Source: Methanolobus psychrophilus R15 (lineage in GTDB: Archaea; Halobacteriota; Methanosarcinia; Methanosarcinales; Methanosarcinaceae). From it: a DNA stretch of 64,000 nt. A program made the translations under genes and the position numbers. The notes under the pieces were generated by a model. It searched no databases, was not told the DNA's origin, and saw nothing but the letters and a program-made list of their open reading frames with translations. This document shows positions 1 through 64,000 of this stretch, in pieces (positions within the stretch are counted from its first letter, which is position 1; each line of letters starts with the position of its first letter). Location: assembly GCA_000306725.1 (NCBI GenBank), contig CP003083.1:744001-808000 (forward strand). Direction: 5' to 3'.

Positions 1-1253
1 GTCTTTTCAAAGATTGCAGGCTGCATGAGGTTGGCGAGGAAATGCCGGGCTACCAGATCATACACTTTCCAGGCATCAGGCATCCTTACACTTTTCTCGA
101 CATCTGCTTTCGTAGCTGCCCGGATAGGATGTATGGGCGGGTGGTCATGCCCGTCACGTGTCCCGTTCCTGCATGTAATGGGCAGCCTGGAAAGAATGGC
201 CATCGCATACTCCCGGTATTCCCCCGAAGCAAAGCCCAGGACCTTCATCTTAAAATCGAAATCATCTGCATACTTATTGGTCTCGGTCCTCGGATAGCTG
301 GTAAAACCCGACAGATAAAGCTGCTCTGCGATCTCAAGGGCATTTTCCGGGCTTATCCCAAGGAACTTGGAAGCACGCTTGAGGAACTCAGTAGTATTAA
401 GCGGATAAGGAGGACTTGTTATGGATTCCTTTACGCTTTTCTTTGCAAGGATTCCTGTTTTGGAGCCTTTTATACGGCTGAAGATCTCATCGGCCTTTGC
501 CTTATCGTGGATATGACCACTGCGATGGGTACCCGTAAAATCGATGTTCGAATGGCTAAAGGTCCCCTCTATCTTCCAGAAGTCCTTTGACTTGAAATCA
601 AGTATAAGTTTTTCACGCTCGTAAACGAACCCGCATGTAGGCGTCTGGCAGGGACCGATGGAAATGATATCCTTGGTACGCGCCCTTTGCTGGACTGCCA
701 GAGTCAGGAACCGGGTGAAGGCTGCACCCATCTTAAGGTCCAGTATCTGACGTGCCTCTGCAGACATCGCAAGGTTGAAGTCCGGTTCCACAAGATTGCT
801 AAATGCCTGTCTGATCTCGCTTTCGGACAGCGAGGAAAAACGTGCCCTTTTCACGGGGGACTTTGATACCTTCTCCGCAAGGGATTTGGCCTCAAAGCCA
901 ATGTTCTCACCTTCCCGGTCAAAGTCACATGCAAGTATTATCTCATCGGCACCTTTTGAAACTAATGCTATGGCTGCTGCATAGGGCTGCTTGGTCACGT
1001 TCTTCACAGGAGGGGTATCAAGAAGCACTGCAGGATCGCAGCCACGCCAGTTGTTTAGTTCGGGAGGAAAATCATATCCCATGATATGACCTGATAGCCC
1101 CATTATCCTCCATTCCTTCCCATCTTTTTTGAAGTCGTATACCGGAATGCCCTCTATTGATGCCCGGTTGAACCCCCCTTCGCTCAGTATACCGGCAATC
1201 TGTGCCGCTGCTTTGTTCTTTTCCGTGAATACGACGATGGACATGCATGCCAT
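1..1253 (-). CDS. topA: DNA topoisomerase I, type IA (3' end beyond window)
   Basis: This gene encodes an archaeal type IA topoisomerase that relaxes negative supercoils by single-strand passage through a 5'-phosphotyrosine. It runs off the left edge, so only about 417 N-terminal residues are visible. The N-terminus forms a TOPRIM domain with the acidic motif ACDFDREGEN near residue 100. The active-site motif GFTSYPRTET places the catalytic tyrosine at about residue 320, and a downstream stretch HDHPPIHPI is typical of archaeal and topoisomerase III-like members. The start is ATG at 1253; a second in-frame ATG at 1244 (M-A-C-M) is equally possible. The C-terminal zinc fingers expected of the family would lie outside the window. 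Family assignment is firm; the exact subtype (I or III) is less certain. Confidence 0.95.
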   Translation of the reverse strand, partial: MACMSIVVFTEKNKAAAQIAGILSEGGFNRASIEGIPVYDFKKDGKEWRIMGLSGHIMGYDFPPELNNWRGCDPAVLLDTPPVKNVTKQPYAAAIALVSKGADEIILACDFDREGENIGFEAKSLAEKVSKSPVKRARFSSLSESEIRQAFSNLVEPDFNLAMSAEARQILDLKMGAAFTRFLTLAVQQRARTKDIISIGPCQTPTCGFVYEREKLILDFKSKDFWKIEGTFSHSNIDFTGTHRSGHIHDKAKADEIFSRIKGSKTGILAKKSVKESITSPPYPLNTTEFLKRASKFLGISPENALEIAEQLYLSGFTSYPRTETNKYADDFDFKMKVLGFASGEYREYAMAILSRLPITCRNGTRDGHDHPPIHPIRAATKADVEKSVRMPDAWKVYDLVARHFLANLMQPAIFEK

Positions 1254-1384
1254 TATGAGTTGATATTAGATAAGAGTTGAGCTTGCGGAGTGAAAGTAAT
1301 ATTATCATCGTGCCCTGTTGAAAGCTCCTAAAAAAATATACCATCCATATAACTTATTATTAGCATTATTATAAAATGTGTATA

Positions 1385-1550
1385 CTTTGAGGTCTGTATA
1401 TAAAATGTCAACGACTCCCGACTGAAGTCGAGAGCTTGCACTTCAAGTTCTCAGCTTCCTGAGCAGAATGCAATAGGCTGGTTGATGACAGCCCTTAAAG
1501 CAAGGTTTTTGCTTGCATTGAAATCTGCATTTTCTGTATGGCCACATTTC
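1385..1550 (-). ncRNA. Candidate TnpB omega (guide) RNA at the right end
   Basis: TnpB proteins are known to use an RNA made from the 3' end of tnpB plus the right end of the element, with the guide read from the flanking DNA. Here the end of tnpB, the short spacer and the hairpin at 1415-1434 have that arrangement. The guide would be the sequence to the left of about 1405 on the minus strand. Boundaries are inferred from the family and not seen directly. Confidence 0.4.
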
Positions 1551-2560
1551 TGACATGAGAATATGCCCTGTTTCTTCCTGTTCATATCTGAAATATGAGT
1601 ACATACCGAACATTGCTTTGATGTATATGCAGGATTCACGAACCTGACAATAACTCCATGTATCCTTGCCTTGTATTCTATGAAGTTTCTCAGTTCGTTG
1701 AATGCCCATTTGACATGTTTGTCCCTATCTGCTTTTCTAACCATTGTCCTTTCACGAATCCCTGTCAGTTCTTCCAGGGCTATCGATCTGTTTGTGTCTT
1801 TAGCAGCTTTGACAATATCTTTGGAGATGACGTGATTTGTATCTTTCTTGAATCTCCTTTCTCTACCACTTACCTTTCTCAGATGCTTTTTTGCTGAATA
1901 AGTTCCAAATGATTGTAGTTTCGACTTTATCCCCGCATACTTTTCCCTTACTTCCTGGCATTTCTCTCCGGAATATATCTTTCCGTCAGAAGTTGCTGCA
2001 ATGTTAACGATTCCAAGGTCAACTCCAAGGAACTCTTCTGAATTCGTCAGTTCTGCTTCCTTTTGATTGATGAGTACCTGAAGATAGAATTTCTTGTTTT
2101 TGTATATGAGATCGGTCTGGCCATTTATTCTGTCGATGGTCTGACCTTTCCTGTACTTTATTCCGGTTTTGATCCTGCCGTCCAATGTAAGGATTGAAGC
2201 CATATCATTGTTTATGGATAGTATCCTCTGATCATAAACAACAGCTCCACGTGGTTGGAATTGATGGGGTACTTTTTTGTCAACTTTGTAGCTTTCAGCT
2301 ACTTTTGCAAGTGCCCTGACAGCTAACTGAGAGGATAACGAGAATTTTTCTCTGATCTCATAGTAGAGGTGGTTCTGTAATTTGACTTTACTGAATATTT
2401 GCTTGTGGTATACAAAATCTGAAATGTAATTGCATGCTTCATTGAAGGATTCCATTGTTCTCAGTAACTGGTCATGTTGTTCCTGAGTGGTTACTAATTT
2501 ACTTTTTATTGTTAGGAGCATGCTATCACATAAAATATATGGATACATATGACTTTAAAG
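1409..2560 (-). mobile_element. IS1341-like (IS200/IS605 superfamily) element carrying tnpB only
   Basis: An intact TnpB gene with no tnpA partner lies between topA and thiC. Just beyond its stop codon is a hairpin (1415-1434, arms of 8 with one mismatch, TGAA loop on the + strand) of the kind that marks the right end of IS200/IS605 elements and the 3' end of the TnpB guide RNA. The right end is probably close to 1405-1412. The left end was not located; 2560 is only a rough limit. The element probably moves, if at all, using a TnpA supplied in trans. Confidence 0.75.
1451..2521 (-). CDS. tnpB: TnpB, RNA-guided endonuclease of an IS200/IS605-type element
   Basis: This 356-residue protein has the full TnpB/Fanzor-like core: a helical N-terminal half and a RuvC-like nuclease split into GVDLG (first Asp), ALEELTG (Glu) and NADFNASKN (last Asp). 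A zinc ribbon of two CxxC pairs (CSVCTH and CQKCGH) lies between the last two RuvC motifs. All catalytic residues are present, so the nuclease should be active. The start at 2521 (MLLTIKSKL) fits TnpB N-termini; an in-frame ATG at 2548 would add nine residues. It differs clearly from the TnpB at 5.0-6.2 kb, so the two are independent arrivals. No tnpA lies next to it. Confidence 0.92.
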   Translation of the reverse strand: MLLTIKSKLVTTQEQHDQLLRTMESFNEACNYISDFVYHKQIFSKVKLQNHLYYEIREKFSLSSQLAVRALAKVAESYKVDKKVPHQFQPRGAVVYDQRILSINNDMASILTLDGRIKTGIKYRKGQTIDRINGQTDLIYKNKKFYLQVLINQKEAELTNSEEFLGVDLGIVNIAATSDGKIYSGEKCQEVREKYAGIKSKLQSFGTYSAKKHLRKVSGRERRFKKDTNHVISKDIVKAAKDTNRSIALEELTGIRERTMVRKADRDKHVKWAFNELRNFIEYKARIHGVIVRFVNPAYTSKQCSVCTHISDMNRKKQGIFSCQKCGHTENADFNASKNLALRAVINQPIAFCSGS

Positions 2561-2674
2561 TACAGTAAGTAGACTGAAAGTATTCGGGTTCAGATCTAAA
2601 AGAAAGGCTAGATCGTTGTAGTTAACGGAATTCCTCCTGCAACTGAAGTTACAGGCATCCTTCCTTAATTCATC

Positions 2675-2705
2675 GTGAAACGTAAGAATGTGAAACGTAT
2701 ATATC
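2675..2705 (+). promoter_or_regulatory. Direct repeat and TATA box upstream of thiC
   Basis: The decamer GTGAAACGTA occurs twice, at 2675-2684 and 2690-2699, with a 15-base period. The second copy runs straight into a TATA-like box, TATATATC, at 2698-2705. Transcription would start near 2730, about 30 bases before the thiC ATG. The position suggests an operator for a thiamine regulator, which is inference. I find no thi-box (TPP riboswitch) consensus in this leader. Confidence 0.45.
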
Positions 2706-2758
2706 TATCTAAACTATAATTGCAGCCGTAAACAGACACCAACGCAGGAATAGTAAGA

Positions 2759-4048
2759 ATGACATTAATGGAAGATGCAAAGAAAGGCATGATCACCCCC
2801 GAAATGGAAATCGTCGCCAGGAACGAGGGAATTGAAGCCAGGACAATATGTTCCTGCATTGCAAAAGGCACGATAACGATTCCCAATAATACGCAAAGGG
2901 AGTGCAGACTGATTGGTATCGGGAAATATCTCAGTACCAAGATCAATGCGAACATAGGCACATCCAGGGATTACATAAATATAGACGACGAGGTGGGGAA
3001 GGCAGTGACTGCACAGAGATACGGCGCAGATGCGCTCATGGACCTTTCCACCGGAGGAGACCTGGACCTTACCAGAAAGAGAATAATGGATGCTGTGGAG
3101 CTGCCAATAGGATCTGTCCCTATCTACCAGGCAGCAGCGATGCAAAAGACCGTTGTTGACATGACATCGGACGACATGTTCAACGCTGTACGTAAACATG
3201 CAAAGGATGGAGTGGACTTTGTCACAGTCCATGCAGGAGTTAACCTCAATTCCATACAGCGTCTCAAAACAGGCGACAGGATCACCAACATTGTCAGCAG
3301 GGGAGGTTCATTCACCTTCGCCTGGATGATACACAATGAACAGGACAATCCCTTCTATTCAGAGTATGACTACCTTCTGGAGATAGCCCACGAATACGAC
3401 ATGGCAGTGAGCCTCGGGGACGGCATGAGGCCCGGCTGCATCCACGATGCCTCAGACAGGCCATCGTTTATGGAATTCATCACCCTCGGAGAGCTTGTGA
3501 AAAGGACCAGGGAAGCAAACGTGCAGTGCTTTGTGGAAGGCCCCGGACATGTACCAATCGATGAGATAGAGCTGAGTGTCAAAGGAATGAAGAGCCTGTG
3601 CGACAACGCCCCGCTCTACCTGCTCGGCCCTCTTGTCACCGATATCGCCCCCGGCTACGACCACATCACAGGAGCCATCGGAGGGACATTCGCCGGCATG
3701 TGCGGCACCGACTTTTTGTGCATGACCACACCTGCCGAGCACCTGGCCCTTCCGACCAATGATGATATCAGGGAAGGCACCATTGTGACAAAAATAGCAG
3801 CTCACGCCGCAGATCTCGCAAAAGAGGGACAAAGGGAACGAGCAAGGGCCGTTGACGACAAGATGGCACACGCCCGTAAGAACCTTGATTGGGAAACGCA
3901 ATTCAGCCTTGCTATCGATGGCGAGCGTGCAAGGCATATCCGGGAAAGCAGGATAACCGGCAGCGGTGCATGTTCCATGTGTGGTGACCTGTGTGCAATG
4001 AAGATCGTCAGCAAGGCGCTGGAAGAAGAAGAAGAGAGCAAAAATTAA
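2759..4048 (+). CDS. thiC: Phosphomethylpyrimidine synthase ThiC
   Basis: ThiC is a radical SAM enzyme of the cytoplasm that rearranges aminoimidazole ribotide into 4-amino-5-hydroxymethyl-2-methylpyrimidine phosphate, the pyrimidine half of thiamine. The 429-residue protein has the usual archaeal/short ThiC length. The C-terminal [11 protein letters not shown] (Cys 405, 408 and 412) is the unusual ThiC cluster motif CX2CX4C. Core stretches such as [13 protein letters not shown] and [20 protein letters not shown] are highly conserved in the family. The start ATG at 2759 has no strong ribosome binding site but follows a clear TATA box. The gene is monocistronic and faces a peroxiredoxin gene across a shared terminator hairpin. 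Confidence 0.97.
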
Positions 4049-4075
4049 GCTATTTTCTGCGTTTTCAAAAAAGAG

Positions 4076-4096
4076 GACGGATCAATACGATCCGTC
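4076..4096. terminator. Hairpin between convergent thiC and peroxiredoxin genes
   Basis: GACGGATC and GATCCGTC form a perfect 8-bp stem with a 5-base loop (4084-4088). It sits in the 56-base gap between two convergent genes and could end transcripts from both sides. Confidence 0.55.
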
Positions 4097-4104
4097 AATC
4101 CATA

Positions 4105-4962
4105 TCACTGTTTCTTGAAACACATGAACCAGTCAAGACAGTACTTGCCATCTTCAGCGGATTCCATTCTCTCCTTTGCTACTCCGCATGATCCTGGTGG
4201 CGGGATAATGACATCTTCACCCGGCTGCCAGTTTGCCGGTGTTGCAACACCCTCCGCATCTGACTTTTGCAAGGCTTTAAGCAGCCTCATGACCTCGTCC
4301 ATATTCCTGCCGTTTGAGAGTGGGTAGTAGAGTATGGCCCTTATCTTGGCCTTAGGATCGATCATGAAAACGGCCCTTACAGCCTGGGTGTCAGAAGCGG
4401 TTGGCTGAAGCATCCCAAACTTCCTTGCGATATCCATCTTGAGGTCAGCGATCACGGGGAAAGTGATCTCCACATCTTTCATTCCCTTGTACTCTATCTT
4501 TTCCTTGATGGTACGAAGCCATGCAATATGGGCATAGATGCTGTCGATGGACAGGCCTATGAGCTGGCAGTTTAGGGCGTTGAACTCACCTTCCATACTT
4601 GCGAATGTCATGAACTCTGTTGTACAGACCGGAGTGAAATCTGCCGGGTGGCTGAAAAGGATAACCCATTTGCCTTTGTAATCCTTTGGGAAATTGATCT
4701 CACCCGCAGTCGTAACTGCTTTGAATGAAGGTGCATCGTCACCTATTAAAGGCATGAAGGTTACCGGGGACTCACCCGCAGTTCTCTCTGCTATGCTTTC
4801 CTTGACCCTGCGGATGCTAGTATCCACATATTCGGTTATATCTTTAGTCTGCTTGTCTAATTCCTTATCCAGTTCCATCTCTTTGATGTTGCGGGACAGG
4901 TTATCCTTCAATTCCCTGAACTGCTCTTCAATATATTTTCGTGTATCCTTTTTCTCACTCAT
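4105..4962 (-). CDS. Peroxiredoxin (Prx6-like) with an N-terminal coiled-coil extension
   Basis: This 285-residue protein reduces peroxides through a peroxidatic cysteine in the motif DFTPVCTTEF (Cys about 113). The downstream arginine region and the C-terminal arm with extra cysteines (SCGVAK and YCLDWFMC) fit archaeal Prx6-type enzymes, which use C-terminal resolving cysteines. Archaeal Prx6 proteins are usually about 215-250 residues. Here roughly 68 charged, helical, probably coiled-coil residues precede the thioredoxin-fold domain. The start at 4962 is favoured because AAAGGTGAT lies six bases upstream; a GTG at 4971 is part of that ribosome binding site. The extension could drive oligomer contacts or tether the enzyme to a partner; that is inference. 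Confidence 0.93.
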   Translation of the reverse strand: MSEKKDTRKYIEEQFRELKDNLSRNIKEMELDKELDKQTKDITEYVDTSIRRVKESIAERTAGESPVTFMPLIGDDAPSFKAVTTAGEINFPKDYKGKWVILFSHPADFTPVCTTEFMTFASMEGEFNALNCQLIGLSIDSIYAHIAWLRTIKEKIEYKGMKDVEITFPVIADLKMDIARKFGMLQPTASDTQAVRAVFMIDPKAKIRAILYYPLSNGRNMDEVMRLLKALQKSDAEGVATPANWQPGEDVIIPPPGSCGVAKERMESAEDGKYCLDWFMCFKKQ

Positions 4963-5040
4963 GTGTATCACCTTTAATCAAATGGGAAGTATTGCCTGCG
5001 CGACAGAATATGTTCCTGCAGCTAAATATCCCCACGTGAA

Positions 5041-6189
5041 CTACCACCCTATGAATAGGGTGGCTTCCTGCTTCATCATCGAATCCAACGACTCAATTCC
5101 ACAGGCTTGAACTGTAGTTCCTACAGCACGATTTAGAATATTGATAGCTGCATTGTGGTCACGGTCAAGAACTAATCCACAGTATGGACAATTATGTACC
5201 CTTACTGCAAGTGGTTTCTCGACTTTTTGACCACATTTGCTACAAAGTTGTGATGTATTATATGGATTGACTAATTCTACAAACTTACCAGCTTCTTCCG
5301 CTTTGTATTTTGTAATCTGAATTAGATTACTCCATGATGCATCATGTATTGATTTTGAAAGTCTTGAATTTTTAACCATATTCATTACATTCAGGTCTTC
5401 AAAAGCTATGAAATCGTAAGCATTAATGAGTTCCCTACTTATTTTATGGTTAAAATCATTTCTTTGATTGCGTATTTTTCGATGCAATCTGTTTACCTTG
5501 TCACATTGTTTTTTCCAATTATTAGAAAACTTCCTTTTTTTGCTAAGATTACGTTGTTGTTTCTTTAATTCATCCTCCGTATTGCGATAATAATTTGGAG
5601 AATCTATTTGAGTACCATCACTTAATGTAACCAGAGAATTAAGTCCTACATCAATACCAACAAAAGTAACAGGTTCTACAGGTGTTGTATTATTCTCAAT
5701 GACTACGGAGAATGTAACATACCATTGTTTACCATCTCTGTGGATAGTACAAGTCTTGATTTTACCTTCAATTTCTCTATGTTGAACTATCTTTATTTCT
5801 CCAATCTTTGATAACTTCAACTTTTTTCCAGAAATGTTAAAACCAGATTGTGGATAGGTAAAACTATTATATCTTTTCTTACCTTTGAAACGAGGATAAC
5901 CTGCTTTGGCACCTCCATTCTTACATCGTCTAAAAAAGTTATCAAAGGATTTGCCTAATCTCCTGATTACATCCTGTTTAACCTGAGAATGAACATCGAT
6001 ATCAAATTCAAGATATTGAACCTGATATAATTGTTCCATTGTTGATAATCCCTGATTACATCGGTCGTATGCGTTTCTACGGTCTGCAAGAAATTCGTTA
6101 TAGATATATCTACAAACATCAAGTGTCTTATTCAAAGTCACTTCCTGTTGTTTTGTAGGATATAATCTAAACTTATATGATTTTTGCAT
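5041..6189 (-). CDS. tnpB: TnpB of the IS605-type element
   Basis: This 382-residue protein is an RNA-guided RuvC-like nuclease. The first catalytic Asp is in VGIDVGLNSL, the Glu in FIAFEDLNVM and the last Asp in LDRDHNAAIN. The zinc ribbon has CSKCG and CPYCG pairs. The N-terminus MQKSYKFRLYPT is the standard OrfB start, which favours 6189 over the upstream in-frame start at 6210. The C-terminal codons overlap the right-end hairpin (5044-5063), as expected if the 3' part of the transcript forms the guide RNA scaffold. All key residues are intact, unlike those of its tnpA partner. Confidence 0.95.
   Translation of the reverse strand: MQKSYKFRLYPTKQQEVTLNKTLDVCRYIYNEFLADRRNAYDRCNQGLSTMEQLYQVQYLEFDIDVHSQVKQDVIRRLGKSFDNFFRRCKNGGAKAGYPRFKGKKRYNSFTYPQSGFNISGKKLKLSKIGEIKIVQHREIEGKIKTCTIHRDGKQWYVTFSVVIENNTTPVEPVTFVGIDVGLNSLVTLSDGTQIDSPNYYRNTEDELKKQQRNLSKKRKFSNNWKKQCDKVNRLHRKIRNQRNDFNHKISRELINAYDFIAFEDLNVMNMVKNSRLSKSIHDASWSNLIQITKYKAEEAGKFVELVNPYNTSQLCSKCGQKVEKPLAVRVHNCPYCGLVLDRDHNAAINILNRAVGTTVQACGIESLDSMMKQEATLFIGW
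5044..5063. repeat. Right-end hairpin of the IS605-type element
   Basis: CCACCCTAT and ATAGGGTGG are perfect complements with a GA loop. The hairpin overlaps the last codons and stop of tnpB. In this family such a hairpin is both a TnpA recognition structure and part of the TnpB guide RNA scaffold. Confidence 0.7.
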
Positions 6190-6194
6190 TGAAT

Positions 6195-6238
6195 ACCTAT
6201 AGGTCAGCAACGTTTAAATAACTTTTGTACCTATAAGT
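6195..6238. promoter_or_regulatory. Palindromic site repeated in the tnpB/tnpA divergent promoter
   Basis: A perfect 10-base palindrome ACCTATAGGT (6195-6204) lies six bases upstream of the tnpB start. A near copy, ACCTATAAGT, lies at 6229-6238, just before tnpA. Paired copies in a divergent gap suggest a binding site controlling both genes; no regulator is identified. Confidence 0.3.
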
Positions 6239-6242
6239 GGAT

Positions 6243-6686
6243 ATGTCTTATTCAAGCTCTGCTGTTTATGAAATCAATTATCATATCGTATGGTGTACTA
6301 AATATCGAAAACAAGTTATGAACGATGAATTAAAACAATTTCTCGATGACCAGATAAGAACTATTGCCGATTCTAAGGAATGGGAAATACTTGAACTTGA
6401 AGTCATGCCCGAATATATACATCTCTTCATATCTGCACCACCATTCATAGCACCTACTGATATCGTTAAGATAATGAAAGGAGTGACTACAAAAAGAGTA
6501 TTCCAGAAGTTCCCTGAACTACGAAAAAAAGAATTTTGGGGTAATCATCTTTGGTCACCAAGTTATTATGTTGGTTCACATGGTCAAGTATCTGCTGAAA
6601 CAATTAAGAAATACATTGACGGAAGTTCCAATAGGGGCCGTAATTCATCCACCTGCTCCAGTTCAGAGAACTGGAACTCCCATTAA
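6243..6686 (+). CDS. tnpA: TnpA, IS200-type Y1 transposase with an altered HUH motif
   Basis: TnpA transposases cut single-stranded ends with a tyrosine and a metal held by a His-hydrophobic-His (HUH) pair. This 147-residue protein keeps the family fold (INYHIVWCTKYR, LWSPSYYVGS) and the catalytic tyrosine in AETIKKYI (Tyr 124). The motif that is normally PDHVHLF reads PEYIHLF, so the first histidine is Tyr 58 (TAT, one base from CAT). After Tyr 124 a Ser/Asn-rich tail of about 23 residues runs into the left-end hairpin, longer than usual. Both changes suggest a disabled transposase, although expression is not excluded. The ATG at 6243 is preferred over GTG at 6237. Confidence 0.85.
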   Translation: MSYSSSAVYEINYHIVWCTKYRKQVMNDELKQFLDDQIRTIADSKEWEILELEVMPEYIHLFISAPPFIAPTDIVKIMKGVTTKRVFQKFPELRKKEFWGNHLWSPSYYVGSHGQVSAETIKKYIDGSSNRGRNSSTCSSSENWNSH

Positions 6687-6699
6687 ATCTTCGATTTAA
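6658..6699. repeat. Left-end hairpins of the IS605-type element
   Basis: Two perfect stem-loops lie in tandem: 6658-6674 (7-bp stem, AGA loop) and 6683-6699 (7-bp stem, TTC loop). The first is inside the tnpA tail and the second just beyond its stop. Their place downstream of tnpA fits the left end of an IS605-type element. Confidence 0.6.
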
Positions 6700-6791
6700 C
6701 GTGAGTTTAAAAACGGTGGTCTTCTTAGTTCAACGTGATAAAGGCAATACTCAAGACTTACGTAAACAATAGAAAGAATTTGGGTGGAAAA

Positions 6792-7712
6792 TCACTCCAC
6801 CATTTCCTCATTCTCCTGTGACCATGCAGGCTGGTCTATGGCAAAGTACTCAAGATCAGTCTCCCCTGTATTCACTGTATGTTGCTTTGAGTTCGCAGGT
6901 ACGAGAACTAACTGTCCTTTACTAAGCCCAAATGGCACATCTTCTATGCAGAGTATACCTTCACCTGCAAAGACATAATGTGCTTCAGGATTCTTCATCA
7001 TGTGAGCTTCAATGGAACCGCCAGGTTTGATTATTACATGAGCAATGCTGTAATCAACACCCAGATCCATGTCAACGACTGCAGGATGGAGGACATTCCC
7101 AATAGATACGTTTCCAAAGCGTGTAAAATATTCAATGTCTTCAGGATTGTTGGTATAAACGTAGTCGTCTACATAGAAACCGCAGGTTACGACGTAGGTC
7201 TGATCACCGATCAAAGCCCTCTTGACAAATGTATGCTTCAGGGTAGGAGAAGTCTCACCGGGCTTTGGCCACCGGTAACTGATCCATCCCTCGCCTTCTT
7301 CACTGAGGGCAGTACCTATAAAAAGCTCATCTAAAGCATCACCATTATAATCTTTAAGACCTATCACACTCTCGCCTTCACTGCTTACATTCGGAGCATA
7401 GGCCACGCGTATTCCTTCAGTTGTCCAGATGCTGAGATAAGTACTGTTGTGATACCACTTGCTGTCCTTCTCTCGGAATTCATCAAATGCAAGCTCACCT
7501 TTTTCATTCATCAGTTCAACGGCTTCGTTTACCAGCAACATTGTACTCTCTTTATGAGAAGATAAAACGCTCTGTCCTTCATTAACTCCTACAACACTGT
7601 CCCCGTTTTCCAATTCATAAACGGCTGCGTCTTCTGGTTGTACGCAACCGGCAACTGCCATCACCAAAAAAGCCATGGACAGAACACAAAGCATTTTTTT
7701 AAGATCATTCAT
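6792..7712 (-). CDS. Lipoprotein with Cache sensor domain fused to a cupin
   Basis: The 306-residue product begins with a short basic stretch, a hydrophobic segment and a lipobox ending in VAGC (Cys 23), so it should be a membrane-anchored surface lipoprotein. Residues of about 50-185 resemble a single Cache domain: an AVELMNEKGELAFDEF helix, a Trp/Tyr-rich strand region and GDQTYVVTCGFYVDD at its end. Residues of about 220-300 form a cupin_2 barrel with KPGGSIEAHMMKNPEAHYVF and AGEGILCIED. Start 7712 has AGGTG about nine bases upstream. No transmembrane or signalling output domain follows, so it may be a ligand-binding or enzymatic surface protein. The domain names rest on visual motif recognition; the substrate is unknown. 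Confidence 0.8.
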   Translation of the reverse strand: MNDLKKMLCVLSMAFLVMAVAGCVQPEDAAVYELENGDSVVGVNEGQSVLSSHKESTMLLVNEAVELMNEKGELAFDEFREKDSKWYHNSTYLSIWTTEGIRVAYAPNVSSEGESVIGLKDYNGDALDELFIGTALSEEGEGWISYRWPKPGETSPTLKHTFVKRALIGDQTYVVTCGFYVDDYVYTNNPEDIEYFTRFGNVSIGNVLHPAVVDMDLGVDYSIAHVIIKPGGSIEAHMMKNPEAHYVFAGEGILCIEDVPFGLSKGQLVLVPANSKQHTVNTGETDLEYFAIDQPAWSQENEEMVE

Positions 7713-7798
7713 ACTATAACACCTGCCAAATTTAATTATCAATCAAACGTATTCTTTACTGATTTAAAAAACCGACATTATAAGGTACAGATAATATT

Positions 7799-7846
7799 AA
7801 TAGTGAGGTAATTATTAATATTATATTTATGTTACCACTATTAGTG
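7799..7846. promoter_or_regulatory. AATAGTG/CACTATT dyad upstream of the Cache-cupin gene
   Basis: AATAGTG at 7799-7805 (continuing AGGTAA) is mirrored by TTACCACTATT at 7832-7842. That second arm also forms a local near-palindrome, CACTATTAGTG, at 7836-7846. The rest of 7713-8015 is AT-rich with no coding sign. An operator role is a guess from position and symmetry. Confidence 0.25.
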
Positions 7847-8015
7847 ATAATTTCATATTGATGTATGAATTATAAAACTAATCTCATACCCTGATTTTCA
7901 TACCGACTAAAGAAAACAGGCAGTAACTACCAATATATAGAAGTACATTTCAAAATACAGTAGCCAGGCGTATTTCCCAAAGAAAGGGGTTTGAGTCTAG
8001 CCTGAAGACGGAAGC

Positions 8016-8867
8016 ATGGGGCAATTGATGATACCGGAGCTATTAAAGATACTGGAACTGAGCCTGCTGGAACTGCTGGTATTCGTAGGTCCTGTACTAC
8101 TGCTAGGTCTCCTGCTGGGCAACATGGAAAAACGTGCGAACAGATATTTTAGAAAAAATATAGGAAATAAGGCCCTTCTTCTGACAGCATGGATAGGAGT
8201 GCCGGTGCATGAGACCGGACACCTGCTCATGTGCTGGCTGTTCAGGCATAAGGTCACAAAAGTGAAACTTCTGGACCTCAAGAGCAAGGATGGCACCCTT
8301 GGCTACGTCAGGCACAGTTATAACAGGAAAAGTCTTTACCAGGGCCTGGGGAATTTTTTCATAGGGATAGGGCCTATCTTAAGTGCCAATCTGTTTCTCA
8401 TCGTGAGTATGAATCTGCTGCTTCCAGGCGTTTTCAGGGAAGTTACGGGTCAGATGCTGCTGTTTAGCAGCATGACCGCATTCGGATCTTCGGGCCTGGA
8501 ATACATAGCCGGTTTTTTGTTGAGCATAGTATCAAGCCTGTTCGACCTGTCTAACGCCGGCAACATCAAATTCTGGATATACATCTTCCTGGCTTTTGGA
8601 GTTTCGTCCCACATTGCCCTGAGCCCTGCAGATCTCAAAGGTGCTGCAAAGGGATTACCTGCCCTGTTCATCCTTCTTTTGTTAGCCAATATACTTGCAT
8701 ATGCACTTGACATGAACACAGAAGAAGTACTGACCAGGATATTCCTATATAATACGTATCTTCTGGCATTTACAGTGCTTTCAGTCATATTCTCAGGCAT
8801 TAACATGACAGTAGGATACTTTATCAATAGTTACAAAAGTCTGTTCAGTTTGCGAAAGGCATTTTAA
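8016..8867 (+). CDS. Membrane protein with HEXXH-type motif (putative membrane metallopeptidase)
   Basis: This 283-residue protein has about six to seven hydrophobic segments. The motif VPVHETGHLL (His 65, Glu 66, His 69) lies at the edge of a membrane segment, as in intramembrane zinc proteases of the M50 type. No second NPxxDG-type metal ligand motif is evident, so it is not a canonical site-2 protease, and substrate and activity are unknown. The ATG at 8016 is the first start; ATG at 8028 (MIPELL) is an alternative. It stands alone between AT-rich gaps. The HETGH motif could also be a non-catalytic relic. Confidence 0.7.
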   Translation: MGQLMIPELLKILELSLLELLVFVGPVLLLGLLLGNMEKRANRYFRKNIGNKALLLTAWIGVPVHETGHLLMCWLFRHKVTKVKLLDLKSKDGTLGYVRHSYNRKSLYQGLGNFFIGIGPILSANLFLIVSMNLLLPGVFREVTGQMLLFSSMTAFGSSGLEYIAGFLLSIVSSLFDLSNAGNIKFWIYIFLAFGVSSHIALSPADLKGAAKGLPALFILLLLANILAYALDMNTEEVLTRIFLYNTYLLAFTVLSVIFSGINMTVGYFINSYKSLFSLRKAF

Positions 8868-9017
8868 GCTATTTTTATTTTATACTGATTGAATAAAGAG
8901 GATTTCTACAGGGCCGGCTAAAATATTCCCCATATGGACTTTTCAATAGTATTTGTGACTGGTCTTTTAGAATAGTATTATATCCAGAGGAAACAATTAT
9001 AATAAGGGGTTTGTCGA

Positions 9018-10157
9018 ATGAAATATACATTTCAGGATTCCACTGATTTACCAGTGCAGAGAGATTTCATAAAAGACCTGCAGGATTTCATTAAGCTTTC
9101 GAGAGAAACAATTCCTGTTGAAAATGCAGCACGACTGCTCAATGAAAAGAAGAAGAAGAACACTGTCTCAGCGGAGACTAAAATAAAGGGAATAGACGAA
9201 TTTGAAATAGGAGTCACAACAGCTATCCAGGGGCTGGCTATAAATATTGAGTCGTTGGGTCTCACAGATGTAAAGGATGAGATCAGTGTGGCCACAGCAT
9301 CGATCTCTTCCAAAAAGAAAACGGAGTTGTACAGGCAACTTGAAGACAATTTGAAAGCCGCTGATTATGAGATAGAACAGCTGAGTTCTAAGATGTTATC
9401 CATTCTGAGTCCTTTCTTTGAAGAAGGAGTATATAATTCAATAAGCACCTATTCATTTTTACAGGAGGAGGAAAGGATTAACGGCAAGCAGATCTCCTCT
9501 ACTGAAAACATGGAGTATTGGTTTGAACTGAAATTTAATAATGATAAGCTTAAAGTAAAGGACCTCTATGAAAAATTCTCATTACCAGTATGGGTTTCAG
9601 GGGGTTTGCTGCATCGGGAAGACAAAGTGAAGAAAATAGACATGTCCGATCACCATATTATATCAATGGAATATGATGGAGATGAGCATCTTGAAGCAGT
9701 GCTCAAGGATGATAACTCTGAACATGTATTCAAGATAGTTGCTGATGAGAACACTTTCATCATACTCCACAACGACCAGGACATTACGATTGATGAAAAA
9801 CTGGCAGAGTCCCTTGAAGAGGATGAAGTTCTCCTCCTTATAAAAAAGATGAAGCTGTACTTTTCTGTAGCTGTTCAGTCACGTACGCTCATACGTGTAT
9901 TTATAGATGGCAAAGATGCAATAGACAACAACCGGGTGTTCGATTGCCTTAAAATAATAGCTGCAACGTATGGTGCCTTGATCAAGGACTGTCTTGCTAA
10001 AGGCTATAATAAGGACGAGATCAGTATAAAGATAGAACGTCCGGATGAAACAAGAACTGAGAAATATATCTCAAGAGCAGAAGTGTTCAAACAGTTATCT
10101 GAGATTGGTAGTGAAGGTTTCGAGCTTGCGAGCATAATGAAAGTTTCAGACAACTGA
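9018..10157 (+). CDS. Conserved-looking cytosolic protein of unknown function
   Basis: I do not recognise this 379-residue protein. It has no signal peptide or membrane segment and is acidic and charged. Residues of about 15-150 look helical, with a Lys-rich patch (NEKKKKN) and possible coiled coil. The middle (about 165-260) looks like beta strands with conserved-looking LPVWVSGGLLHRE. The C-terminal third is mixed alpha/beta. The start ATG at 9018 follows AAGGGG about ten bases upstream. Codon use looks normal, and it is flanked by unrelated genes, so context gives no clue. Confidence 0.7.
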   Translation: MKYTFQDSTDLPVQRDFIKDLQDFIKLSRETIPVENAARLLNEKKKKNTVSAETKIKGIDEFEIGVTTAIQGLAINIESLGLTDVKDEISVATASISSKKKTELYRQLEDNLKAADYEIEQLSSKMLSILSPFFEEGVYNSISTYSFLQEEERINGKQISSTENMEYWFELKFNNDKLKVKDLYEKFSLPVWVSGGLLHREDKVKKIDMSDHHIISMEYDGDEHLEAVLKDDNSEHVFKIVADENTFIILHNDQDITIDEKLAESLEEDEVLLLIKKMKLYFSVAVQSRTLIRVFIDGKDAIDNNRVFDCLKIIAATYGALIKDCLAKGYNKDEISIKIERPDETRTEKYISRAEVFKQLSEIGSEGFELASIMKVSDN

Positions 10158-10535
10158 ATATTGTTGCAGTAGAAATCATTATTAGTCCAGGATATAGGTG
10201 GTTGTTTGTTCTAAACAACTCACACTTTTCATTTTTGCAGTAAAAGGTCAGGCAAAAAGAGAGGTGAGAACTGCCAAACTTGGAAGTAATCAAGGCATCC
10301 TGTATTTTGATGATAGGACCTGATGCCTTCAGCAGCCATTTCGGCCGTTACTGCACCATTAACGTTTTCAGATCCTGTGATTTTATGATCTGCATGTCCA
10401 AGCTTACAATTAACGCAGTCGAAATTATAGTTCTTTGTGCCAGGCTGTGGATAGCATCGATTCCCCGCAACATTTCAAGCTTCTTAAAAAGTTGGCTACA
10501 GATAGTCCCTAATTTCATTCTTGCACCCTTTTTTG
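10141..10535 (-). pseudogene. Possible decayed zinc-ribbon protein gene
   Basis: Between the unknown protein and the MBL gene the minus strand reads as protein-like fragments in different frames. These include a start-like MKLGTICSQLFKKLE, a CC pair (LECCGESML), a YNFDCVNCKLGHAD fragment with CxxC, and FYCKNEKCELF with a Cys pair. Together they look like a small zinc-ribbon protein broken by frameshifts. This is pattern reading only; the parts may be unrelated. The plus strand holds an open frame (10280-10564) that I do not think is real. Confidence 0.3.
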
Positions 10536-10553
10536 TAGAAGAAAGAGCATTTA

Positions 10554-11264
10554 TTAAACTTTGACCGAATATCCTGCAAATATCTCAGCAAAACTTTCAG
10601 GATATATTTTCCGGAACTCATTTTTATGGACCGTACAATGACCTGCACCGATCAGTTGCAGGTCTTTGAGTAAACTATGTTCCTGGCTGTCGTGGAGACC
10701 TCCTATTATGCCGGCTACAGTGCCAAACAAGGATGCAGCGCTTAATATAGCAGAGAGTCCAGGATGCGCACAGCCGGCAATGATGTAGAGCCCGCTACCG
10801 GAATCCAGTACAAGGGACTGCTCTTTTATATCGGTTCCAAGCTCCCCTGTCGTATAGACATCCTTGCATATCTGCATGGGTGCTTTTACCTCATGCAGCC
10901 GTGGGTTTACAGGAATATCCGTCTCTGAAGAAGAACCGGAAGCTTCCGGACATCCTCCTCTGGTAGATATCTCTTTTTTCAGGTTAGGCGAGAAACTTGA
11001 GGGAACATACACATCCACATCCGGATTCATACAAAGGAAGGTCGGCAAACCTCCAATGTGGTCCCAGTGCTGGTGAGATAATACGAGAATGTCGATAGCC
11101 TCAGGAGATATTGAGAGCCTGCGCATGTTCTCCAGCAATAAATGGCCGTCCCAGCCGGTATCAAAGAGGATGTTATGCCCGGGAGTCTCAATTAAGCAGG
11201 AAAAGCCCCATCCGCTCTTTAGACCTTCTGTTGCCTCATTATCGTAAACGACTGTTAGCTTCAT
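10554..11264 (-). CDS. MBL-fold metallo-hydrolase
   Basis: This 236-residue protein carries the metallo-beta-lactamase signature LSHQHWDHIGG (His 64, His 66, Asp 68, His 69). Further metal ligands appear as GCAHPG and GGLHDS. The N-terminus MKLTVVYDNEATEGLKSGWGFS matches the subgroup often annotated as dihydropterin-methyl-ribofuranosylaminobenzene phosphate synthase-like or 'Zn-dependent hydrolase' in methanogens. That name is loosely based, so the substrate should be taken as unknown. Start 11264 has TGGGAT six bases upstream; an in-frame start at 11297 would add eleven residues. It is probably a cytosolic monocistron. Confidence 0.9.
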   Translation of the reverse strand: MKLTVVYDNEATEGLKSGWGFSCLIETPGHNILFDTGWDGHLLLENMRRLSISPEAIDILVLSHQHWDHIGGLPTFLCMNPDVDVYVPSSFSPNLKKEISTRGGCPEASGSSSETDIPVNPRLHEVKAPMQICKDVYTTGELGTDIKEQSLVLDSGSGLYIIAGCAHPGLSAILSAASLFGTVAGIIGGLHDSQEHSLLKDLQLIGAGHCTVHKNEFRKIYPESFAEIFAGYSVKV

Positions 11265-11460
11265 CTTGATCCCACAATTACAGATAATAATACCCATCTG
11301 AGAGGAAATATAAATAATTTACTCGCGAATATGCAATATATTTTAAACCGGAATCATTATCCACAAAGGAGAATAAATATATAACAATATTGCAAATGAT
11401 TTAAGTATTAATTCGCAAATAGGGTTTAATAGGCAATATAGAGAAAGGAGGAGAAGTATA

Positions 11461-11523
11461 ATACATTACGGCCTTGGTATTGACACCGGCGCGTATACCG
11501 ATGCAGTCCTATTGAGAGGTTAA
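11461..11523 (+). pseudogene. 20-codon relic of a hydantoinase/oxoprolinase-type gene
   Basis: The frame reads [20 protein letters not shown] and stops. This resembles the N-terminus of archaeal hydantoinase/oxoprolinase family proteins, whose ATP-binding loop usually reads GIDTGGTYTDAV. One residue is missing in the loop and the start codon reads ATA instead of ATG. A strong ribosome binding site (AAAGGAGG) remains ten bases upstream. The stop TAA overlaps the stop of the convergent DUF134 gene. The remaining roughly 500 or more residues are gone, so this is a decayed 5' end. Confidence 0.55.
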
Positions 11524-11834
11524 GTCTTTTCCTTAGTGCTTACGTAGTTCCCGCCTGCTATCTCTATGGCCTTTCCGGTGGTTAAGGCAATAGCTACCTT
11601 TTTCCTGGCACTTTGCAGGTCTTCCCAGAAGGATCTCCGCGATATTCCCATCTGATATGCAGCATCTTCCTGCGTGAGACCTTCTATATCCACAAGGCGC
11701 AGAGCTTCAAGTTCCTCTATTGCGAGGGCAACCACTTCCAGCTCACATAAAGGCACTCCCCTGGGTTTAAAATAGATCACTTCAGGAGTGTGCTCAACAC
11801 GCCTTGGGCATTTCGGACGTCCTCTTTCAGTCAT
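11520..11834 (-). CDS. DUF134 family DNA-binding protein
   Basis: This 104-residue protein matches the DUF134 family: the basic start [13 protein letters not shown], then a sigma-70 region 4-like helix-turn-helix [19 protein letters not shown]. The family is usually found beside genes for NifX/NifB-like and MinD-like iron-sulfur proteins, as here, and is presumed to regulate them. Start 11834 is chosen by family comparison; ATG at 11858 would add eight residues. It is divergent from the NifX-like genes, and an inverted repeat lies in the shared upstream region (11881-11899). Confidence 0.9.
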
Positions 11835-11880
11835 AGCATTTTTCACAAAGGCTATCATTCATATATACTTTCTCATGAGC

Positions 11881-11899
11881 TTGGCAACCTCATTGCCGA
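11881..11899. promoter_or_regulatory. Inverted repeat between DUF134 and NifX-like genes
   Basis: TTGGCAA and TTGCCGA are separated by CCTCA, a 7-5-7 dyad with one mismatch. It lies about 50 bases upstream of the DUF134 start and upstream of a TATA-like TTATGTATA near 11948 that would serve the divergent operon. It is a good candidate autoregulatory operator, by position only. Confidence 0.35.
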
Positions 11900-12032
11900 T
11901 GATATACCTCATTAATGAATAAATACATAAATATTGTGGATTAACTTTATGTATATTCCCTCATATAAGAACATATTCAGCAGAAAAGAAGATTGCTGGC
12001 ATATAGAGTATGTGCCTAACAAAGTGAATAAA

Positions 12033-12356
12033 ATGAAGATATGTATTACCACAAAGGACAAGGGTCCTGAAGCAGGAACCGACCCGCATTTAGGACGATG
12101 CATGTATTTTATGTTCGTCGATACGGACAGCCTGCAGACTGAATTTGCTGATAATCCGTATGTTGCTGCATCGCAGGGTGCAGGTGTTCAGGCCGCGCAA
12201 TATATTGCAGGCAGGGGAGTCGATGTTCTTATCTGCGGGAATCCGGGCCCTAATTCCATGTCAGTTATGGAAGCTGCAGGCATAAAAATAGTGAAACTCC
12301 CTGAAATGAAAGCTATGGAAGCTGTACAGGCATTCCTTGGAAATAATGATAGTTAA
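12033..12356 (+). CDS. NifX/NifB C-terminal-like (dinitrogenase FeMo-cofactor) domain protein
   Basis: A 107-residue single-domain protein of the dinitrogenase iron-molybdenum cofactor superfamily, which binds Fe-S clusters or metalloclusters. Motifs are MKICITTKDKGPEAGTDPHLGRC at the start, where the conserved glycine, histidine and Cys-containing loop lies, and VDVLICGNPGPNSM further on. The start at 12033 follows the family alignment; earlier in-frame starts would give an unlikely 33-residue leader. It opens a four-gene operon with a second such protein and two ferredoxin-bearing ATPases. No nitrogenase genes are in the window, so the role is probably metal-cluster handling in general. Confidence 0.88.
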   Translation: MKICITTKDKGPEAGTDPHLGRCMYFMFVDTDSLQTEFADNPYVAASQGAGVQAAQYIAGRGVDVLICGNPGPNSMSVMEAAGIKIVKLPEMKAMEAVQAFLGNNDS

Positions 12357-12366
12357 AGGTGAAAAT

Positions 12367-12753
12367 ATGAAGATCAGTATACCATCTATGGGTAAAAGCG
12401 GTCTGGAAGACCAAGTCGGACAGCATTTCGGGAAAGTTTTGAACTACATTGTCTATGATACGCAGACCGGGGAAACTTCAATACTGCCCAACACCAGTGA
12501 ACACAACGGCGGAGTAGGTTTGCCTCCCGAACTGATGTCCCGGAACGCTGTGAATATAATGCTTTGTGGAGGACTGGGCAGGAAAGCTGTTGCAATGTTC
12601 GATCAGTACGGAATAGAAGTATTTGTAGGAGCACAGGGAACGATCCAGGATGCTCTGAATGCGTGGAAAGAAGGAAAGCTGGAAAAGGCAAATCAGGACA
12701 ATGCCTGCAGTTCACACGACAACCACGATCATCACGACCACCACCATCACTGA
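12367..12753 (+). CDS. NifX-like domain protein with a histidine-rich tail
   Basis: This 128-residue paralogue of the preceding gene keeps the dinitrogenase iron-molybdenum cofactor fold: MKISIPSMGKSGLEDQVGQHFG at the start and VNIMLCGGLGRKAV in the middle. It ends in a metal-binding tail, HDNHDHHDHHHH. Such tails bind nickel, zinc or other transition metals and may store or deliver metal. A ribosome binding site (AAGGTGA) precedes ATG 12367, ten bases after the upstream gene ends. The operon context with Mrp-type carriers suggests a metallocluster scaffold or carrier, by inference. Confidence 0.88.
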   Translation: MKISIPSMGKSGLEDQVGQHFGKVLNYIVYDTQTGETSILPNTSEHNGGVGLPPELMSRNAVNIMLCGGLGRKAVAMFDQYGIEVFVGAQGTIQDALNAWKEGKLEKANQDNACSSHDNHDHHDHHHH

Positions 12754-12799
12754 ACTAATCGGACCCTTCATACATATTAATGCAAGTAGCTGAGGCTCC

Positions 12800-13645
12800 A
12801 TGAGGATAGCAATAGCAAGCGGTAAAGGTGGCACCGGGAAGACTACTGTGTCTGTGAACCTTGCATTGTCCCTGGAAAATGCCCAGCTCCTTGACTGCGA
12901 TGTAGAGGAACCAAACTGCAACCTGTTCCTTGATCACCCACTTCAAAAAGTAAAGGATGTAGGGATACGGGTACCTGCCATTTCTAAAGATAAGTGCACT
13001 TCATGCGGTAAATGTGCAGAAGCATGTCGCTTTAATGCCCTTGCAGTATTATTAACAGGTGTAATTCTCTTTCCCAAACTATGCCACGGCTGCGGCGCAT
13101 GTTCCATTGCATGCCCGGAAGGTGCAATCTCCGAAGTGACCCAGGTGATTGGTTCCATTGAAAAATCAGCTTCCCATACCCATGGAATAGAACTGTATCA
13201 GGGAGTATTGAATATCGGTGAACCGATGGCTTCACCGATTATACATGCCCTGAAAGGTCACATTGATAACAGCAGGACAGTGATCATAGATTCACCCCCG
13301 GGTACTTCTTGTCCGGTCATCTCTTCTATAACAGGGGCAGACTACTGTATACTTGTCACAGAACCTACCCCCTTTGGATTGCACGACCTGATGCTTGCTG
13401 TAGACCTTGTAAAGGACATGCAAATACCTTATGGCATAATTATAAACAGGCATGGTACAGGCGATGAAGGAGTGGAGGATCATTGCTCTGAGAACAACAT
13501 TCCTGTGCTTATGAAGATACCCTATGATATGAGAATAGCTGAACTATACTCCGAAGGTATTCCTTTCGTGCTCCGAATGCCCCGGTGGAAAGATAGATTC
13601 CTGGATACATTCAGGGAACTGCAAGTGCTTACAGACAGGTGTTGA
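12800..13645 (+). CDS. MinD/Mrp-family ATPase with inserted 2[4Fe-4S] ferredoxin domain (copy 1)
   Basis: This 281-residue P-loop ATPase has the deviant Walker A motif SGKGGTGKTT (residues 7-16). The ferredoxin insert holds CTSCGKCAEAC and CHGCGACSIAC (about residues 63-110), and a Walker B-like IIDSPPGTSCPVI follows. Such proteins, annotated as MinD superfamily ATPases with an inserted ferredoxin domain, are common in anaerobic archaea and bacteria next to NifX-like proteins. They are thought to act in Fe-S or metallocluster carriage; no substrate is established. The gene precedes a paralogue by one base. Confidence 0.93.
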   Translation: MRIAIASGKGGTGKTTVSVNLALSLENAQLLDCDVEEPNCNLFLDHPLQKVKDVGIRVPAISKDKCTSCGKCAEACRFNALAVLLTGVILFPKLCHGCGACSIACPEGAISEVTQVIGSIEKSASHTHGIELYQGVLNIGEPMASPIIHALKGHIDNSRTVIIDSPPGTSCPVISSITGADYCILVTEPTPFGLHDLMLAVDLVKDMQIPYGIIINRHGTGDEGVEDHCSENNIPVLMKIPYDMRIAELYSEGIPFVLRMPRWKDRFLDTFRELQVLTDRC

Positions 13646-13646
13646 G

Positions 13647-14537
13647 ATGGTGAAACAAATAACGGTTATCAGTGGAAAGGGCGGCACAGGTAAAACCACT
13701 CTCACAGCAGCTTTTGCCTCCCTTGCAAATAATGCTCTTATAGCAGATTGTGATGTGGATGCTGCGAACCTTCACCTGATACTGGACCCGGTAATGACCA
13801 GCAAACTGGATTTCTACGGCATGAAGATGGCTGCGATCGATCAGAATAAATGCTCTGCTTGTGGATTATGCCGAAGCGGATGCAGATTTGGTGCCATCAC
13901 TGAAAGATTTGTGATCGATACACATGCCTGCGAAGGCTGTGGAGTATGTGCACTTGTCTGTCCGAAAGGGGCTATCGTAATGAATGAACATAAAGCCGGG
14001 GAGGTGTACAGATCCATGACCCGGTTCGGTCCTTTCGTTCATGCCCGTTTAGGCATTGGGGAAGAGACAGGAGGCAAGCTGGTCTCAATGGTGAGGAAAA
14101 ATGCAGCGGAGATGGCTACAATGCATGGCAACGACCTCATCATTATAGATGGTCCTCCAGGGATCGGCTGCTCTGTAATAGCTTCCATATCCGGCGCAGA
14201 CCTTGTGTTCATCGTCACAGAACCCAGTGTTTCAGCTATACATGATCTTGAAAGAGTGATTGAGGTCGCTGCCCACTTCAGGATAAAGACAGTTGTCTGC
14301 ATCAATAGATGTGACATCAATAAAGAAAAGACAGCATACATAGAAGACTATTGCAGGAAAAATGGTGTGAAGGTCATAGGCAAACTCCCTCTGAGCGAAA
14401 CCCCCACTAAAGCAATGCTTGAAGGCAGAACAGTTATTGAGCATAAAGACGATATTTTTACAGGGACTGTTCAGGATATATGGTACAGGGTACATAGCGA
14501 ACTGTTTCACAACAGCTTCCGACCTCTTTTCCAGTAA
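13647..14537 (+). CDS. MinD/Mrp-family ATPase with inserted 2[4Fe-4S] ferredoxin domain (copy 2)
   Basis: This 296-residue paralogue has SGKGGTGKTTLTAA at residues 9-22, the ferredoxin cysteine motifs CSACGLCRSGC and CEGCGVCALVC, and the nucleotide-site motif IIDGPPGIGCSVI. It starts one base after the end of copy 1, so the two are translated together and may form a heterodimer; ParA/MinD-type ATPases dimerise around ATP. Both copies retain all eight cluster cysteines. The operon probably ends here: the next clear gene is about 500 bases away. Confidence 0.93.
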   Translation: MVKQITVISGKGGTGKTTLTAAFASLANNALIADCDVDAANLHLILDPVMTSKLDFYGMKMAAIDQNKCSACGLCRSGCRFGAITERFVIDTHACEGCGVCALVCPKGAIVMNEHKAGEVYRSMTRFGPFVHARLGIGEETGGKLVSMVRKNAAEMATMHGNDLIIIDGPPGIGCSVIASISGADLVFIVTEPSVSAIHDLERVIEVAAHFRIKTVVCINRCDINKEKTAYIEDYCRKNGVKVIGKLPLSETPTKAMLEGRTVIEHKDDIFTGTVQDIWYRVHSELFHNSFRPLFQ

Positions 14538-14742
14538 CCTATTATCCTGCTCGTGCTTGTTTATGGGATGTGGGGATACTATTTACTTACTTGTTCATTG
14601 TTTTGACCGGCAGAGCTTATGGCTTCATTCCCATACATCAGAAATGATACAAAAAGTTGTGTGGAGGAGAGAGCTCCAGCCAGCGGCAGAGCCCTCCCTT
14701 AGTGGATGGGTAAGTGGAGGTAGTATTTAGGAGGTAGTTTTG

Positions 14743-14823
14743 ATGGAAATAGACCCCATGCCACTAATACCTGAGTATTACTTTACTCCGGTTGAGGCGG
14801 TAATAGGAATAACTTATATATAA
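14743..14823 (+). CDS. Possible 26-residue small protein
   Basis: An ATG at 14743 lies seven bases after a strong AGGAGG and opens a 26-codon frame, starting MEIDPMPLIPEYYFTPVEAV and ending in a hydrophobic stretch. I do not recognise the peptide. It could be a real small protein, a leader peptide for the downstream CDF gene, or the decayed start of a larger gene. Only the ribosome binding site supports it. Confidence 0.3.
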   Translation: MEIDPMPLIPEYYFTPVEAVIGITYI

Positions 14824-14966
14824 AGATATTTACCAAATAATATGAATAAGTCGAATAATTGCACAAGTTGGTTTGACTTCGCCAGTTTTATGCACGCTAG
14901 AGGCAGTTTCAGTGCTAAAAGAGAATGCAGGCTTGCCTGACAGGTCTCAATAATGCAAAATCGGAA

Positions 14967-14990
14967 ATGAGATATATACATATCGCTCAT
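14967..14990. promoter_or_regulatory. Imperfect dyad over the TATA box of the CDF gene
   Basis: ATGAGATAT (14967-14975) is mirrored by ATATCGCTCAT (14980-14990), nine matching bases with a 2-base insertion in the right arm. The AT-rich centre GATATATAC looks like a TATA box for the cation exporter. A repressor bound here would block TATA-binding protein; the regulator is unknown. Confidence 0.3.
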
Positions 14991-15039
14991 AAGGACAAAG
15001 AGGAGGAATTAGTATATTGAAACATGGGGTGGAGAACAG

Positions 15040-15999
15040 GTGCTCATGAAAATATTTCCTGGTGAGCCAAACTCTGCACATGCAGGAGAGCATGGAACGG
15101 TCGATCCTTTGATCCTGAGCACGGAGAAAGGGAAAAAAGCCGTCAAAACATCTTTTATGGGCTTGGTTGTGATTGCAGCCATCCAGGTTGTCATTGTGTA
15201 CATATCAGGCAGTGCAGCTCTGCTTGCAGATACATTCCATAATTTTAGCGATGCAGTGACTACAGTACCCCTATGGATAGCCTTTTCTATAGCTAACAGG
15301 AAACCAAACCGAAGGTTCACATACGGATATGGGCGTGCAGAGGATGTTGCAGGACTGGCCATAGTAGCCCTGATCCTATTCAGTGCATTGTTTGCTGCCT
15401 ATAACACCATTATGCTCCTGCTTGATCCCGGAACCATAGCTTATGTGGAAGTTGTGGCCCTTGCAGGAATAGTGGGTTTTGCAGGCAATGAGATGATAGC
15501 GCAGTACAGGATAAAGATCGGGAAAGAAATAGGCAGCGCTGCACTGATGGCAGACGGATATCATGCCCGAAGTGATGGCCTGACAAGCCTGGCAGTCCTG
15601 CTGGGAGCCATCGGAGTCTGGCTTGGTTACCCGCTTGCAGACCCAATAGCTGCTATTTTTATAACCTTCGCCATATTGAAAGTTTTCTGGGACTCCGGTA
15701 AACTGGTGTTTGGCAGGCTGATGGATAGTGTCGATCCGGAAGTGGTTGATGATATATTGCATGCTATTGGCCATGTAGAAATGGTTCTGGACATAACCGA
15801 TGTCAAGGTCAGATGGATAGGCCACAGGATGCATGCGGAAATAACAATTGCTGTAGATTCCAGCCTTTCTGTAAAGGAGGGTCACGACATAACCCGGGAA
15901 GTCAGGAACTCACTGGCCCGGCATGTGACATATCTTTCCGGCACGACAATTCATGTTGAACCTGAGGATGCCTCCGGCAAATGCAGTCTGCAGGTATGA
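15040..15999 (+). CDS. Cation diffusion facilitator (CDF) family metal exporter
   Basis: CDF proteins exchange cytosolic Zn2+, Fe2+, Mn2+ or Co2+ for protons across the membrane. This roughly 319-residue protein has six membrane segments. The metal-site motifs are LLADTFHNFSDA in segment 2 (HxxxD) and ADGYHARSDGLTS in segment 5 (HxxxD), followed by the C-terminal cytoplasmic domain with histidines (GHVEMVL, GHRMHAE). The start is uncertain: GTG 15040 and ATG 15046 have a weak GGTGG upstream, while a better AGGAGG at about 15001 would suit an ATT codon at 15016. The metal cannot be told from sequence alone. It appears monocistronic. Confidence 0.93.
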   Translation: MLMKIFPGEPNSAHAGEHGTVDPLILSTEKGKKAVKTSFMGLVVIAAIQVVIVYISGSAALLADTFHNFSDAVTTVPLWIAFSIANRKPNRRFTYGYGRAEDVAGLAIVALILFSALFAAYNTIMLLLDPGTIAYVEVVALAGIVGFAGNEMIAQYRIKIGKEIGSAALMADGYHARSDGLTSLAVLLGAIGVWLGYPLADPIAAIFITFAILKVFWDSGKLVFGRLMDSVDPEVVDDILHAIGHVEMVLDITDVKVRWIGHRMHAEITIAVDSSLSVKEGHDITREVRNSLARHVTYLSGTTIHVEPEDASGKCSLQV

Positions 16000-16124
16000 A
16001 CTGCCGTTCTGAAAAAATAATGCCTGAACCGGCAAAATAAAAAATAATCCACGAATATATGACCTTTTTAGGCAAATACGAAGAGCAATTAGATTCACTT
16101 TTATATTAGAATCTACTCTATAGG

Positions 16125-16290
16125 CTAAAACAGTACAATCCAAGGTAGATGAGGCGCCTGGAAACCACCACGCTTTAAGGCGCCTCTCTCCTAACGAATC
16201 CGAGATGTTCCCCAACATCTCTCAATTAATCCACTCCCAGATTGCGGCTCATTCCCCACGACCCGCAACACATACAACGTCCTATTTTTA
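16125..16290 (+). ncRNA. Candidate structured C-rich small RNA
   Basis: Three stem-loops follow one another: 16151-16186 (GAGGCGCC/GGCGCCTC), 16202-16221 (GAGATGTT/AACATCTC with a CCCC loop) and 16242-16268 (TTGCGG/CCGCAA). A run of five T at 16285-16289 follows. A TATA-like TTTATATTA at 16099-16107 would start a transcript near 16130. Loops and linkers repeat unpaired UCUCC, UUCCCCA and ACUCCCA motifs that are complementary to ribosome binding sites. Nothing in this stretch codes for protein. It may be a trans-acting small RNA of the type known in Methanosarcina; identity with a named RNA is not claimed. The remainder of 16000-16626 is AT-rich, and 16291-16626 should hold the marC promoter. 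Confidence 0.5.
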
Positions 16291-16626
16291 TATAACCTAA
16301 ACCTTGCACAATTTGGCTTGGCTGATTAATATTGTCTGATCGTTGAACATTGTACAAGATATGATATTCATACAATGCCTCTTATTTTAACGCCGTTGAA
16401 ACTTAAGCACTTATTATCCAATTTCATAAAGGAAAGAACATAAATCCTGAATATTAATAAGTAATATAAGTTACAGTCTGAAGGAACTATATCACTAAGC
16501 AATGGTACTTCTGAAACAGTATCGTTTACGTAATTCTATATATCTGCCAAATGACTGCTGGTGATTACGGACCACAAATGTTATTTATAGTAAAAATGTT
16601 TCTAAAAACGGTTAGGAGTAATCACA

Positions 16627-17268
16627 GTGCAGGACATGGCATTCTTTCTTGGCTCTTTTCTTTCCCTTTTCGCTATAGTCAGTCCCTTGAGCGGGGTTGT
16701 GACCTTTGTCTCGCTCACGAACAGCATAACATTTGAAGAGAAGAACATAATTGCAAATAAATCAGTGATACTTGCCTGTATCATAGCCCTCTTTTTTGCT
16801 TTTACAGGGGGCCTTATCCTGGATTTCTTCGGCATAACCATAGATTCGCTCAGGATAGCGGGAGGTGTCCTTCTCTTTGTAGTCGCGTTTGATATGATAC
16901 TTGGAAAAGTTTCCCGCGAAAGCATAACTGATAGCGAGATAGATAGTTCCATTGATCGCAGCGACATATGGATATTCCCGATAGCTCTGCCTCTTCTTAC
17001 CGGACCTGGAACCATATCCACAGTGATCGTGCTGATGAGCAGTGCGGCTTCTGTGATACAGAGCATCAGTGTCATTGTATCAATATTACTTACGTTCGCC
17101 ATCAGCCTTGTACTATTCAGGTTCTCAAGAAGGATATACAAATTCATGGGATATACCGGGATGCTGGTATTCACAAGGCTGATGGGCCTTCTGCTTGCAG
17201 CCCTGGCTGTTAATTTTATCGCGACTGGATTGTGGAATACATACGTGTCATTCATTACCCTCTCCTGA
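16627..17268 (+). CDS. MarC/UPF0056 family membrane protein
   Basis: This 213-residue protein has six hydrophobic segments and the MarC-family features: IVSPLSGVVTFVSLT at the first membrane segment and PIALPLLTGPGTISTVI in the middle. The family (also called SnatA/UPF0056) has been linked to small amino acid transport in one archaeon, but most members have no proven substrate. GTG at 16627 is chosen because AGGAG lies about nine bases upstream; ATG at 16636 is an alternative. It precedes the P-type ATPase by 80 bases in the same direction. Confidence 0.9.
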   Translation: MQDMAFFLGSFLSLFAIVSPLSGVVTFVSLTNSITFEEKNIIANKSVILACIIALFFAFTGGLILDFFGITIDSLRIAGGVLLFVVAFDMILGKVSRESITDSEIDSSIDRSDIWIFPIALPLLTGPGTISTVIVLMSSAASVIQSISVIVSILLTFAISLVLFRFSRRIYKFMGYTGMLVFTRLMGLLLAALAVNFIATGLWNTYVSFITLS

Positions 17269-17349
17269 GGTTTCTCTGAAAATTTCAAAAGAATACTAAC
17301 ATTTTTATTGCAGCTCTGCCTACCTTCTTAATAATTAGGGAGGAGCAGG

Positions 17350-20064
17350 GTGGCAGGAGAGGAGAACTTTCAGTGCACTTCCAGGGGTGACGAACATACC
17401 ATTGAACTGGAAGAGTTACTTCAAAGGCTTAACACGGGAGTTGAAGGACTTTCCACGGAAGAGGCACTTCGGTGGAAAGAGAGCTGCGGTGCTAACGTAC
17501 TTAAGAAAAAGAAAAAAGAAAGTCTGCTGAGAAAGTACTTCAAACAGTACGGGAACTTCTTTGCAATCCTGCTGCTTTTTGGTTCTGCACTTTCATTTAC
17601 TGCCGAATACCTGGACCCCGGGCAGGGCAATATATTCATTGCTATTGCCCTGCTCGGGGTGGTCATACTTAATGCGACATTCACGTTCATCCAGGAATAC
17701 CAGGCCGAAAAGATAATGGAAAGTTTCCAGAACCTCATGCCGCCAACTGCCAGGATACGGCGTGACGGAGAGATCGTGGAGCTGCCGGCCTCAGAGATAG
17801 TTGCAGGTGATGTAGTTTACCTGGAAGAGGGTGACAAGATACCGGCTGACGGCAGGATCATCGTCCAGAATAGCCTGAAAGTTGATAATTCTCCCATAAC
17901 AGGGGAGTCAGAGCCCCAGTTAAGGTCTCTTGAATGTACACACGATGACATGCTGGAATGCAGGAACATGGTGTTCTCCAGTACCCTCGTGCAGACAGGC
18001 AACGGGGAAGCCGTCATCTTTAGTACAGGTTCTGATACACAGATAGGAAAACTATCCCGGCTTACTGAGGAAACGATATCGGTTCAGACCCCTATAAGAA
18101 AAGAACTGGACCATTTTGTCAGGATAATATCCTCAATTGCTATTTTTCTGGGAATCGCATTCTTTATACTGGGTTTCTTCATTCAGGACACGTTCCTTGC
18201 CAGTCTCATCTTTGCCATCGGCATTATAGTCGCTAACGTTCCCGAAGGACTTTTGCCTACAGTGACACTGGCCCTGAGCCTAGCATCCAAAAGGATGGCT
18301 AAAAGGAATGCACTTATAAAGCAACTTGAATCTGTGGAGACCCTGGGTTCGACCACGGTAATCTGTACTGACAAGACAGGAACACTCACACAGAACAAAA
18401 TGGCTGTGAACTCGGTGTATACAGCTTCCGGCTATACAGATGCTCAAAAAGACGAAATTCCGCCGGAGATGCTTTTACGTGTTGCTGCTGTCTGCAACAA
18501 TTCAAGACTATCGGATGAGCAACCGGGATACAGAGGCGACCCTACCGAAGGCTCGCTGCTTGTCTACATAAAAAGGTTCAAAGATATCCGGGATATTCAG
18601 AATGAGTATACCAGATTAGCTGAATATCCCTTCGATTCCAGAGTAAAAAGAATGCAGGTCATCTGCAAAACCCCTGAAGGGAACATGGATTCCTACCTAA
18701 AGGGCGCTCCTGAAGTGCTTCTTGAAATGTGTGACCGCATGATGGTGGAAGGAAAGGAGAAAGAGCTCAATGACCTTGAAAAACGAGAACTGGAAGAGGA
18801 GTACCTGAAAATGGCAAAACGGGGTGAGAGGGTACTTGCATATGCATTCCGGAAAGCTGAGGAAGTGAGAGAATATAAGGATAACTTCATCTTCCTGGGA
18901 TTTTCCGGTGCTCTGGACCCTGCACGTCCCGAGGCGAAAGATGCGATCAACAGGTGCTACCGTGCGGGCATCAAAGTTGTTATGATCACAGGTGACCACC
19001 CTGTTACCGCAAAATCCATAGCCTCAGTGGTCGGGCTTACCAATGAAGAAGGGGAAGCAGTAATGATAACAGGCCCGGAACTGGAGCTACTGTCAACGGA
19101 GGAGCTCACCCGGAGACTGCAGGCAAGAAGCATAATATTTGCCCGCACCTCTCCCCTCCAGAAACTGAAGATAGTAAAAGCTTTCCAGTCTGCGGGCGAA
19201 ATAGTAACGATGACAGGGGACGGGGTGAACGATGCTCCTGCTATCAAGAATGCAAATATGGGCGTTGCCATGGGCAGCGGCACCGATGTTGCAAAGGAGT
19301 CTGCAGATATGGTCCTGCTTGATGATAATTTTGCAACTATTGTCAATGCTGTGGAAGAGGGCAGGACCGTGTTTGATAATATCAAAAAGTTCATTGCATA
19401 CATCCTGACGAGCAATGTTCCTCAAATACTTCCCTTCATAGCCTTTATGCTGCTCGCACTGCCTCTGCCTATGAACGTGCAGTTAATCCTCGCAATAGAT
19501 CTTGGTACAGACATATTACCTGCCATTGCACTTGCCGTGGAAAAAGGAGAAGGGGATATCATGAAGCGTCCACCCCGCTCCGGCAAAGAGAAACTGCTCA
19601 CGCCACAGGTGTTGCTGACATCTTACGGGCTTAAAGGCCCTATAGAGGCAGCTGCAGGCTTTGCCTGTTACTTTGCAGTCCTAACCGGCGGTGGATGGAG
19701 CTGGGGTCAGCAGCTTGGTCTTGCAGATCCGCTTTACAGGCAGGCTATAACAGCTTTCTTCGCTGCGGTGATCATCTGCCAGATAGCAAATGTGTTCACA
19801 TCAAGAACTAGAAGGCAGTCCGTTTTCACAAAAGGGGTTTTCAGCAACAGGATGGTGCTCATTGGTATAGCCAGTGAGCTGCTGATACTGGCCTTCATAA
19901 TATTCCACCCTTTTGCAAACAAGATATTCAATACTGCACCTATCCCACTGGAATATGTACTGCTGGCTATACCGTTTGCGTTGTTGCTGTTTGCAGCCGA
20001 TGAGCTAAGAAAATATCTCATCAGGCACGGCTCAACACCAGTCAGTAGTTTACTTGGATGGTAG
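17350..20064 (+). CDS. Cation-transporting P-type ATPase, type IIC (Na+/K+-ATPase)-like
   Basis: This 904-residue pump has the N-terminal cation ATPase domain, the A-domain TGES motif (ITGESEPQ), the phosphorylation site CTDKTGTLTQNKM (Asp 341), the nucleotide-binding KGAPEVLL and the hinge MTGDGVNDAPAIKNANMGVA. The membrane segment 4 motif NVPEGLLPTVTLALSLASKR and the following KQLESVETLGSTTVI closely resemble Na+/K+- and H+/K+-ATPase alpha subunits, more than the PEGLPAV of Ca2+ pumps. Ion specificity is inferred; K+/Na+ handling is plausible in a salt-tolerant methanogen. The start is GTG at 17350 behind GGGAGGAG. No beta-subunit gene is nearby. Confidence 0.93.
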   Translation: MAGEENFQCTSRGDEHTIELEELLQRLNTGVEGLSTEEALRWKESCGANVLKKKKKESLLRKYFKQYGNFFAILLLFGSALSFTAEYLDPGQGNIFIAIALLGVVILNATFTFIQEYQAEKIMESFQNLMPPTARIRRDGEIVELPASEIVAGDVVYLEEGDKIPADGRIIVQNSLKVDNSPITGESEPQLRSLECTHDDMLECRNMVFSSTLVQTGNGEAVIFSTGSDTQIGKLSRLTEETISVQTPIRKELDHFVRIISSIAIFLGIAFFILGFFIQDTFLASLIFAIGIIVANVPEGLLPTVTLALSLASKRMAKRNALIKQLESVETLGSTTVICTDKTGTLTQNKMAVNSVYTASGYTDAQKDEIPPEMLLRVAAVCNNSRLSDEQPGYRGDPTEGSLLVYIKRFKDIRDIQNEYTRLAEYPFDSRVKRMQVICKTPEGNMDSYLKGAPEVLLEMCDRMMVEGKEKELNDLEKRELEEEYLKMAKRGERVLAYAFRKAEEVREYKDNFIFLGFSGALDPARPEAKDAINRCYRAGIKVVMITGDHPVTAKSIASVVGLTNEEGEAVMITGPELELLSTEELTRRLQARSIIFARTSPLQKLKIVKAFQSAGEIVTMTGDGVNDAPAIKNANMGVAMGSGTDVAKESADMVLLDDNFATIVNAVEEGRTVFDNIKKFIAYILTSNVPQILPFIAFMLLALPLPMNVQLILAIDLGTDILPAIALAVEKGEGDIMKRPPRSGKEKLLTPQVLLTSYGLKGPIEAAAGFACYFAVLTGGGWSWGQQLGLADPLYRQAITAFFAAVIICQIANVFTSRTRRQSVFTKGVFSNRMVLIGIASELLILAFIIFHPFANKIFNTAPIPLEYVLLAIPFALLLFAADELRKYLIRHGSTPVSSLLGW

Positions 20065-20080
20065 ATCTTTTAAAAAAGAT
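20065..20080. terminator. Short AT hairpin after the P-type ATPase
   Basis: ATCTTTT and AAAAGAT form a perfect 7-bp inverted repeat directly after the ATPase stop codon. It may end the upstream transcript before the glycogen operon, but AT-only stems of this size also arise by chance. Confidence 0.3.
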
Positions 20081-20158
20081 TTACGTTCAAACTGGTCAGA
20101 TATTCTCATATATCATAGTCAATATAAAGAAAATGTTAAAATGGGAGCTGGAAAAATA

Positions 20159-21955
20159 ATGGAAAGCAGGTTCATAGTCATAGCAGGTGAAGAAGCAGGA
20201 CCAAAATCGAATAAGATGGGAGGTATATGGAATGTTATCGATGCAGAGGCGAGGAACCTTGCACAGATGATAAGCGATGGAGTCCTGGGAGAAGGGACCT
20301 CGCCCCGGATCATAGTCGCGGGACCTTATTACGGACACAGCGGAGCTGACTGGAACAAAGGGCTGAACCGTATCACTGACATGAAGGTGTTCAGCGACTA
20401 TGAACCTGAAGGAGAACTGCTATCTGCACTGGAACAGCTTAATTCCAGAGGTATAGAGACACATGCAGGCTGCGGGAAAGCAGGCGATATCGATATCATT
20501 TACATAATGTTCAAAACAAACGACTTCAATATTATCAGTTCTGAATACAATGGAGAGAGGATGTCCCTCTCAAGCATGATAAAAGCTGAGGCGTACGACC
20601 TTGCAGGACTGGACTCGCTGCATTATGAAAGCATGAACAACGGAATGGAATATACGCATTATCTTAACTTGTCCTATGCCATATCGGAACTTGTCCGCTT
20701 ACTTGCAAACGCCGGCAGAACGGATGAGCCTGAATATAGTGACAGGGCAGTGTCAGAGTTTGCAGCCTCTCTTCTACCATCTGTGCAGGTTTCCCTTCAC
20801 TGCCATGAATTCGGGGTATTCTATGCGACCGCACGGCTTGAGAAGCTGGGTGCGAGCGTGCATACGGTGGCAACCTATCATGCCACTATACCGGGCAGGG
20901 TCGCAGGCCATCGCTCTATCCTGAAAATAAGGGAAAAGGACAGTTCCTGGGATAGCGGGGTGCCTGTCAATTTCGCAAAACTCGAATCGCTTTCATCACA
21001 TGCTGATGTAGTTACCGCTGTCGGGGATTCTACGCGCAAGGAAGTGAAACTGTTTTACGACATCGATCCAATAGTGGTGCGCAACGGTATAGATCTCAAC
21101 AGCACTGAGGTCGAATGGGCTAAAAAGACCATCCACCGAAAGAAGATACAGGAATTCCTGTCAGAGAAGATATACAATGTGTTCGACAGCAAGGTCATCC
21201 CCCCGGACAGGATAGTGCCCATTTTTTCCATCTCCCGGATAGAGATCGAGAATAAAGGCTATCCTGACCTGCTTGATTCCCTCGTGATACTTGACAGGAT
21301 GGTAAAGACCGAGATAGATGCAGGCCACCTTGATGAGAATTTCAGGGTCATCTGTTTCATTGTAGCTGCCCACGGGCCAAAGACCAATACCCCGGAGAAT
21401 TTCCCAATATATCTGCCTGAAGAGGTCCTTATCGGAGAAGAAATAAGGCTTCAGCAGATGATAGAATCCAGAGGACTTGATTGTTCCCGCATTCCTGGCG
21501 GAAGCAGGCATGTTGCTGCAGTGCTCTATCCCCAGTGGCTCTCTGAACATGACGGCGGACTGAACATGACCACTGACGAATTCATGTCCGGGTGCATCGC
21601 CGGTGTCTTTCCTTCAAAGTACGAACCCTTCTTGTTGACAGGACTCGAGGCCGGGAAAGAGGCAACCCCCAGTATCGTTAGCAAGATATGTGGTTTCAGT
21701 GACGCACTTAACACTCTCAAAAGACTCGTTATGGGAATGGGCGGGGTTATCGTTGTTGACAACATTAACCTTTCATACATTGAATCGATAACTGATTATG
21801 CGCTTGCAATGGATTATTTCATAGATACTTACATCGGCGACAAGGTCAAGTACAATCTGCTCTGCCAGGAAGCAAGCCTGCTTGCAAAGGACATGAACTG
21901 GAAAGCGCCAGCCAGGGAATACTATGAGCTTCTTACAGGTACAAGGATGGAATGA
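20159..21955 (+). CDS. Glycogen synthase, GT3 family
   Basis: This 598-residue enzyme matches the eukaryote-type GT3 glycogen synthases also found in archaea, which elongate alpha-1,4-glucan from UDP- or ADP-glucose. Evidence includes the N-terminal EEAGPKSNKMGGIWNVIDAE, the central HCHEFGVFYATARLE and TYHATIPGRVAGH, the IEIENKGYPDLLDSL region, and the C-terminal FPSKYEPFLLTGLEAGKEATP, the E-rich donor site. The ATG at 20159 best fits the family; in-frame starts at 20054 and 20141 are less likely. It is the first gene of a packed glycogen operon, and its TGA overlaps the next start. Confidence 0.92.
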   Translation: MESRFIVIAGEEAGPKSNKMGGIWNVIDAEARNLAQMISDGVLGEGTSPRIIVAGPYYGHSGADWNKGLNRITDMKVFSDYEPEGELLSALEQLNSRGIETHAGCGKAGDIDIIYIMFKTNDFNIISSEYNGERMSLSSMIKAEAYDLAGLDSLHYESMNNGMEYTHYLNLSYAISELVRLLANAGRTDEPEYSDRAVSEFAASLLPSVQVSLHCHEFGVFYATARLEKLGASVHTVATYHATIPGRVAGHRSILKIREKDSSWDSGVPVNFAKLESLSSHADVVTAVGDSTRKEVKLFYDIDPIVVRNGIDLNSTEVEWAKKTIHRKKIQEFLSEKIYNVFDSKVIPPDRIVPIFSISRIEIENKGYPDLLDSLVILDRMVKTEIDAGHLDENFRVICFIVAAHGPKTNTPENFPIYLPEEVLIGEEIRLQQMIESRGLDCSRIPGGSRHVAAVLYPQWLSEHDGGLNMTTDEFMSGCIAGVFPSKYEPFLLTGLEAGKEATPSIVSKICGFSDALNTLKRLVMGMGGVIVVDNINLSYIESITDYALAMDYFIDTYIGDKVKYNLLCQEASLLAKDMNWKAPAREYYELLTGTRME

Positions 21956-22935
21956 ACATGTCCGAGATACGCAAGCATTATTTCCTTGACAGGCACTGCA
22001 TAATAGCCACGGTCAGGGCTAAAAGGCCCTCTGCTCCAAAAGCATGCAATGATGACATACCCTCATCGGCCTGTGTATTTTGCAGTGGGCACGAAGAAGA
22101 GACGCCTCCTGCAACGTCAGTATATAAAAAAGGACAGGTGCTGAAAGACACTGATGGTCAGCGCGTGACAGGATGGGATATCCGGTGTATCCCGAACCTG
22201 TACCCTGCACTCTCCCCGGATGCCCCGGAAGCGGCAACTTCGGGTTTTGAGGTTCAGAGGGGCTACGGCTTTCATGAGGTCATCGTGGAGCACCCTTTGC
22301 ATGGCAGCAGGCTTCACCTGTTCTCCGATGAAGATATATTGCTTCTGATGCAGGTTTACAGGGACAGGGTAATGCACTACCAGTCAAAGGAAGGGATCAA
22401 ATATGTATCACTGTTCAAGAACTGGGGCAAAAAAGCAGGTGCCTCCCTTGACCATACACACTCCCAGCTCATTGCACTCCCACTTCTGCCTTCCGAAATC
22501 TCCGTAGAGCTACAGGCTATCCTTCATCTTGCAGAGTGCCCCTACTGTAATATAGTTAAAATAGAGAAAGGCAGTAAGAGGCAGATATACGAGAACAGCT
22601 ATTTCATAGTGATAGCTCCCTACTGTTCGGGAGTGCCCTATGAACTATGGATACTGCCACAACAGCATGTGCACCATCTGTCCGTATTAACCGATGAGAT
22701 GCTCCTTTCCCTGGGAGATTGCCTGAGATACGCGGTTTCAAGGCTGGATGCCACAATACCTGAGCTTGCATATAATTATATGTTCTTCCAGACAGAAGGT
22801 AACCCGGAATATCACTTCAACGCAAGGATACAGCCTGTCACATCCATAGCTGCAGGATTTGAGAAGAACACAGGCATTTACATAAACTCAATGCCTCCTG
22901 AAATAGCAGCCGATCACCTTATGGACAGAGCCTGA
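21952..22935 (+). CDS. GalT-like hexose-1-phosphate nucleotidyltransferase
   Basis: This 327-residue protein belongs to the galactose-1-phosphate uridylyltransferase branch of the HIT superfamily. It has zinc-type cysteines CVFCSGHEE, the segment YGFHEVIVEHP, and the active-site histidine triad GASLDHTHSQLIA. A second zinc-like pair, CPYCNIV, begins the C-terminal half. The family swaps UMP (or AMP) between sugar phosphates, and some plant relatives act as ADP-glucose phosphorylases. In this operon, which has no obvious glucose-1-phosphate nucleotidyltransferase, it may link glycogen breakdown to the nucleotide-sugar pool; that is inference. The start overlaps the glycogen synthase stop by four bases. 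Confidence 0.9.
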   Translation: MNMSEIRKHYFLDRHCIIATVRAKRPSAPKACNDDIPSSACVFCSGHEEETPPATSVYKKGQVLKDTDGQRVTGWDIRCIPNLYPALSPDAPEAATSGFEVQRGYGFHEVIVEHPLHGSRLHLFSDEDILLLMQVYRDRVMHYQSKEGIKYVSLFKNWGKKAGASLDHTHSQLIALPLLPSEISVELQAILHLAECPYCNIVKIEKGSKRQIYENSYFIVIAPYCSGVPYELWILPQQHVHHLSVLTDEMLLSLGDCLRYAVSRLDATIPELAYNYMFFQTEGNPEYHFNARIQPVTSIAAGFEKNTGIYINSMPPEIAADHLMDRA

Positions 22936-22960
22936 TAGACATTATGGACGGAGTAATATT

Positions 22961-24124
22961 ATGAAAACATTAAGAATTGCAATGTTTGCATGGGAAAGCC
23001 TTTATTCAGTGAATGTGGGAGGTCTTGCCCCTCATGTCTCAGAACTTGCAGAAGCCCTCGCACAAAGAGACCACGAGGTGCATATATTTACCCGAAATAA
23101 GGATATGAACCCCTACGATATTGTCAACGGGGTCCATTATCACAGGGTAGATCATTCGCTCTCCGGAGGTATAGTGCAACAGATGGACAGCATGTGTGAT
23201 GCCATGCACTCTGCTTTCTGGGAAAGTGTGCACAGGTTCGGCAATTTTGACGTTGTGCATGTACATGACTGGCATCCGGTGAATGTGGTCAGCAGGCTCA
23301 AAGCAGAGTCAGGGATACCTTTTGTTACCACCTACCACAGCACTGAATGGGGAAGGAACGGCAACGTACATGGCAACTGGTGGGAAGCTATGGAAATAAG
23401 CCACAGGGAATGGAGAGAAGGGTATGAGTCCTCTCAGGTCATATCAACTTCCAGGGCACTGAAAGCAGAGATCCAGCAACTATACCAGATACCCGACTAC
23501 AAGATATCGATAATACCCAACGGGCTTAATGAGAATAAGATGAAAATGGATGTCAATCCGGGAGAAGTGAAGTCCGCTTATGGTATCCACCCTTATGCAC
23601 CTGTGGTCCTGTTCGTGGGTCGGATGAATTACCAGAAAGGACCGGATCTTCTCATAAAGGCTATACCGAAAGTCCTTGAAAACAGGTGGGATGTGAGATT
23701 CGTCCTCATAGGTGAAGGCGAGATGCGACCAGTATGCGAGGACCTTGCACGCAAACTTGGCGTTTACAACAGCTGCCACTTCCTGGGCTATGCAAGCGAA
23801 AATACGAAAAAGGAGTGGGTGAACTCCTGTAACCTTATGTGCGTTCCAAGCCGCAACGAGCCATTCGGGATAGTACTGCTGGAAGCATGGGACGCAGGTA
23901 AGAACATTGTTGCAACGAATGCAGTAGAACTTATTGACAACTTCCATAACGGTGTGACAGTATATCAGACACCTGATTCCATTGCATGGGGGATCAATCA
24001 TGTGCTTGACAATTATGCTGACGGGCAGCTTGGCATGGAAGGAAGGAAACTCCTCAGGGATAAATACAATTGGGATAAGATAGCAGAAAAAACAACCAAA
24101 GTCTACCTGAAGGCAATCGAATGA
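22961..24124 (+). CDS. Glycosyltransferase, GT4 family
   Basis: This 387-residue GT-B enzyme has an N-terminal acceptor domain with YSVNVGGLAPHVSELAEAL and VVHVHDWHP, and a C-terminal donor domain with LFVGRMNYQKGPDLLI and the E-x7-E motif NEPFGIVLLEAW. It is in the size range of GT4 glucan or trehalose-related transferases. Placement in a glycogen operon suggests alpha-glucan synthesis as a second elongating or priming enzyme, but acceptor and donor cannot be read from the sequence. A GGAG ribosome binding site precedes ATG 22961. Its TGA overlaps the CorA start. Confidence 0.92.
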   Translation: MKTLRIAMFAWESLYSVNVGGLAPHVSELAEALAQRDHEVHIFTRNKDMNPYDIVNGVHYHRVDHSLSGGIVQQMDSMCDAMHSAFWESVHRFGNFDVVHVHDWHPVNVVSRLKAESGIPFVTTYHSTEWGRNGNVHGNWWEAMEISHREWREGYESSQVISTSRALKAEIQQLYQIPDYKISIIPNGLNENKMKMDVNPGEVKSAYGIHPYAPVVLFVGRMNYQKGPDLLIKAIPKVLENRWDVRFVLIGEGEMRPVCEDLARKLGVYNSCHFLGYASENTKKEWVNSCNLMCVPSRNEPFGIVLLEAWDAGKNIVATNAVELIDNFHNGVTVYQTPDSIAWGINHVLDNYADGQLGMEGRKLLRDKYNWDKIAEKTTKVYLKAIE

Positions 24125-25185
24125 AAAAAATAGCATCCGGAGCGTCAAAGAAAGTTGGCCTTGCCCCGGGGACAGTTATCCATGTAGGCGATACAAAAAT
24201 AAGTAAGCCCAAGATAACTCTGATCAGTTATGATAAGGATACGTTTGAAGAAAAGGTAGTTGAAAGCATTGAGGACTGCTTCCTCTGCAAAGACCAAAAG
24301 ACTGTATCCTGGATAAATGTCGATGGTGTTCACCAGGTGGACATCGTTGAGAAGATAGGCACGCACTTTGGCCTGCATCCCCTGGTGATGGAGGATATAG
24401 TCCACACTGAACAGCGTCCCAAGATGGAGGACTTCGAATCCTATATCTACCTGGTGTTGAGGATGCTGCAATTCGATGACGATACTTCGGTGGTGACCTC
24501 TGAACAGGTGAGCATCATCCTGGGCCCTGGTTTCGTGCTATCCTTCCAGGAAGTCGAAGGGGATACCTTTGATCATGTAAGGGAGAGGATCAGGAACTCA
24601 AAAGGACGCATCCGTTCCGCAGGAGCCAGCTACCTCGCCTATGCATTGATGGATTCGATCGTGGACAACTACTTCGTTGTGCTGGAAAAGATAGGCGAGT
24701 TCCTTGAAGTACTTGAGGAGGATATGATAGAGAATCCCACACCTGCTATCCTTCAGGATATCCACATGATCAAAAAGGAGATCATTTACCTGCGCAGGTC
24801 GGTCTGGCCCCTTCGGGAGGTCATCAACAATCTGGATCGCTCGGAATCCCCCCTTGTAGAGAAAGTGACGGTGGTGTTCCTCAAGGACCTGTATGACCAC
24901 ACCATAAGGATAATAGAAACTGCGGAAACTTACCGCGATATCACTTCCGGGATAATGGATGTCTACCTTTCGAGCGTCAGTAATAAGATGAACGAGGTAA
25001 TGAAGACCCTGACAATAATAGCCACCATTTTCATCCCGCTCACATTCATAGCAGGAGTTTACGGCATGAACTTCGAGCACATGCCCGAGCTGGACTGGGA
25101 ATGGGGATATCTTGCTGCCTGGACAATAATGGTAATGATATCCGTTTCCATGCTGATATACTTCCGCAGGAAGAGATGGCTTTAA
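24121..25185 (+). CDS. corA: CorA family magnesium/cobalt transporter
   Basis: CorA pentamers form a Mg2+ (or Co2+) channel. This 354-residue protein has the large cytosolic N-terminal funnel domain (HPLVMEDIVHTEQRPKMEDF), a long stalk helix and two C-terminal membrane segments. Between them is the selectivity motif YGMNF, and a basic tail ends the protein. The start ATG overlaps the stop of the GT4 gene (ATGA), so it is translated with the glycogen genes. This coupling of a divalent ion channel to glycogen metabolism is unusual. Regulation of CorA is normally by Mg2+ at the funnel. Confidence 0.95.
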   Translation: MKKIASGASKKVGLAPGTVIHVGDTKISKPKITLISYDKDTFEEKVVESIEDCFLCKDQKTVSWINVDGVHQVDIVEKIGTHFGLHPLVMEDIVHTEQRPKMEDFESYIYLVLRMLQFDDDTSVVTSEQVSIILGPGFVLSFQEVEGDTFDHVRERIRNSKGRIRSAGASYLAYALMDSIVDNYFVVLEKIGEFLEVLEEDMIENPTPAILQDIHMIKKEIIYLRRSVWPLREVINNLDRSESPLVEKVTVVFLKDLYDHTIRIIETAETYRDITSGIMDVYLSSVSNKMNEVMKTLTIIATIFIPLTFIAGVYGMNFEHMPELDWEWGYLAAWTIMVMISVSMLIYFRRKRWL

Positions 25186-25201
25186 ACAATAGCTGATCCA
25201 A

Positions 25202-25912
25202 ATGTTTAACAAATATACTCCCCCTTTCACGATTAATTACAAGGGCCATGAGATATCGGTGGAAAAAGAGCAAGGTAACCTGATATACAAACGGACCTGT
25301 GAGTATGAGACTATTGAAAAGGTACTTCTTGGTGCCAGCGGGGATTTTCTCATCAACCCCATCGAGCCTGTAAACCTCCCAAAACCGATAACATCTTACC
25401 TGCTAATCGACTTCGAGCGCCCGATAATGATGGGCCCTGGGAGCAAGCAAAAGATATATCTCACATTCCCTGTGGAAATGGGTATATTCATCATTGGCGG
25501 GAAAGGGGAACATGAGCTTATCGACATGCTCACCCTCAACAGGTCCAAATACACCCTTTACGGGACCCCGAACAGGGGGATAATATGCAGATACTGGAAG
25601 AGTGAGGTGTTCGCATCCTACCCCAATCTGGACACTAGATACGAGGGAGATATCGAACTTGACATCATCAATGACACAAACCACTGGATAGAAGTGACAA
25701 AATCCGTTTTTAATGCTTTTGGTATGAAAATATATTATGGAACTGATCGCACATCAATGAGAGCTTTCATGAGGATCGTCAACAGGCATCTGGCTGAGAC
25801 GGGCTTCATGACATATACTACGACACCTGAGTTCAGGAGATCCATGGAACTGTACACGGCACGTAAACTGATGCTCAGCACTATCAAAGGTATTATGGAG
25901 CATGGGATATGA
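25202..25912 (+). CDS. DUF432 family protein
   Basis: This 236-residue cytosolic protein appears to match DUF432, an archaeal family of unknown function. It lacks a signal peptide and membrane segments. The middle looks like a beta-rich domain (SYLLIDFERPIMMGPGSKQK, YLTFPVEMGIFIIGGKGEHE), and the C-terminus is helical with conserved-looking ARKLMLSTIKGIM. It sits 16 bases after corA, and its TGA overlaps the MscS start. DUF432 genes often neighbour MscS genes, which hints at a channel partner; I hold that from memory, not from a search. Confidence 0.75.
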   Translation: MFNKYTPPFTINYKGHEISVEKEQGNLIYKRTCEYETIEKVLLGASGDFLINPIEPVNLPKPITSYLLIDFERPIMMGPGSKQKIYLTFPVEMGIFIIGGKGEHELIDMLTLNRSKYTLYGTPNRGIICRYWKSEVFASYPNLDTRYEGDIELDIINDTNHWIEVTKSVFNAFGMKIYYGTDRTSMRAFMRIVNRHLAETGFMTYTTTPEFRRSMELYTARKLMLSTIKGIMEHGI

Positions 25913-26850
25913 ACGTTACCGAGATGATCAGCTCCCTGCAAGCCATCCCGGGTATCGTGCTCAGCACGGTGGGCGCAGTACTTGTACTCATTATAGCCAT
26001 TGTAATAGGAAAAGGGCTGACGACATACTTGCAGAGGTCGCTTAAGGACAAGATAGACAAGGGACATCTTGACATCCTGATCAAGGTGAGCTATTACGGT
26101 ATAATAACACTGGCTATTGTAGTTTTCATCTTCCCGCTGACAGGCATAGAGAGCTCTGGCCTTCTGGTTACAGGAGGAGTGCTGGGTATAGTTATTGGTT
26201 TTGCTAGCCAGAGCATTGTGGGAAACCTAATATCGGGCTTTTTCCTGATAGTTGAAAGGCCCATAAAGATAGGTGACCAGATAAATATTGCCAATAATGT
26301 CGGGTTCGTGGAGGACATCAACATCTTCTCCACCATCATAAGAACCTTTGACGGGCTTTATATGAGGATTCCAAACCAGACAGTATTCACTTCCAATATC
26401 ACCAATTATGTCGCGAACATAACAAGAAGGTTCGAGTATGTTGTGGGAATCCGCTACAGCGATGATGCTGATGAGGCCATCAGGATCATACGCGAGATCA
26501 TCGATAATGAGCCCTTTGCCCTGAAGAATCCCCCGGCAGGTGTCTTTGTAGACACTCTGGGTGACAATTCGGTAAACATAATAGTAAGGATATGGGCTCC
26601 GATCACCGAGTGGTTCGAAATGAAGACCAGGCTTCTCTGGGTCATTAAAAAGACATTGGAAGAGAACGGTATAGAGGTACCCTTCCCACAGAGGACCATA
26701 TGGTTCCCTGGTGAATTGCATACAAGGAAACTTCCGGCTAAAGGAATGGATGAGTTCCCTGAAGCAGAGAAAGGATACCCCCTGGTGGAAGAAACACAGG
26801 GTCTTCCGGAACTGCACGAGGGAACAACAGAGGGAGGAAAGAGCGAATGA
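25909..26850 (+). CDS. mscS: Small-conductance mechanosensitive channel, MscS family
   Basis: MscS heptamers open under membrane tension to release osmolytes. This 313-residue protein has three membrane segments. The third, pore-lining helix is ITGGVLGIVIGFASQSIVGNLISG-like, with alternating Gly and Ala (spanning about residues 84-110). The beta domain follows (IGDQINIANNVGFVEDINIF, MRIPNQTVFTSNITNY) and then the C-terminal vestibule domain. It overlaps the DUF432 gene at its start and the first GH57 gene at its stop, both by ATGA. Its presence inside the glycogen operon suggests joint control of turgor and carbon storage. Confidence 0.95.
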   Translation: MNVTEMISSLQAIPGIVLSTVGAVLVLIIAIVIGKGLTTYLQRSLKDKIDKGHLDILIKVSYYGIITLAIVVFIFPLTGIESSGLLVTGGVLGIVIGFASQSIVGNLISGFFLIVERPIKIGDQINIANNVGFVEDINIFSTIIRTFDGLYMRIPNQTVFTSNITNYVANITRRFEYVVGIRYSDDADEAIRIIREIIDNEPFALKNPPAGVFVDTLGDNSVNIIVRIWAPITEWFEMKTRLLWVIKKTLEENGIEVPFPQRTIWFPGELHTRKLPAKGMDEFPEAEKGYPLVEETQGLPELHEGTTEGGKSE

Positions 26851-27977
26851 AGGCTATATGTGTATGTTTTGAAGTTCATCTTCCATTACCCCTGAGATGG
26901 TACTGGCCGCGTGAAGGATATGGAGCCCCGGCTCTTGAAAAGTATTTTGAGATGGAAAAGACATACGGTAGTTTCATCAGGCTGAATGAAGGTGTCAGAA
27001 CCCTTAATAGCGCTTTGATGTATTCCATGGAAACGGGAGGCAGGTACACTTTTGACATATCAGGGGTCTTCCTGGAACAATGCAAATGGGAGCCTGCCAT
27101 CCTTGAGAGTTTCAGGCAACTTGTGGACATGGGGGCAAACCTTGCAGCATCCCCGTACTATCATTCAGTCTGTCCCCTGTTCCCGGACCTTGAGGAGTTT
27201 AAAGAGCAGGTTAGTATGCACATGAAGTCCCTTGGAGGTCTGTTCGGTGTCAAACCTGCTGCTTTCATTAATCCGGAACTGCTCCTTGAGCAGAGGACTG
27301 TCGCAGTATGCAGGGACCTTGGTTTCAGGTGCTTCATTTCAGAAGGCTCCTACAACATAGTGAATGGGTGTGACCCTGTGCATGTATACGAAAATGATGT
27401 CCCCACCCTGCTGCGCCACATTGACCTGAGCGAAGATGTCGAGAAGAGACTCTCGGATAGGAAATGGCCGGGATACCCGCTGATAGCCGAAAAGTTCGCT
27501 TCATGGATAGCTGGCATGGAAGGGGATGTAATAACATTATACATAAGGTACGATTCACTTCATATCCATCTGCAGAAGAACGCAGAAATCGTGCAGTTCC
27601 TGAAAGACCTGCCGGGAAGCCTGTCAGTACATGGTATTGAGATGGTGTTCCCGGAAGAGGCCGCTGGCATGTTCAGGCAGGCAGAATTACCGTCCCTGCA
27701 TTCAAAAATGACTGCACGCTACGGCATGCATAATCTCTTGGGAAATCATGCCCAGCATCTCTATATGCATGAATTGCAGAGCATCGGGGAGGAACTTGAT
27801 AAACTTAAAATGCATGAGGACTATGCTAAACTGCGGACCATATACCGCTACCTGCAGCAGAGCGACATCTTCCTTGAGATGAATGCTGAAAGCCAGCGTC
27901 TGGGATACGAGAAAGCGGTCAATAATTTCTCCATACTTTCTGATATGAAACGTGCTTTGACAGAGGCAGGCAAATGA
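26847..27977 (+). CDS. GH57-like protein with lost catalytic residues (putative pseudoenzyme)
   Basis: This 376-residue protein is a paralogue of the next gene (both start with the CFEVH/YFEVH strand), but its active-site motifs are eroded. Motif 1 reads EVHLP instead of EVHQP. The nucleophile region reads INPELLLEQ (Glu 144 kept). The acid/base region reads YIRYDSLHIH where the neighbour has FMDYETFGEH, so the catalytic Asp is replaced by Arg 234. The late motif YYYMSTKW is absent. The frame is intact with no stops and the gene overlaps its neighbours by four bases on each side, so it is probably expressed. A regulatory or glycogen-binding subunit is plausible. Confidence 0.8.
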   Translation: MKAICVCFEVHLPLPLRWYWPREGYGAPALEKYFEMEKTYGSFIRLNEGVRTLNSALMYSMETGGRYTFDISGVFLEQCKWEPAILESFRQLVDMGANLAASPYYHSVCPLFPDLEEFKEQVSMHMKSLGGLFGVKPAAFINPELLLEQRTVAVCRDLGFRCFISEGSYNIVNGCDPVHVYENDVPTLLRHIDLSEDVEKRLSDRKWPGYPLIAEKFASWIAGMEGDVITLYIRYDSLHIHLQKNAEIVQFLKDLPGSLSVHGIEMVFPEEAAGMFRQAELPSLHSKMTARYGMHNLLGNHAQHLYMHELQSIGEELDKLKMHEDYAKLRTIYRYLQQSDIFLEMNAESQRLGYEKAVNNFSILSDMKRALTEAGK

Positions 27978-29176
27978 GATCCGTTTGTTTTTACTTTGAG
28001 GTGCATCAGCCATACAGGCTCAAATGGTTCTGGCCTGACAGCAGGTCAGCAGGATTTGGAAGATATTTCGATGACAATGTCAACAGGGAGATATTCAGGA
28101 GGGTTGCAGAGAAATGTTATCTGCCTGCAAACCGCACCATACTGGAACTAATCGATGAGAACAAAGGAAACCTGAAATTGAGCATGTCTGTCACAGGCAC
28201 TCTCCTGAGCCAGTGTGAAAGATGGGGAGAGGATGTGCTTGAGACCTTCCGGGACCTTGCAGACACAGGATGCATGGAGTTCATCGACGAGACCTATTAT
28301 CACTCCCTTGCATCACTTTTTGATTCAGGTGACGAGTTCACCGATCAGGTAATGGAGCACCGGACAGCCATGTCAAACCTGCTGGGCGTTGAGCCTCAGG
28401 TGTTCAGGAACACCGAGCTGCTGTATAACAACAGCATAGCTGCCCTTGCTGAGAAAATGGGATATAAAGCCATACTTATGGAAGGTATCGAAAGGGTTCT
28501 TGAAGGCCGGTCTCCCAATCATGTCTACAAAGCCAAGGATGGCAACATAGCAGTGCTGCTCAGGAACTATAAGTTAAGCGATGATATTGGTTATCGCTTT
28601 TCATCGCGCTGGTGGGAAGAGTATCCGCTGACTGCAAATAAATGGGCTGACTGGGTATCCCGCAGTGCAGGGGAGACAGCCAACATCTTCATGGATTACG
28701 AGACATTCGGAGAGCACCAATGGGCGGATACAGGCATATTCGCCTTCCTGAGAGCGCTTCCCGGAGAGGTCATGGATAGAGGAGTGCAATTCCTTACTCC
28801 TTCGGAGACTATCGGCAGGTATGCTCCTGCAGGTGACATCGATGTTGGGGATTTCTCCACCATTTCATGGGCGGATATCGAAAGAGATACCAGCGCCTGG
28901 CTTGGTAACGATATGCAACGGCGCTGCTTCGAGGAAGCGAAACTGCTTGGACCCTATGTGAAAGCCACAGGGGATCCGGAGCTTCTAAGCATATGGAAAT
29001 ACTTGCTGACCTCGGACCACTACTATTACATGAGCACAAAATGGCTAGGCGACGGTGATGTACACTCATATTTCAGCATCCACTCCTCACCTTATGATGC
29101 AGGGGTCAATTTCATGGCTGCCATGATGGATTTCAAGGAAATGGTATTCCGGAAATTAAAGGAAATCAGGCATTAA
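27974..29176 (+). CDS. Alpha-amylase/glycoside hydrolase family 57
   Basis: GH57 enzymes hydrolyse or rearrange alpha-glucans. This 400-residue protein keeps the main family motifs: YFEVHQPYRL, the nucleophile region FRNTELLYNN (Glu 148), the acid/base region FMDYETFGEHQW (Asp 241), and YYYMSTKW near the C-terminus. The motifs fit the intracellular alpha-amylase group of methanogens. No signal peptide is present, so it should act on cytosolic glycogen. Its start overlaps the stop of the degenerate GH57 paralogue, which suggests equimolar synthesis and perhaps a heteromer. Confidence 0.93.
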   Translation: MRSVCFYFEVHQPYRLKWFWPDSRSAGFGRYFDDNVNREIFRRVAEKCYLPANRTILELIDENKGNLKLSMSVTGTLLSQCERWGEDVLETFRDLADTGCMEFIDETYYHSLASLFDSGDEFTDQVMEHRTAMSNLLGVEPQVFRNTELLYNNSIAALAEKMGYKAILMEGIERVLEGRSPNHVYKAKDGNIAVLLRNYKLSDDIGYRFSSRWWEEYPLTANKWADWVSRSAGETANIFMDYETFGEHQWADTGIFAFLRALPGEVMDRGVQFLTPSETIGRYAPAGDIDVGDFSTISWADIERDTSAWLGNDMQRRCFEEAKLLGPYVKATGDPELLSIWKYLLTSDHYYYMSTKWLGDGDVHSYFSIHSSPYDAGVNFMAAMMDFKEMVFRKLKEIRH

Positions 29177-29212
29177 TGGCAGACGTGTAGCACATCCCGG
29201 GAGAGATATAGC

Positions 29213-31150
29213 TTGATAAGGCAACCTAACGCGATACTTGGTAACAGGGAACTGCTTATTACCATGGGAAAGAAAGCAGAGATTTTTGGGTTCTTCTATC
29301 CTGGCAGGGACTTTGCTCAGCACATAGAGGAGTCCCAGGCATGTCTGTATGACGGGAAGAGACTTATATGGTCCAATGATCATGAATGGCAGGTTACCCA
29401 AAGTTATATCGAAGATACACATATTGTGATCACGCGTCTCAGTCGCACCGACGGGCTGAGCATGAATATTCTGGATATCACGCATCCCACTCTTCCCATA
29501 CTGGTCCGTAATTACAGGATAAGCGCTTCTGAAGGATTCAAGGGTAAATTCTTTTATTACTCGAAATTCCAGGCAGGAGAGACTCTCAAAAAGAATTCCG
29601 CTTTTTGCGACCCTGATTCCGGCATACTTGTCCATTACAGGAGGAACTATCACCTGGGACTCACCTCAAAGCCCATGTTTGGGGAATGGCAGATAGGCAG
29701 AGCTCTTGATTCGGATCTCTGGACCAATGCCCTGTACGATATGCAGGATGGGCAGTTGCAGAACAAGCGCGAGGAGATAGGCAAACTCAACAGCGCCATC
29801 GGCTGGGAACTGGATATCGAGCCGGGCTCAAGTACGGAGATAACAATTTTTCTCGGTGCCGCACCCACAAGGGAGATGCTTTACAGTAAAATGAAAGCAA
29901 TAAACAACGAGATTGTGGAAAGGATGGTAAGGAAGGAGTATGAGAGCCAGACAAGCTGGCTGTCCGGAAAAAGAGAGATCACATTGCCACAACTCAAAGA
30001 TAAGAGCCGGGAGGATCTTATCAATGCTTTCAACCGTTCCTTACTGACTCTGTCCCTCCTCAATGATCCAAAAGAAGGCTCGTTTGTGGCAGCACCTGAA
30101 TTCGACCATGAGTTTGAACTGAGTGGCGGTTATGGCTACTGTTGGAACAGGGATGCTGCTGAGACTGTGGTTGCGCTTCTCAATGCAGGTTATCCCGACT
30201 TCTGCGTACGTTTCTTCAGATGGTGCAGGAAGAACCAGATGTCTGATGGCTCCTGGTTCCAGCGATACTGGCTGGACGGGAGCCTTGGTTCATCCTGGGG
30301 AAACTTCAGTTCCTCCACCCAGATAGATGAAACCGGGTCAACGCTCTTTGCAATGGACAAGTACTATCAAAGCCTGGAGCCTTCGCTCAGGATCGCTTTC
30401 CTTAACGAGATATGGCCAAGTCTGTTACCGGCTGCCGAATACCTCATGAGGAGAACGATCGGCGGCCTCCACGAATCCTGCACCTGCCTCTGGGAATCAT
30501 ATAAAGGCATATTCACCTATACAAACGCTGCCATATACGGGGGCCTTGCCGGGGCTGCCAACATGGCTTCAGGATACAATGAGAAGGAACTCGGGAACAG
30601 ATGGCTTGACAGGGCGAATCTCATCAAGGAAGCAACTATCCGGGAGTTCTGGCTGCCTGAGGGGTATTTCGCAAGGGGCAGGGTTGATGGCAGGCTGGAC
30701 ACTGAGATCGATGCCAGTATCCTGGGAGCGTTCATGCCATTTGGCATGCTTAACGCCGATGATGAAAAAGAAAGGGAGATGATCCTTTCCACTATTCGTA
30801 CAATTGAGAAGAAGCTCGCAGTGCATGTGAACGGCCATGCGGGGATAAAACGCTACGAGACTGATAATTATATTGAGGGCAATCCCTGGATTGTAACAAC
30901 ACTCTGGGTCTCTAAAGCCTTGCTTGAGATTGCAGGGTCGGCCCGGAGAAAAGGGAATGACCCGGAGTGCAGGAAAATGGCTGATGAGGCCTTGGAATAT
31001 ATAAACTGGGCTCTCAGAGGCACAACCAGTGCAGGTTTGTTACCAGAACAGGTAAACAAGCATACCGGCAGGCCTGCCTGGGCCATCCCTTTGAGCTGGA
31101 GCTGCGCCCTCATGATCGACAACATACTGATGCTTGATAGTGTACAATAA
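29213..31150 (+). CDS. Glucoamylase, GH15 family
   Basis: This 645-residue enzyme matches the two-domain prokaryotic GH15 glucoamylases: an N-terminal beta-sandwich and a C-terminal (alpha/alpha)6 barrel. It releases glucose from the non-reducing ends of alpha-glucans. Visible motifs are SGGYGYCWNRDAAETV (substrate-binding Trp-x-Arg-Asp), SWFQRYWLDG, QIDETGSTLFAM, and HESCTCLWESYKG, where the general acid Glu should lie. GIKRYETDNYIEGNPWIV near the end carries the general base region. The start is TTG at 29213, seven bases behind GGGAGAG. No signal peptide is visible, so it is cytosolic. Confidence 0.93.
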   Translation: MIRQPNAILGNRELLITMGKKAEIFGFFYPGRDFAQHIEESQACLYDGKRLIWSNDHEWQVTQSYIEDTHIVITRLSRTDGLSMNILDITHPTLPILVRNYRISASEGFKGKFFYYSKFQAGETLKKNSAFCDPDSGILVHYRRNYHLGLTSKPMFGEWQIGRALDSDLWTNALYDMQDGQLQNKREEIGKLNSAIGWELDIEPGSSTEITIFLGAAPTREMLYSKMKAINNEIVERMVRKEYESQTSWLSGKREITLPQLKDKSREDLINAFNRSLLTLSLLNDPKEGSFVAAPEFDHEFELSGGYGYCWNRDAAETVVALLNAGYPDFCVRFFRWCRKNQMSDGSWFQRYWLDGSLGSSWGNFSSSTQIDETGSTLFAMDKYYQSLEPSLRIAFLNEIWPSLLPAAEYLMRRTIGGLHESCTCLWESYKGIFTYTNAAIYGGLAGAANMASGYNEKELGNRWLDRANLIKEATIREFWLPEGYFARGRVDGRLDTEIDASILGAFMPFGMLNADDEKEREMILSTIRTIEKKLAVHVNGHAGIKRYETDNYIEGNPWIVTTLWVSKALLEIAGSARRKGNDPECRKMADEALEYINWALRGTTSAGLLPEQVNKHTGRPAWAIPLSWSCALMIDNILMLDSVQ

Positions 31151-31191
31151 TTAACGCTTTACTTAAGGGATCTTACACTCAAAGGACTTCC

Positions 31192-33186
31192 ATGGACACT
31201 ACCGACAAAGGACCCTGGTTAAAAGATACGGACAGAGAGTGGATAATCACCAACGGTCTTGGAGGTTATGCTTCATCCACTGTTATCGGAATGAATACCC
31301 GGAAGTATCATGGGCTGCTGGTAGCATCCCTGAATCCTCCTGTTAACAGAAGAGTGTTACTCTCGTCCCTTGACGAAGAGATACAGGTTAATGGAAAGAC
31401 ACATAAGCTTGCAGTTCATCAGTATCCCGGCACTGTACATCCGGAAGGCTACCGCTACCTGCAGGACTTTTCTCCGGAGCCTTTTCCAGCCTGCCAATAT
31501 CTTACGGAAAACGTCGAACTCACAAAAACCATAATGATGGTTCACGGGGAGAATACTACTGTTATCCGCTATGATATCTCAAACCCGCATAGCAGAAACG
31601 CTGCCCTCAGAATATTCCCGCTTGTGAACAACAGGAACATACACGGACTGACAAAATCAGGAGATATTGAGTTTGAGCAGCATCCACGGAAAACAGGCAC
31701 TTTAATCAGATTCAGGCAGAACACACTGGAATTACATTCAGATATGACTTTCATACCGGAGACCTGGTGGTATTATAACCTGGAATACGAAGAGGAACGG
31801 TCAAGAGGATATCCATATCAAGAGGACAACTTCAATCCCGGGTATTTTGAGGCCGATATAGGAAAAGGGAATTCCTCCTTCTTTATCTCTGCGTCTACCA
31901 CAATGATGAAGCATCTTGATATAGAAGATGTCGACCAGTTATTTAAAAGTGAACTCCGGCGCAGGAACAGGCTCATTCCGGACCCGGGACAAGACGGAAT
32001 CTTCCTCAACAGACTTGCTGCTGTAGCAGACTCTTTCATAGTAAGCCGGCAGCCCACCGGCTCAAGGTCGATCATAGCGGGCTATCACTGGTTCGCAGAC
32101 TGGGGCAGGGATGCTATGATAGCAATGCCCGGCCTGACACTTATTACCGGAAGGTTCGATGTTGCCAGGGACATACTCACAACATTCGCATCCAGTTGCA
32201 ATGAGGGACTTATACCCAACCTTTTCCCTGATGACCCGGCCCAGACACCTGTGTACAATACAGTGGACGCTTCCCTGTGGTTTATTCATGCCCTCGGAAA
32301 ATACCTGGACTATACCGGCGACCGGGACTACGTCAGAACCATGTGGGATACAATTGAGAACATCATCGGATACTACAGCAAGGGCACAAAATACGACATC
32401 CGGATGGAGGAGGATGGCCTGATATCCCATGGCGGACAGCTTACATGGATGGACGCAAAAGTGGGGAGCAGGGAGATCACTCCCCGCAGGGGAAAAGCCT
32501 GCGAAATAAATGCCCTATGGTACAATGCCCTGATGCATGCATCTTCCGTTGGAGATCAGCTTGGTATGGAAACTTCCGGATTCCTTGAAACTGCAGAACT
32601 TGCAATGAGCAGTTTTGAGGAAAAGTTCTGGAATGATGACAGAAGCTGCCTCTACGATTACATCCCCGGCCCGGACAACTCCGGCAGCACAGGCAAAACT
32701 GATCAGAAAGACGCCTCAGTAAGGCCAAATCAAATCCTTGCCATGTCGCTTCCATTCACAATGCTTCCTCTGAAACTTGAAAAGAGTATATTGAATGTTG
32801 TCAGAGAGGAACTGCTGACACCTTACGGTCTCAGGACACTCTCACCTTTAGACCCCGGCTACATAGGCACCTACCGGGGCAATACAGAAAGCAGAGACAT
32901 GGCATATCATAACGGCACTGTCTGGCCCTGGCTGCTCGGGCCTTATATAACAGCTTACATAAAGGTGAACGGGCACTCAAAAAAGAGCAGAATGGAAATG
33001 ATGGTCCTGCTTGAACCACTGAAAGAGCATCTGGGAGAAGCAGGAATTGGAACCATTTCCGAAGTTTTTGACGGTGACGCACCCCACATACCAGGCGGGT
33101 GCATTTCACAGGCATGGAGCGTAGGTGAGATCCTGCGCGCCTGCGTGGAGGATATTGGCGCAGGGAATCCCGGCACCATTCTGTAA
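31192..33186 (+). CDS. Glycogen debranching enzyme (amylo-alpha-1,6-glucosidase, GDE family)
   Basis: This 664-residue protein has the GDE N-terminal domain (WIITNGLGGYASSTVIGMNTR, KYHGLLVAS) and the C-terminal (alpha/alpha)6 barrel with HWFADWGRDAMIAMPGL and HNGTVWPWLLGPYI. It removes alpha-1,6-linked branch glucose, completing glycogen breakdown with the GH57 and GH15 enzymes. The length is typical of archaeal and bacterial single-function GDEs. It is 41 bases after the glucoamylase gene and ends the glycogen operon; the next gene is a small winged-helix protein 32 bases on. Confidence 0.95.
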   Translation: MDTTDKGPWLKDTDREWIITNGLGGYASSTVIGMNTRKYHGLLVASLNPPVNRRVLLSSLDEEIQVNGKTHKLAVHQYPGTVHPEGYRYLQDFSPEPFPACQYLTENVELTKTIMMVHGENTTVIRYDISNPHSRNAALRIFPLVNNRNIHGLTKSGDIEFEQHPRKTGTLIRFRQNTLELHSDMTFIPETWWYYNLEYEEERSRGYPYQEDNFNPGYFEADIGKGNSSFFISASTTMMKHLDIEDVDQLFKSELRRRNRLIPDPGQDGIFLNRLAAVADSFIVSRQPTGSRSIIAGYHWFADWGRDAMIAMPGLTLITGRFDVARDILTTFASSCNEGLIPNLFPDDPAQTPVYNTVDASLWFIHALGKYLDYTGDRDYVRTMWDTIENIIGYYSKGTKYDIRMEEDGLISHGGQLTWMDAKVGSREITPRRGKACEINALWYNALMHASSVGDQLGMETSGFLETAELAMSSFEEKFWNDDRSCLYDYIPGPDNSGSTGKTDQKDASVRPNQILAMSLPFTMLPLKLEKSILNVVREELLTPYGLRTLSPLDPGYIGTYRGNTESRDMAYHNGTVWPWLLGPYITAYIKVNGHSKKSRMEMMVLLEPLKEHLGEAGIGTISEVFDGDAPHIPGGCISQAWSVGEILRACVEDIGAGNPGTIL

Positions 33187-33218
33187 AAGCTTATAAAGAA
33201 GTAAGTCAAGTGATTAGT

Positions 33219-33431
33219 ATGGATGAAGCATGTTTCAATATCGGAGATGCAGCAGGCCACGTTTACAGGCTGCTTGAAAATGGCGGGTCCAATCTTGCCA
33301 ATGTGAAGAAAGTGCTCAAAGAAAGCGGTTTCGATCCACAGACAGTTTTCATGGCCATCGGGTGGCTTGCACGGGAAGACAAGATATGCATGCAGAAAAG
33401 TGCAAACGTCTGGTCAATAAAACTCAAGTAA
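33219..33431 (+). CDS. Small winged-helix protein (DUF2582-like)
   Basis: This 70-residue protein (73 if it starts at GTG 33210) looks like a single winged-helix domain: INDAAGHVYRLLENG-type helix 1 at residues of about 7-22, LANVKKVLKESGF as helix 2, and the recognition-helix region TVFMAIGWLAREDKI followed by a wing. DUF2582-type proteins in methanogens have this size and pattern, and their DNA target is unknown. Placement 32 bases after the debranching gene suggests it is part of, or regulates, the glycogen operon. Confidence 0.75.
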   Translation: MDEACFNIGDAAGHVYRLLENGGSNLANVKKVLKESGFDPQTVFMAIGWLAREDKICMQKSANVWSIKLK

Positions 33432-33826
33432 AAAGAAGATATCGGCAAGATACCCACTGACCACGGCCAGCTTTGCAGTTATGCAAAGCAAATTTAATAT
33501 GCATATATAATATTAATAAGCATATAAAAAAGGTTGAATGCTTAACATGACTTTTTAAAGGCCATTCAATCACTCCAGATTTCATCTTTGTCTGTGGTCT
33601 GTTAGAAAAACAAATCTCAAGCCTCACAGCAATATCAGCAATATCTGCCACAATATCACAAGGACGATTATGGCAATTAAAATCCGAATTATCCAATAAA
33701 GCATTTAAATCACTCCCCATTAAAGTTAGGTTATTATGATTTTTAAACTTTCCTGCCACGCACTAATATTATTTCCGCTGTTTCCCGTGTTCCATGCGAC
33801 TTCTCTCAATATTGTTTTAATCCAGT
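33432..33826. other. Non-coding gap with AT-rich dyad
   Basis: This nearly 400-base stretch has no convincing gene. A minus-strand open frame at 33424-33759 lacks recognisable features. An AT-rich stretch at 33490-33530 includes ATATGC (33497-33502) mirrored by GCATAT (33520-33525) and several TATA-like boxes. Confidence 0.4.
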
Positions 33827-34813
33827 TCAAGAGCGTTGATCCTTTTCCAGCACATCCGGGTTCACTACGTTCTGAGGGCTTCCCTGCAGGAACAGTCTGA
33901 TATTGTCCATGGTCACTGATGTGCATTCAGCTAAAGATTCCTCTGAGAGGAATGCGATATGAGGTGTCAGAAGCACATTGCTCTGCCCAAGCAGCGGACT
34001 ATTGGAAGACAAGGGTTCATCCTCGAACACATCAAGCCCGGCAGCTGCAATATGGCCGCCTCGCAAGGCACTCAGCAGGGCTGCTTCATCGACCACTTCG
34101 CCTCTTGCAGTATTGATGAGTATGGAAGTTCGCTTCATCTTCATCAGCTCTTCAGCCCCTATCATCTTTTCTGTAGAAGGTGTGAGTGGCACATGCAATG
34201 TAACTATGTCTGATCTCGTAAGCAGAGTGTCCATATCCGTGAACCTGACACCCAGCTGCTTTTCTTTTTCAGGATCAGGATGTGCAGTGTAAGCCAGCAC
34301 CTCCATCTTGAAACCACGAGCTATCTCAATTACCCGCCTCCCGATATTGCCTGTACCGACGACCCCTATGGTTTTGCCCATAAGCTGGTTGCCTTTATAT
34401 GCTCTGCAGATGTAATCTCGCCATTCGAATTCTCCTTCCCTGAGAGATCGGTCTGCTTCATTCAAGCGCCTCAGCAGATTCAGTGCCTGAGCAAAAACGA
34501 ACTCTGCAACAGCGTCAAAAGCATAGCCCGGTACGTTTGAAACCACAACTCCTTGCTTTGTGGCCACGTCAATATCTATATGGTCATAACCTGTCTGCCA
34601 TACCGCAACCATCCGGAGGTTCTCAGCCTCCTTAAAGGCCCGGGCAGGAAAGCCATACCTGCCAACAATTACGATGCTTGCATCCTTTACTCTCTCAACA
34701 AGCTCATCATCCGATGATGGCCAGGTGTTATAGACCTTAAGCTCACCCATGCTTTCCAGCACTTTGTGATATCGGAGATGCAGGACTATCGGGTCCGCAA
34801 CGACTATCTTCAT
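33827..34813 (-). CDS. D-isomer specific 2-hydroxyacid dehydrogenase
   Basis: This 328-residue NAD(P)-dependent oxidoreductase reduces 2-keto acids or oxidises D-2-hydroxyacids. The Rossmann motif is GVVGTGNIGRRV. Catalytic residues appear as the Arg in INTARGEVVD, the Glu in DVFEDEPLSS, and the His in LLTPHIAFLSEE. It resembles the glycerate/formate/phosphoglycerate dehydrogenase group, but the substrate cannot be named, and the ACT domain of SerA is absent. Start 34813 (MKIVVADP) fits the family better than the in-frame start at 34843. It is probably a monocistronic cytosolic enzyme. Confidence 0.93.
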   Translation of the reverse strand: MKIVVADPIVLHLRYHKVLESMGELKVYNTWPSSDDELVERVKDASIVIVGRYGFPARAFKEAENLRMVAVWQTGYDHIDIDVATKQGVVVSNVPGYAFDAVAEFVFAQALNLLRRLNEADRSLREGEFEWRDYICRAYKGNQLMGKTIGVVGTGNIGRRVIEIARGFKMEVLAYTAHPDPEKEKQLGVRFTDMDTLLTRSDIVTLHVPLTPSTEKMIGAEELMKMKRTSILINTARGEVVDEAALLSALRGGHIAAAGLDVFEDEPLSSNSPLLGQSNVLLTPHIAFLSEESLAECTSVTMDNIRLFLQGSPQNVVNPDVLEKDQRS

Positions 34814-34876
34814 TGGTCCTTCCAAAACAAAATAGATTCTCAAAATGCAGAAATCAAATCATGAGATTCTGGTATC

Positions 34877-35266
34877 TCATCGATACATATGATTTATTGC
34901 ATCCTGTATCCTCTCATCATCAGCAACAAGTTTCCCATTTTCAAGTCGGACATCACCTTTATTGATCAGCCATTGCTGGGTTCCCCATGACCCATCGGCC
35001 AGTTTGCCGGTTATCTGTATGGAGTCATTCTCTGACAGGTGCTCTATCCTGAAGATAGAGAATTGGTTCTTAGGCCTGACCTTTATCCGGTAATAATCCT
35101 TAGCCCAATCGCTCATATTCCGTGCCCTGTCGTGCTGTTGTGCAGTGATGCGTACACTGCCTTTTATGGCATCTGGAAATTCATGAAGATTTCCTGCCGC
35201 TGCTACTGAAACTCTATCCTCAACTATATCTGACGATAAGAATCTAGGTACCCCGCCATGCTCCAT
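34877..35266 (-). CDS. Hypothetical protein, 129 residues
   Basis: I do not recognise this protein. It is hydrophilic and lacks a signal peptide and membrane segments. The middle could be beta-rich (FSIFRIEHLSENDSIQITG), and the end (DGSWGTQQWLINKGDVRLEN) is conserved-looking. It ends 34 bases before the D-2-hydroxyacid dehydrogenase start-side region, in the same direction, so co-transcription is possible. The length and codon use look like a real gene. Confidence 0.6.
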   Translation of the reverse strand: MEHGGVPRFLSSDIVEDRVSVAAAGNLHEFPDAIKGSVRITAQQHDRARNMSDWAKDYYRIKVRPKNQFSIFRIEHLSENDSIQITGKLADGSWGTQQWLINKGDVRLENGKLVADDERIQDAINHMYR

Positions 35267-35586
35267 TTAATAACTCCCCCTACTTGAAAAGATATGCTTG
35301 GCCCTCATTACAAATCACACAGATATACGTTGAACATAATCATATCATGTGCAAGCTGATGTAATGAATCCAAATCAAGAACCCATATCCCCCATAGATT
35401 GTTATTGGGTATGTTATTTAAGTTTAACTTGGTAGACAGATTCTCAAGTGATCCGCAGTTTTCAATGCCAGCAATTCCCGGAAACCTTTATCAATCCAAA
35501 AAGGAGTTTTATCTTACTACTTATGATGTTCATGCAAACTGCACGAGCTCAAGATATTAAGAAACTGGAAACGGCGGGAACATGCA
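35267..35586. other. Divergent intergenic region
   Basis: The gap between the hypothetical gene and the MgtC-like gene holds a TATA-like TTATTTAAG near 35414-35422 and an 11-base near-palindrome AAGTTTAACTT at 35420-35430. That would give the MgtC-like gene a leader of about 140 bases. A small plus-strand ORF (35448-35687) overlaps the next gene's start and looks spurious. Confidence 0.35.
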
Positions 35587-36882
35587 ATGGTAGATATAGC
35601 GTTAAGGTTTGGTCTGGATCCACTCATTGTAGACTTTATGCAGAAAATAATCATTTCACTGATGATAGGTATTCTCATAGGTCTTGAGAGGGAAAGGTTA
35701 AGATCCGACATAAAAATATTTGCAGGAGTCAGAACCTTCACACTCATCTGTATCATAGGCATGCTCTCTGCGTTCCTTATAGACTATGCAGGACCTTCGA
35801 TCCTCCTGATCACCACGGTATTCGTAGGGGTGACCTGCATCTTCCTTGCCTACAACATGAATATAGTACAGGGTAGCTCAGGCCTTACCACTTCAGTATC
35901 CCTATTTTGTACTTACCTCCTGGGGATACTCGTTGCAGCAGACCTGTTCGTAATCGCTATTGTAACAGCAGTGATCGTTACATTCCTTCTCATTGAAAAG
36001 AAGCCTCTGCATTCCTTAGCTGAAAACCTCTCTAAAAGGGACATTATTGACGCTCTGCAGTTCATAGCTATAGCTTTCATCCTGTACCCGGTAGTTCCGG
36101 ATGAGCCGGTCTTTGGCATCATAAGCCTTAAATCAACGATACTGATCATTGTGCTTATCTCTTCCATTAGTTTTGTAAGTTATGTGCTGCTCAAGAAAAT
36201 AGGAGCTCGCGGCGGAATAGCTTACTCCGGATTCCTGGGTGGGCTGGCAAGCAGTGGAGCAGCGATCATTTCCCTCTCCAACCTGTCAAAGAGAAGAGCG
36301 TCCCTGACCGGCCATATATTCACAGGTGCGCTGCTGACCATTGTCTCGATGATCATAAGGGACATAACTTTTGCTTTCCTTGTAGACACTTCCGGAAGGA
36401 TGGCAAGCCTCATGCTGCCTCCTTTTGTTATAATGTTAATAGTGACCCTCGTGGTAGTATGGCGTAAAAAGAAAACTACAGCAGTCAATGAGACCATAGA
36501 ACTGAGGTCTCCGTTTGCTATCGTGCCCGCATTAAAGTTTGGTATCCTCTTCATGTTAATAACACTGGTTGCAAACATAGCCCAGGCTCACGGAGGTTCA
36601 ATAGGGATCTATGCAACAGCTATCGGAGGAATCGTAAGCAGCTCAGCAGTAACAGTTTCTATGGCATCGCTTGCATTGAACGGTACTATTTCTTACCCTC
36701 TGGCTGCTCAAATCGCTGTCATGGCAGGGCTAATAAGTACCCTGGCAAAACCGCTCTACATGAAACTAACGGGTGCTGACCAGCTTTTTCACAAGGCTAC
36801 GATTCACTTTGTCATAATAACATCTTTGGGTGCAGTTTCACTTCTTATATGGAACTATTATGCGGCTTCTGTGAATCTCTGA
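35587..36882 (+). CDS. MgtC/SapB family membrane protein with DUF4010 domain
   Basis: This 431-residue protein has an N-terminal MgtC/SapB domain: IIISLMIGILIGLERERLR, then the conserved AGVRTFTLICIIGMLSA. The longer C-terminal half has about eight membrane segments and matches DUF4010 (GGIAYSGFLGGLASSGAAI, GGIVSSSAVTVSMASLAL). MgtC proteins are linked to Mg2+ limitation and membrane potential control; the DUF4010 half looks transporter-like. The substrate is unknown. ATG 35587 lies about 12 bases after a weak GGCGGGAA. Confidence 0.9.
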   Translation: MVDIALRFGLDPLIVDFMQKIIISLMIGILIGLERERLRSDIKIFAGVRTFTLICIIGMLSAFLIDYAGPSILLITTVFVGVTCIFLAYNMNIVQGSSGLTTSVSLFCTYLLGILVAADLFVIAIVTAVIVTFLLIEKKPLHSLAENLSKRDIIDALQFIAIAFILYPVVPDEPVFGIISLKSTILIIVLISSISFVSYVLLKKIGARGGIAYSGFLGGLASSGAAIISLSNLSKRRASLTGHIFTGALLTIVSMIIRDITFAFLVDTSGRMASLMLPPFVIMLIVTLVVVWRKKKTTAVNETIELRSPFAIVPALKFGILFMLITLVANIAQAHGGSIGIYATAIGGIVSSSAVTVSMASLALNGTISYPLAAQIAVMAGLISTLAKPLYMKLTGADQLFHKATIHFVIITSLGAVSLLIWNYYAASVNL

Positions 36883-37046
36883 TCATGTACTTCCTCTGCC
36901 AAATCAATTGTTAGACAAAAAGAAGTCAACCTGGGTGTGGACGTGACTATCACAAAAATGCTACTGATGCTAGTTTGCTTCATTCTTAAATAAAGTCAGA
37001 TATGAATATAGGATTTAAAGGATTTTAGATTAAGCATTAATGGGGA

Positions 37047-37421
37047 ATGTGTACAGCAATGATAAAATCAGGTTACAAGATTGGTCCGGAACAGTATACA
37101 CCTTCCGAAATGCTCAGACAGACAATTGCAGCAGAGGAGAACGGTTTTGATAGTATCGACGTTAGTGATCATTTTCATCCTTGGAGTGAGGAGGGCCAGT
37201 CATGTTTTACCTGGACCTGGCTGGGAGTGGGGACCGGAGAAGCACTCAACGAATATCCGGTAACACATGAATGGCCGGAATACAATAAAAGACAGGAAAT
37301 GCTGGCTGAAGCTATACATCTCATAAGGGAACCATGGAGCGGAGAGAAGGTCAGTTTTGACGGCATGCACTATTGCACTCAGGAAGCAAAACTGTACACG
37401 CTGCCAGGACGGAAAATCTAA
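37047..37421 (+). pseudogene. Broken F420-dependent (luciferase-like) oxidoreductase
   Basis: The 124-residue frame matches the start of F420-dependent glucose-6-phosphate dehydrogenase-like enzymes: YKIGPEQYTPSEMLRQTIAA, then SIDVSDHFHPWSEEGQ and CFTWTWLG. It then jumps straight to VGTGEALNEYPVTHEWPEY. In intact relatives, about 45-50 residues lie between these parts, so there is an in-frame internal deletion. The frame also stops after KLYTLPGRKI, where relatives continue for a further 150-200 residues. It should be inactive. The same-direction M50 protease gene follows 28 bases later. Confidence 0.75.
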
Positions 37422-37449
37422 TGAAAAATAGCATAAAGGGAAGCATATT

Positions 37450-38169
37450 ATGAGGAATTCACTTCAGATAGCCAGGATATTTGGCATACCGATCAAGATA
37501 CACATATCATTCCTGTTCGTACTGCCTTTCTTTGCATGGATATTTGCCCAGCAACCCGAACCTTATGGATTTGCGGGAATCGGACCTGATATACTGAGGT
37601 ATGCACTTGCCCTTGCCACAGCAATACTCCTGTTCGCTTCCGTGCTTGTCCATGAACTGGCCCATTCATACCTCTCCTTAAGGTATGGGAACAATATAAG
37701 GGAAATATCACTATATCTTATAGGCGGGGTATCAGCAATCGAAGGTCAGTTAACAAACCCTTTAAAAGAAGCCACTATGGCATTTGCCGGCCCCTTTTCT
37801 AGTCTTATAATGGGAGTTTTCCTTCTTGCTGTAAATTATGTCTTGAATCCGGCTGTAAGCACTGCAGAAGGAAGTGCAATATTTTTGGTGATATTCATAC
37901 TGGGCTACATCAATGTAATTCTTGCGCTGTTCAATCTTATCCCTGCTTTCCCGATGGACGGTGGAAGGATACTAAGAGCATTGCTTGCCACACGCATGGG
38001 ATTTGTAGAAGCCACTGAAAAAGCAGCGACTGTGGGAAAGATACTTGCTTTTATCATGGGGATCATAGGATTACTGATAAGCTTCTGGCTCGTGCTGATA
38101 GCTATATTCATTTACATGGGTGCGACCGGGGAAGAAAAACAGGTAAAGAGCAGATACAGCAGGTACTGA
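37450..38169 (+). CDS. Site-2 protease family (M50) membrane metallopeptidase
   Basis: This 239-residue intramembrane zinc protease has six or so membrane segments. The catalytic motif is LVHELAHSYLS (HExxH), and the third metal ligand is in FNLIPAFPMDGGRILRALL. It is the short form of the SpoIVFB/S2P-like group without the C-terminal CBS domains that many archaeal members carry. It may cleave membrane-bound regulators, but the target is unknown. The ATG at 37450 follows AAGGGAAGC about eight bases upstream. It is convergent with the PRC-barrel gene, eight bases away. Confidence 0.93.
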   Translation: MRNSLQIARIFGIPIKIHISFLFVLPFFAWIFAQQPEPYGFAGIGPDILRYALALATAILLFASVLVHELAHSYLSLRYGNNIREISLYLIGGVSAIEGQLTNPLKEATMAFAGPFSSLIMGVFLLAVNYVLNPAVSTAEGSAIFLVIFILGYINVILALFNLIPAFPMDGGRILRALLATRMGFVEATEKAATVGKILAFIMGIIGLLISFWLVLIAIFIYMGATGEEKQVKSRYSRY

Positions 38170-38176
38170 AGCGGTA

Positions 38177-38542
38177 TCACTCCGTCCAGTACGGCTCACA
38201 CTTATACTCTTCGTAGAGATCGCAAAGCCATCTCCTGTTATTGGCAAGAGGCCAGTTGGCACGGTCAAACCCCACAGAATCTTCCAGGGTGCTCTTCTCA
38301 ACGTTCAGAACAAAAGTATCATCCTCCCCGCGAACCACAAGTGATTTCCATGGAACTGCAAACAACTTTTCCGCGATACCGAACAGGCCGCTGAATGTCA
38401 GCACTGCATATGCGACCCTGCCATATCTCATGTCTATCATTATTTCTTTAATTTTGCCAAGGTCCTCACCATGAGGATTTATCACTTTCTTGTTTATCAT
38501 CCTGTCTGCAGGCATGATACTCCGCATATTATTGGTTCTCAT
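38177..38542 (-). CDS. PRC-barrel domain protein
   Basis: This 121-residue protein contains a PRC-barrel (residues of about 10-85): MINKKVINPHGEDLGKIKEI followed by DMRYGRVAYAVLTFSGLFG and KLFAVPWKSL. The C-terminal FDRANWPLANNRRW-type ending is common in such proteins of methanogens and bacteria. The PRC-barrel family includes RimM-like and photosynthetic reaction-centre-like adaptor domains, and the role here is unknown. Start 38542 has GGAGGG four bases upstream; a longer frame opening at 38782 would add 80 residues with no PRC similarity, which I reject. Confidence 0.85.
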   Translation of the reverse strand: MRTNNMRSIMPADRMINKKVINPHGEDLGKIKEIMIDMRYGRVAYAVLTFSGLFGIAEKLFAVPWKSLVVRGEDDTFVLNVEKSTLEDSVGFDRANWPLANNRRWLCDLYEEYKCEPYWTE

Positions 38543-38908
38543 AATCCCTCCGGCCAATATGTAAGATAGATAAGCTGCCTTAATCCCGGCAGATGCAATA
38601 TGCATACGAGATATGATGATTGGCGAGAGAGAACAAGCGATGTGGTAATGTTTCGTGGAAAGTTTAGTATTTAATGTTAGAGACAAAGCACGACTTACTC
38701 CTGCAACTATTGCCATGCCGTTGACAGGTAATACTAATTCCCCAATCCCCTCTCGCAAGAAACTATCTATTTTTTGTGGCATATAAATTAGTAAGAAGTG
38801 ATGTTACATTTATTAGAAGTGTCTAAGATAGAAAAACTACAAAGAGATAAATAAGATTACTACGAAAAGAACTACAGGCATTTCATTTGTGGGTAGCGGA
38901 TATATTAA
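38543..38908. other. Non-coding gap between PRC-barrel and Tes-like genes
   Basis: This 366-base stretch separates two divergent genes and should hold both promoters. A frame continues upstream of the PRC-barrel start to 38782 but has no recognisable domain. I see no RNA gene. Confidence 0.35.
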
Positions 38909-40462
38909 TTGTGGGGACTTTATCTGAAAGAACATACTTACTCAGTGTGCCCTCTGTGCGGGGATTTGATAGATGCTGCCATATTCGAAGAAGACGGCAG
39001 GATGATCATGGAAAAAGCATGTGTTGTTCATGGTGGTTTCAGGGAGGTGTATTGGTCAGATGCGCATATGTACAAAAGATTTCAAAAGTTTGCCCGTATT
39101 GGATCCGGCCTTTTGAACCCGAATATAAACTTTAATTCCGATTGTCCTTTCCAGTGCGGTTTATGCACATCCCATCGTACAGGCACCATCCTAGCAAATA
39201 TAGATGTCACCAACAGGTGCAATATGTCATGTCCGGTCTGTTTTGCAAACGCCAGGACATCAGGAAGAATATATGAGCCAGACATTGAGCAGATATGCAA
39301 TATGATGACCATGTTGAGGAACCAGCAGCCTGTACCTTGCTTTGCCATACAGTTCTCCGGAGGGGAGCCCACGGTACGTAAGGACCTCCCTGAGATTGTA
39401 AAAATGGCCAAAGATCTTGGTTTCGTGCAGATACAGGTAGCTACAAATGGAATCAAATTTGCCCAGAGCGTATCTTACGGGGAGAAGATGCGCCAGGCAG
39501 GACTGCATACCATATACCTGCAATTCGATGGAGTGACGCCGGAACCTTATATCAAAATGAGGGGGTTCAATGCCTTCCCGCTTAAACAAAAAGCTATAGA
39601 GAACGCACGCGCGGCAGGCATCCGCAGTATCACCCTTGTACCCACGCTCACAAAGGGAGTTAACGATCATCAGGTGGGAGATGTGATCAGGTATGCTGTG
39701 GTCAATAGGGATATTGTAAAGGGAGTGAACTTTCAGCCGATATCATTCACGGGACGTATCCGGCAGGAAGAAAGGGAAATGAGCAGGATCACCATTCCTG
39801 ATCTTGCAAAACTCACTGAAGAGCAGACAGATGGGAAAATACCCCGTGATGCCTGGTATCCGGTGCCTTTTGTGGTACCCATATCAAGATTCCTTGCAAA
39901 GGCAAAACATAAACCCTTGCCTGAGATGACAGTGCATCCTCATTGCGGGGCAGCTACATACCTGTTTGTCGAGAACGGGGATATAGTCCCTATTACGGAA
40001 TTTGTGGACGTGGAAGGGTTTATGGAGATGATAGATGAGGCATCCCTTGAGCTTAACCATGACAGCAGGAACCTGCTTGTGCTGGCGAAAGTGCTGCGCA
40101 GGGTTCCAGGTTTTATAGATAAGGACAAAGAACCTAAATCTGTTAATGTGACAAGGATGCTGCTTAATGTCCTGAGGGATGGCGGGGAGAGTGTGGTAAA
40201 ACAATTCCACAGGGAGAGCCTTTTCCTTGGGGTCATGCACTTCCAGGACATGTACAACCTGGACCTTGAAAGGATACAGAGATGCGGGATACACTATGCA
40301 ACCCCTGAAGGAAAGGTCATACCGTTCTGCACATATAATACGCTGCACCGGGAAAGAGTAGAAGCGAAATTCTCAAGGCCTTACGTACCTGAAGAAGAGG
40401 AGAACATCGAGAATGCTATCTCAGTGAATGCTGCTGAAAATAACCCTGGAGTGTTAAGATGA
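38909..40462 (+). CDS. Radical SAM protein, tetraether lipid synthase (Tes)-like
   Basis: This 517-residue protein has the cluster motif RCNMSCPVC (Cys 104, 108, 111) plus extra cysteine sets before it: CPLC (14, 17), and CPFQCGLC (79, 83, 86). That layout is typical of Tes, the archaeal enzyme that joins two archaeol chains to form tetraether lipids. Radical SAM core motifs include SGGEPTV and ITLVPTLTKGV. Related families exist, so the function is probable and not certain. The start is TTG at 38909, directly after an in-frame stop. It overlaps the pyrophosphatase gene by ATGA. Confidence 0.82.
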   Translation: MWGLYLKEHTYSVCPLCGDLIDAAIFEEDGRMIMEKACVVHGGFREVYWSDAHMYKRFQKFARIGSGLLNPNINFNSDCPFQCGLCTSHRTGTILANIDVTNRCNMSCPVCFANARTSGRIYEPDIEQICNMMTMLRNQQPVPCFAIQFSGGEPTVRKDLPEIVKMAKDLGFVQIQVATNGIKFAQSVSYGEKMRQAGLHTIYLQFDGVTPEPYIKMRGFNAFPLKQKAIENARAAGIRSITLVPTLTKGVNDHQVGDVIRYAVVNRDIVKGVNFQPISFTGRIRQEEREMSRITIPDLAKLTEEQTDGKIPRDAWYPVPFVVPISRFLAKAKHKPLPEMTVHPHCGAATYLFVENGDIVPITEFVDVEGFMEMIDEASLELNHDSRNLLVLAKVLRRVPGFIDKDKEPKSVNVTRMLLNVLRDGGESVVKQFHRESLFLGVMHFQDMYNLDLERIQRCGIHYATPEGKVIPFCTYNTLHRERVEAKFSRPYVPEEEENIENAISVNAAENNPGVLR

Positions 40463-40965
40463 CCGAAAGACAAATTGAAAGTGTGATTATTGAAATTCCA
40501 AAAGGAAGCCGAAATAAATATGAGTACGATAAAGAAAAAAAGATGATAAAATTCGACAGAATGCTTTTCTCTTCAATGGTCTATCCCTGCGATTATGGTT
40601 TTTTCCCTGAAACCCTGGCACTTGACGGTGATCCCCTGGATGTCCTGGTACTAACATGGGAACCTACATTTCCTGGATGTCTGATAGATGTGCATCCGAT
40701 CGCATTGTTTGATATGGAAGATGATAAGGGAAGGGATGAAAAATTACTCTGTGTTCCTGAGAGTGACCCCCTCTGGAATCATATCGAGAGCATTGATCAG
40801 GTCCCGCCTCACCTTTTAAAGGAAATACCACACTTCTTTGAGACATATAAGCATTTAGAGCATAAGCACGTAAAGATCATTGGATGGGAAGGCCTGGAAG
40901 CTGCAGTGAGAGTACTTCAGGAAGCTAAAGATAGATATCGAAAGAATAAAGCACCGGAGATTTGA
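40459..40965 (+). CDS. ppa: Inorganic pyrophosphatase (type I)
   Basis: This 168-residue soluble pyrophosphatase hydrolyses PPi to drive biosynthesis. Motifs are IIEIPKGSRNKYEYDK, the MVYPCDYGFFP strand, and DGDPLDVLVLTWEP, which holds the metal-binding Asp residues. The length is typical. Its start overlaps the end of the Tes-like gene, so it is translated with it, perhaps to remove PPi made during isoprenoid lipid synthesis; that link is inference. A small hairpin, GACAGT/ACTGTC at 40964-40977, overlaps the stop. Confidence 0.95.
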   Translation: MTERQIESVIIEIPKGSRNKYEYDKEKKMIKFDRMLFSSMVYPCDYGFFPETLALDGDPLDVLVLTWEPTFPGCLIDVHPIALFDMEDDKGRDEKLLCVPESDPLWNHIESIDQVPPHLLKEIPHFFETYKHLEHKHVKIIGWEGLEAAVRVLQEAKDRYRKNKAPEI

Positions 40966-41212
40966 CAGTTGACTGTCTGAACCACTTATCAGGGCTGAAG
41001 CTGGAATCCGGCCAGAATAAAAACGTAATTTTCCCGAGTAAAGCCTTTGTAGGGCCTGCAACTCAGTTCCAATAAAACTTAGTATTCAAATTCTGACACA
41101 TTTCCAGCAATAATACTTTTCTAATAGTGCATAAAAGGAAGACAATGTATTCTCTTTGGGAATAAACTTATTAAACATAAGAACGAAGGATTATTGAGGT
41201 TAGGGGTCTATC

Positions 41213-43822
41213 ATGAAGAAATATATTAATTATTCTATACTGGTAAGTGTACTGGTTTTAATGGCAATTGTCCTGTCGGTACCTGCCACGGCTCAAAATA
41301 ATACTACGGGAAACCGTATATGGTCTGCAGATGAGAACCTGTCCCTGCAATATACATGGACAGCTCACAGTTATTCGGGATTCTATTTCGACCTTGATAC
41401 GGGCGAAGGATCAGAAACACTGACAGTGGATCTCCAAAGCCCAACCGGCAGGACCATACCGGCTGGAGCACTGGAATATTCCACTACACCGATAAACACT
41501 GCTTTTGATCGTAGCGCCTGGGGTTCGTATCAGGTCGTCGGGTTCATGGCAGAACGATATTTTGCAGGTTATACCAATAATACGCAATTCACAGATGATG
41601 ATGTAAGCCTGATATCCAACGGGCAGCTCACAAGGGTCCTTATTGATGAGAATGAAAGGAGATCTGTTTTTGCGGGCTCTGCCATCGTTCTAAATGAAGG
41701 TTACAGGCTCACCATTGAAGAAGTGGACCTTAATGGGGACAGTGTCTTGGTGAATCTGGCCAAAGACGGCCAAGTCGTTGATACGGCCATTGTTTCCGGA
41801 AACAATGACTATGTTTATGAGGCTGAACTCGGTTCAGAGGATGATGTTCCCCTGATAGCAGTTCATTTCAGTAATATATTCAGAGGAACAGAGACTAATG
41901 CTGTTTTCATAGAAGGGATTTTCCAGGTATCAGAGAACTATGTGGAAATAGAAACCGGAGACAGGTTTGGCAGGATGGAGGTCCAGTCCTTCAGTGAAAA
42001 CGAGATCATCATGGATAACCCAAATTCCATACCGCTTACAAGAGGAAGCACCACAACTATCATGGGAAAACTGCAGTTTGTTGTTGCAGATGACGCTACT
42101 CTGAGATTCGGTCCGGTGGTTGATATATCCCAGCCCGGAACGTATGAGCTAAGAGGAACTGTTGTAGAGGGTGAGGCATTTACATGGACACCGCTCAATT
42201 TTGAAGGCTTCTACTATAATATTGATGAAGGTGTAGGCACGGAATCTCTGGAGATCACCAGCCTTAGTGGCAGGACCATTGGTTCAGGGGACCTTGTCTA
42301 TCGGAGCGTTCCGCAGCAAGTGAGCTTTGAATATACACCCTGGGGAAGTTTCAATGTCATTGGATTCCTTGCAGAGAAATATTTTGCAGGTTACGTGGAT
42401 AACAGTTTCACGGGCAATGAGAGCCTGCTTTCAGGCGGTCAGCTTTCCAAAGTCCTTGTAGACAGTGACAGCCGGGCTTCCCTGTTCACTGGTTCTTCGC
42501 TTGTACTTGAGGAAGGATACACACTGGTAGTCGAAGAGGTGGATCTTGATGGCTCAAGAGTGCTCGTGAGACTGGATAAGGACGGAAGCGAAGTGGATAC
42601 AGGTATCATATCTTCCGGAGGCGACTATGTATATGAAGCAGATGTTGGCGACACTGACGATATACCGATAATAATCGTGCATTTCCGGGAGATATTCAGG
42701 GGTACTGAAACAAATGCCGTATTTGTCGAGGGCATATTCCAGATATCAGAGAATGTTATAGAGGTCGAATCGGGTGAAACTTTCGGAAGGATGGAAATTT
42801 CAAGCGTTTCCTCTGATGAGATCGTCATGACAAGCGACCGTTCCATCACGCTTTCAAGAGACAGCAGCATCTCAGTCATGGACAACATAAGGTTCATGGT
42901 TGCAGATTCCAACGCTGTGAGGTTCTACCCGTATGTAGAGGTCACAACAGCAGCTGATGCCGACCCCCTTGAGATCAACGTTCCAAGAGCGATCGCACAG
43001 AACAGGCCGGTGAACATAGAGGTCACTTCAAGAGGAGCGGCAGTAGAGAACGCTGTAGTGATGTTCGCAAATATAGAGGTCGGTAATACATCTGCCAACG
43101 GCACCATCTCATTCACTCCTACAACAGTGGGTACATTTACTGTCACAGCAGAGAGGCAGGGATTTGCCACGGGAAGCACTGAAGTCGAGGTCATATCCCC
43201 TGATGATGTCAGCAGAAGACTCGCAATCGGAGTATCGCCTTCGGAGGTAAATGTCGGAGATAACATTAACATATCAGTAACAACGCTGATAGATGGCAGG
43301 CCTGTAGGAGATGTGGAAGTGCTTTATGATGGCAGGCTGGTTGGAACTACCGGTACTGACGGCATGGTCAATCATACAGTAATGGATGCGGGTATACACA
43401 GAGTAAGCACTTCCTCGGACCAGTACCTTGAAGCTGAATTGAACATCGAGGTGCAGGGTCCGGAAGCAAGGTACTCTTATTCGAGCCTTACCATCGAGCC
43501 ACTTCTTGCAGAAACAGGTGACGATGTGACCATTTTTGCTACTGTAAGGAATATCGGCACAGAAACAGGGGAGGAGGATGTGCAGCTTCTCATTAACGGG
43601 AACGTTGAGGCATCCGAACAGGTTATACTGGACCCTGATCAGGAAGAGACTGTGAATTTCACAGTGAGCATGGAAGAAGCAGGTACCTATGATGTAACTA
43701 TAGGCACCCTGAATGGCACCTTTGAAGTGGAAGAGAGCCAAGGAATACCCGCTGCAGGTATTGTCATAGCCTTGATGGCAGTAATCGCTGTAGCACTGTG
43801 GGTGGCCAGAAAGCGCACTTAA
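41213..43822 (+). CDS. S-layer family protein with two duplicated S-layer domains
   Basis: This 869-residue protein has a signal peptide (to about residue 27). Two tandem copies of the Methanosarcinaceae S-layer duplication domain follow, at about residues 33-300 and 330-595. They are recognised by repeated features such as YFAGY, GQLTRVLID/GQLSKVLVD and FRGTETNAVF(I/V)EGIFQ. Ig/CARDB-like beta domains follow, and a C-terminal hydrophobic anchor (GIVIALMAVIAVALWV) with a basic end completes it. Several NxT/S sites suggest glycosylation. It is longer than the main S-layer proteins, so it may be a minor or auxiliary one. GAGGTTAGGGG lies upstream of ATG 41213. Confidence 0.9.
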   Translation: MKKYINYSILVSVLVLMAIVLSVPATAQNNTTGNRIWSADENLSLQYTWTAHSYSGFYFDLDTGEGSETLTVDLQSPTGRTIPAGALEYSTTPINTAFDRSAWGSYQVVGFMAERYFAGYTNNTQFTDDDVSLISNGQLTRVLIDENERRSVFAGSAIVLNEGYRLTIEEVDLNGDSVLVNLAKDGQVVDTAIVSGNNDYVYEAELGSEDDVPLIAVHFSNIFRGTETNAVFIEGIFQVSENYVEIETGDRFGRMEVQSFSENEIIMDNPNSIPLTRGSTTTIMGKLQFVVADDATLRFGPVVDISQPGTYELRGTVVEGEAFTWTPLNFEGFYYNIDEGVGTESLEITSLSGRTIGSGDLVYRSVPQQVSFEYTPWGSFNVIGFLAEKYFAGYVDNSFTGNESLLSGGQLSKVLVDSDSRASLFTGSSLVLEEGYTLVVEEVDLDGSRVLVRLDKDGSEVDTGIISSGGDYVYEADVGDTDDIPIIIVHFREIFRGTETNAVFVEGIFQISENVIEVESGETFGRMEISSVSSDEIVMTSDRSITLSRDSSISVMDNIRFMVADSNAVRFYPYVEVTTAADADPLEINVPRAIAQNRPVNIEVTSRGAAVENAVVMFANIEVGNTSANGTISFTPTTVGTFTVTAERQGFATGSTEVEVISPDDVSRRLAIGVSPSEVNVGDNINISVTTLIDGRPVGDVEVLYDGRLVGTTGTDGMVNHTVMDAGIHRVSTSSDQYLEAELNIEVQGPEARYSYSSLTIEPLLAETGDDVTIFATVRNIGTETGEEDVQLLINGNVEASEQVILDPDQEETVNFTVSMEEAGTYDVTIGTLNGTFEVEESQGIPAAGIVIALMAVIAVALWVARKRT

Positions 43823-43834
43823 AGCAGATAGCAT

Positions 43835-43863
43835 TCAGTACCTGCTTTCCCGGCAGGTACTGA
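43835..43863. terminator. Hairpin terminator after the S-layer gene
   Basis: TCAGTACCTGC and GCAGGTACTGA form a perfect 11-bp stem with a 7-base loop. A T-rich run (ATTTTTT) follows within a few bases on the plus strand. It begins 13 bases after the S-layer stop. Confidence 0.75.
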
Positions 43864-43948
43864 TCTATTTTTTGGAGTTCATATTCACAGGCAACTCAGC
43901 GCTGCACACTCCGGAAATTAATGTGTGGTCTTAATGCCTAATGCAACT

Positions 43949-44932
43949 TCAATATTTTCCGGAAATCCACATCGAAATAATCCGTGGGATACTCAATATC
44001 CTTAATCTCATGGCAGCCTGGAATGATACAAAAGGGTCTTTTATTCCATAAATTGGCATTGTTTTGGTGTCCCAGACCATTATTAAAGCCCCCATTATTA
44101 TAAGCACACACCCTTGCATGGTTTTAATGAATATCGGTTCATGCAGGAAAAGGGAGCCTAGTATTATACCGCTTACCGGTTCGAGTAATGCCAACACGCT
44201 TACTGTCTGCGCGGGGATCTTTGCAGCACTGTTAAGATAGAGCAGGGATGCAAATGCCGTCGTCACAATACCGAACATGATCAGGACAGGAAGGTTCAGC
44301 TCAAGGACCTCTACCGGTACCCTGCTGCCAAATGGCAGCAATATAAGCAAACTGATTAGCGCTGACCAGAAAAGCTGTGACATGCCTGAATAATCTGTTT
44401 TCAAATAGCTGACTGTCATTATGGTGCCACTGTAAGAAAGACCGGACATGAGCCCGAATAACACTCCCAGCAGAAGGTTAGTGCCGCCTCCAAAAAGTCC
44501 CCCCACAGGAGTTACCACTAACATGATACCAAGAAGTGACAGGGAAAGAGACATCAATCCGCGCATGGTTATCTTCTCCCGCAGGAAAAGAGGGGATAGA
44601 AGTGTTACATATACAGGGGCAGTGTAGAGCAGAAGGACAGCAGTGGAAAGCCCGACATAACCGATCGATCTGAAATATGAGTATGCGGTAATTACATTGA
44701 ACACGCCTATAAGCAACATATACCGCTTCTTTTTGTCCAGCCGGAAAACATCGTATCTTCTTTTTACGAGCAGGTACACAACCAGTAATGAGAAACCGAA
44801 CAGGAGCCTGTAAAATATAATGGAGCTTACTTCCATCCCATGGATGTGGTTCAAAAAGACACCGCTTGAACCGAAGATCGTACATGCAATGATCAGTTCA
44901 AGGTAGGAGTGGTGGCCGTTTTTAAGTTCCAT
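43949..44932 (-). CDS. DMT superfamily transporter (EamA)
   Basis: This 327-residue membrane protein has ten hydrophobic segments arranged as two EamA repeats. Typical features are IFGSSGVFLNHI in segment 1, YTAPVYVTLLSPLFLREKI closing repeat 1, and LALLEPVSGIILGSLFLHEPI closing repeat 2. EamA proteins export metabolites or nucleotide sugars, and no substrate is suggested by the context. Start 44932 (MELKNGHHS) is preferred; the in-frame start at 44962 adds ten residues. It converges with the S-layer gene across a terminator. Confidence 0.92.
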   Translation of the reverse strand: MELKNGHHSYLELIIACTIFGSSGVFLNHIHGMEVSSIIFYRLLFGFSLLVVYLLVKRRYDVFRLDKKKRYMLLIGVFNVITAYSYFRSIGYVGLSTAVLLLYTAPVYVTLLSPLFLREKITMRGLMSLSLSLLGIMLVVTPVGGLFGGGTNLLLGVLFGLMSGLSYSGTIMTVSYLKTDYSGMSQLFWSALISLLILLPFGSRVPVEVLELNLPVLIMFGIVTTAFASLLYLNSAAKIPAQTVSVLALLEPVSGIILGSLFLHEPIFIKTMQGCVLIIMGALIMVWDTKTMPIYGIKDPFVSFQAAMRLRILSIPRIISMWISGKY

Positions 44933-45236
44933 ATTGATGGTGCGATATAATGTAATATACATTTAAATAAGTACTGTAGAATAAAATATATAGATGCACA
45001 AATCGCTTCTATCGGCCATATTAAAGAGATTCTGACCGCAGATATCCATAGTTACACTTTGCGAAATATAATTTTAAGTGTATAATAAGATTTTTGACAA
45101 TATATGTATTTTCCACTGGAAATAAGGGGGTACACGTATCAATGTTTACATAGCATACCATCAGAATAGAATGTTATTATATATTACAGAGACTAATAGG
45201 AAGATATATTATCAAGATATTATCGGAGTTGAATTA
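44933..45236. other. Divergent promoter region
   Basis: An AT-rich gap between the DMT transporter and the NYN-domain gene. It holds several TATA-like boxes (for example ATATTACAG and AGATATATTATC near 45181-45212) and no gene or RNA that I can identify. Confidence 0.35.
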
Positions 45237-45752
45237 ATGTATACTTCTCAAAACGGAGGTGCACCATTTAAGAACCAGAGAATGGCTGTGTTTGCTGATG
45301 TACAGAATATGTTCTATTCTGCCAGGAATAACTATTACGACAGCAGGCTGGACTATGATAAATTGCTGGCTGCTGTTCTCAAAGGCAGACCGCTTGTAAG
45401 GGCAATATCTTACCTTGTCGAGACCGAAGAGATCGATCAGTCCGGATTCAAGTACCTGCTAAAAAGCATAGGCTGGGAGGTCAGGACAAAGCAATTGAAG
45501 ATACGTCCTGACGGTTCCACTAAAGGCGACTGGGATATGGGAATCGCAATAGATGCAATATCCATTTCCCATAAAATAGATACTGTGGCACTCGTGAGTG
45601 GAGATGGTGACTTTACGGCCCTTGTGAACCATCTGAAAGCTTCCGGTGTGCGCGTTGAAGTGTACTCCTTTGAGAGGAACACGGCTTCAGAGCTTATCAA
45701 CTCTGCCACAGAATATTACCCGATCGATGAGAGTTTCCTGCGCAGAAAATAA
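45237..45752 (+). CDS. NYN domain (LabA/DUF88-like) protein
   Basis: This 171-residue protein is a PIN-like NYN-domain protein, a fold of metal-dependent ribonucleases. Conserved acidic sites are AVFADVQNM (first Asp), KGDWDMGIAIDA and LVSGDGDFTALV. It resembles the LabA/YacP-type group with a single domain and no added RNA-binding part. A role in RNA processing is likely by family, with no known substrate. Start 45237 fits the family; in-frame starts further upstream would add an AT-rich leader. Confidence 0.88.
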   Translation: MYTSQNGGAPFKNQRMAVFADVQNMFYSARNNYYDSRLDYDKLLAAVLKGRPLVRAISYLVETEEIDQSGFKYLLKSIGWEVRTKQLKIRPDGSTKGDWDMGIAIDAISISHKIDTVALVSGDGDFTALVNHLKASGVRVEVYSFERNTASELINSATEYYPIDESFLRRK

Positions 45753-45755
45753 GTA

Positions 45756-45769
45756 TTTCCGGCCGGAAA
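45756..45769. terminator. GC-rich palindrome between convergent genes
   Basis: TTTCCGGCCGGAAA is a perfect 14-base palindrome in the 54-base gap between the NYN gene and the convergent P-type ATPase gene. It is either a bidirectional terminator or a protein-binding site. Confidence 0.35.
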
Positions 45770-45806
45770 CGTATCACATCCCTGCTCAGGGAAGCAATTT
45801 CTGGCC

Positions 45807-48455
45807 TTACGAAAGGTATCCTTTTTTATAAAGATATTTCTCAAACTCTATCAGGAAGAACACTGTGCTGGACACAAGTATTATCATCAGCCAGTCTGCT
45901 GCCAGTATAGGTGCTGTGGAAAAAATAGAGTTAATGGTAGGCTCATAAGTAATTACCAGCTGCAGGAATAGCACGACAGCAATACCCAGCAGCATGAACT
46001 TATTTGACAGCAGGTCCCTGAATACATATTCATGCAGTGATTTGGAGTTGAACAGATAGAATATCTGGAAAAATACTATGGTGTTCAGAGCGACAGTACG
46101 TGCTGCATCCAGATTTTCCATGTTACTATCCAGTTTCATGAAAAAGGTCAGGTATGCGCCTGCAACGATCAAAAGCGAGACAAATATAACCCTTCTCTTG
46201 ATCAGAGAGATAAGTATAGGCTCACTGGGAGGCCTTGGAGGCCTTTTCAGTATACCCCTTTCCTTTGGCTCCATGGTTATGGGAACACCAAGACCGATCG
46301 CTGTTACTGTGTTGAGCCACAGTATCTGCAACGGCACCAGAGGCAATGTAAGCCCCAGAAGTACTGCGAGTACTATGGAAAGACCTTGTCCTCCGTTTGT
46401 GGGCAGTGTCCATAGCAGTATCTTCTGTATCTTGCTGTAGACATCCCTGCCCTCCTCGATAGCCGATACTATAGAGGAGAAATTATCGTCAGCCAGTACC
46501 ATATCGGAAGCTTCTTTTGCAACCTCAGTGCCTGTAAGTCCCATGGCGATTCCAATGTCGGCGGTTTTGAGAGCAGGAGCATCATTTATACCATCGCCGG
46601 TGACTGCGACCACCTCTCCCATCTCTTTGAGAAGCTTAACTATCCTTAGTTTATCCCCGGGAGAAGTCCGTGCGAACACAGAGACTGAACCTAAGCGCTG
46701 GCCCAGATGCTCATCGGACATTTCCTCTATATCTTTTCCGGAAAGGGCACCTTCTGTTTCGATGCCTATCTTAGTGGCAATGGCATAGGCTGTTCTCAGG
46801 TGATCCCCTGTGATCATTATAACTCTGATACCTGCTAGCTTGCAGCTCGCTACAGCTTCCATTACCCCGTCCCTGGGGGGATCCATCATCCCCTGCAGAC
46901 CAACAAATACAAGGTCCCCGATATCCTCCGCTTCTATCCTTTCCACATCTGAAGGCACATCCTTATATGCCATACCCAGTACCCTCAGTGCATCCGAGGC
47001 CATCTGTTCAGCTGCCTGGGAGACTCCTTGCATGTCCACGGGACCGGTGCGCTGCCCGTCAAACTGTGAAACACACATACTCAGAATCTTTTCAGGGGAG
47101 CCTTTCACATAAATCACCTTTGAGCCGTCCTCTTTCTTATGCAATGTAGCCATGAATCTCTCTTCCGGCTCAAAAGGCACAATATCCTCCCGTGGTAGGT
47201 AGAACTTCCCGGCTTTCAGGCCGGATATGAGCAGCGCACCTTCAGTGGGGTCTCCGTCGATATTATCCACACCCCGGAAAGATGCATCATTGCACAAAGC
47301 ACCCGCTTTGAGCGTTTCCATGAGAGCGTTATCATTTGCAGGATCAGTCCTTGACCCATCCAGCAGGAACTCACCCTCAGGAAGGTAACCAGTACCTGTG
47401 ACATCATACAATTTACCGGCAGCATACACCTGGGTCACAGTCATCTGATTCTTTGTGAGGGTGCCGGTCTTGTCGGTACAGATGACAGTGGCGCTGCCAA
47501 GTGTCTCGACCGCTGGTACGGTCCGGATGATAGTGTTCTTTGCAGCCATCCTGTTTACGCCCATAGCCATGGATATGGTTATGACCGCAGGCAAGCCTTC
47601 GGGGATTGCTGCAACGGCAAGACTTACAGAAGCCATGAAGATCTCAACGGTATCATATCCTCTCAATAAGCCTATTGCAAAAGTGAGCGAAGCGATTGCC
47701 ACGATCACAACTGATAAAACCACGCTCATACGCGACAACTTACGTAGGAGGGGGGTGGATATCTCCTTGCTTTCCCTGATGAACTCGGATATCCTGCCTA
47801 TCTGGGTCGCATTGCCTGTGGCCACCACGATACCTCTGCCCTGGCCCTGGTTGATCAAGGTTCCTGCAAAGGAAACATTCTTCTGGTCACCAAAGGACGT
47901 GCATCCGGTATCAATAGCCGCAGTACTTTTTTCCACCGGAACAGATTCCCCGGTCAATATGGATTCATCTGCCCTCAGGTTCTTAACATAGAACAGGCGC
48001 AGATCAGCGGGCACTCTATCCCCTGCTTCCAGCAGTATCACATCACCTACAACAAGCTCCCTGCTTGGCAGCATATTGCTCATGCCACCCCTCAGGACTC
48101 TTGCTTCAGGCACCAGTAACTTAGAAAGGGATTCAAGGGCATGCTGGGCCTTTCCTTCCTGTATGAAACCTATTATCGCATTTGCCAGGACCACAAGCAG
48201 GATAACGATTGCGTCAACATACAGTTCTAAAAAGAATGTGATTGCAGCAGCTATGAGCAGCAAATATATCAGAGGACTTGCGAACTGCTTGAAGAACCGA
48301 TAAACTGAACCATGTTCCTGTTTAGACGATACTTCATTATATCCATCCCGCGCAAGCCTGATCTCAGCCTCTTCCGGACTTAAGCCCTCAGGATGACTAT
48401 TGAATAACATAAAGGCATCTTCTGAAGGGATACTACACCACTGCTCTTCAGCCAT
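45807..48455 (-). CDS. Calcium-type (IIA-like) cation-transporting P-type ATPase
   Basis: This 882-residue pump has the A-domain ILTGESVPV, the phosphorylation site ICTDKTGTLTKNQ (Asp 328), KGSPEKIL in the nucleotide domain, and VTGDGINDAPALKTADIGIA at the hinge. Membrane segment 4 reads AAIPEGLPAVITISMAMGV. The PEGLPAV signature is that of PMR1/SERCA-like Ca2+ (or Mn2+) pumps and differs from the type IIC-like pump at 17.3 kb. The start is ATG 48455. It faces the NYN gene and is followed upstream by the PII/DUF1538 operon in the same direction. Confidence 0.94.
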   Translation of the reverse strand: MAEEQWCSIPSEDAFMLFNSHPEGLSPEEAEIRLARDGYNEVSSKQEHGSVYRFFKQFASPLIYLLLIAAAITFFLELYVDAIVILLVVLANAIIGFIQEGKAQHALESLSKLLVPEARVLRGGMSNMLPSRELVVGDVILLEAGDRVPADLRLFYVKNLRADESILTGESVPVEKSTAAIDTGCTSFGDQKNVSFAGTLINQGQGRGIVVATGNATQIGRISEFIRESKEISTPLLRKLSRMSVVLSVVIVAIASLTFAIGLLRGYDTVEIFMASVSLAVAAIPEGLPAVITISMAMGVNRMAAKNTIIRTVPAVETLGSATVICTDKTGTLTKNQMTVTQVYAAGKLYDVTGTGYLPEGEFLLDGSRTDPANDNALMETLKAGALCNDASFRGVDNIDGDPTEGALLISGLKAGKFYLPREDIVPFEPEERFMATLHKKEDGSKVIYVKGSPEKILSMCVSQFDGQRTGPVDMQGVSQAAEQMASDALRVLGMAYKDVPSDVERIEAEDIGDLVFVGLQGMMDPPRDGVMEAVASCKLAGIRVIMITGDHLRTAYAIATKIGIETEGALSGKDIEEMSDEHLGQRLGSVSVFARTSPGDKLRIVKLLKEMGEVVAVTGDGINDAPALKTADIGIAMGLTGTEVAKEASDMVLADDNFSSIVSAIEEGRDVYSKIQKILLWTLPTNGGQGLSIVLAVLLGLTLPLVPLQILWLNTVTAIGLGVPITMEPKERGILKRPPRPPSEPILISLIKRRVIFVSLLIVAGAYLTFFMKLDSNMENLDAARTVALNTIVFFQIFYLFNSKSLHEYVFRDLLSNKFMLLGIAVVLFLQLVITYEPTINSIFSTAPILAADWLMIILVSSTVFFLIEFEKYLYKKGYLS

Positions 48456-48610
48456 AGGAACAAAGAGATGGCAAAAAGATAAATAACTTGCTGTTATAGC
48501 CCTCTGAGTTTTTCCATATCAGAGGGCGATGAAACATCAAATTAATGTACAGATTCAGAATTACTAATATAGGGAAGTAGAACTGTCAGTGACATCTGAC
48601 TGATAAAAAA

Positions 48611-49009
48611 TTAAGTTTTATCCCTTCGGTCGCTAACTTCTTCGTCTGCCACAGGAGAATGGAGATCGCACTGTTGATGCAAATCGCACAAGATATGTGC
48701 AGTCCCGAATACCCTTTCAAGAGGGACCACGAATCCCAGTCCACAACCTGGCTTATTAAGGCCTACATTTCTATTGATGGAATCTATGATCGCATCTGCA
48801 TTTGAATGTTCAGATAAGGTGAGAACTATTTCTTTTTCGGGCTCTATAAGCATGCCAAGGAGACTTTTGTTCTCATGGACACCTGTGCCGCGCCCAAAGA
48901 TAATTGTTCCTCCTCTGGCTCCTGCTTTACGGGATGCTTTTACAACCTTGTCACCCCACCCTTTTTTTACTATTGTCACTATCAGGACCAGATCATTTTC
49001 ATTAGACAT
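48611..49009 (-). CDS. PII-like regulatory protein
   Basis: This 132-residue protein resembles the PII signal-protein fold: LVLIVTIVKKGWGDKVVKAS, then ARGGTIIFGRGTG and a flexible loop GVHENKSLLGMLIEPEKEI. It lacks the classical T-loop Tyr-uridylylation motif. The C-terminal extension after residue 100 has cysteines and acidic residues (ILCDLHQQCDLH, VADEEVSDRRDKT). It overlaps the DUF1538 gene by eight bases. PII-like proteins commonly bind nucleotides and control membrane transporters next to them, so it probably gates the DUF1538 proteins. Confidence 0.85.
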   Translation of the reverse strand: MSNENDLVLIVTIVKKGWGDKVVKASRKAGARGGTIIFGRGTGVHENKSLLGMLIEPEKEIVLTLSEHSNADAIIDSINRNVGLNKPGCGLGFVVPLERVFGTAHILCDLHQQCDLHSPVADEEVSDRRDKT

Positions 49010-49727
49010 TATACTTACCTCCTATATACCGCATATATACGCCTAAAAGCATTACAAAGATGATGGGTGCCAGCGCTATGAGTGCTATCATACCGAAACC
49101 ATCAATTACGGGATCCCTGCCCTCCTGGGCTGATGCCACACCAACGGCCATCGACATGAGGAAAGTGACGGCCATGGGACCTGTAGCCACTCCTCCCGCG
49201 TCAAAGGCAATAGCTATGAAATCCTTATCCGAAAGCCACATCAACACTATAGCAAGAAGATAGCCGGGTACAATAATGTAAAGGAAGGGAATCCCATACA
49301 CCAGTTTGGCCATTCCTATGGCAACAAATACCGCAACGCTGAAAGAAAGCGTATAAAGCATCAGTTTTGACCTTATGTAACCACTGGATGATTTCTCTAT
49401 CTGGTAGCATAGTACCCTTACAGCAGGCTCTGCAAAGGTGGCAAGGAAGCCAAGGAAGAAGCCAACTGGTATCATAAGCCATTGATGCTCCATCTTTCCG
49501 AAAAAGCTGCCTATCTCTGTTCCTATCGGAAGGAAGCCATTGTAAACACCATATAGGAATAATATCATTCCAAGAGCTGTCATCGCTATGCCCAGAAAGA
49601 GCTTTACAAGCTGGGAAGAGGGAAACTTAAGGTAGAGTAACTGGAATATTATGAAAAATACTATCAGAGGCAGCAAAGCCTGCAGAACCTCAACAGATAT
49701 AGATAGCAAGCTTTGGCTATGACTCAA
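49002..49727 (-). CDS. DUF1538 membrane protein (second of pair)
   Basis: This 241-residue protein has about seven hydrophobic segments. Its DUF1538 features are FAEPAVRVLCYQIEK in the middle and IAFDAGGVATGPMAVTFLMS near the C-terminus. The family is of unknown function but looks like a transporter half: the two copies in this operon share the same motif order, so they probably form a heterodimer. The start overlaps the stop of the first DUF1538 gene (ATGA), and its end overlaps the PII-like gene start. Confidence 0.88.
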   Translation of the reverse strand: MSHSQSLLSISVEVLQALLPLIVFFIIFQLLYLKFPSSQLVKLFLGIAMTALGMILFLYGVYNGFLPIGTEIGSFFGKMEHQWLMIPVGFFLGFLATFAEPAVRVLCYQIEKSSSGYIRSKLMLYTLSFSVAVFVAIGMAKLVYGIPFLYIIVPGYLLAIVLMWLSDKDFIAIAFDAGGVATGPMAVTFLMSMAVGVASAQEGRDPVIDGFGMIALIALAPIIFVMLLGVYMRYIGGKYNV

Positions 49728-50413
49728 GCGAGCACCCCCATGAGCATCACGCTTAGTATTGGGCCAATTGAAGCAAGGCCTATCAGGCCGAAGCCTTCGG
49801 ACAGCTCAGACTTTTCCCCCAGCACTGATACCACACCTATACCCAGTGCCAGGATCACAGGCACGGTCATAGGACCTGTGGTCACACCTCCGGCGTCATA
49901 GGCTATGGCAAGATATTCGGGTTTCGTGAAAAAAGATAGCATAATAACGATCAGATAGCCCACTGTCAGCAGGTACTTTATCGGTACACCATAGACTATC
50001 CTGAGCATGGAAACAGATACAAAGAAACCTACCCCAAGAGCAATGGACAGGATCAGTACGTTACGGGAAATACCATTCTCGGACACCGAATCGATCATCG
50101 TGCTCAGCACCCTTACATCAGGTTCTGCAAGTGTCGCCATGAAAGATAGCAAAAAGGCGACTCCCACAATGAAGATCAAAGAATTGTGCTTTGGAAGTTC
50201 GGAGCCGATAGATTCTCCGATAGGCAACATTCCCAGCTTGACGCCCATGAGGAAAAAGACCATGCCTGCTATAACCATTATAGCCCCTGTAAAGAAAGAG
50301 AGGAACATACCGGAATTAAGGCCAATGACCAGCATAATCAGGAGTACAGCTGCTGTCAATGGCAATACAGCCTGGACTACCTCCTTGAATGTTTCTTTGA
50401 AATCCTGTATCAT
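49724..50413 (-). CDS. DUF1538 membrane protein (first of pair)
   Basis: This 229-residue membrane protein has about seven hydrophobic segments with TLAEPDVRVLSTMIDSV and IAYDAGGVTTGPMTVPVILA, the DUF1538 signature in a more canonical form than the second copy. It is the first gene of a three-gene operon with the second DUF1538 protein and a PII-like protein. A two-subunit transporter controlled by a PII protein is the simplest model. The substrate is unknown, since the acidic Asp-Ala-Gly-Gly site does not identify one. Confidence 0.9.
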   Translation of the reverse strand: MIQDFKETFKEVVQAVLPLTAAVLLIMLVIGLNSGMFLSFFTGAIMVIAGMVFFLMGVKLGMLPIGESIGSELPKHNSLIFIVGVAFLLSFMATLAEPDVRVLSTMIDSVSENGISRNVLILSIALGVGFFVSVSMLRIVYGVPIKYLLTVGYLIVIMLSFFTKPEYLAIAYDAGGVTTGPMTVPVILALGIGVVSVLGEKSELSEGFGLIGLASIGPILSVMLMGVLA

Positions 50414-50529
50414 GTAAAATATCCTCCCGCGGAACAGAGCAACGGCAGAGCGAAGCCTAAAAGGTAAATAGGAGCAATACTACATGAGTATTGCTATTAG
50501 TATAATTAGCAGGTACTATTGTACTGCTT

Positions 50530-51153
50530 TCATTCCTGCTTGTTTTCCGGTTTGCCCTTTCCTGCATTCTTCTTCCTGACAGGTGTTGGTATGATATGTT
50601 TGCGAACAAAGACAGCAAGCACGATAAGCACCAGAGCGATCCAGAGAGCCTGCATCAGGCCGTATTGGAGGTCCGTGCCTATGATCCATGCATGAAAGAA
50701 GACGAGTACGAATCCCAGGTAATTCAATGCGTGGATGTTCTTCCATTTTTTAGGTATCCTCTTTCTGTAAACACCTGCCAGAACCGCTATTATGATGAGG
50801 TAAAGGGCAGGCCTGCCTGCAAGCCCCAGGAAGTCCATAAAAGGATAGAAAACAGGTAAAAACGCGTTCAAGCCGAATTGGTAGGCAATAAGGATTGGAT
50901 GTATCAGGATCAAAACAACCCCTACTCTTGCAAGATGATGGTGGACATTCATAAAAGGCCTCCCAAACACCTTCCTCATCTGGAGCATGTACTCCGATGA
51001 CACTATTGCAAGGGAGAGGAAAAGATACCCGAAGAGTCCTGCTGCCCTGACGGCCATCCTTATTGCTACATCCCTTTCCTGTAACAGGAAGAAAAGTATT
51101 ATCCCTGCCACAACCACCAAAGAGGAAACTATGAGCTCTCTTTCATACTTCAT
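50530..51153 (-). CDS. Ferric reductase-like transmembrane heme protein
   Basis: This 207-residue protein has about six membrane segments and resembles the ferric reductase/YedZ-type domain. Likely heme-binding histidines are in VHHHLARVGVVLILIHP (about residues 72-88) and in FVLVFFHAWIIG. The C-terminus is basic. It lacks the FAD/NAD domain of full ferric reductases, so it may pass electrons to or from another protein. The start is placed at 51153 (MKYEREL); 51162 is possible, and a much longer frame to 51378 has an unlikely 75-residue leader. Context gives no partner. Confidence 0.82.
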   Translation of the reverse strand: MKYERELIVSSLVVVAGIILFFLLQERDVAIRMAVRAAGLFGYLFLSLAIVSSEYMLQMRKVFGRPFMNVHHHLARVGVVLILIHPILIAYQFGLNAFLPVFYPFMDFLGLAGRPALYLIIIAVLAGVYRKRIPKKWKNIHALNYLGFVLVFFHAWIIGTDLQYGLMQALWIALVLIVLAVFVRKHIIPTPVRKKNAGKGKPENKQE

Positions 51154-51502
51154 GTATATCATTTTTACATTTAAGCAATATGAACTTAACCGGTTTAGTG
51201 TTTTAAAATTTTTTTCGTCGGGAGTTAGTATTCGTTCATGATAATTTCCAAATGCATCTTCGATTAAGAAAGTTGAAAAAATACATATACAATTCAAATT
51301 TAAAATAGCTGCATTGTAAGTTCTTAGGATTATGATTTTTGCATGTTTGCGCTTACCCTGAAAAAGAAGGAAAGCCATAAAAAAAGTTTTTGGATATCCG
51401 GTGTTCCTTTATCTCTGCCCATGCACCCGGCAACGTGAAAGTTCCACCTGTCGGATTCATTGACAAAGACAATAACCGGAAAATACCGAAATTACAAACG
51501 CC
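51154..51502. other. Gap between ferric reductase-like and small-protein genes
   Basis: This 349-base AT-rich stretch has no clear gene. A minus-strand frame extends the ferric reductase-like ORF to 51378 but looks non-coding. I see no RNA gene. Confidence 0.3.
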
Positions 51503-51697
51503 TTATTTTAACTGTAGCCAGATGGCTTTGATAGCATCTATCTCTAGGTGAGTATACCCTTCCTTATTTATATCCCACTTCAGGCTAAGGACCCCGTCAT
51601 TACATTCCGCAACTATACCCCGGTAGTTGTCCTCTCCTCCAGTATCGATCTCAACTTCCTTCTGCATATAGTACTTTTCAATAAAAGACTGTTTCAC
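51503..51697 (-). CDS. Small conserved-looking protein, 64 residues
   Basis: This short protein reads as a single beta-rich domain with acidic and hydrophobic alternation: YYMQKEVEIDTGGEDNYRGI and a second half, GVLSLKWDINKEGYTHLEID, that resembles small SH3/Sm-like barrels of methanogens. I do not recognise a named family. A strong ribosome binding site, GGGGGA, lies eight bases before ATG 51697, which supports it as a real gene. It may bind RNA or a partner protein. Confidence 0.7.
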   Translation of the reverse strand: MKQSFIEKYYMQKEVEIDTGGEDNYRGIVAECNDGVLSLKWDINKEGYTHLEIDAIKAIWLQLK

Positions 51698-51890
51698 TTC
51701 TATCCCCCCTTGTTAAGAACGGATCATGACCAAAGTTTGCTGATGGAGCCGCTCCCTTTTAAAAGGGTATTTTATTTTACTTATACTTTATCAGCTGCAT
51801 GGAGATAAGATGCACCAAAGTATGATACTAAACTTGAAATGAAAGATAAATAAAGAAAGGTCTATAACTTAAAAACTAAAAAAAAAGAAG

Positions 51891-51962
51891 TACATCAGCC
51901 GGGATTCGAACCCGGGTTCTAGCGTTGGCAACGCCAGGTGATGACCGCTACACTACTGATGT
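51891..51962 (-). tRNA. tRNA-Gly (anticodon GCC)
   Basis: The minus strand folds into a cloverleaf. The acceptor arm is ACATCAG/CTGATGT, the anticodon stem TGGCG/CGCTA encloses loop TTGCCAA, and the T-arm CCGGG-TTCGAAT-CCCGG is canonical. CCA is not encoded. The end coordinates are accurate to about one base. Confidence 0.93.
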
Positions 51963-51980
51963 CCTGCGATTACTTATAGG

Positions 51981-52054
51981 TGCCCAGACCCGGATTTGAA
52001 CCGGGGACAACTGCCTCTTCAGGGCAGCGCTCTCCCGAACTGAGCTACCTGGGC
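51981..52054 (-). tRNA. tRNA-Phe (anticodon GAA)
   Basis: The minus strand gives acceptor GCCCAGG paired with TCTGGGC, anticodon stem CTGCC/GGCAG around loop CTGAAGA, and T-arm CCCGG-TTCAAAT-CCGGG. There is no intron. It lies 18 bases from the tRNA-Gly gene. Confidence 0.95.
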
Positions 52055-52122
52055 TTGAGTGTCCTTGCACCTAATAGATGTTTTTGCATTTATATTTTTC
52101 GAATCCTGCCGGAGGATTCTGG

Positions 52123-52196
<74 letters not shown>

Positions 52197-52572
52197 ATGC
52201 AATTTATGTTTTGCCGTAAAAGACTCCTGAGAATCCCGGGCGATACGTTGCATATTACAGCAAGCATCAAGCGCCTAACAGCATCCCTCCTAATGCATTA
52301 TTGTTGATAAAGGTTTTGGGTTGATGTGCCTGGTACCAACCTACACACGAATGACTCAATGTGCTAAAGGCCATATTAAGAGACATATTTACAAACAAAG
52401 CATTATAAATACAGAAAACATGTTTTTAGACATGTTTTTAGCTTTAAATTGCAAATAAATGGCTAAAATTAACAATTTGTATCGGATTACTGATGAATAT
52501 GACCATCCAACATTCCAATATCCGGCAGACCATATATCCAATAGAGGACACCAGGGAAGTAAGGCGGGCGGC
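52197..52572. other. AT-rich gap upstream of the tRNA cluster with a tandem repeat
   Basis: The 12-base unit ACATGTTTTTAG occurs twice in tandem at 52418-52441. No gene is evident in this stretch. The tRNA promoter should lie at its left end, where AACATAAATTG stands just before tRNA-Val in minus orientation. Confidence 0.35.
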
Positions 52573-53019
52573 TTATCCACCATAGAAGGTATAAGGGGTT
52601 GATGTGGCACCCGGAACGTTCCTTGAAGAGCCGTCAGGATATATCATTGTCAGCACGTCCACTTTTGTTCCGAGAGCGCGTGAATCGTGCAGGTAATACT
52701 CGGAATTCTGCCTGGAAATATTGCTGACATGAACTACCGCATGGTTCCTGCCGATTTCCCTGACCTCTACCTGCTCAAAGTCGAAAAGGACATTCTCGAT
52801 CGTTGGCTGGAGATTATAACTTCCAAGGAGGAACACATAGGCCCTTGAGAACATGTCAAGCTCATAATAAAAAGTCACCTGTGCATCGGTACCTTCAAAC
52901 CTGATGTCCATCTGCTTGAGATGTATATACTGCCCTTCTTCATTAAGAGCATATCCTGTCACAGATAACGAAAGAATTGCAACTAGCAGTATAAATAGGA
53001 ACAATAACGCCTGTTTCAT
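52573..53019 (-). CDS. Exported protein of unknown function
   Basis: This 148-residue protein starts with a signal peptide (MKQALLFLFILLVAILSLSV). The mature part looks beta-rich, with strands such as DAQVTFYYELDMFSRAYVFL and HAVVHVSNISRQ, and ends without an anchor. I do not recognise the family; similar short exported proteins are common in Methanosarcinaceae. It should lie outside the membrane. It is divergent from lonB. Confidence 0.7.
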   Translation of the reverse strand: MKQALLFLFILLVAILSLSVTGYALNEEGQYIHLKQMDIRFEGTDAQVTFYYELDMFSRAYVFLLGSYNLQPTIENVLFDFEQVEVREIGRNHAVVHVSNISRQNSEYYLHDSRALGTKVDVLTMIYPDGSSRNVPGATSTPYTFYGG

Positions 53020-53142
53020 GCTGTACCCGACATATCCATATCAATAAGTAGATTCTTATACGGTGCCAGCATTAATAAATGTTGGTTTAGTTTGAGGTAC
53101 TTTGATATAATGTGATTTACAAACTACTTAAAAACCGTTAAG

Positions 53143-53150
53143 TATATATT
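53143..53150 (+). promoter_or_regulatory. TATA box of lonB
   Basis: TATATATT at 53143-53150 predicts a transcription start near 53171. That lies after a possible GTG start at 53165, which is one reason to place the lonB start at ATG 53195. Confidence 0.5.
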
Positions 53151-53194
53151 TTGTACGTACTTCAGTGAACAAACTAGAAACTTGTGAGCAGATT

Positions 53195-55096
53195 ATGGAT
53201 AATGAAATAACTATTTCTGGCGATGAGAGAGGGCTCTATGGTGATACTTTTGATACTACAGACTCTATTGACGTCCCCAAACTCCTGATCGACCAGATCA
53301 TAGGACAGGAACACGCAGTAGAGGTTGTCAAAAAAGCAGCCAGCCAGAGAAGGCACGTAATGATGATCGGAAGCCCTGGTACTGGCAAGTCTCTGCTAGC
53401 TAAGGCTATGGCAGAGCTTTTGCCAAAAGAAGAGCTTCAGGATATACTCGCGTATCCTAACCCTGAAGATAATAATAACCCCAAGATAAGATTAGTTCCC
53501 GCCGGCAAAGGCAGGGAAATTGTCATGGCCCACAAAATGGAGGCACAGAAGAAAGTGCAATCCAGGAACATGCTTATGATGATACTGGTGTTTGGTATAG
53601 TCATATACTCGTTCTATGTAGGCCAGCTGCTTTGGGGTATCATTGCTGCCATACTGATATTGTTGCTTACGCGTCAACTCCTTCCAAAAGACGATATGAT
53701 GATACCAAAAATGATAGTATCAAATTATCAGAAAGAGCATGCTTCTTTCATGGATGCGACAGGAACCCACGCAGGCGCTCTGCTTGGCGATGTCAGGCAT
53801 GATCCATTCCAGTCGGGGGGTCTTGAGACCCCAGCTCATGACAGGGTAGAGAGCGGAGATATCCACAAAGCCCACAAAGGTGTGCTCTTCATAGACGAGA
53901 TCAACACTCTGAGCATTGAATCCCAGCAGAGCCTGCTGACTGCGCTCCAGGAGAAGGAGTACCCCATCACAGGACAGTCAGAAAGGAGCTCCGGAGCACT
54001 TGTTAAGACAGAGCCTGTTCCATGTGACTTCATCATGGTTGCAGCAGGTAACCTGGATGCTATGGAAAAGATGCATCCTGCTCTGAGATCCCGTATAAAA
54101 GGTTACGGCTACGAACTGTTCATGCGTGAGTCCATGGAAGATAATCCAGAGAACAGAAAGAACCTTGTAAGGTTCGTTGCACAGGAAGTCATGAGAGACG
54201 GCCATATACCGCCTTTTGACAAGAGCGCGGTTGACGAAGTTATACGCGAAGCCCAGAGAAGGGCAGGAAGGAAAGGACACCTTACACTGAAGCTGCGTGA
54301 CCTCGGAGGACTTGTCAGGGTTGCCGGAGATATCGCACACGCAGAAGACGTGACCGTGGTCACTGCAAGGCACGTGCTTGCAGCTAAGAAAATGGCCAGA
54401 TCCATAGAGCAGCAGCTTGCTGACAGTTACCTGGAGCGCAAGAAGGATTACCAGCTCTTCAAAAAGAAAGGAGGAGCCATAGGGCGAGTCAACGGACTTG
54501 CGGTCCTTGGAGGCGATTCGGGTATTGTGTTGCCCATAATAGCTGAAGTGACGCCTTCCCAATCCAGTTCAGAAGGCCGTGTCATCGCCACAGGTATGCT
54601 TAAAGACATAGCAAAGGAAGCTGTCCAGAACGTATCCGCAGTCATCAAGAACATCACAGGGAAGAATGTCACCAATCATGACATCCACATCCAGTTCATA
54701 GGCACCTATGAAGGAGTGGAAGGCGACAGTGCTTCAATATCGATAGCAACTGCAGTCATATCTGCACTTGAAGGGATACCTATAGATCAGTCTGTTGCGA
54801 TGACTGGCTCACTTTCCGTAAGAGGAGATGTCCTGCCAATAGGCGGTGTGACATATAAGATCGAAGCAGCTGCACAGGCAGGAATCAAGAAGGTCATTAT
54901 CCCCAAATCCAATGAGGATGATGTGCTTATAGAGGAAGCATATAAGGATAAGATAGAGATAGTGCCTGTAACAAACATTATCGAAGTAATTGAGCACAGC
55001 CTGGTCGGTCCTGAAAAGAACCGTATCATGGAGAAGCTACAGAACATAACGAACTTTAGATTGAATCTGGATATGCCAGACGTGGTCCCTGCGTGA
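53195..55096 (+). CDS. lonB: Archaeal membrane-anchored Lon protease, LonB
   Basis: LonB is the ATP-dependent protease that degrades misfolded and regulatory proteins at the archaeal membrane. This 633-residue protein has an AAA+ ATPase with Walker A GSPGTGKS, and two membrane segments inserted inside the ATPase (MLMMILVFGIVIYSFYV onwards). The Walker B is VLFIDEINTL. The C-terminal protease domain has the catalytic Ser in EGDSASISIATAV and the Lys in GGVTYKIEAAAQAG. GTG at 53165 is the alternative start, but the promoter position favours 53195. A hairpin overlaps its stop, upstream of tldD. Confidence 0.96.
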   Translation: MDNEITISGDERGLYGDTFDTTDSIDVPKLLIDQIIGQEHAVEVVKKAASQRRHVMMIGSPGTGKSLLAKAMAELLPKEELQDILAYPNPEDNNNPKIRLVPAGKGREIVMAHKMEAQKKVQSRNMLMMILVFGIVIYSFYVGQLLWGIIAAILILLLTRQLLPKDDMMIPKMIVSNYQKEHASFMDATGTHAGALLGDVRHDPFQSGGLETPAHDRVESGDIHKAHKGVLFIDEINTLSIESQQSLLTALQEKEYPITGQSERSSGALVKTEPVPCDFIMVAAGNLDAMEKMHPALRSRIKGYGYELFMRESMEDNPENRKNLVRFVAQEVMRDGHIPPFDKSAVDEVIREAQRRAGRKGHLTLKLRDLGGLVRVAGDIAHAEDVTVVTARHVLAAKKMARSIEQQLADSYLERKKDYQLFKKKGGAIGRVNGLAVLGGDSGIVLPIIAEVTPSQSSSEGRVIATGMLKDIAKEAVQNVSAVIKNITGKNVTNHDIHIQFIGTYEGVEGDSASISIATAVISALEGIPIDQSVAMTGSLSVRGDVLPIGGVTYKIEAAAQAGIKKVIIPKSNEDDVLIEEAYKDKIEIVPVTNIIEVIEHSLVGPEKNRIMEKLQNITNFRLNLDMPDVVPA

Positions 55097-55105
55097 ACAG
55101 GGACC
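55084..55105 (+). terminator. Hairpin enclosing the lonB stop codon
   Basis: GGTCCCTG and CAGGGACC form a perfect 8-bp stem with loop CGTGAA, which contains part of the TGA stop. A T-rich stretch (TTACTATTTT) follows, and tldD begins 21 bases later. It may be a terminator or attenuator between lonB and tldD. Confidence 0.5.
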
Positions 55106-55126
55106 TTACTATTTTGGGAGTATACC

Positions 55127-56458
55127 ATGTACAGGGTCGACTTTTTCGATGCAAAGATCATTGAGGGGACAACAACGTCGATCGTCCTCGATAACGGAAA
55201 CATAAAGGAAGTGTCCGAGAATTACACAAAGGGAGCCGGTGTGCGTGCCCTGAGCGGAGGCTCATGGGGATATACTTCGGTAGACGGGGACTTTGATCTG
55301 AACAAAGCCATCGGTGCAGCATCAGAACTTGCTGTCGGGATGGATGAAAGGTCACACAAGGAAAAGGTAGAGATGCTCGATATCTCAAAACCTGTTGCCA
55401 GGAATATGCCACAGATTAAGGTTGACCCAAGGGATGTTTCCCTCGAAGAGAAGGTCAGGTTATTAAAAGAGATAGGTTCAAGGGCAAAGATCGATGGTAT
55501 TTCCAGCACCAGCGCTGTTTACAGTGAGTCTTCATACAAGGTGTTGTACACAGACTCCACCGGCATCGAGGGAGAATATGAACTCGTCCGTACTGGCTTT
55601 GCCATCAGTGCTGTTGCATCCAGAGAAGGAGTGTACCAGGCAGGCAGGGAAAGCAGGTTCGGAGTTACAGGATACGAGATATTTGAAAAGCATGATGCTT
55701 TCGCACTTGCAGAGGCTGCAGCAAATACAGCACTTCAACTGCTTGATGCAAAGCCTGCAAAAGGCGGGAATCTGCCGGTCATACTTGACCCGGAGCTTGC
55801 CGGCGTATTTGCGCATGAGGCTGTTGGCCATGCATCCGAAGCCGACCTTGTGCTTGAGGGCAGCTCCATACTTGAGAACAGGCTAGGACAGCAGATAGCT
55901 TCCCCACTCATCAATATTATAGACGACCCCACACTGCATGAATATGGGTTCTTCCCATTTGACGATGAGGGGACACAGTCAGGGAAGACAGTCCTTATCA
56001 GAGACGGAGTGTTCAATTCATACCTGCACTCCAGGGAAACAGCTGCAAAGCTTGGAGGACAGCCTGGTCACTGCCGGGCGCAGGGTCATGCAAAGCCTAT
56101 CGTCAGGATGAGCAACACTTACATCGACAACGGCACTTCGAAATTTGAAGAAATGCTTGAAGAGATCAAGAACGGAGTATATCTCATAGGCTCCAGGGGA
56201 GGACAGGTTAACACCGGAGAAGGTGTGTTCCAGTTCAATGCAGAAAAGGGTTATCTTGTTGAGAACGGACAACTCACAACCCTGATAAGGGACGTTTCAC
56301 TTTCGGGCAAGACTCTTGAGATCCTGAACAATGTGAAGATGGTCGGTAATGACCTTACCCTCACCTCAGGCAGGTGTGGCAAAGGTGGACAGCTGGTGCC
56401 TGTGACAGACGGCTCACCTCACCTGATGGTCTCCGAGGCCCTGGTGGGTGGTGCCTGA
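55127..56458 (+). CDS. tldD: TldD, metalloprotease subunit of TldD/TldE
   Basis: TldD and TldE form a heterodimeric zinc protease that trims unfolded peptides; in bacteria it matures microcin B17 and degrades CcdA. This 443-residue protein has the metal-binding motif GVFAHEAVGHASEADL (HExxxH) and the C-terminal conserved GQLVPVTDGSPH. A ribosome binding site, GGGAG, precedes ATG 55127. The stop overlaps the TldE start (TGATG). The archaeal substrate is unknown; adjacency to lonB suggests a peptide clean-up role. Confidence 0.95.
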   Translation: MYRVDFFDAKIIEGTTTSIVLDNGNIKEVSENYTKGAGVRALSGGSWGYTSVDGDFDLNKAIGAASELAVGMDERSHKEKVEMLDISKPVARNMPQIKVDPRDVSLEEKVRLLKEIGSRAKIDGISSTSAVYSESSYKVLYTDSTGIEGEYELVRTGFAISAVASREGVYQAGRESRFGVTGYEIFEKHDAFALAEAAANTALQLLDAKPAKGGNLPVILDPELAGVFAHEAVGHASEADLVLEGSSILENRLGQQIASPLINIIDDPTLHEYGFFPFDDEGTQSGKTVLIRDGVFNSYLHSRETAAKLGGQPGHCRAQGHAKPIVRMSNTYIDNGTSKFEEMLEEIKNGVYLIGSRGGQVNTGEGVFQFNAEKGYLVENGQLTTLIRDVSLSGKTLEILNNVKMVGNDLTLTSGRCGKGGQLVPVTDGSPHLMVSEALVGGA

Positions 56459-57771
56459 TGATGTATGAACTTGCAAGCAAAGGACTCAAAGCTGCAGTGG
56501 ATGCAGGTGCCGATGAAGCAGAGATACTGCTTATTGAGGATCACAAGACTTCAGTGGATATCCGCAAGGGCGAGATAGAAGGTGCAAAGGAGAACATTTC
56601 CCAGGGACTGGGCATCCGTGCCATTGTCAACGGTGCTGTAGGTTTTGCAAGCACTAACATCATGAGCCACATAGAGGATACAGCCAGGAGCGCCGTCAGG
56701 TCAGCCAGGGTCCGCGAGAGAGATCCTGACTGGATATCATTGCCTTATGCGAGTGAATATCCCAAAGTGTCCGGCACAATGGACCCGGAACTTGAGCAAA
56801 TGGAGCTCGATGCCTGCATTCTCCAGACAGTAAAGATGATCGAAGGAACAGGGACATTCCCTGGAATCATTGTTACCTCAGGCAGCTTTTCCCGCAGTTT
56901 TGGAAAGCGTCTGATAATGAACACGAACGGCGTTGAAGTGGAGGAGAACTCCACAGGTATCTCTGGCTTTGCGGATGTCATCACAATAAAAGGTGATGTG
57001 TCTACAGCCTACGATTTCGCAATATCCCGGAAGAACGATCTCGATTTCACTGCGATTGGCAGGAATGCAGCAGAACTTGCCTGCAGGTCACAACAGGGAA
57101 TATCCATCGAGCCGCAAAGAACAGATGTTATCCTGCACCCTTTCGCATTTGCTGACCTGCTGGGAAGTGCATTCATACCATCCATAGATGCTGACAATGT
57201 CCAGAAAGAACGCTCCAACCTGAGAGGAAAGATCGGAGAACAGATAGCCACTGAAAGGCTTTCCATAACCGATGATGGAATACTCGACGGAGGTATCGAG
57301 ACTGGCAAGTCCGACGATGAAGGAGTTCCCTCGCAAAGGACAAAAGTTGTAGAAAATGGTATTTTCAGATCCTACCTGTATGATACGTACACAGCAGGCA
57401 AGGACAATGTCAAAAGCACTGGAAATGCTTCAAGGGGCTCATATTTCTCAACGCCTTCTGTAGGCCCCAGGAATTTTATCATTGATCATCCGGGCCTTGA
57501 TATAATAGCCGACACCGATAAAGGTGTCTACGTGAATACGGTCATTGGCGCCCACACTGCTAATTCAATATCAGGGGACTTTTCTGTGGAAGCAAGGAAT
57601 ACCTTCACTATAAAGGACGGGCAGATTGATAAACCGGTGAGATCCCTGATGATATCAGGCAATATATTCGAGATGCTCACAAAGATCAATGGTTCAGGTA
57701 CGGATATACGTAAAGTGGGAGGGATTGTCACCCCATCGATCAGGATTCCGGGAATGAGCGTTGTGGGATGA
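56458..57771 (+). CDS. tldE: TldE/PmbA, non-catalytic partner subunit
   Basis: This 437-residue paralogue of TldD (GLGIRAIVNGAVGFAST, RSYLYDTYTAGK, ARNTFTIKDGQID) lacks the HExxxH motif, as TldE/PmbA proteins do. It pairs with TldD, and the one-base TGATG overlap between the genes supports equal synthesis. The ATG at 56458 is preferred over the next ATG at 56461; an upstream open frame from 56374 lies within the tldD coding region and is not used. A dyad at 57798-57834 follows. Confidence 0.94.
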   Translation: MMYELASKGLKAAVDAGADEAEILLIEDHKTSVDIRKGEIEGAKENISQGLGIRAIVNGAVGFASTNIMSHIEDTARSAVRSARVRERDPDWISLPYASEYPKVSGTMDPELEQMELDACILQTVKMIEGTGTFPGIIVTSGSFSRSFGKRLIMNTNGVEVEENSTGISGFADVITIKGDVSTAYDFAISRKNDLDFTAIGRNAAELACRSQQGISIEPQRTDVILHPFAFADLLGSAFIPSIDADNVQKERSNLRGKIGEQIATERLSITDDGILDGGIETGKSDDEGVPSQRTKVVENGIFRSYLYDTYTAGKDNVKSTGNASRGSYFSTPSVGPRNFIIDHPGLDIIADTDKGVYVNTVIGAHTANSISGDFSVEARNTFTIKDGQIDKPVRSLMISGNIFEMLTKINGSGTDIRKVGGIVTPSIRIPGMSVVG

Positions 57772-57797
57772 GCACTATATGAAAATTACGCATTAAT

Positions 57798-57834
57798 CTT
57801 GTTATCACATTGTTGGTCATAGTGTGATAGCAAG
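57798..57834. terminator. Long dyad after tldE
   Basis: CTTGTTATCACA (57798-57809) and TGTGATAGCAAG (57823-57834) pair over 12 positions with one mismatch and a 13-base loop. It begins 27 bases after the tldE stop. Termination is likely; only a short T run follows, so an operator for the next gene cannot be ruled out. Confidence 0.45.
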
Positions 57835-58043
57835 TTTACCTTACACTATCAAATATTAATGGGTATGTATCTTACATTCCCCACAATTACCGATATTTCT
57901 TCACAGCCTTGCTGCCGGTAGCTGAACAGAAGCGATAAGAATATATAGTGATACAGCTCACAGTTCCATAATTTTATGAATTGAAGTAATGTCTTAATAT
58001 TCACAGATATTCCCGGCAAATAAGACAAGGACCGTGCAACAAT

Positions 58044-60080
58044 ATGACCACCTTACGCAGAAAAACCATTGCAATGCTTGGTGCCACACTTGCCGGGTTG
58101 GTCATTTTACTTTTCCTGGGTTCCCAGGTGATCCTGATCAATAGTTTCGATCATCTTGAGAGAGAAGAGCTGAAGGAGGATATGCAGAATGCAAGGAACT
58201 CCCTGTACTGGGACATGAAGGACCTCGAGAAGAAAACGGCAGACTGGTCCGTATGGAATGAGACTTACTACTTCGTTCGTGATAATAACAGCAACTACAT
58301 CAACGCCTATCTCGTAGATGAGACATTTATCAACCAGAGAATAAGCTTTGTACTGTTCTATAACGAGTCAGGCACACTGGTATATTCAAAGGGCATGGAC
58401 CTATCGAATATGACACAGGTGCCACCACCACTAATGCTTATCGATCACCTTGAAGAGAACAGATATTTACTGGAACATAATACAAGGGACAGCAGAAAAA
58501 CAGGAATGCTATATCTGGCAGATGTGCCTATTATTCTAACTTCCCAGCCTATAATCTTAAGCAATGAGGATACCCCCATCGGAGGGGTTATCCTGATGGG
58601 ACGTTTCCTGGACCAGGCAGAACAGGATTTGCTTTCTGACAAGACAAACCTTTCACTTGAAGTGCTATTAGCGCAGGAAACTGAGGAGGTAAGAGATAAT
58701 ACAGGAATCAAGCTTAGTTCAGGAGAGGAGATATATTTAAGCCTGGCGAACAGAAGCATAATCACCGGGAGCATCTTACTCAATGATATCTATGGACAGC
58801 CTTCTCTCGCGCTGGATGTAAGCAGCCCTCGCACCATTCACCTTCAGGGCAGAGCCACCATGATATACTTTTTAATGATTCTGCTGCTTGTAGCCGGTGT
58901 TTTCGGATCTGTGACCCTGTACCTGCTTGAGAACTCTTTCTTTTTGCGCCTGAAAGATCTCAATACGGACATAAAGAATATAGGGGAAAGCCGGGACCTT
59001 TCAAGACGCATCTATGAAGAAGGCAATGACGAGATATCCAACCTCAGCAAATCGATGAACCTGCTGCTTGAATCACTTGAGCAGTCCGGACACCTCGTCC
59101 TGAAAAAGGATGCAACTATAAAAGCAATCATCCAGGCCATGCCTGACATGGTATTCCAGATAAGAAGAGAAGGGACAATATGTAATTATAAACTCTCTAC
59201 AGGTGAATGCCTTTACGAATCCCCTGACCGGCTCCCGGACATAAGGATAGCTGATGTATTGCCGGAAGACATTGCAATGAAAGAGCTAATTGTCATCGCA
59301 GAAGTGCTGAAAACAGGAAAAATGCAGACCATGCAGTACCAGTTGCCTGTAAAAGGAGAGATGAGGGATTTTGAGGCACGCATAGTTGTGAGCGGAGAGG
59401 ACGAGGTTATGTCCGTGGTAAAAGATATCACAGATATAAAAAAGGCAGAAGAAGCACACAAAAAGGACATACTTCTAAGGGAGATACACCACAGGGTAAA
59501 GAACAATCTTCAGGTCATCTCAAGTCTTCTTAACCTCCAGTCCAGAAAATTCAGGGATAAGGAAGTCATTGAAGCATTCAAAGAAAGCCAGCATCGTGCA
59601 AGATCCATGGCCATGGCCCATGAAAGGCTCTGCAGGTCGCAGGATATAGAGAAAGTCAACATGGAGGATTACATAAAGAGCCTCTCAGAATATCTTGTCA
59701 GTTCTTATGGCTTTTCACGGGATGAAGTCCAAATCAATTTAAATATTAAAAACGTAATATTCGGAATAGACACCTCTATTCCCCTTGGCCTGATAATCAA
59801 TGAAATGGTATCAAATTCCCTGAAACACGCTTTCCATAAAGGTCCCGGAAAAATATCCATAGATATATACCCGGAGGGAGATGATTTCATCATGAATATC
59901 AGCGACGATGGAACAGGGTTTCCTGAAAATATAGATTTCAGGAACACGGATTCGCTTGGCATGCAACTGGTGAACTCGCTTGTGGAGCAGATAGATGGAA
60001 AGATCGAGCTCTATAGGAACAAAGGCACAGAATTCAGAATAACTTTCAAGGAACTCTCCTATGTAAGAAGGGACTGTTGA
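58044..60080 (+). CDS. Sensor histidine kinase (CHASE4-HAMP-PAS-HisKA_2)
   Basis: This 678-residue membrane kinase has a first membrane segment (residues 12-32), and an extracellular CHASE4-like sensor (residues of about 35-260, with WDMKDLEKKTADWSVWNETY). A second membrane segment, a HAMP-like linker (LKDLNTDIKNIGESRDLSRRI) and a PAS-like region follow. The C-terminal kinase core is of the HisKA_2 type: LLREIHHRVKNNLQVISSLL (phospho-His), then IPLGLIINEMVSNSLKHAF and DDGTGFP in the ATPase domain. It overlaps the response regulator gene by one base. The CHASE4 ligand is unknown. Confidence 0.93.
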   Translation: MTTLRRKTIAMLGATLAGLVILLFLGSQVILINSFDHLEREELKEDMQNARNSLYWDMKDLEKKTADWSVWNETYYFVRDNNSNYINAYLVDETFINQRISFVLFYNESGTLVYSKGMDLSNMTQVPPPLMLIDHLEENRYLLEHNTRDSRKTGMLYLADVPIILTSQPIILSNEDTPIGGVILMGRFLDQAEQDLLSDKTNLSLEVLLAQETEEVRDNTGIKLSSGEEIYLSLANRSIITGSILLNDIYGQPSLALDVSSPRTIHLQGRATMIYFLMILLLVAGVFGSVTLYLLENSFFLRLKDLNTDIKNIGESRDLSRRIYEEGNDEISNLSKSMNLLLESLEQSGHLVLKKDATIKAIIQAMPDMVFQIRREGTICNYKLSTGECLYESPDRLPDIRIADVLPEDIAMKELIVIAEVLKTGKMQTMQYQLPVKGEMRDFEARIVVSGEDEVMSVVKDITDIKKAEEAHKKDILLREIHHRVKNNLQVISSLLNLQSRKFRDKEVIEAFKESQHRARSMAMAHERLCRSQDIEKVNMEDYIKSLSEYLVSSYGFSRDEVQINLNIKNVIFGIDTSIPLGLIINEMVSNSLKHAFHKGPGKISIDIYPEGDDFIMNISDDGTGFPENIDFRNTDSLGMQLVNSLVEQIDGKIELYRNKGTEFRITFKELSYVRRDC

Positions 60081-60910
60081 TGGTGAATGAAAAAATACTG
60101 GTAGTCGAAGATGAGAAGATAGTTGCCCTGGATATCAAGCATAGCCTGGAAAGTTTCGGGTATATAGTACCCTGTATGGCATCAACCGGAGAGGATGCTA
60201 TAAAGATGGCCAAGAAACACAACCCTGATCTTGTATTGATGGATATTGTGCTCAGAGGGGACATTGACGGAATTGAGGCTGCTTCGGTCATACACACCAA
60301 CTATAAGATCCCAGTGGTCTACCTTACTGCATATTCCGATGAAAGGACGTTGCACAGAGCGAAAATGACAGAGCCCTTCGGACATATACTGAAGCCTTTT
60401 GATAACAGGGAACTTAGAACTAACATAGAGATCGCCCTGCATAAGAAAGCACTAGAGAAGGAAAAGTTGTTTCAGAACGACAGCTGGGTCACTTCATTGC
60501 TTGATAATGTAGGAGATGCCATCATTTCCACGGATGCTTTGGGAAGGGTCAAGCACATAAACCTGTTGGCACAGGCATTGACAGGATACAGGCTGGAAGA
60601 TGCATTAGGAGAGCCAATTGACCGCATTCTTCGGGTAATATGCGAAACCACAGGAAAAACAGTGTTGAACCCCACAGAGAAAGTCCTGAAAGAAGGGACC
60701 TTTTATGGCCTTTGTGAAGGAACTGTGCTTGTTTCCAGAGAGAACAACCATATACCTGTCGATGTCATCGGCTCACCCATCAAGAACAGCAATAACGAGA
60801 CAATCGGAGCTGTCATTGTCTTTTGTGATATCACGGAAAGAAGGCATCTTGAAAAGTCTTTTTTGAATTATATGTTGAATACCGAGATCAACCCGACAGT
60901 CAACCATTAG
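60080..60910 (+). CDS. Response regulator with PAS domain
   Basis: This 276-residue protein has a receiver domain (residues of about 1-125) with KILVVEDEKIV, the phospho-acceptor in LVLMDIVLRGDIDG, the Thr/Ser switch in YLTAYSDE and the Lys in ILKPFDNRE. A PAS domain follows (residues of about 140-260, with SLLDNVGDAIISTDALGRV and GAVIVFCDITERR). No DNA-binding or enzymatic output domain is present, so it probably works through protein contacts, as many archaeal receivers do. The ATG at 60080 overlaps the kinase stop; TTG 60077 is the alternative. It overlaps the convergent MFS gene by 11 bases. Confidence 0.92.
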   Translation: MVNEKILVVEDEKIVALDIKHSLESFGYIVPCMASTGEDAIKMAKKHNPDLVLMDIVLRGDIDGIEAASVIHTNYKIPVVYLTAYSDERTLHRAKMTEPFGHILKPFDNRELRTNIEIALHKKALEKEKLFQNDSWVTSLLDNVGDAIISTDALGRVKHINLLAQALTGYRLEDALGEPIDRILRVICETTGKTVLNPTEKVLKEGTFYGLCEGTVLVSRENNHIPVDVIGSPIKNSNNETIGAVIVFCDITERRHLEKSFLNYMLNTEINPTVNH

Positions 60911-62096
60911 TCTTCCCGGGCTCTTTCACCTTTGCAAGTATCAGGAAAAAGGATAGAAGGATAAGCGCTCCGCACAGATAGAAAGGCGTCCGGAATGAAA
61001 CATAGCCTGCAAGCAGTCCTCCCATTATCGGTCCCAGAGCCATGCCACCGGCCTGCGCTGCAGTTATGATGCTGACCCTTGAGCTAACTGCATTACCACC
61101 TGTCAGTTCTACAGCGAGTGCCATGACAGGAGTCTCGACCGCAGCCATGGAAATGCCCTGCAAAGCACGCAGGATTATAAGTTCTGTTATGCTGCCTGCA
61201 TAGCCAAGCCCTATGACTATGGGAACGTTAAGCAACAGACCGTATGCAACCATCTTTTTCCTTCCCACCCGGTCCGAGATCATACCCATCGGTGTCTGAA
61301 AAAGCACTCTTACCAGGACATAGGCAGAGACCGCCATGCTGAGCGACAGTTCGCTTGCATTGAACCGGATCCTGTATTCCGGGAGGAATGCAAATATTAT
61401 CATGATACCTACCATCATCATGAACATGGCAACCGCAAGCACAATGAACTGTGGGTCTTTAGCGTATGATACACCACCTGATGTTTTATCCTGTATGTCG
61501 CCATGCGTTTCTTTTACAAAGAAAAATACGAGCGAGGTGCTCAGAATGCCCAGAAGGGCACATACATAGAAGGCTGCCTCGTACCCATAGTAATTTACTA
61601 CAGCACCTCCGACGATAGGACCGCTGCCAAAACCCAATCCCCTCAGTGACGAATAAAGCCCTATGGCTTTCCCCCTTGTCCTGCTTGTGGAAAAGTGCGT
61701 CACCATCGCCACAATAGCAGGAACTGCCACACCCACGGTTATCCCCTGGACAAAGCGGAAAAGAACCACATACTCGAACTGCCTGGTATTTGCATAGATG
61801 AAAGAAAGAATAGTGAAACCCACCATTCCAGCAAGGATGAAGGACTTCCTGCGATCCATCCTGTCGGAGAGGTTTCCCATAATCGGCTGAGAGATCGTAT
61901 TGGAGATGCCAAATGCTGTTGCTACCAGGCCTGCCTTCACTACAATAGGAGTGGATGCAAAAAGTGTGCTATGGAGATCTACTATATAAAGCGGGATCAT
62001 AAAGGCAAGCATTCCAGTACCCATGTCCTTGAAAAGTTTCGAAAGAGAAAGGATGTAAAGCTGAGGGTCAAGGTGCCCTGAAGAGGTACTGCTCAT
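60900..62096 (-). CDS. MFS transporter
   Basis: This 398-residue protein has twelve membrane segments and the major facilitator motifs: GNLSDRMDRRKSF in the loop between segments 2 and 3, and GMISDRVGRKKMVAYGL in the mirrored loop of the second half. Segment 5 reads SSLRGLGFGSGPIVGG, an antiporter-like (GxxxGPxxGG) pattern, so drug or metabolite export is likely. The start at 62096 fits the family; an in-frame start at 62126 adds ten residues. Its end overlaps the convergent response regulator gene by 11 bases. Confidence 0.92.
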   Translation of the reverse strand: MSSTSSGHLDPQLYILSLSKLFKDMGTGMLAFMIPLYIVDLHSTLFASTPIVVKAGLVATAFGISNTISQPIMGNLSDRMDRRKSFILAGMVGFTILSFIYANTRQFEYVVLFRFVQGITVGVAVPAIVAMVTHFSTSRTRGKAIGLYSSLRGLGFGSGPIVGGAVVNYYGYEAAFYVCALLGILSTSLVFFFVKETHGDIQDKTSGGVSYAKDPQFIVLAVAMFMMMVGIMIIFAFLPEYRIRFNASELSLSMAVSAYVLVRVLFQTPMGMISDRVGRKKMVAYGLLLNVPIVIGLGYAGSITELIILRALQGISMAAVETPVMALAVELTGGNAVSSRVSIITAAQAGGMALGPIMGGLLAGYVSFRTPFYLCGALILLSFFLILAKVKEPGKTNG

Positions 62097-62149
62097 TTTC
62101 TTAGATTCTGCAGGCAATCTTTGCATTTTGGTATCCTGTGGCTGATTTG

Positions 62150-63010
62150 TTATTCCAGGAAGGGATGCACAGTTTCCCGGATCATCCTAATCCTCTTTAC
62201 TATCCGGTCCCTGTACCGGATGGCAATGCCACAACTTATAACTGCAAGCACCAGCCCTCCGAAGAAATCAGTTATCCAGTGTATACCCAGATAGAATATA
62301 GTGAACTGGATGGAGAGGGTAAGCAGGACAGCTACTACCTTATATTTCATGAGGTTGGTCCTCAGGACAATTATCAGCATGGCAATAATGGAAAGCGCGG
62401 CATGCAGGCTGGGAAAACAGTTATCGAAATAAGGGTCAACGCTCCTTAAACCCTCAAGTATTACAGGACTCAGCTGATAGAGCAGGGGAACTACGTTGGG
62501 AAGTGTATAACCTGTTACCCTCACCGGAGCCAGCACCTGGAAAGGGAAAGCAATAATATAAGCTACCGTTATGGCAATGGCATACTCCTGCAGGACAGAT
62601 ACCTTACCGCTGCATATGAGAGCCACAAAAGTGAAGATGAGCAGGAAAGAGAAACCGAACAGGTAGATGAAGGCACTGAAATATGTCAGTGCCGGACTTG
62701 CAATTGTCTGGAATGCACTCACGGTGTTGCCTTCTAAGAGCAATATACTATGTGCGATTGTATATGTTGGCGTTATATCCAGCGCAGCCGTAATAGTTTC
62801 CTGTGATTTGGCAAGTATGTACACGACAGATACCAATAAAATATAAGGAAGCACCTCATATGCAATTCTAAGCGGTGCTAAGTAATCATTTTTTTTGCCG
62901 TTGGATATCATGTACTCTTTAGGCAGCAGAGTATAATAAGCTATCAAGGTCAATAATATGACAACAGGCGCCATTACAGTCATCAGGGCAATAGCTGTCA
63001 GTATATCCAC
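62150..63010 (-). CDS. PAP2 superfamily membrane phosphatase
   Basis: This 286-residue protein has about six membrane segments. The phosphatase signature is visible as FDNCFPSLHAALS and GIHWITDFFGGLVLA, corresponding to the C-terminal two PAP2 motifs. The first (KxxxxxxRP) motif is less clear, with APVRVTGY at the likely place. PAP2 enzymes of this sort remove phosphate from lipid phosphates or inositol-type lipids. The substrate is unknown; undecaprenyl- or archaeol-type phosphates are possible. The gene is followed by the MFS transporter gene on the same strand. Confidence 0.88.
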   Translation of the reverse strand: MDILTAIALMTVMAPVVILLTLIAYYTLLPKEYMISNGKKNDYLAPLRIAYEVLPYILLVSVVYILAKSQETITAALDITPTYTIAHSILLLEGNTVSAFQTIASPALTYFSAFIYLFGFSFLLIFTFVALICSGKVSVLQEYAIAITVAYIIAFPFQVLAPVRVTGYTLPNVVPLLYQLSPVILEGLRSVDPYFDNCFPSLHAALSIIAMLIIVLRTNLMKYKVVAVLLTLSIQFTIFYLGIHWITDFFGGLVLAVISCGIAIRYRDRIVKRIRMIRETVHPFLE

Positions 63011-63099
63011 TCCTCAATGGTGTCTTTAAACCTGATATTTGTTCGCCCTGAAAGAAAATAATCGTTGTGCCTGAGGCAGGCACGAAATGAGAGAAAGCA

Positions 63100-63453
63100 T
63101 CATTCCACGATGACCATCCCGCTCCCGGTCCAGGGATGTGAGAGCAGGTAATAGTTGTAGGTCCCACGGGCATTGAAAGTGACACTATAGGTATCTCCCC
63201 TTCTCAGGGCAGGCGACTGGAATGAGCTACCACTTATGACTAATGCGGCAGTGTCATTACTTATCCATCTCACAGTATCGCCTTCCTTTATTGTGACTGC
63301 ATCAGGATCGAAAGAAAAATTATCGATATACACTACCGTTACACCGGGCTCTACATCATCTGCAGAAGCATCTCTGTCATATGCATTATCCAGGCAGCCC
63401 GCAAGAATCAGGAAGCTGGAGAGCAGGATAAATGTAATCAATTTTGTATTCAT
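63100..63453 (-). CDS. Cupredoxin-like lipoprotein with lost copper ligands
   Basis: This 117-residue protein has a lipobox (FLILAGC, Cys 19) and then a plastocyanin-like beta domain: [19 protein letters not shown] and [16 protein letters not shown]. In copper-binding relatives the two regions read like D-x-x-x-H and Y-C-x-x-H-P-x-M. Here the first His is missing, the Cys is Leu and the Met is Thr; only the second His remains. It probably does not bind type 1 copper. The start overlaps the stop of the DNA ligase gene (ATGA). Confidence 0.82.
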
Positions 63454-64000
63454 TTGCCACCTACTTCTGCATTACCGGGGTTAATTCCCCTTTCCCTCTG
63501 CAGGCGGTACATTTCCTCAAGCCTGCCAATGGTCTCAACATCTTCTAGCGATTTGTCATCCCTCACGTTCACGAGCCGGGGAAACCTGAGAGCATAGCCG
63601 GACTCATAATTGGTGCTCTTCTGTATCTCTTCGAATGCAACCTCGAATATAACCTGGGGTTTGAGCTCTATCTTTGTACCGGATTGCATAACTATCAGGT
63701 CCGAGAAGACTGCTGTCAGTTCAGATAGCTGCTCGTCGGAAAAACCTGTAGCTACTTTTCCGACAGGCAGGAAACGTCCTGTCTTGGGATCATGGCATGC
63801 AAGAGCATACGAACCCATGAAACTGGTACGTCTGCCATAGCCCCATTCGGCGCCTATCACGGCAAGGTCGAGTGTTTCCATGACAGGCTTCTTTTTAAGC
63901 CAGTTCTTCCCGCGTTTTCCAGGTGAATAAGGAGACTGGGGGTTCTTGATCATGATGCCTTCATGACCTGCCCTGAGAGCCTCTGTGTAGATGATATTGA
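63450..64000 (-). CDS. lig: ATP-dependent DNA ligase (5' end beyond window)
   Basis: The last roughly 183 residues of an ATP-dependent DNA ligase are visible; the gene continues past the right edge. The frame enters as [11 protein letters not shown], ligase motif IV, and continues with [21 protein letters not shown] and the C-terminal oligonucleotide-binding domain containing [17 protein letters not shown]. The adenylation lysine lies outside the window. The protein seals nicks in replication and repair. Its stop codon overlaps the start of the cupredoxin-like lipoprotein gene by four bases, an unusual partner for a ligase. Confidence 0.95.

Follow-up and report, generated by a model that had tools for sequence, protein, structure and literature searches.

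A predicted multicopy family of structured non-coding RNAs in Methanolobus with a phased operator-like array and frequent FilR1-type regulator neighbours

A Structured Element between the CDF and marC Genes

The window analysed here is a stretch of 64,000 nt from the genome of Methanolobus psychrophilus R15. It encodes a cation-efflux (CDF) protein at 15040–15999 and MarC at 16627–17268 (both assigned by Pfam), and the region between these genes contains promoter-like boxes, hairpins, and a series of repeated sites. A TATA-like sequence on the plus strand, TTTTATAT (16099–16106), is kept at the orthologous locus and possibly belongs to a convergent promoter. Three hairpins follow, none of them assigned to a strand. 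H1 (9 bp; 16151–16159 paired with 16178–16186) encloses a conserved 18-nt loop that reads GGAAACCACCACGCTTTA on the plus strand; H2 (8 bp; 16202–16209 paired with 16214–16221) has the loop CCCC, or GGGG in the opposite reading; and H3 (6 bp; 16242–16247 paired with 16263–16268) is the most variable of the three. The linker between H1 and H2 (16187–16201; TCTCCTAACGAATCC on the plus strand, GGATTCGTTAGGAGA on the minus strand) is nearly invariant in the alignment of copies discussed below. A plus-strand T run at 16285–16289 was taken to be a terminator in the original prediction, which was made from this sequence before the present analysis. We recovered the TATA-like box, the three stem-loops, and the T run where that prediction had placed them, with H1 measuring 9 bp.

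Folded as a plus-strand RNA, the element reaches −45.4 kcal/mol, compared with −28.9 ± 3.3 kcal/mol for dinucleotide shuffles (z = −4.96), and none of 200 shuffles folds as well. The C-rich loops that had drawn attention to it are present on this strand. The conserved block around the RNA extends to approximately position 16406 and includes a phased operator-like array. The alignment of copies contains no conserved coding frame in the RNA unit, and a 1-nt indel in the H1–H2 linker (CCTAACG or CCTTAACG) shifts the frames between copies, so the unit is non-coding, as had been anticipated.

A Dispersed Family in Methanolobus and Related Genera

A plain DNA search of the R15 genome (3,072,769 bp, one contig) returned 24 matches, nine of which stand out with at least 86% identity over nearly the full unit. 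A covariance model built from 45 copies identifies 27 copies or part-copies in the same genome. Among 27 Methanolobus genomes, this model finds copies in 12, with 1 to 37 in each, and none in the other 15. The loci examined contain 66 arrays, of which 49 have one unit and 17 have two units in tandem. On this genome comparison, the predicted window RNA is one gene of a multicopy family of structured non-coding RNAs in Methanolobus. The family is absent from Rfam: the window RNA has no match in release 15 at either gathering or permissive thresholds, and a search of the distant loci returned only PYLIS_1, elsewhere in locus L122.

Weak covariance-model matches also occur in other Methanosarcinaceae genera, and these retain the hairpins, the C-rich linkers, and the 3' tail. 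They look real, which suggests that the family has distant relatives elsewhere in the Methanosarcinaceae. Three loci in one other genus (L118, L120, and L121) each hold a single orthologous relative, in which H3 is very different and the CCACUCCC linker and the 3' tail are the same. Two of them (L118 and L120) have the same two genes downstream, encoding by eye a DJ-1/PfpI-like and a carboxymuconolactone-type ORF.

Conservation and Covariation

The copy between the CDF gene and marC is syntenic in five species. Pairwise identity in the intergenic alignment is 89% over the RNA, compared with 79% at the end of the CDF gene, 54% in the 5' flank, and 49–60% in the 3' flank. Judged by these identities, the locus is under constraint; gene conversion among copies could inflate the conservation of the RNA.

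Compensatory changes are found in 9 of 23 base pairs and amount to 37 cells, compared with 8.6 ± 2.5 in shuffles. They affect four pairs in H1 (94.8% of cells paired), three in H2 (99.2%), and two in H3 (81.4%, MAFFT alignment). Sliding the partners by 1–3 columns reduces pairing from 93% to 39–63%. Because the copies are paralogues, the counts of compensatory changes are not independent, yet consistent variation across species is seen in each of the three stems. Both the covariance model and the compensatory changes show the stems to be conserved in relatives. The structured non-coding RNA of the original prediction is upheld to this extent, but its description as a single sRNA is not, since the family is dispersed and multicopy.

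A Minus-Strand Promoter and an 18-nt Ladder

Beyond H3, the order on the plus strand is TATWTAACCTAAACC-N4-TTAAT, a stretch of variable length, and the palindrome TTTTAACGNCGTTAAAATTTCA; read on the minus strand, this conserved 3' block is a ladder of sites followed by ATTAA-N4-GGTTTAGGTTAWATA. The window copy has a putative minus-strand core promoter, GGTTTAGGTTATATA (16289–16303), composed of a box A, TTATATA (16295–16289), and the upstream sequence GGTTTAGG, and the same arrangement is seen in nearly all copies. Upstream of it on the minus strand is an operator-like ladder of degenerate sites (16304–16384), consisting of 9 nt and four 18-nt units (16313–16330, 16331–16348, 16349–16366, and 16367–16384). 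The ladder ends in a palindrome, TTTTAACGCCGTTGAAACTTAA (16385–16406, strand unassigned), which is probably the site of a dimeric regulator.

With up to 6 mismatches allowed, the palindrome occurs in 48 of the 66 arrays and in 3% of random 200-mers. It lies 27, 45, 63, 81, or 99 nt from the end of the model (9+18k, with k = 1–5), a few copies being off by one nucleotide. Similarity to the palindrome peaks near −18, −36, −54, −72, and −90 nt, and this 18-nt periodicity indicates that the variable stretch is a ladder of degenerate palindrome copies. The window ladder is longer by one whole 18-nt step than those of four orthologues. In several loci of other genera, the palindrome is found at or near step 27. 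An operator array that is strictly phased at 18 nt and varies by whole steps only would be an unusual promoter architecture, and because of this regular phasing the binding of a regulator is directly testable. The operator-like sites as a set (16304–16406 in the window and their equivalents in L038–L092) comprise 1–5 steps, and copies differ by whole steps only. Coding sequence was rejected for the 18-nt array as well: 29 of 52 arrays have stop codons in every one of the six frames.

The Transcribed Strand

The family is probably transcribed from the minus strand. The spacing between box and hairpin and an excess of A-C pairs place the predicted RNA of the window at 16127–16269 on this strand, from the base of H3 through H3, H2, and H1 to UGUUUUA near 16127–16133. 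The TTAWATA box is separated from H3 by 20 nt in 32, and by 21 nt in 11, of the 46 copies measured. This fixed spacing favours the minus strand, as it matches the distance between TATA box and transcription start published for R15, where promoter elements lie approximately 19–22 nt from starts (Li et al. 2015, PMC5378194). Among non-Watson-Crick pairs, counted once per pair and genome on the plus strand, A-C outnumbers G-U by 55 to 23 (28 to 12 in the 60 best copies); since an A-C pair on the plus strand is a G-U wobble on the minus strand, this excess also argues for the minus strand. Moreover, the minus promoter block precedes, in the same direction, three small zinc-ribbon genes or remnants in the R15 genome (at 2063434, 2862645, and 2931284), and a search of the 15 RNA-negative Methanolobus genomes found the block in none of them. 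Both this distribution and the retention of the block in other genera favour the minus strand.

Other measurements favour the plus strand or neither. Of 60 arrays, 45 have a plus-strand TATA-like box 26–60 nt ahead of the unit, compared with 8 of 60 control windows, and the consensus-fold z of −12.7 for the plus strand and −5.8 for the minus strand favours the former. For the single sequence, the corresponding values are −4.96 and −3.28. The share of paired cells hardly distinguishes the strands (92.4 vs 94.5%). Folding energy was rejected as a test: the minus strand is lower by 11 kcal/mol, which is uninformative, since a gap of about this size is also obtained after shuffling. A terminator is established on neither strand, since the plus-strand T5 occurs in only 30 of 66 copies, and so is kept less well than the TATWTAACC block that it overlaps, and the upstream A4 runs, which would be U4 in a minus transcript, are no commoner than in controls (38 vs 33 of 60). 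A palindrome, CC-N-AGG, before the plus TATA box was considered as a general 'cold box' and discarded, as it was found in 16 of 51 copies, mainly regulator-linked and hence homologous ones.

Promoter-like boxes at both ends of the unit are what would be expected of a mutual antisense pair, in which convergent promoters give rise to overlapping plus and minus RNAs and regulation occurs through their pairing into a duplex. Li et al. (PMC5378194) report mutual antisense sRNAs from some intergenic regions of R15, but the distance of the plus TATA box varies here, and outside Methanolobus the box is not evident. We consider transcription of both strands a substantial possibility that nonetheless falls short of even, and place regulation by an antisense pair in the same range.

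A plus-strand, C-rich RNA that acts in trans by masking ribosome-binding sites, in the manner of Listeria LhrC or the Methanosarcina mazei sRNA162, is unlikely. It would account for the plus TATA box and the consensus-fold z, for the near invariance of the loops UCUCC, UUCCCCA, and CCACUCCC, and for the H3-loop sequence CCCCAC, whose complement GUGGGG is seen on inspection in the leaders of zinc-ribbon genes. However, the preference for A-C over G-U pairs and the limited retention of the T run weigh against it, and the plus TATA box is not evident in other genera. Moreover, when single-stranded segments of the plus strand were paired with the start regions of 51 regulator genes linked to the RNA and of 111 further R15 genes from the genome stretches examined, the duplex energies equalled those of shuffled segments. 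Against the three zinc-ribbon starts, three segments fell only within the 10–15% tail, which is insignificant. Shine-Dalgarno masking, the function first suggested for the RNA, thus finds no support in translation-start pairing. The plus-strand reading that accompanied it is well founded in its TATA box but doubtful as a whole, the minus promoter being the most conserved and the A-C pairs the more frequent.

Linkage to FilR1-Type Regulator Genes

Many RNA copies adjoin paralogous genes whose products, approximately 261 aa in length, combine a FilR1_middle domain (PF08350, formerly DUF1724) with an N-terminal PF25213. Twenty-one of the 66 arrays begin no more than 300 bp (mostly approximately 80 bp) 3' of the stop of a FilR1-type gene with the same orientation. 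When orientation is disregarded, 32 arrays have such a gene within 300 bp; 25, including the window copy, have none within the locus examined. FilR1_middle genes number 12–57 in genomes with at least seven RNA copies and 6–20 in genomes with none, and RNA copy number and FilR1_middle gene number are correlated (Spearman rho 0.71; Mann-Whitney P = 0.0003, phylogeny being ignored in both). Two of the weak matches, L117 and L119, from two other genera, also adjoin a FilR1-type gene. PF08350 is expanded to 27–57 genes in seven Methanolobus genomes (G000, G006, G008, G011, G013, G016, and G022), compared with 6–20 in the 15 RNA-negative genomes.

It is very improbable that the units are selfish or passive interspersed repeats (MITE- or REP-like DNA) whose hairpins serve mobility and which have no RNA function: the scattering of the copies, the tandem pairs, and the decayed fragments would fit, as would the transposase-like ORF pair near three copies, but not the synteny in five species, the conservation above the flanks, the dedicated promoters, or the preference, in several genera, for one gene family as neighbour. 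We give as little credence to a cis-acting 3' or 5' UTR element of FilR1-type genes that multiplied as these genes were duplicated. The 21 arrays immediately 3' of a FilR1-type gene with the same orientation would fit, but the 25 arrays without one in the locus examined include the window copy, and others are convergent with, divergent from, or upstream of the gene.

The transposase-like ORFs form an identical short pair (VNCPKCNSFNNKKNGKINGLQRYQC... and VMTDNWKAYAEFLPDEVHTRSKAET...) within approximately 4 kb of RNA copies in L038, L041, and L048. At the end of the R15 contig (L043:6590–6770), a fragment of the RNA unit runs directly into a truncated FilR1-type coding sequence.

Relation to Known Small RNAs

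In 2015, Li et al. (PMC5378194) reported that R15 has nine cold-induced sRNAs, which are highly conserved, are induced at 8°C, and have a 'cold box', a conserved motif upstream of their promoters. The organism is the same: in the genome analysed here, a PAS-HisKA-REC gene spans position 26,651 and an Hsp20-like ORF is located near 77 kb, in agreement with Mpsy_0031 and Mpsy_0075 of that paper. The nine published sRNAs can be set beside the nine near-full copies (at least 86% identity) of the DNA search, although the model matches number 27. The published upstream motif may correspond to the conserved blocks upstream of the minus promoter of the family. Because nine copies in the R15 genome stand out at this identity, the family described here probably corresponds to the cold-induced sRNAs. 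Parts of the main text of the 2015 paper make no mention of hairpins, linked regulator genes, an 18-nt ladder, or relatives, and a search of one literature library returned no follow-up work on these sRNAs. If the correspondence holds, our results would supply the structure, strand, promoter logic, and relatives of a class that has been unexplained since 2015.

The sRNA162 and sRNA171 of M. mazei are trans-acting, have three stem-loops and a length of 191 nt, and were duplicated together with their neighbourhood (PMC3510493). Each adjoins an ArsR-type regulator gene (MM2441 and MM2446), and the start region of MM2441 is a binding site for sRNA162 (PMC3510493). The present family resembles them in its three stem-loops and its duplication; a FilR1/ArsR-type gene (FilR1_middle) is a neighbour at about half of the arrays here, and not at the window copy. 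They differ in the single-stranded linker between the second and third stem-loops, which is 39 nt in sRNA162 and approximately 20 nt (H2–H3) here, and in copy number, which is one or two for sRNA162/sRNA171 and at least 20 for this family. In addition, sRNA162 pairs with the regulator start region, whereas duplex energies for this family equal those of shuffled controls. We compared sRNA162 by its published description and do not claim membership.

Multicopy families of sRNA have been described in bacteria, and the characterised archaeal sRNAs are a handful, mostly single-copy. We know of no described archaeal sRNA family that reaches 20–30 copies per genome and co-expands with a transcription-factor family. 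Among the bacterial families, Listeria LhrC carries C-rich motifs. It is likewise a small, multicopy RNA (PMC4132741), and on a plus-strand reading the likeness extends to the conserved C-rich motifs. LhrC differs in being bacterial, and the strand used here is probably the opposite one. Sponge RNAs of the CsrB/RsmY type consist of hairpins and linkers that expose repeated GGA-containing motifs. Read on the minus strand, the present family would similarly expose G-rich, GGA-containing motifs, with an enrichment that is modest; to our knowledge, CsrA is not known in archaea.

Possible Mode of Action

The minus strand of the window RNA contains the G-rich segments GUGGGGAA, GGGAGUGGAUU, UUGGGGAA, GGAUUCGUUAGGAGA, and GCGUGGUGG. 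It has seven GGA motifs, compared with 3.4 expected from shuffling (P = 0.027), and three of the seven are mostly unpaired, as are the GGGG and GUGG motifs. The most economical model may be one in which the RNA acts in trans, its exposed G-rich segments serving as binding sites for a protein or for a complementary RNA.

In this model, the main transcript would be a minus-strand RNA of approximately 140 nt that starts at the base of H3, near 16268, and continues through H3, H2, and H1. A regulator would bind the phased sites cooperatively and switch on the RNA copies together with the small zinc-ribbon genes, possibly in the cold. The RNA would then act in trans through the single-stranded segments between its hairpins (GUGGGGAA, UUGGGGAA, GGAUUCGUUAGGAGA, and GCGUGGUGG). 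These segments could titrate an RNA-binding protein that recognises GGA- or GUGGGG-like sites near ribosome-binding sites, or they could pair with a C-rich target RNA, including the plus transcript, as a second promoter on the plus strand may yield an antisense partner. With its three parts combined, a multicopy minus-strand RNA, a regulator at phased sites, and G-rich segments acting in trans, we favour this model with modest confidence.

A more elaborate version, an archaeal sponge-RNA circuit, is speculative and on present evidence improbable. In it, the co-expanding minus RNAs would titrate a protein, and the linked FilR1-type paralogues would control them through the 18-bp ladder, with 1–5 steps per gene; the titrated protein might be one of the small zinc-ribbon proteins whose genes share the promoter. 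The zinc-ribbon genes themselves (L155, L157, and L158) span approximately 80 codons, some with in-frame stops, and by inspection their leaders contain GUGGGG-like G-rich motifs.
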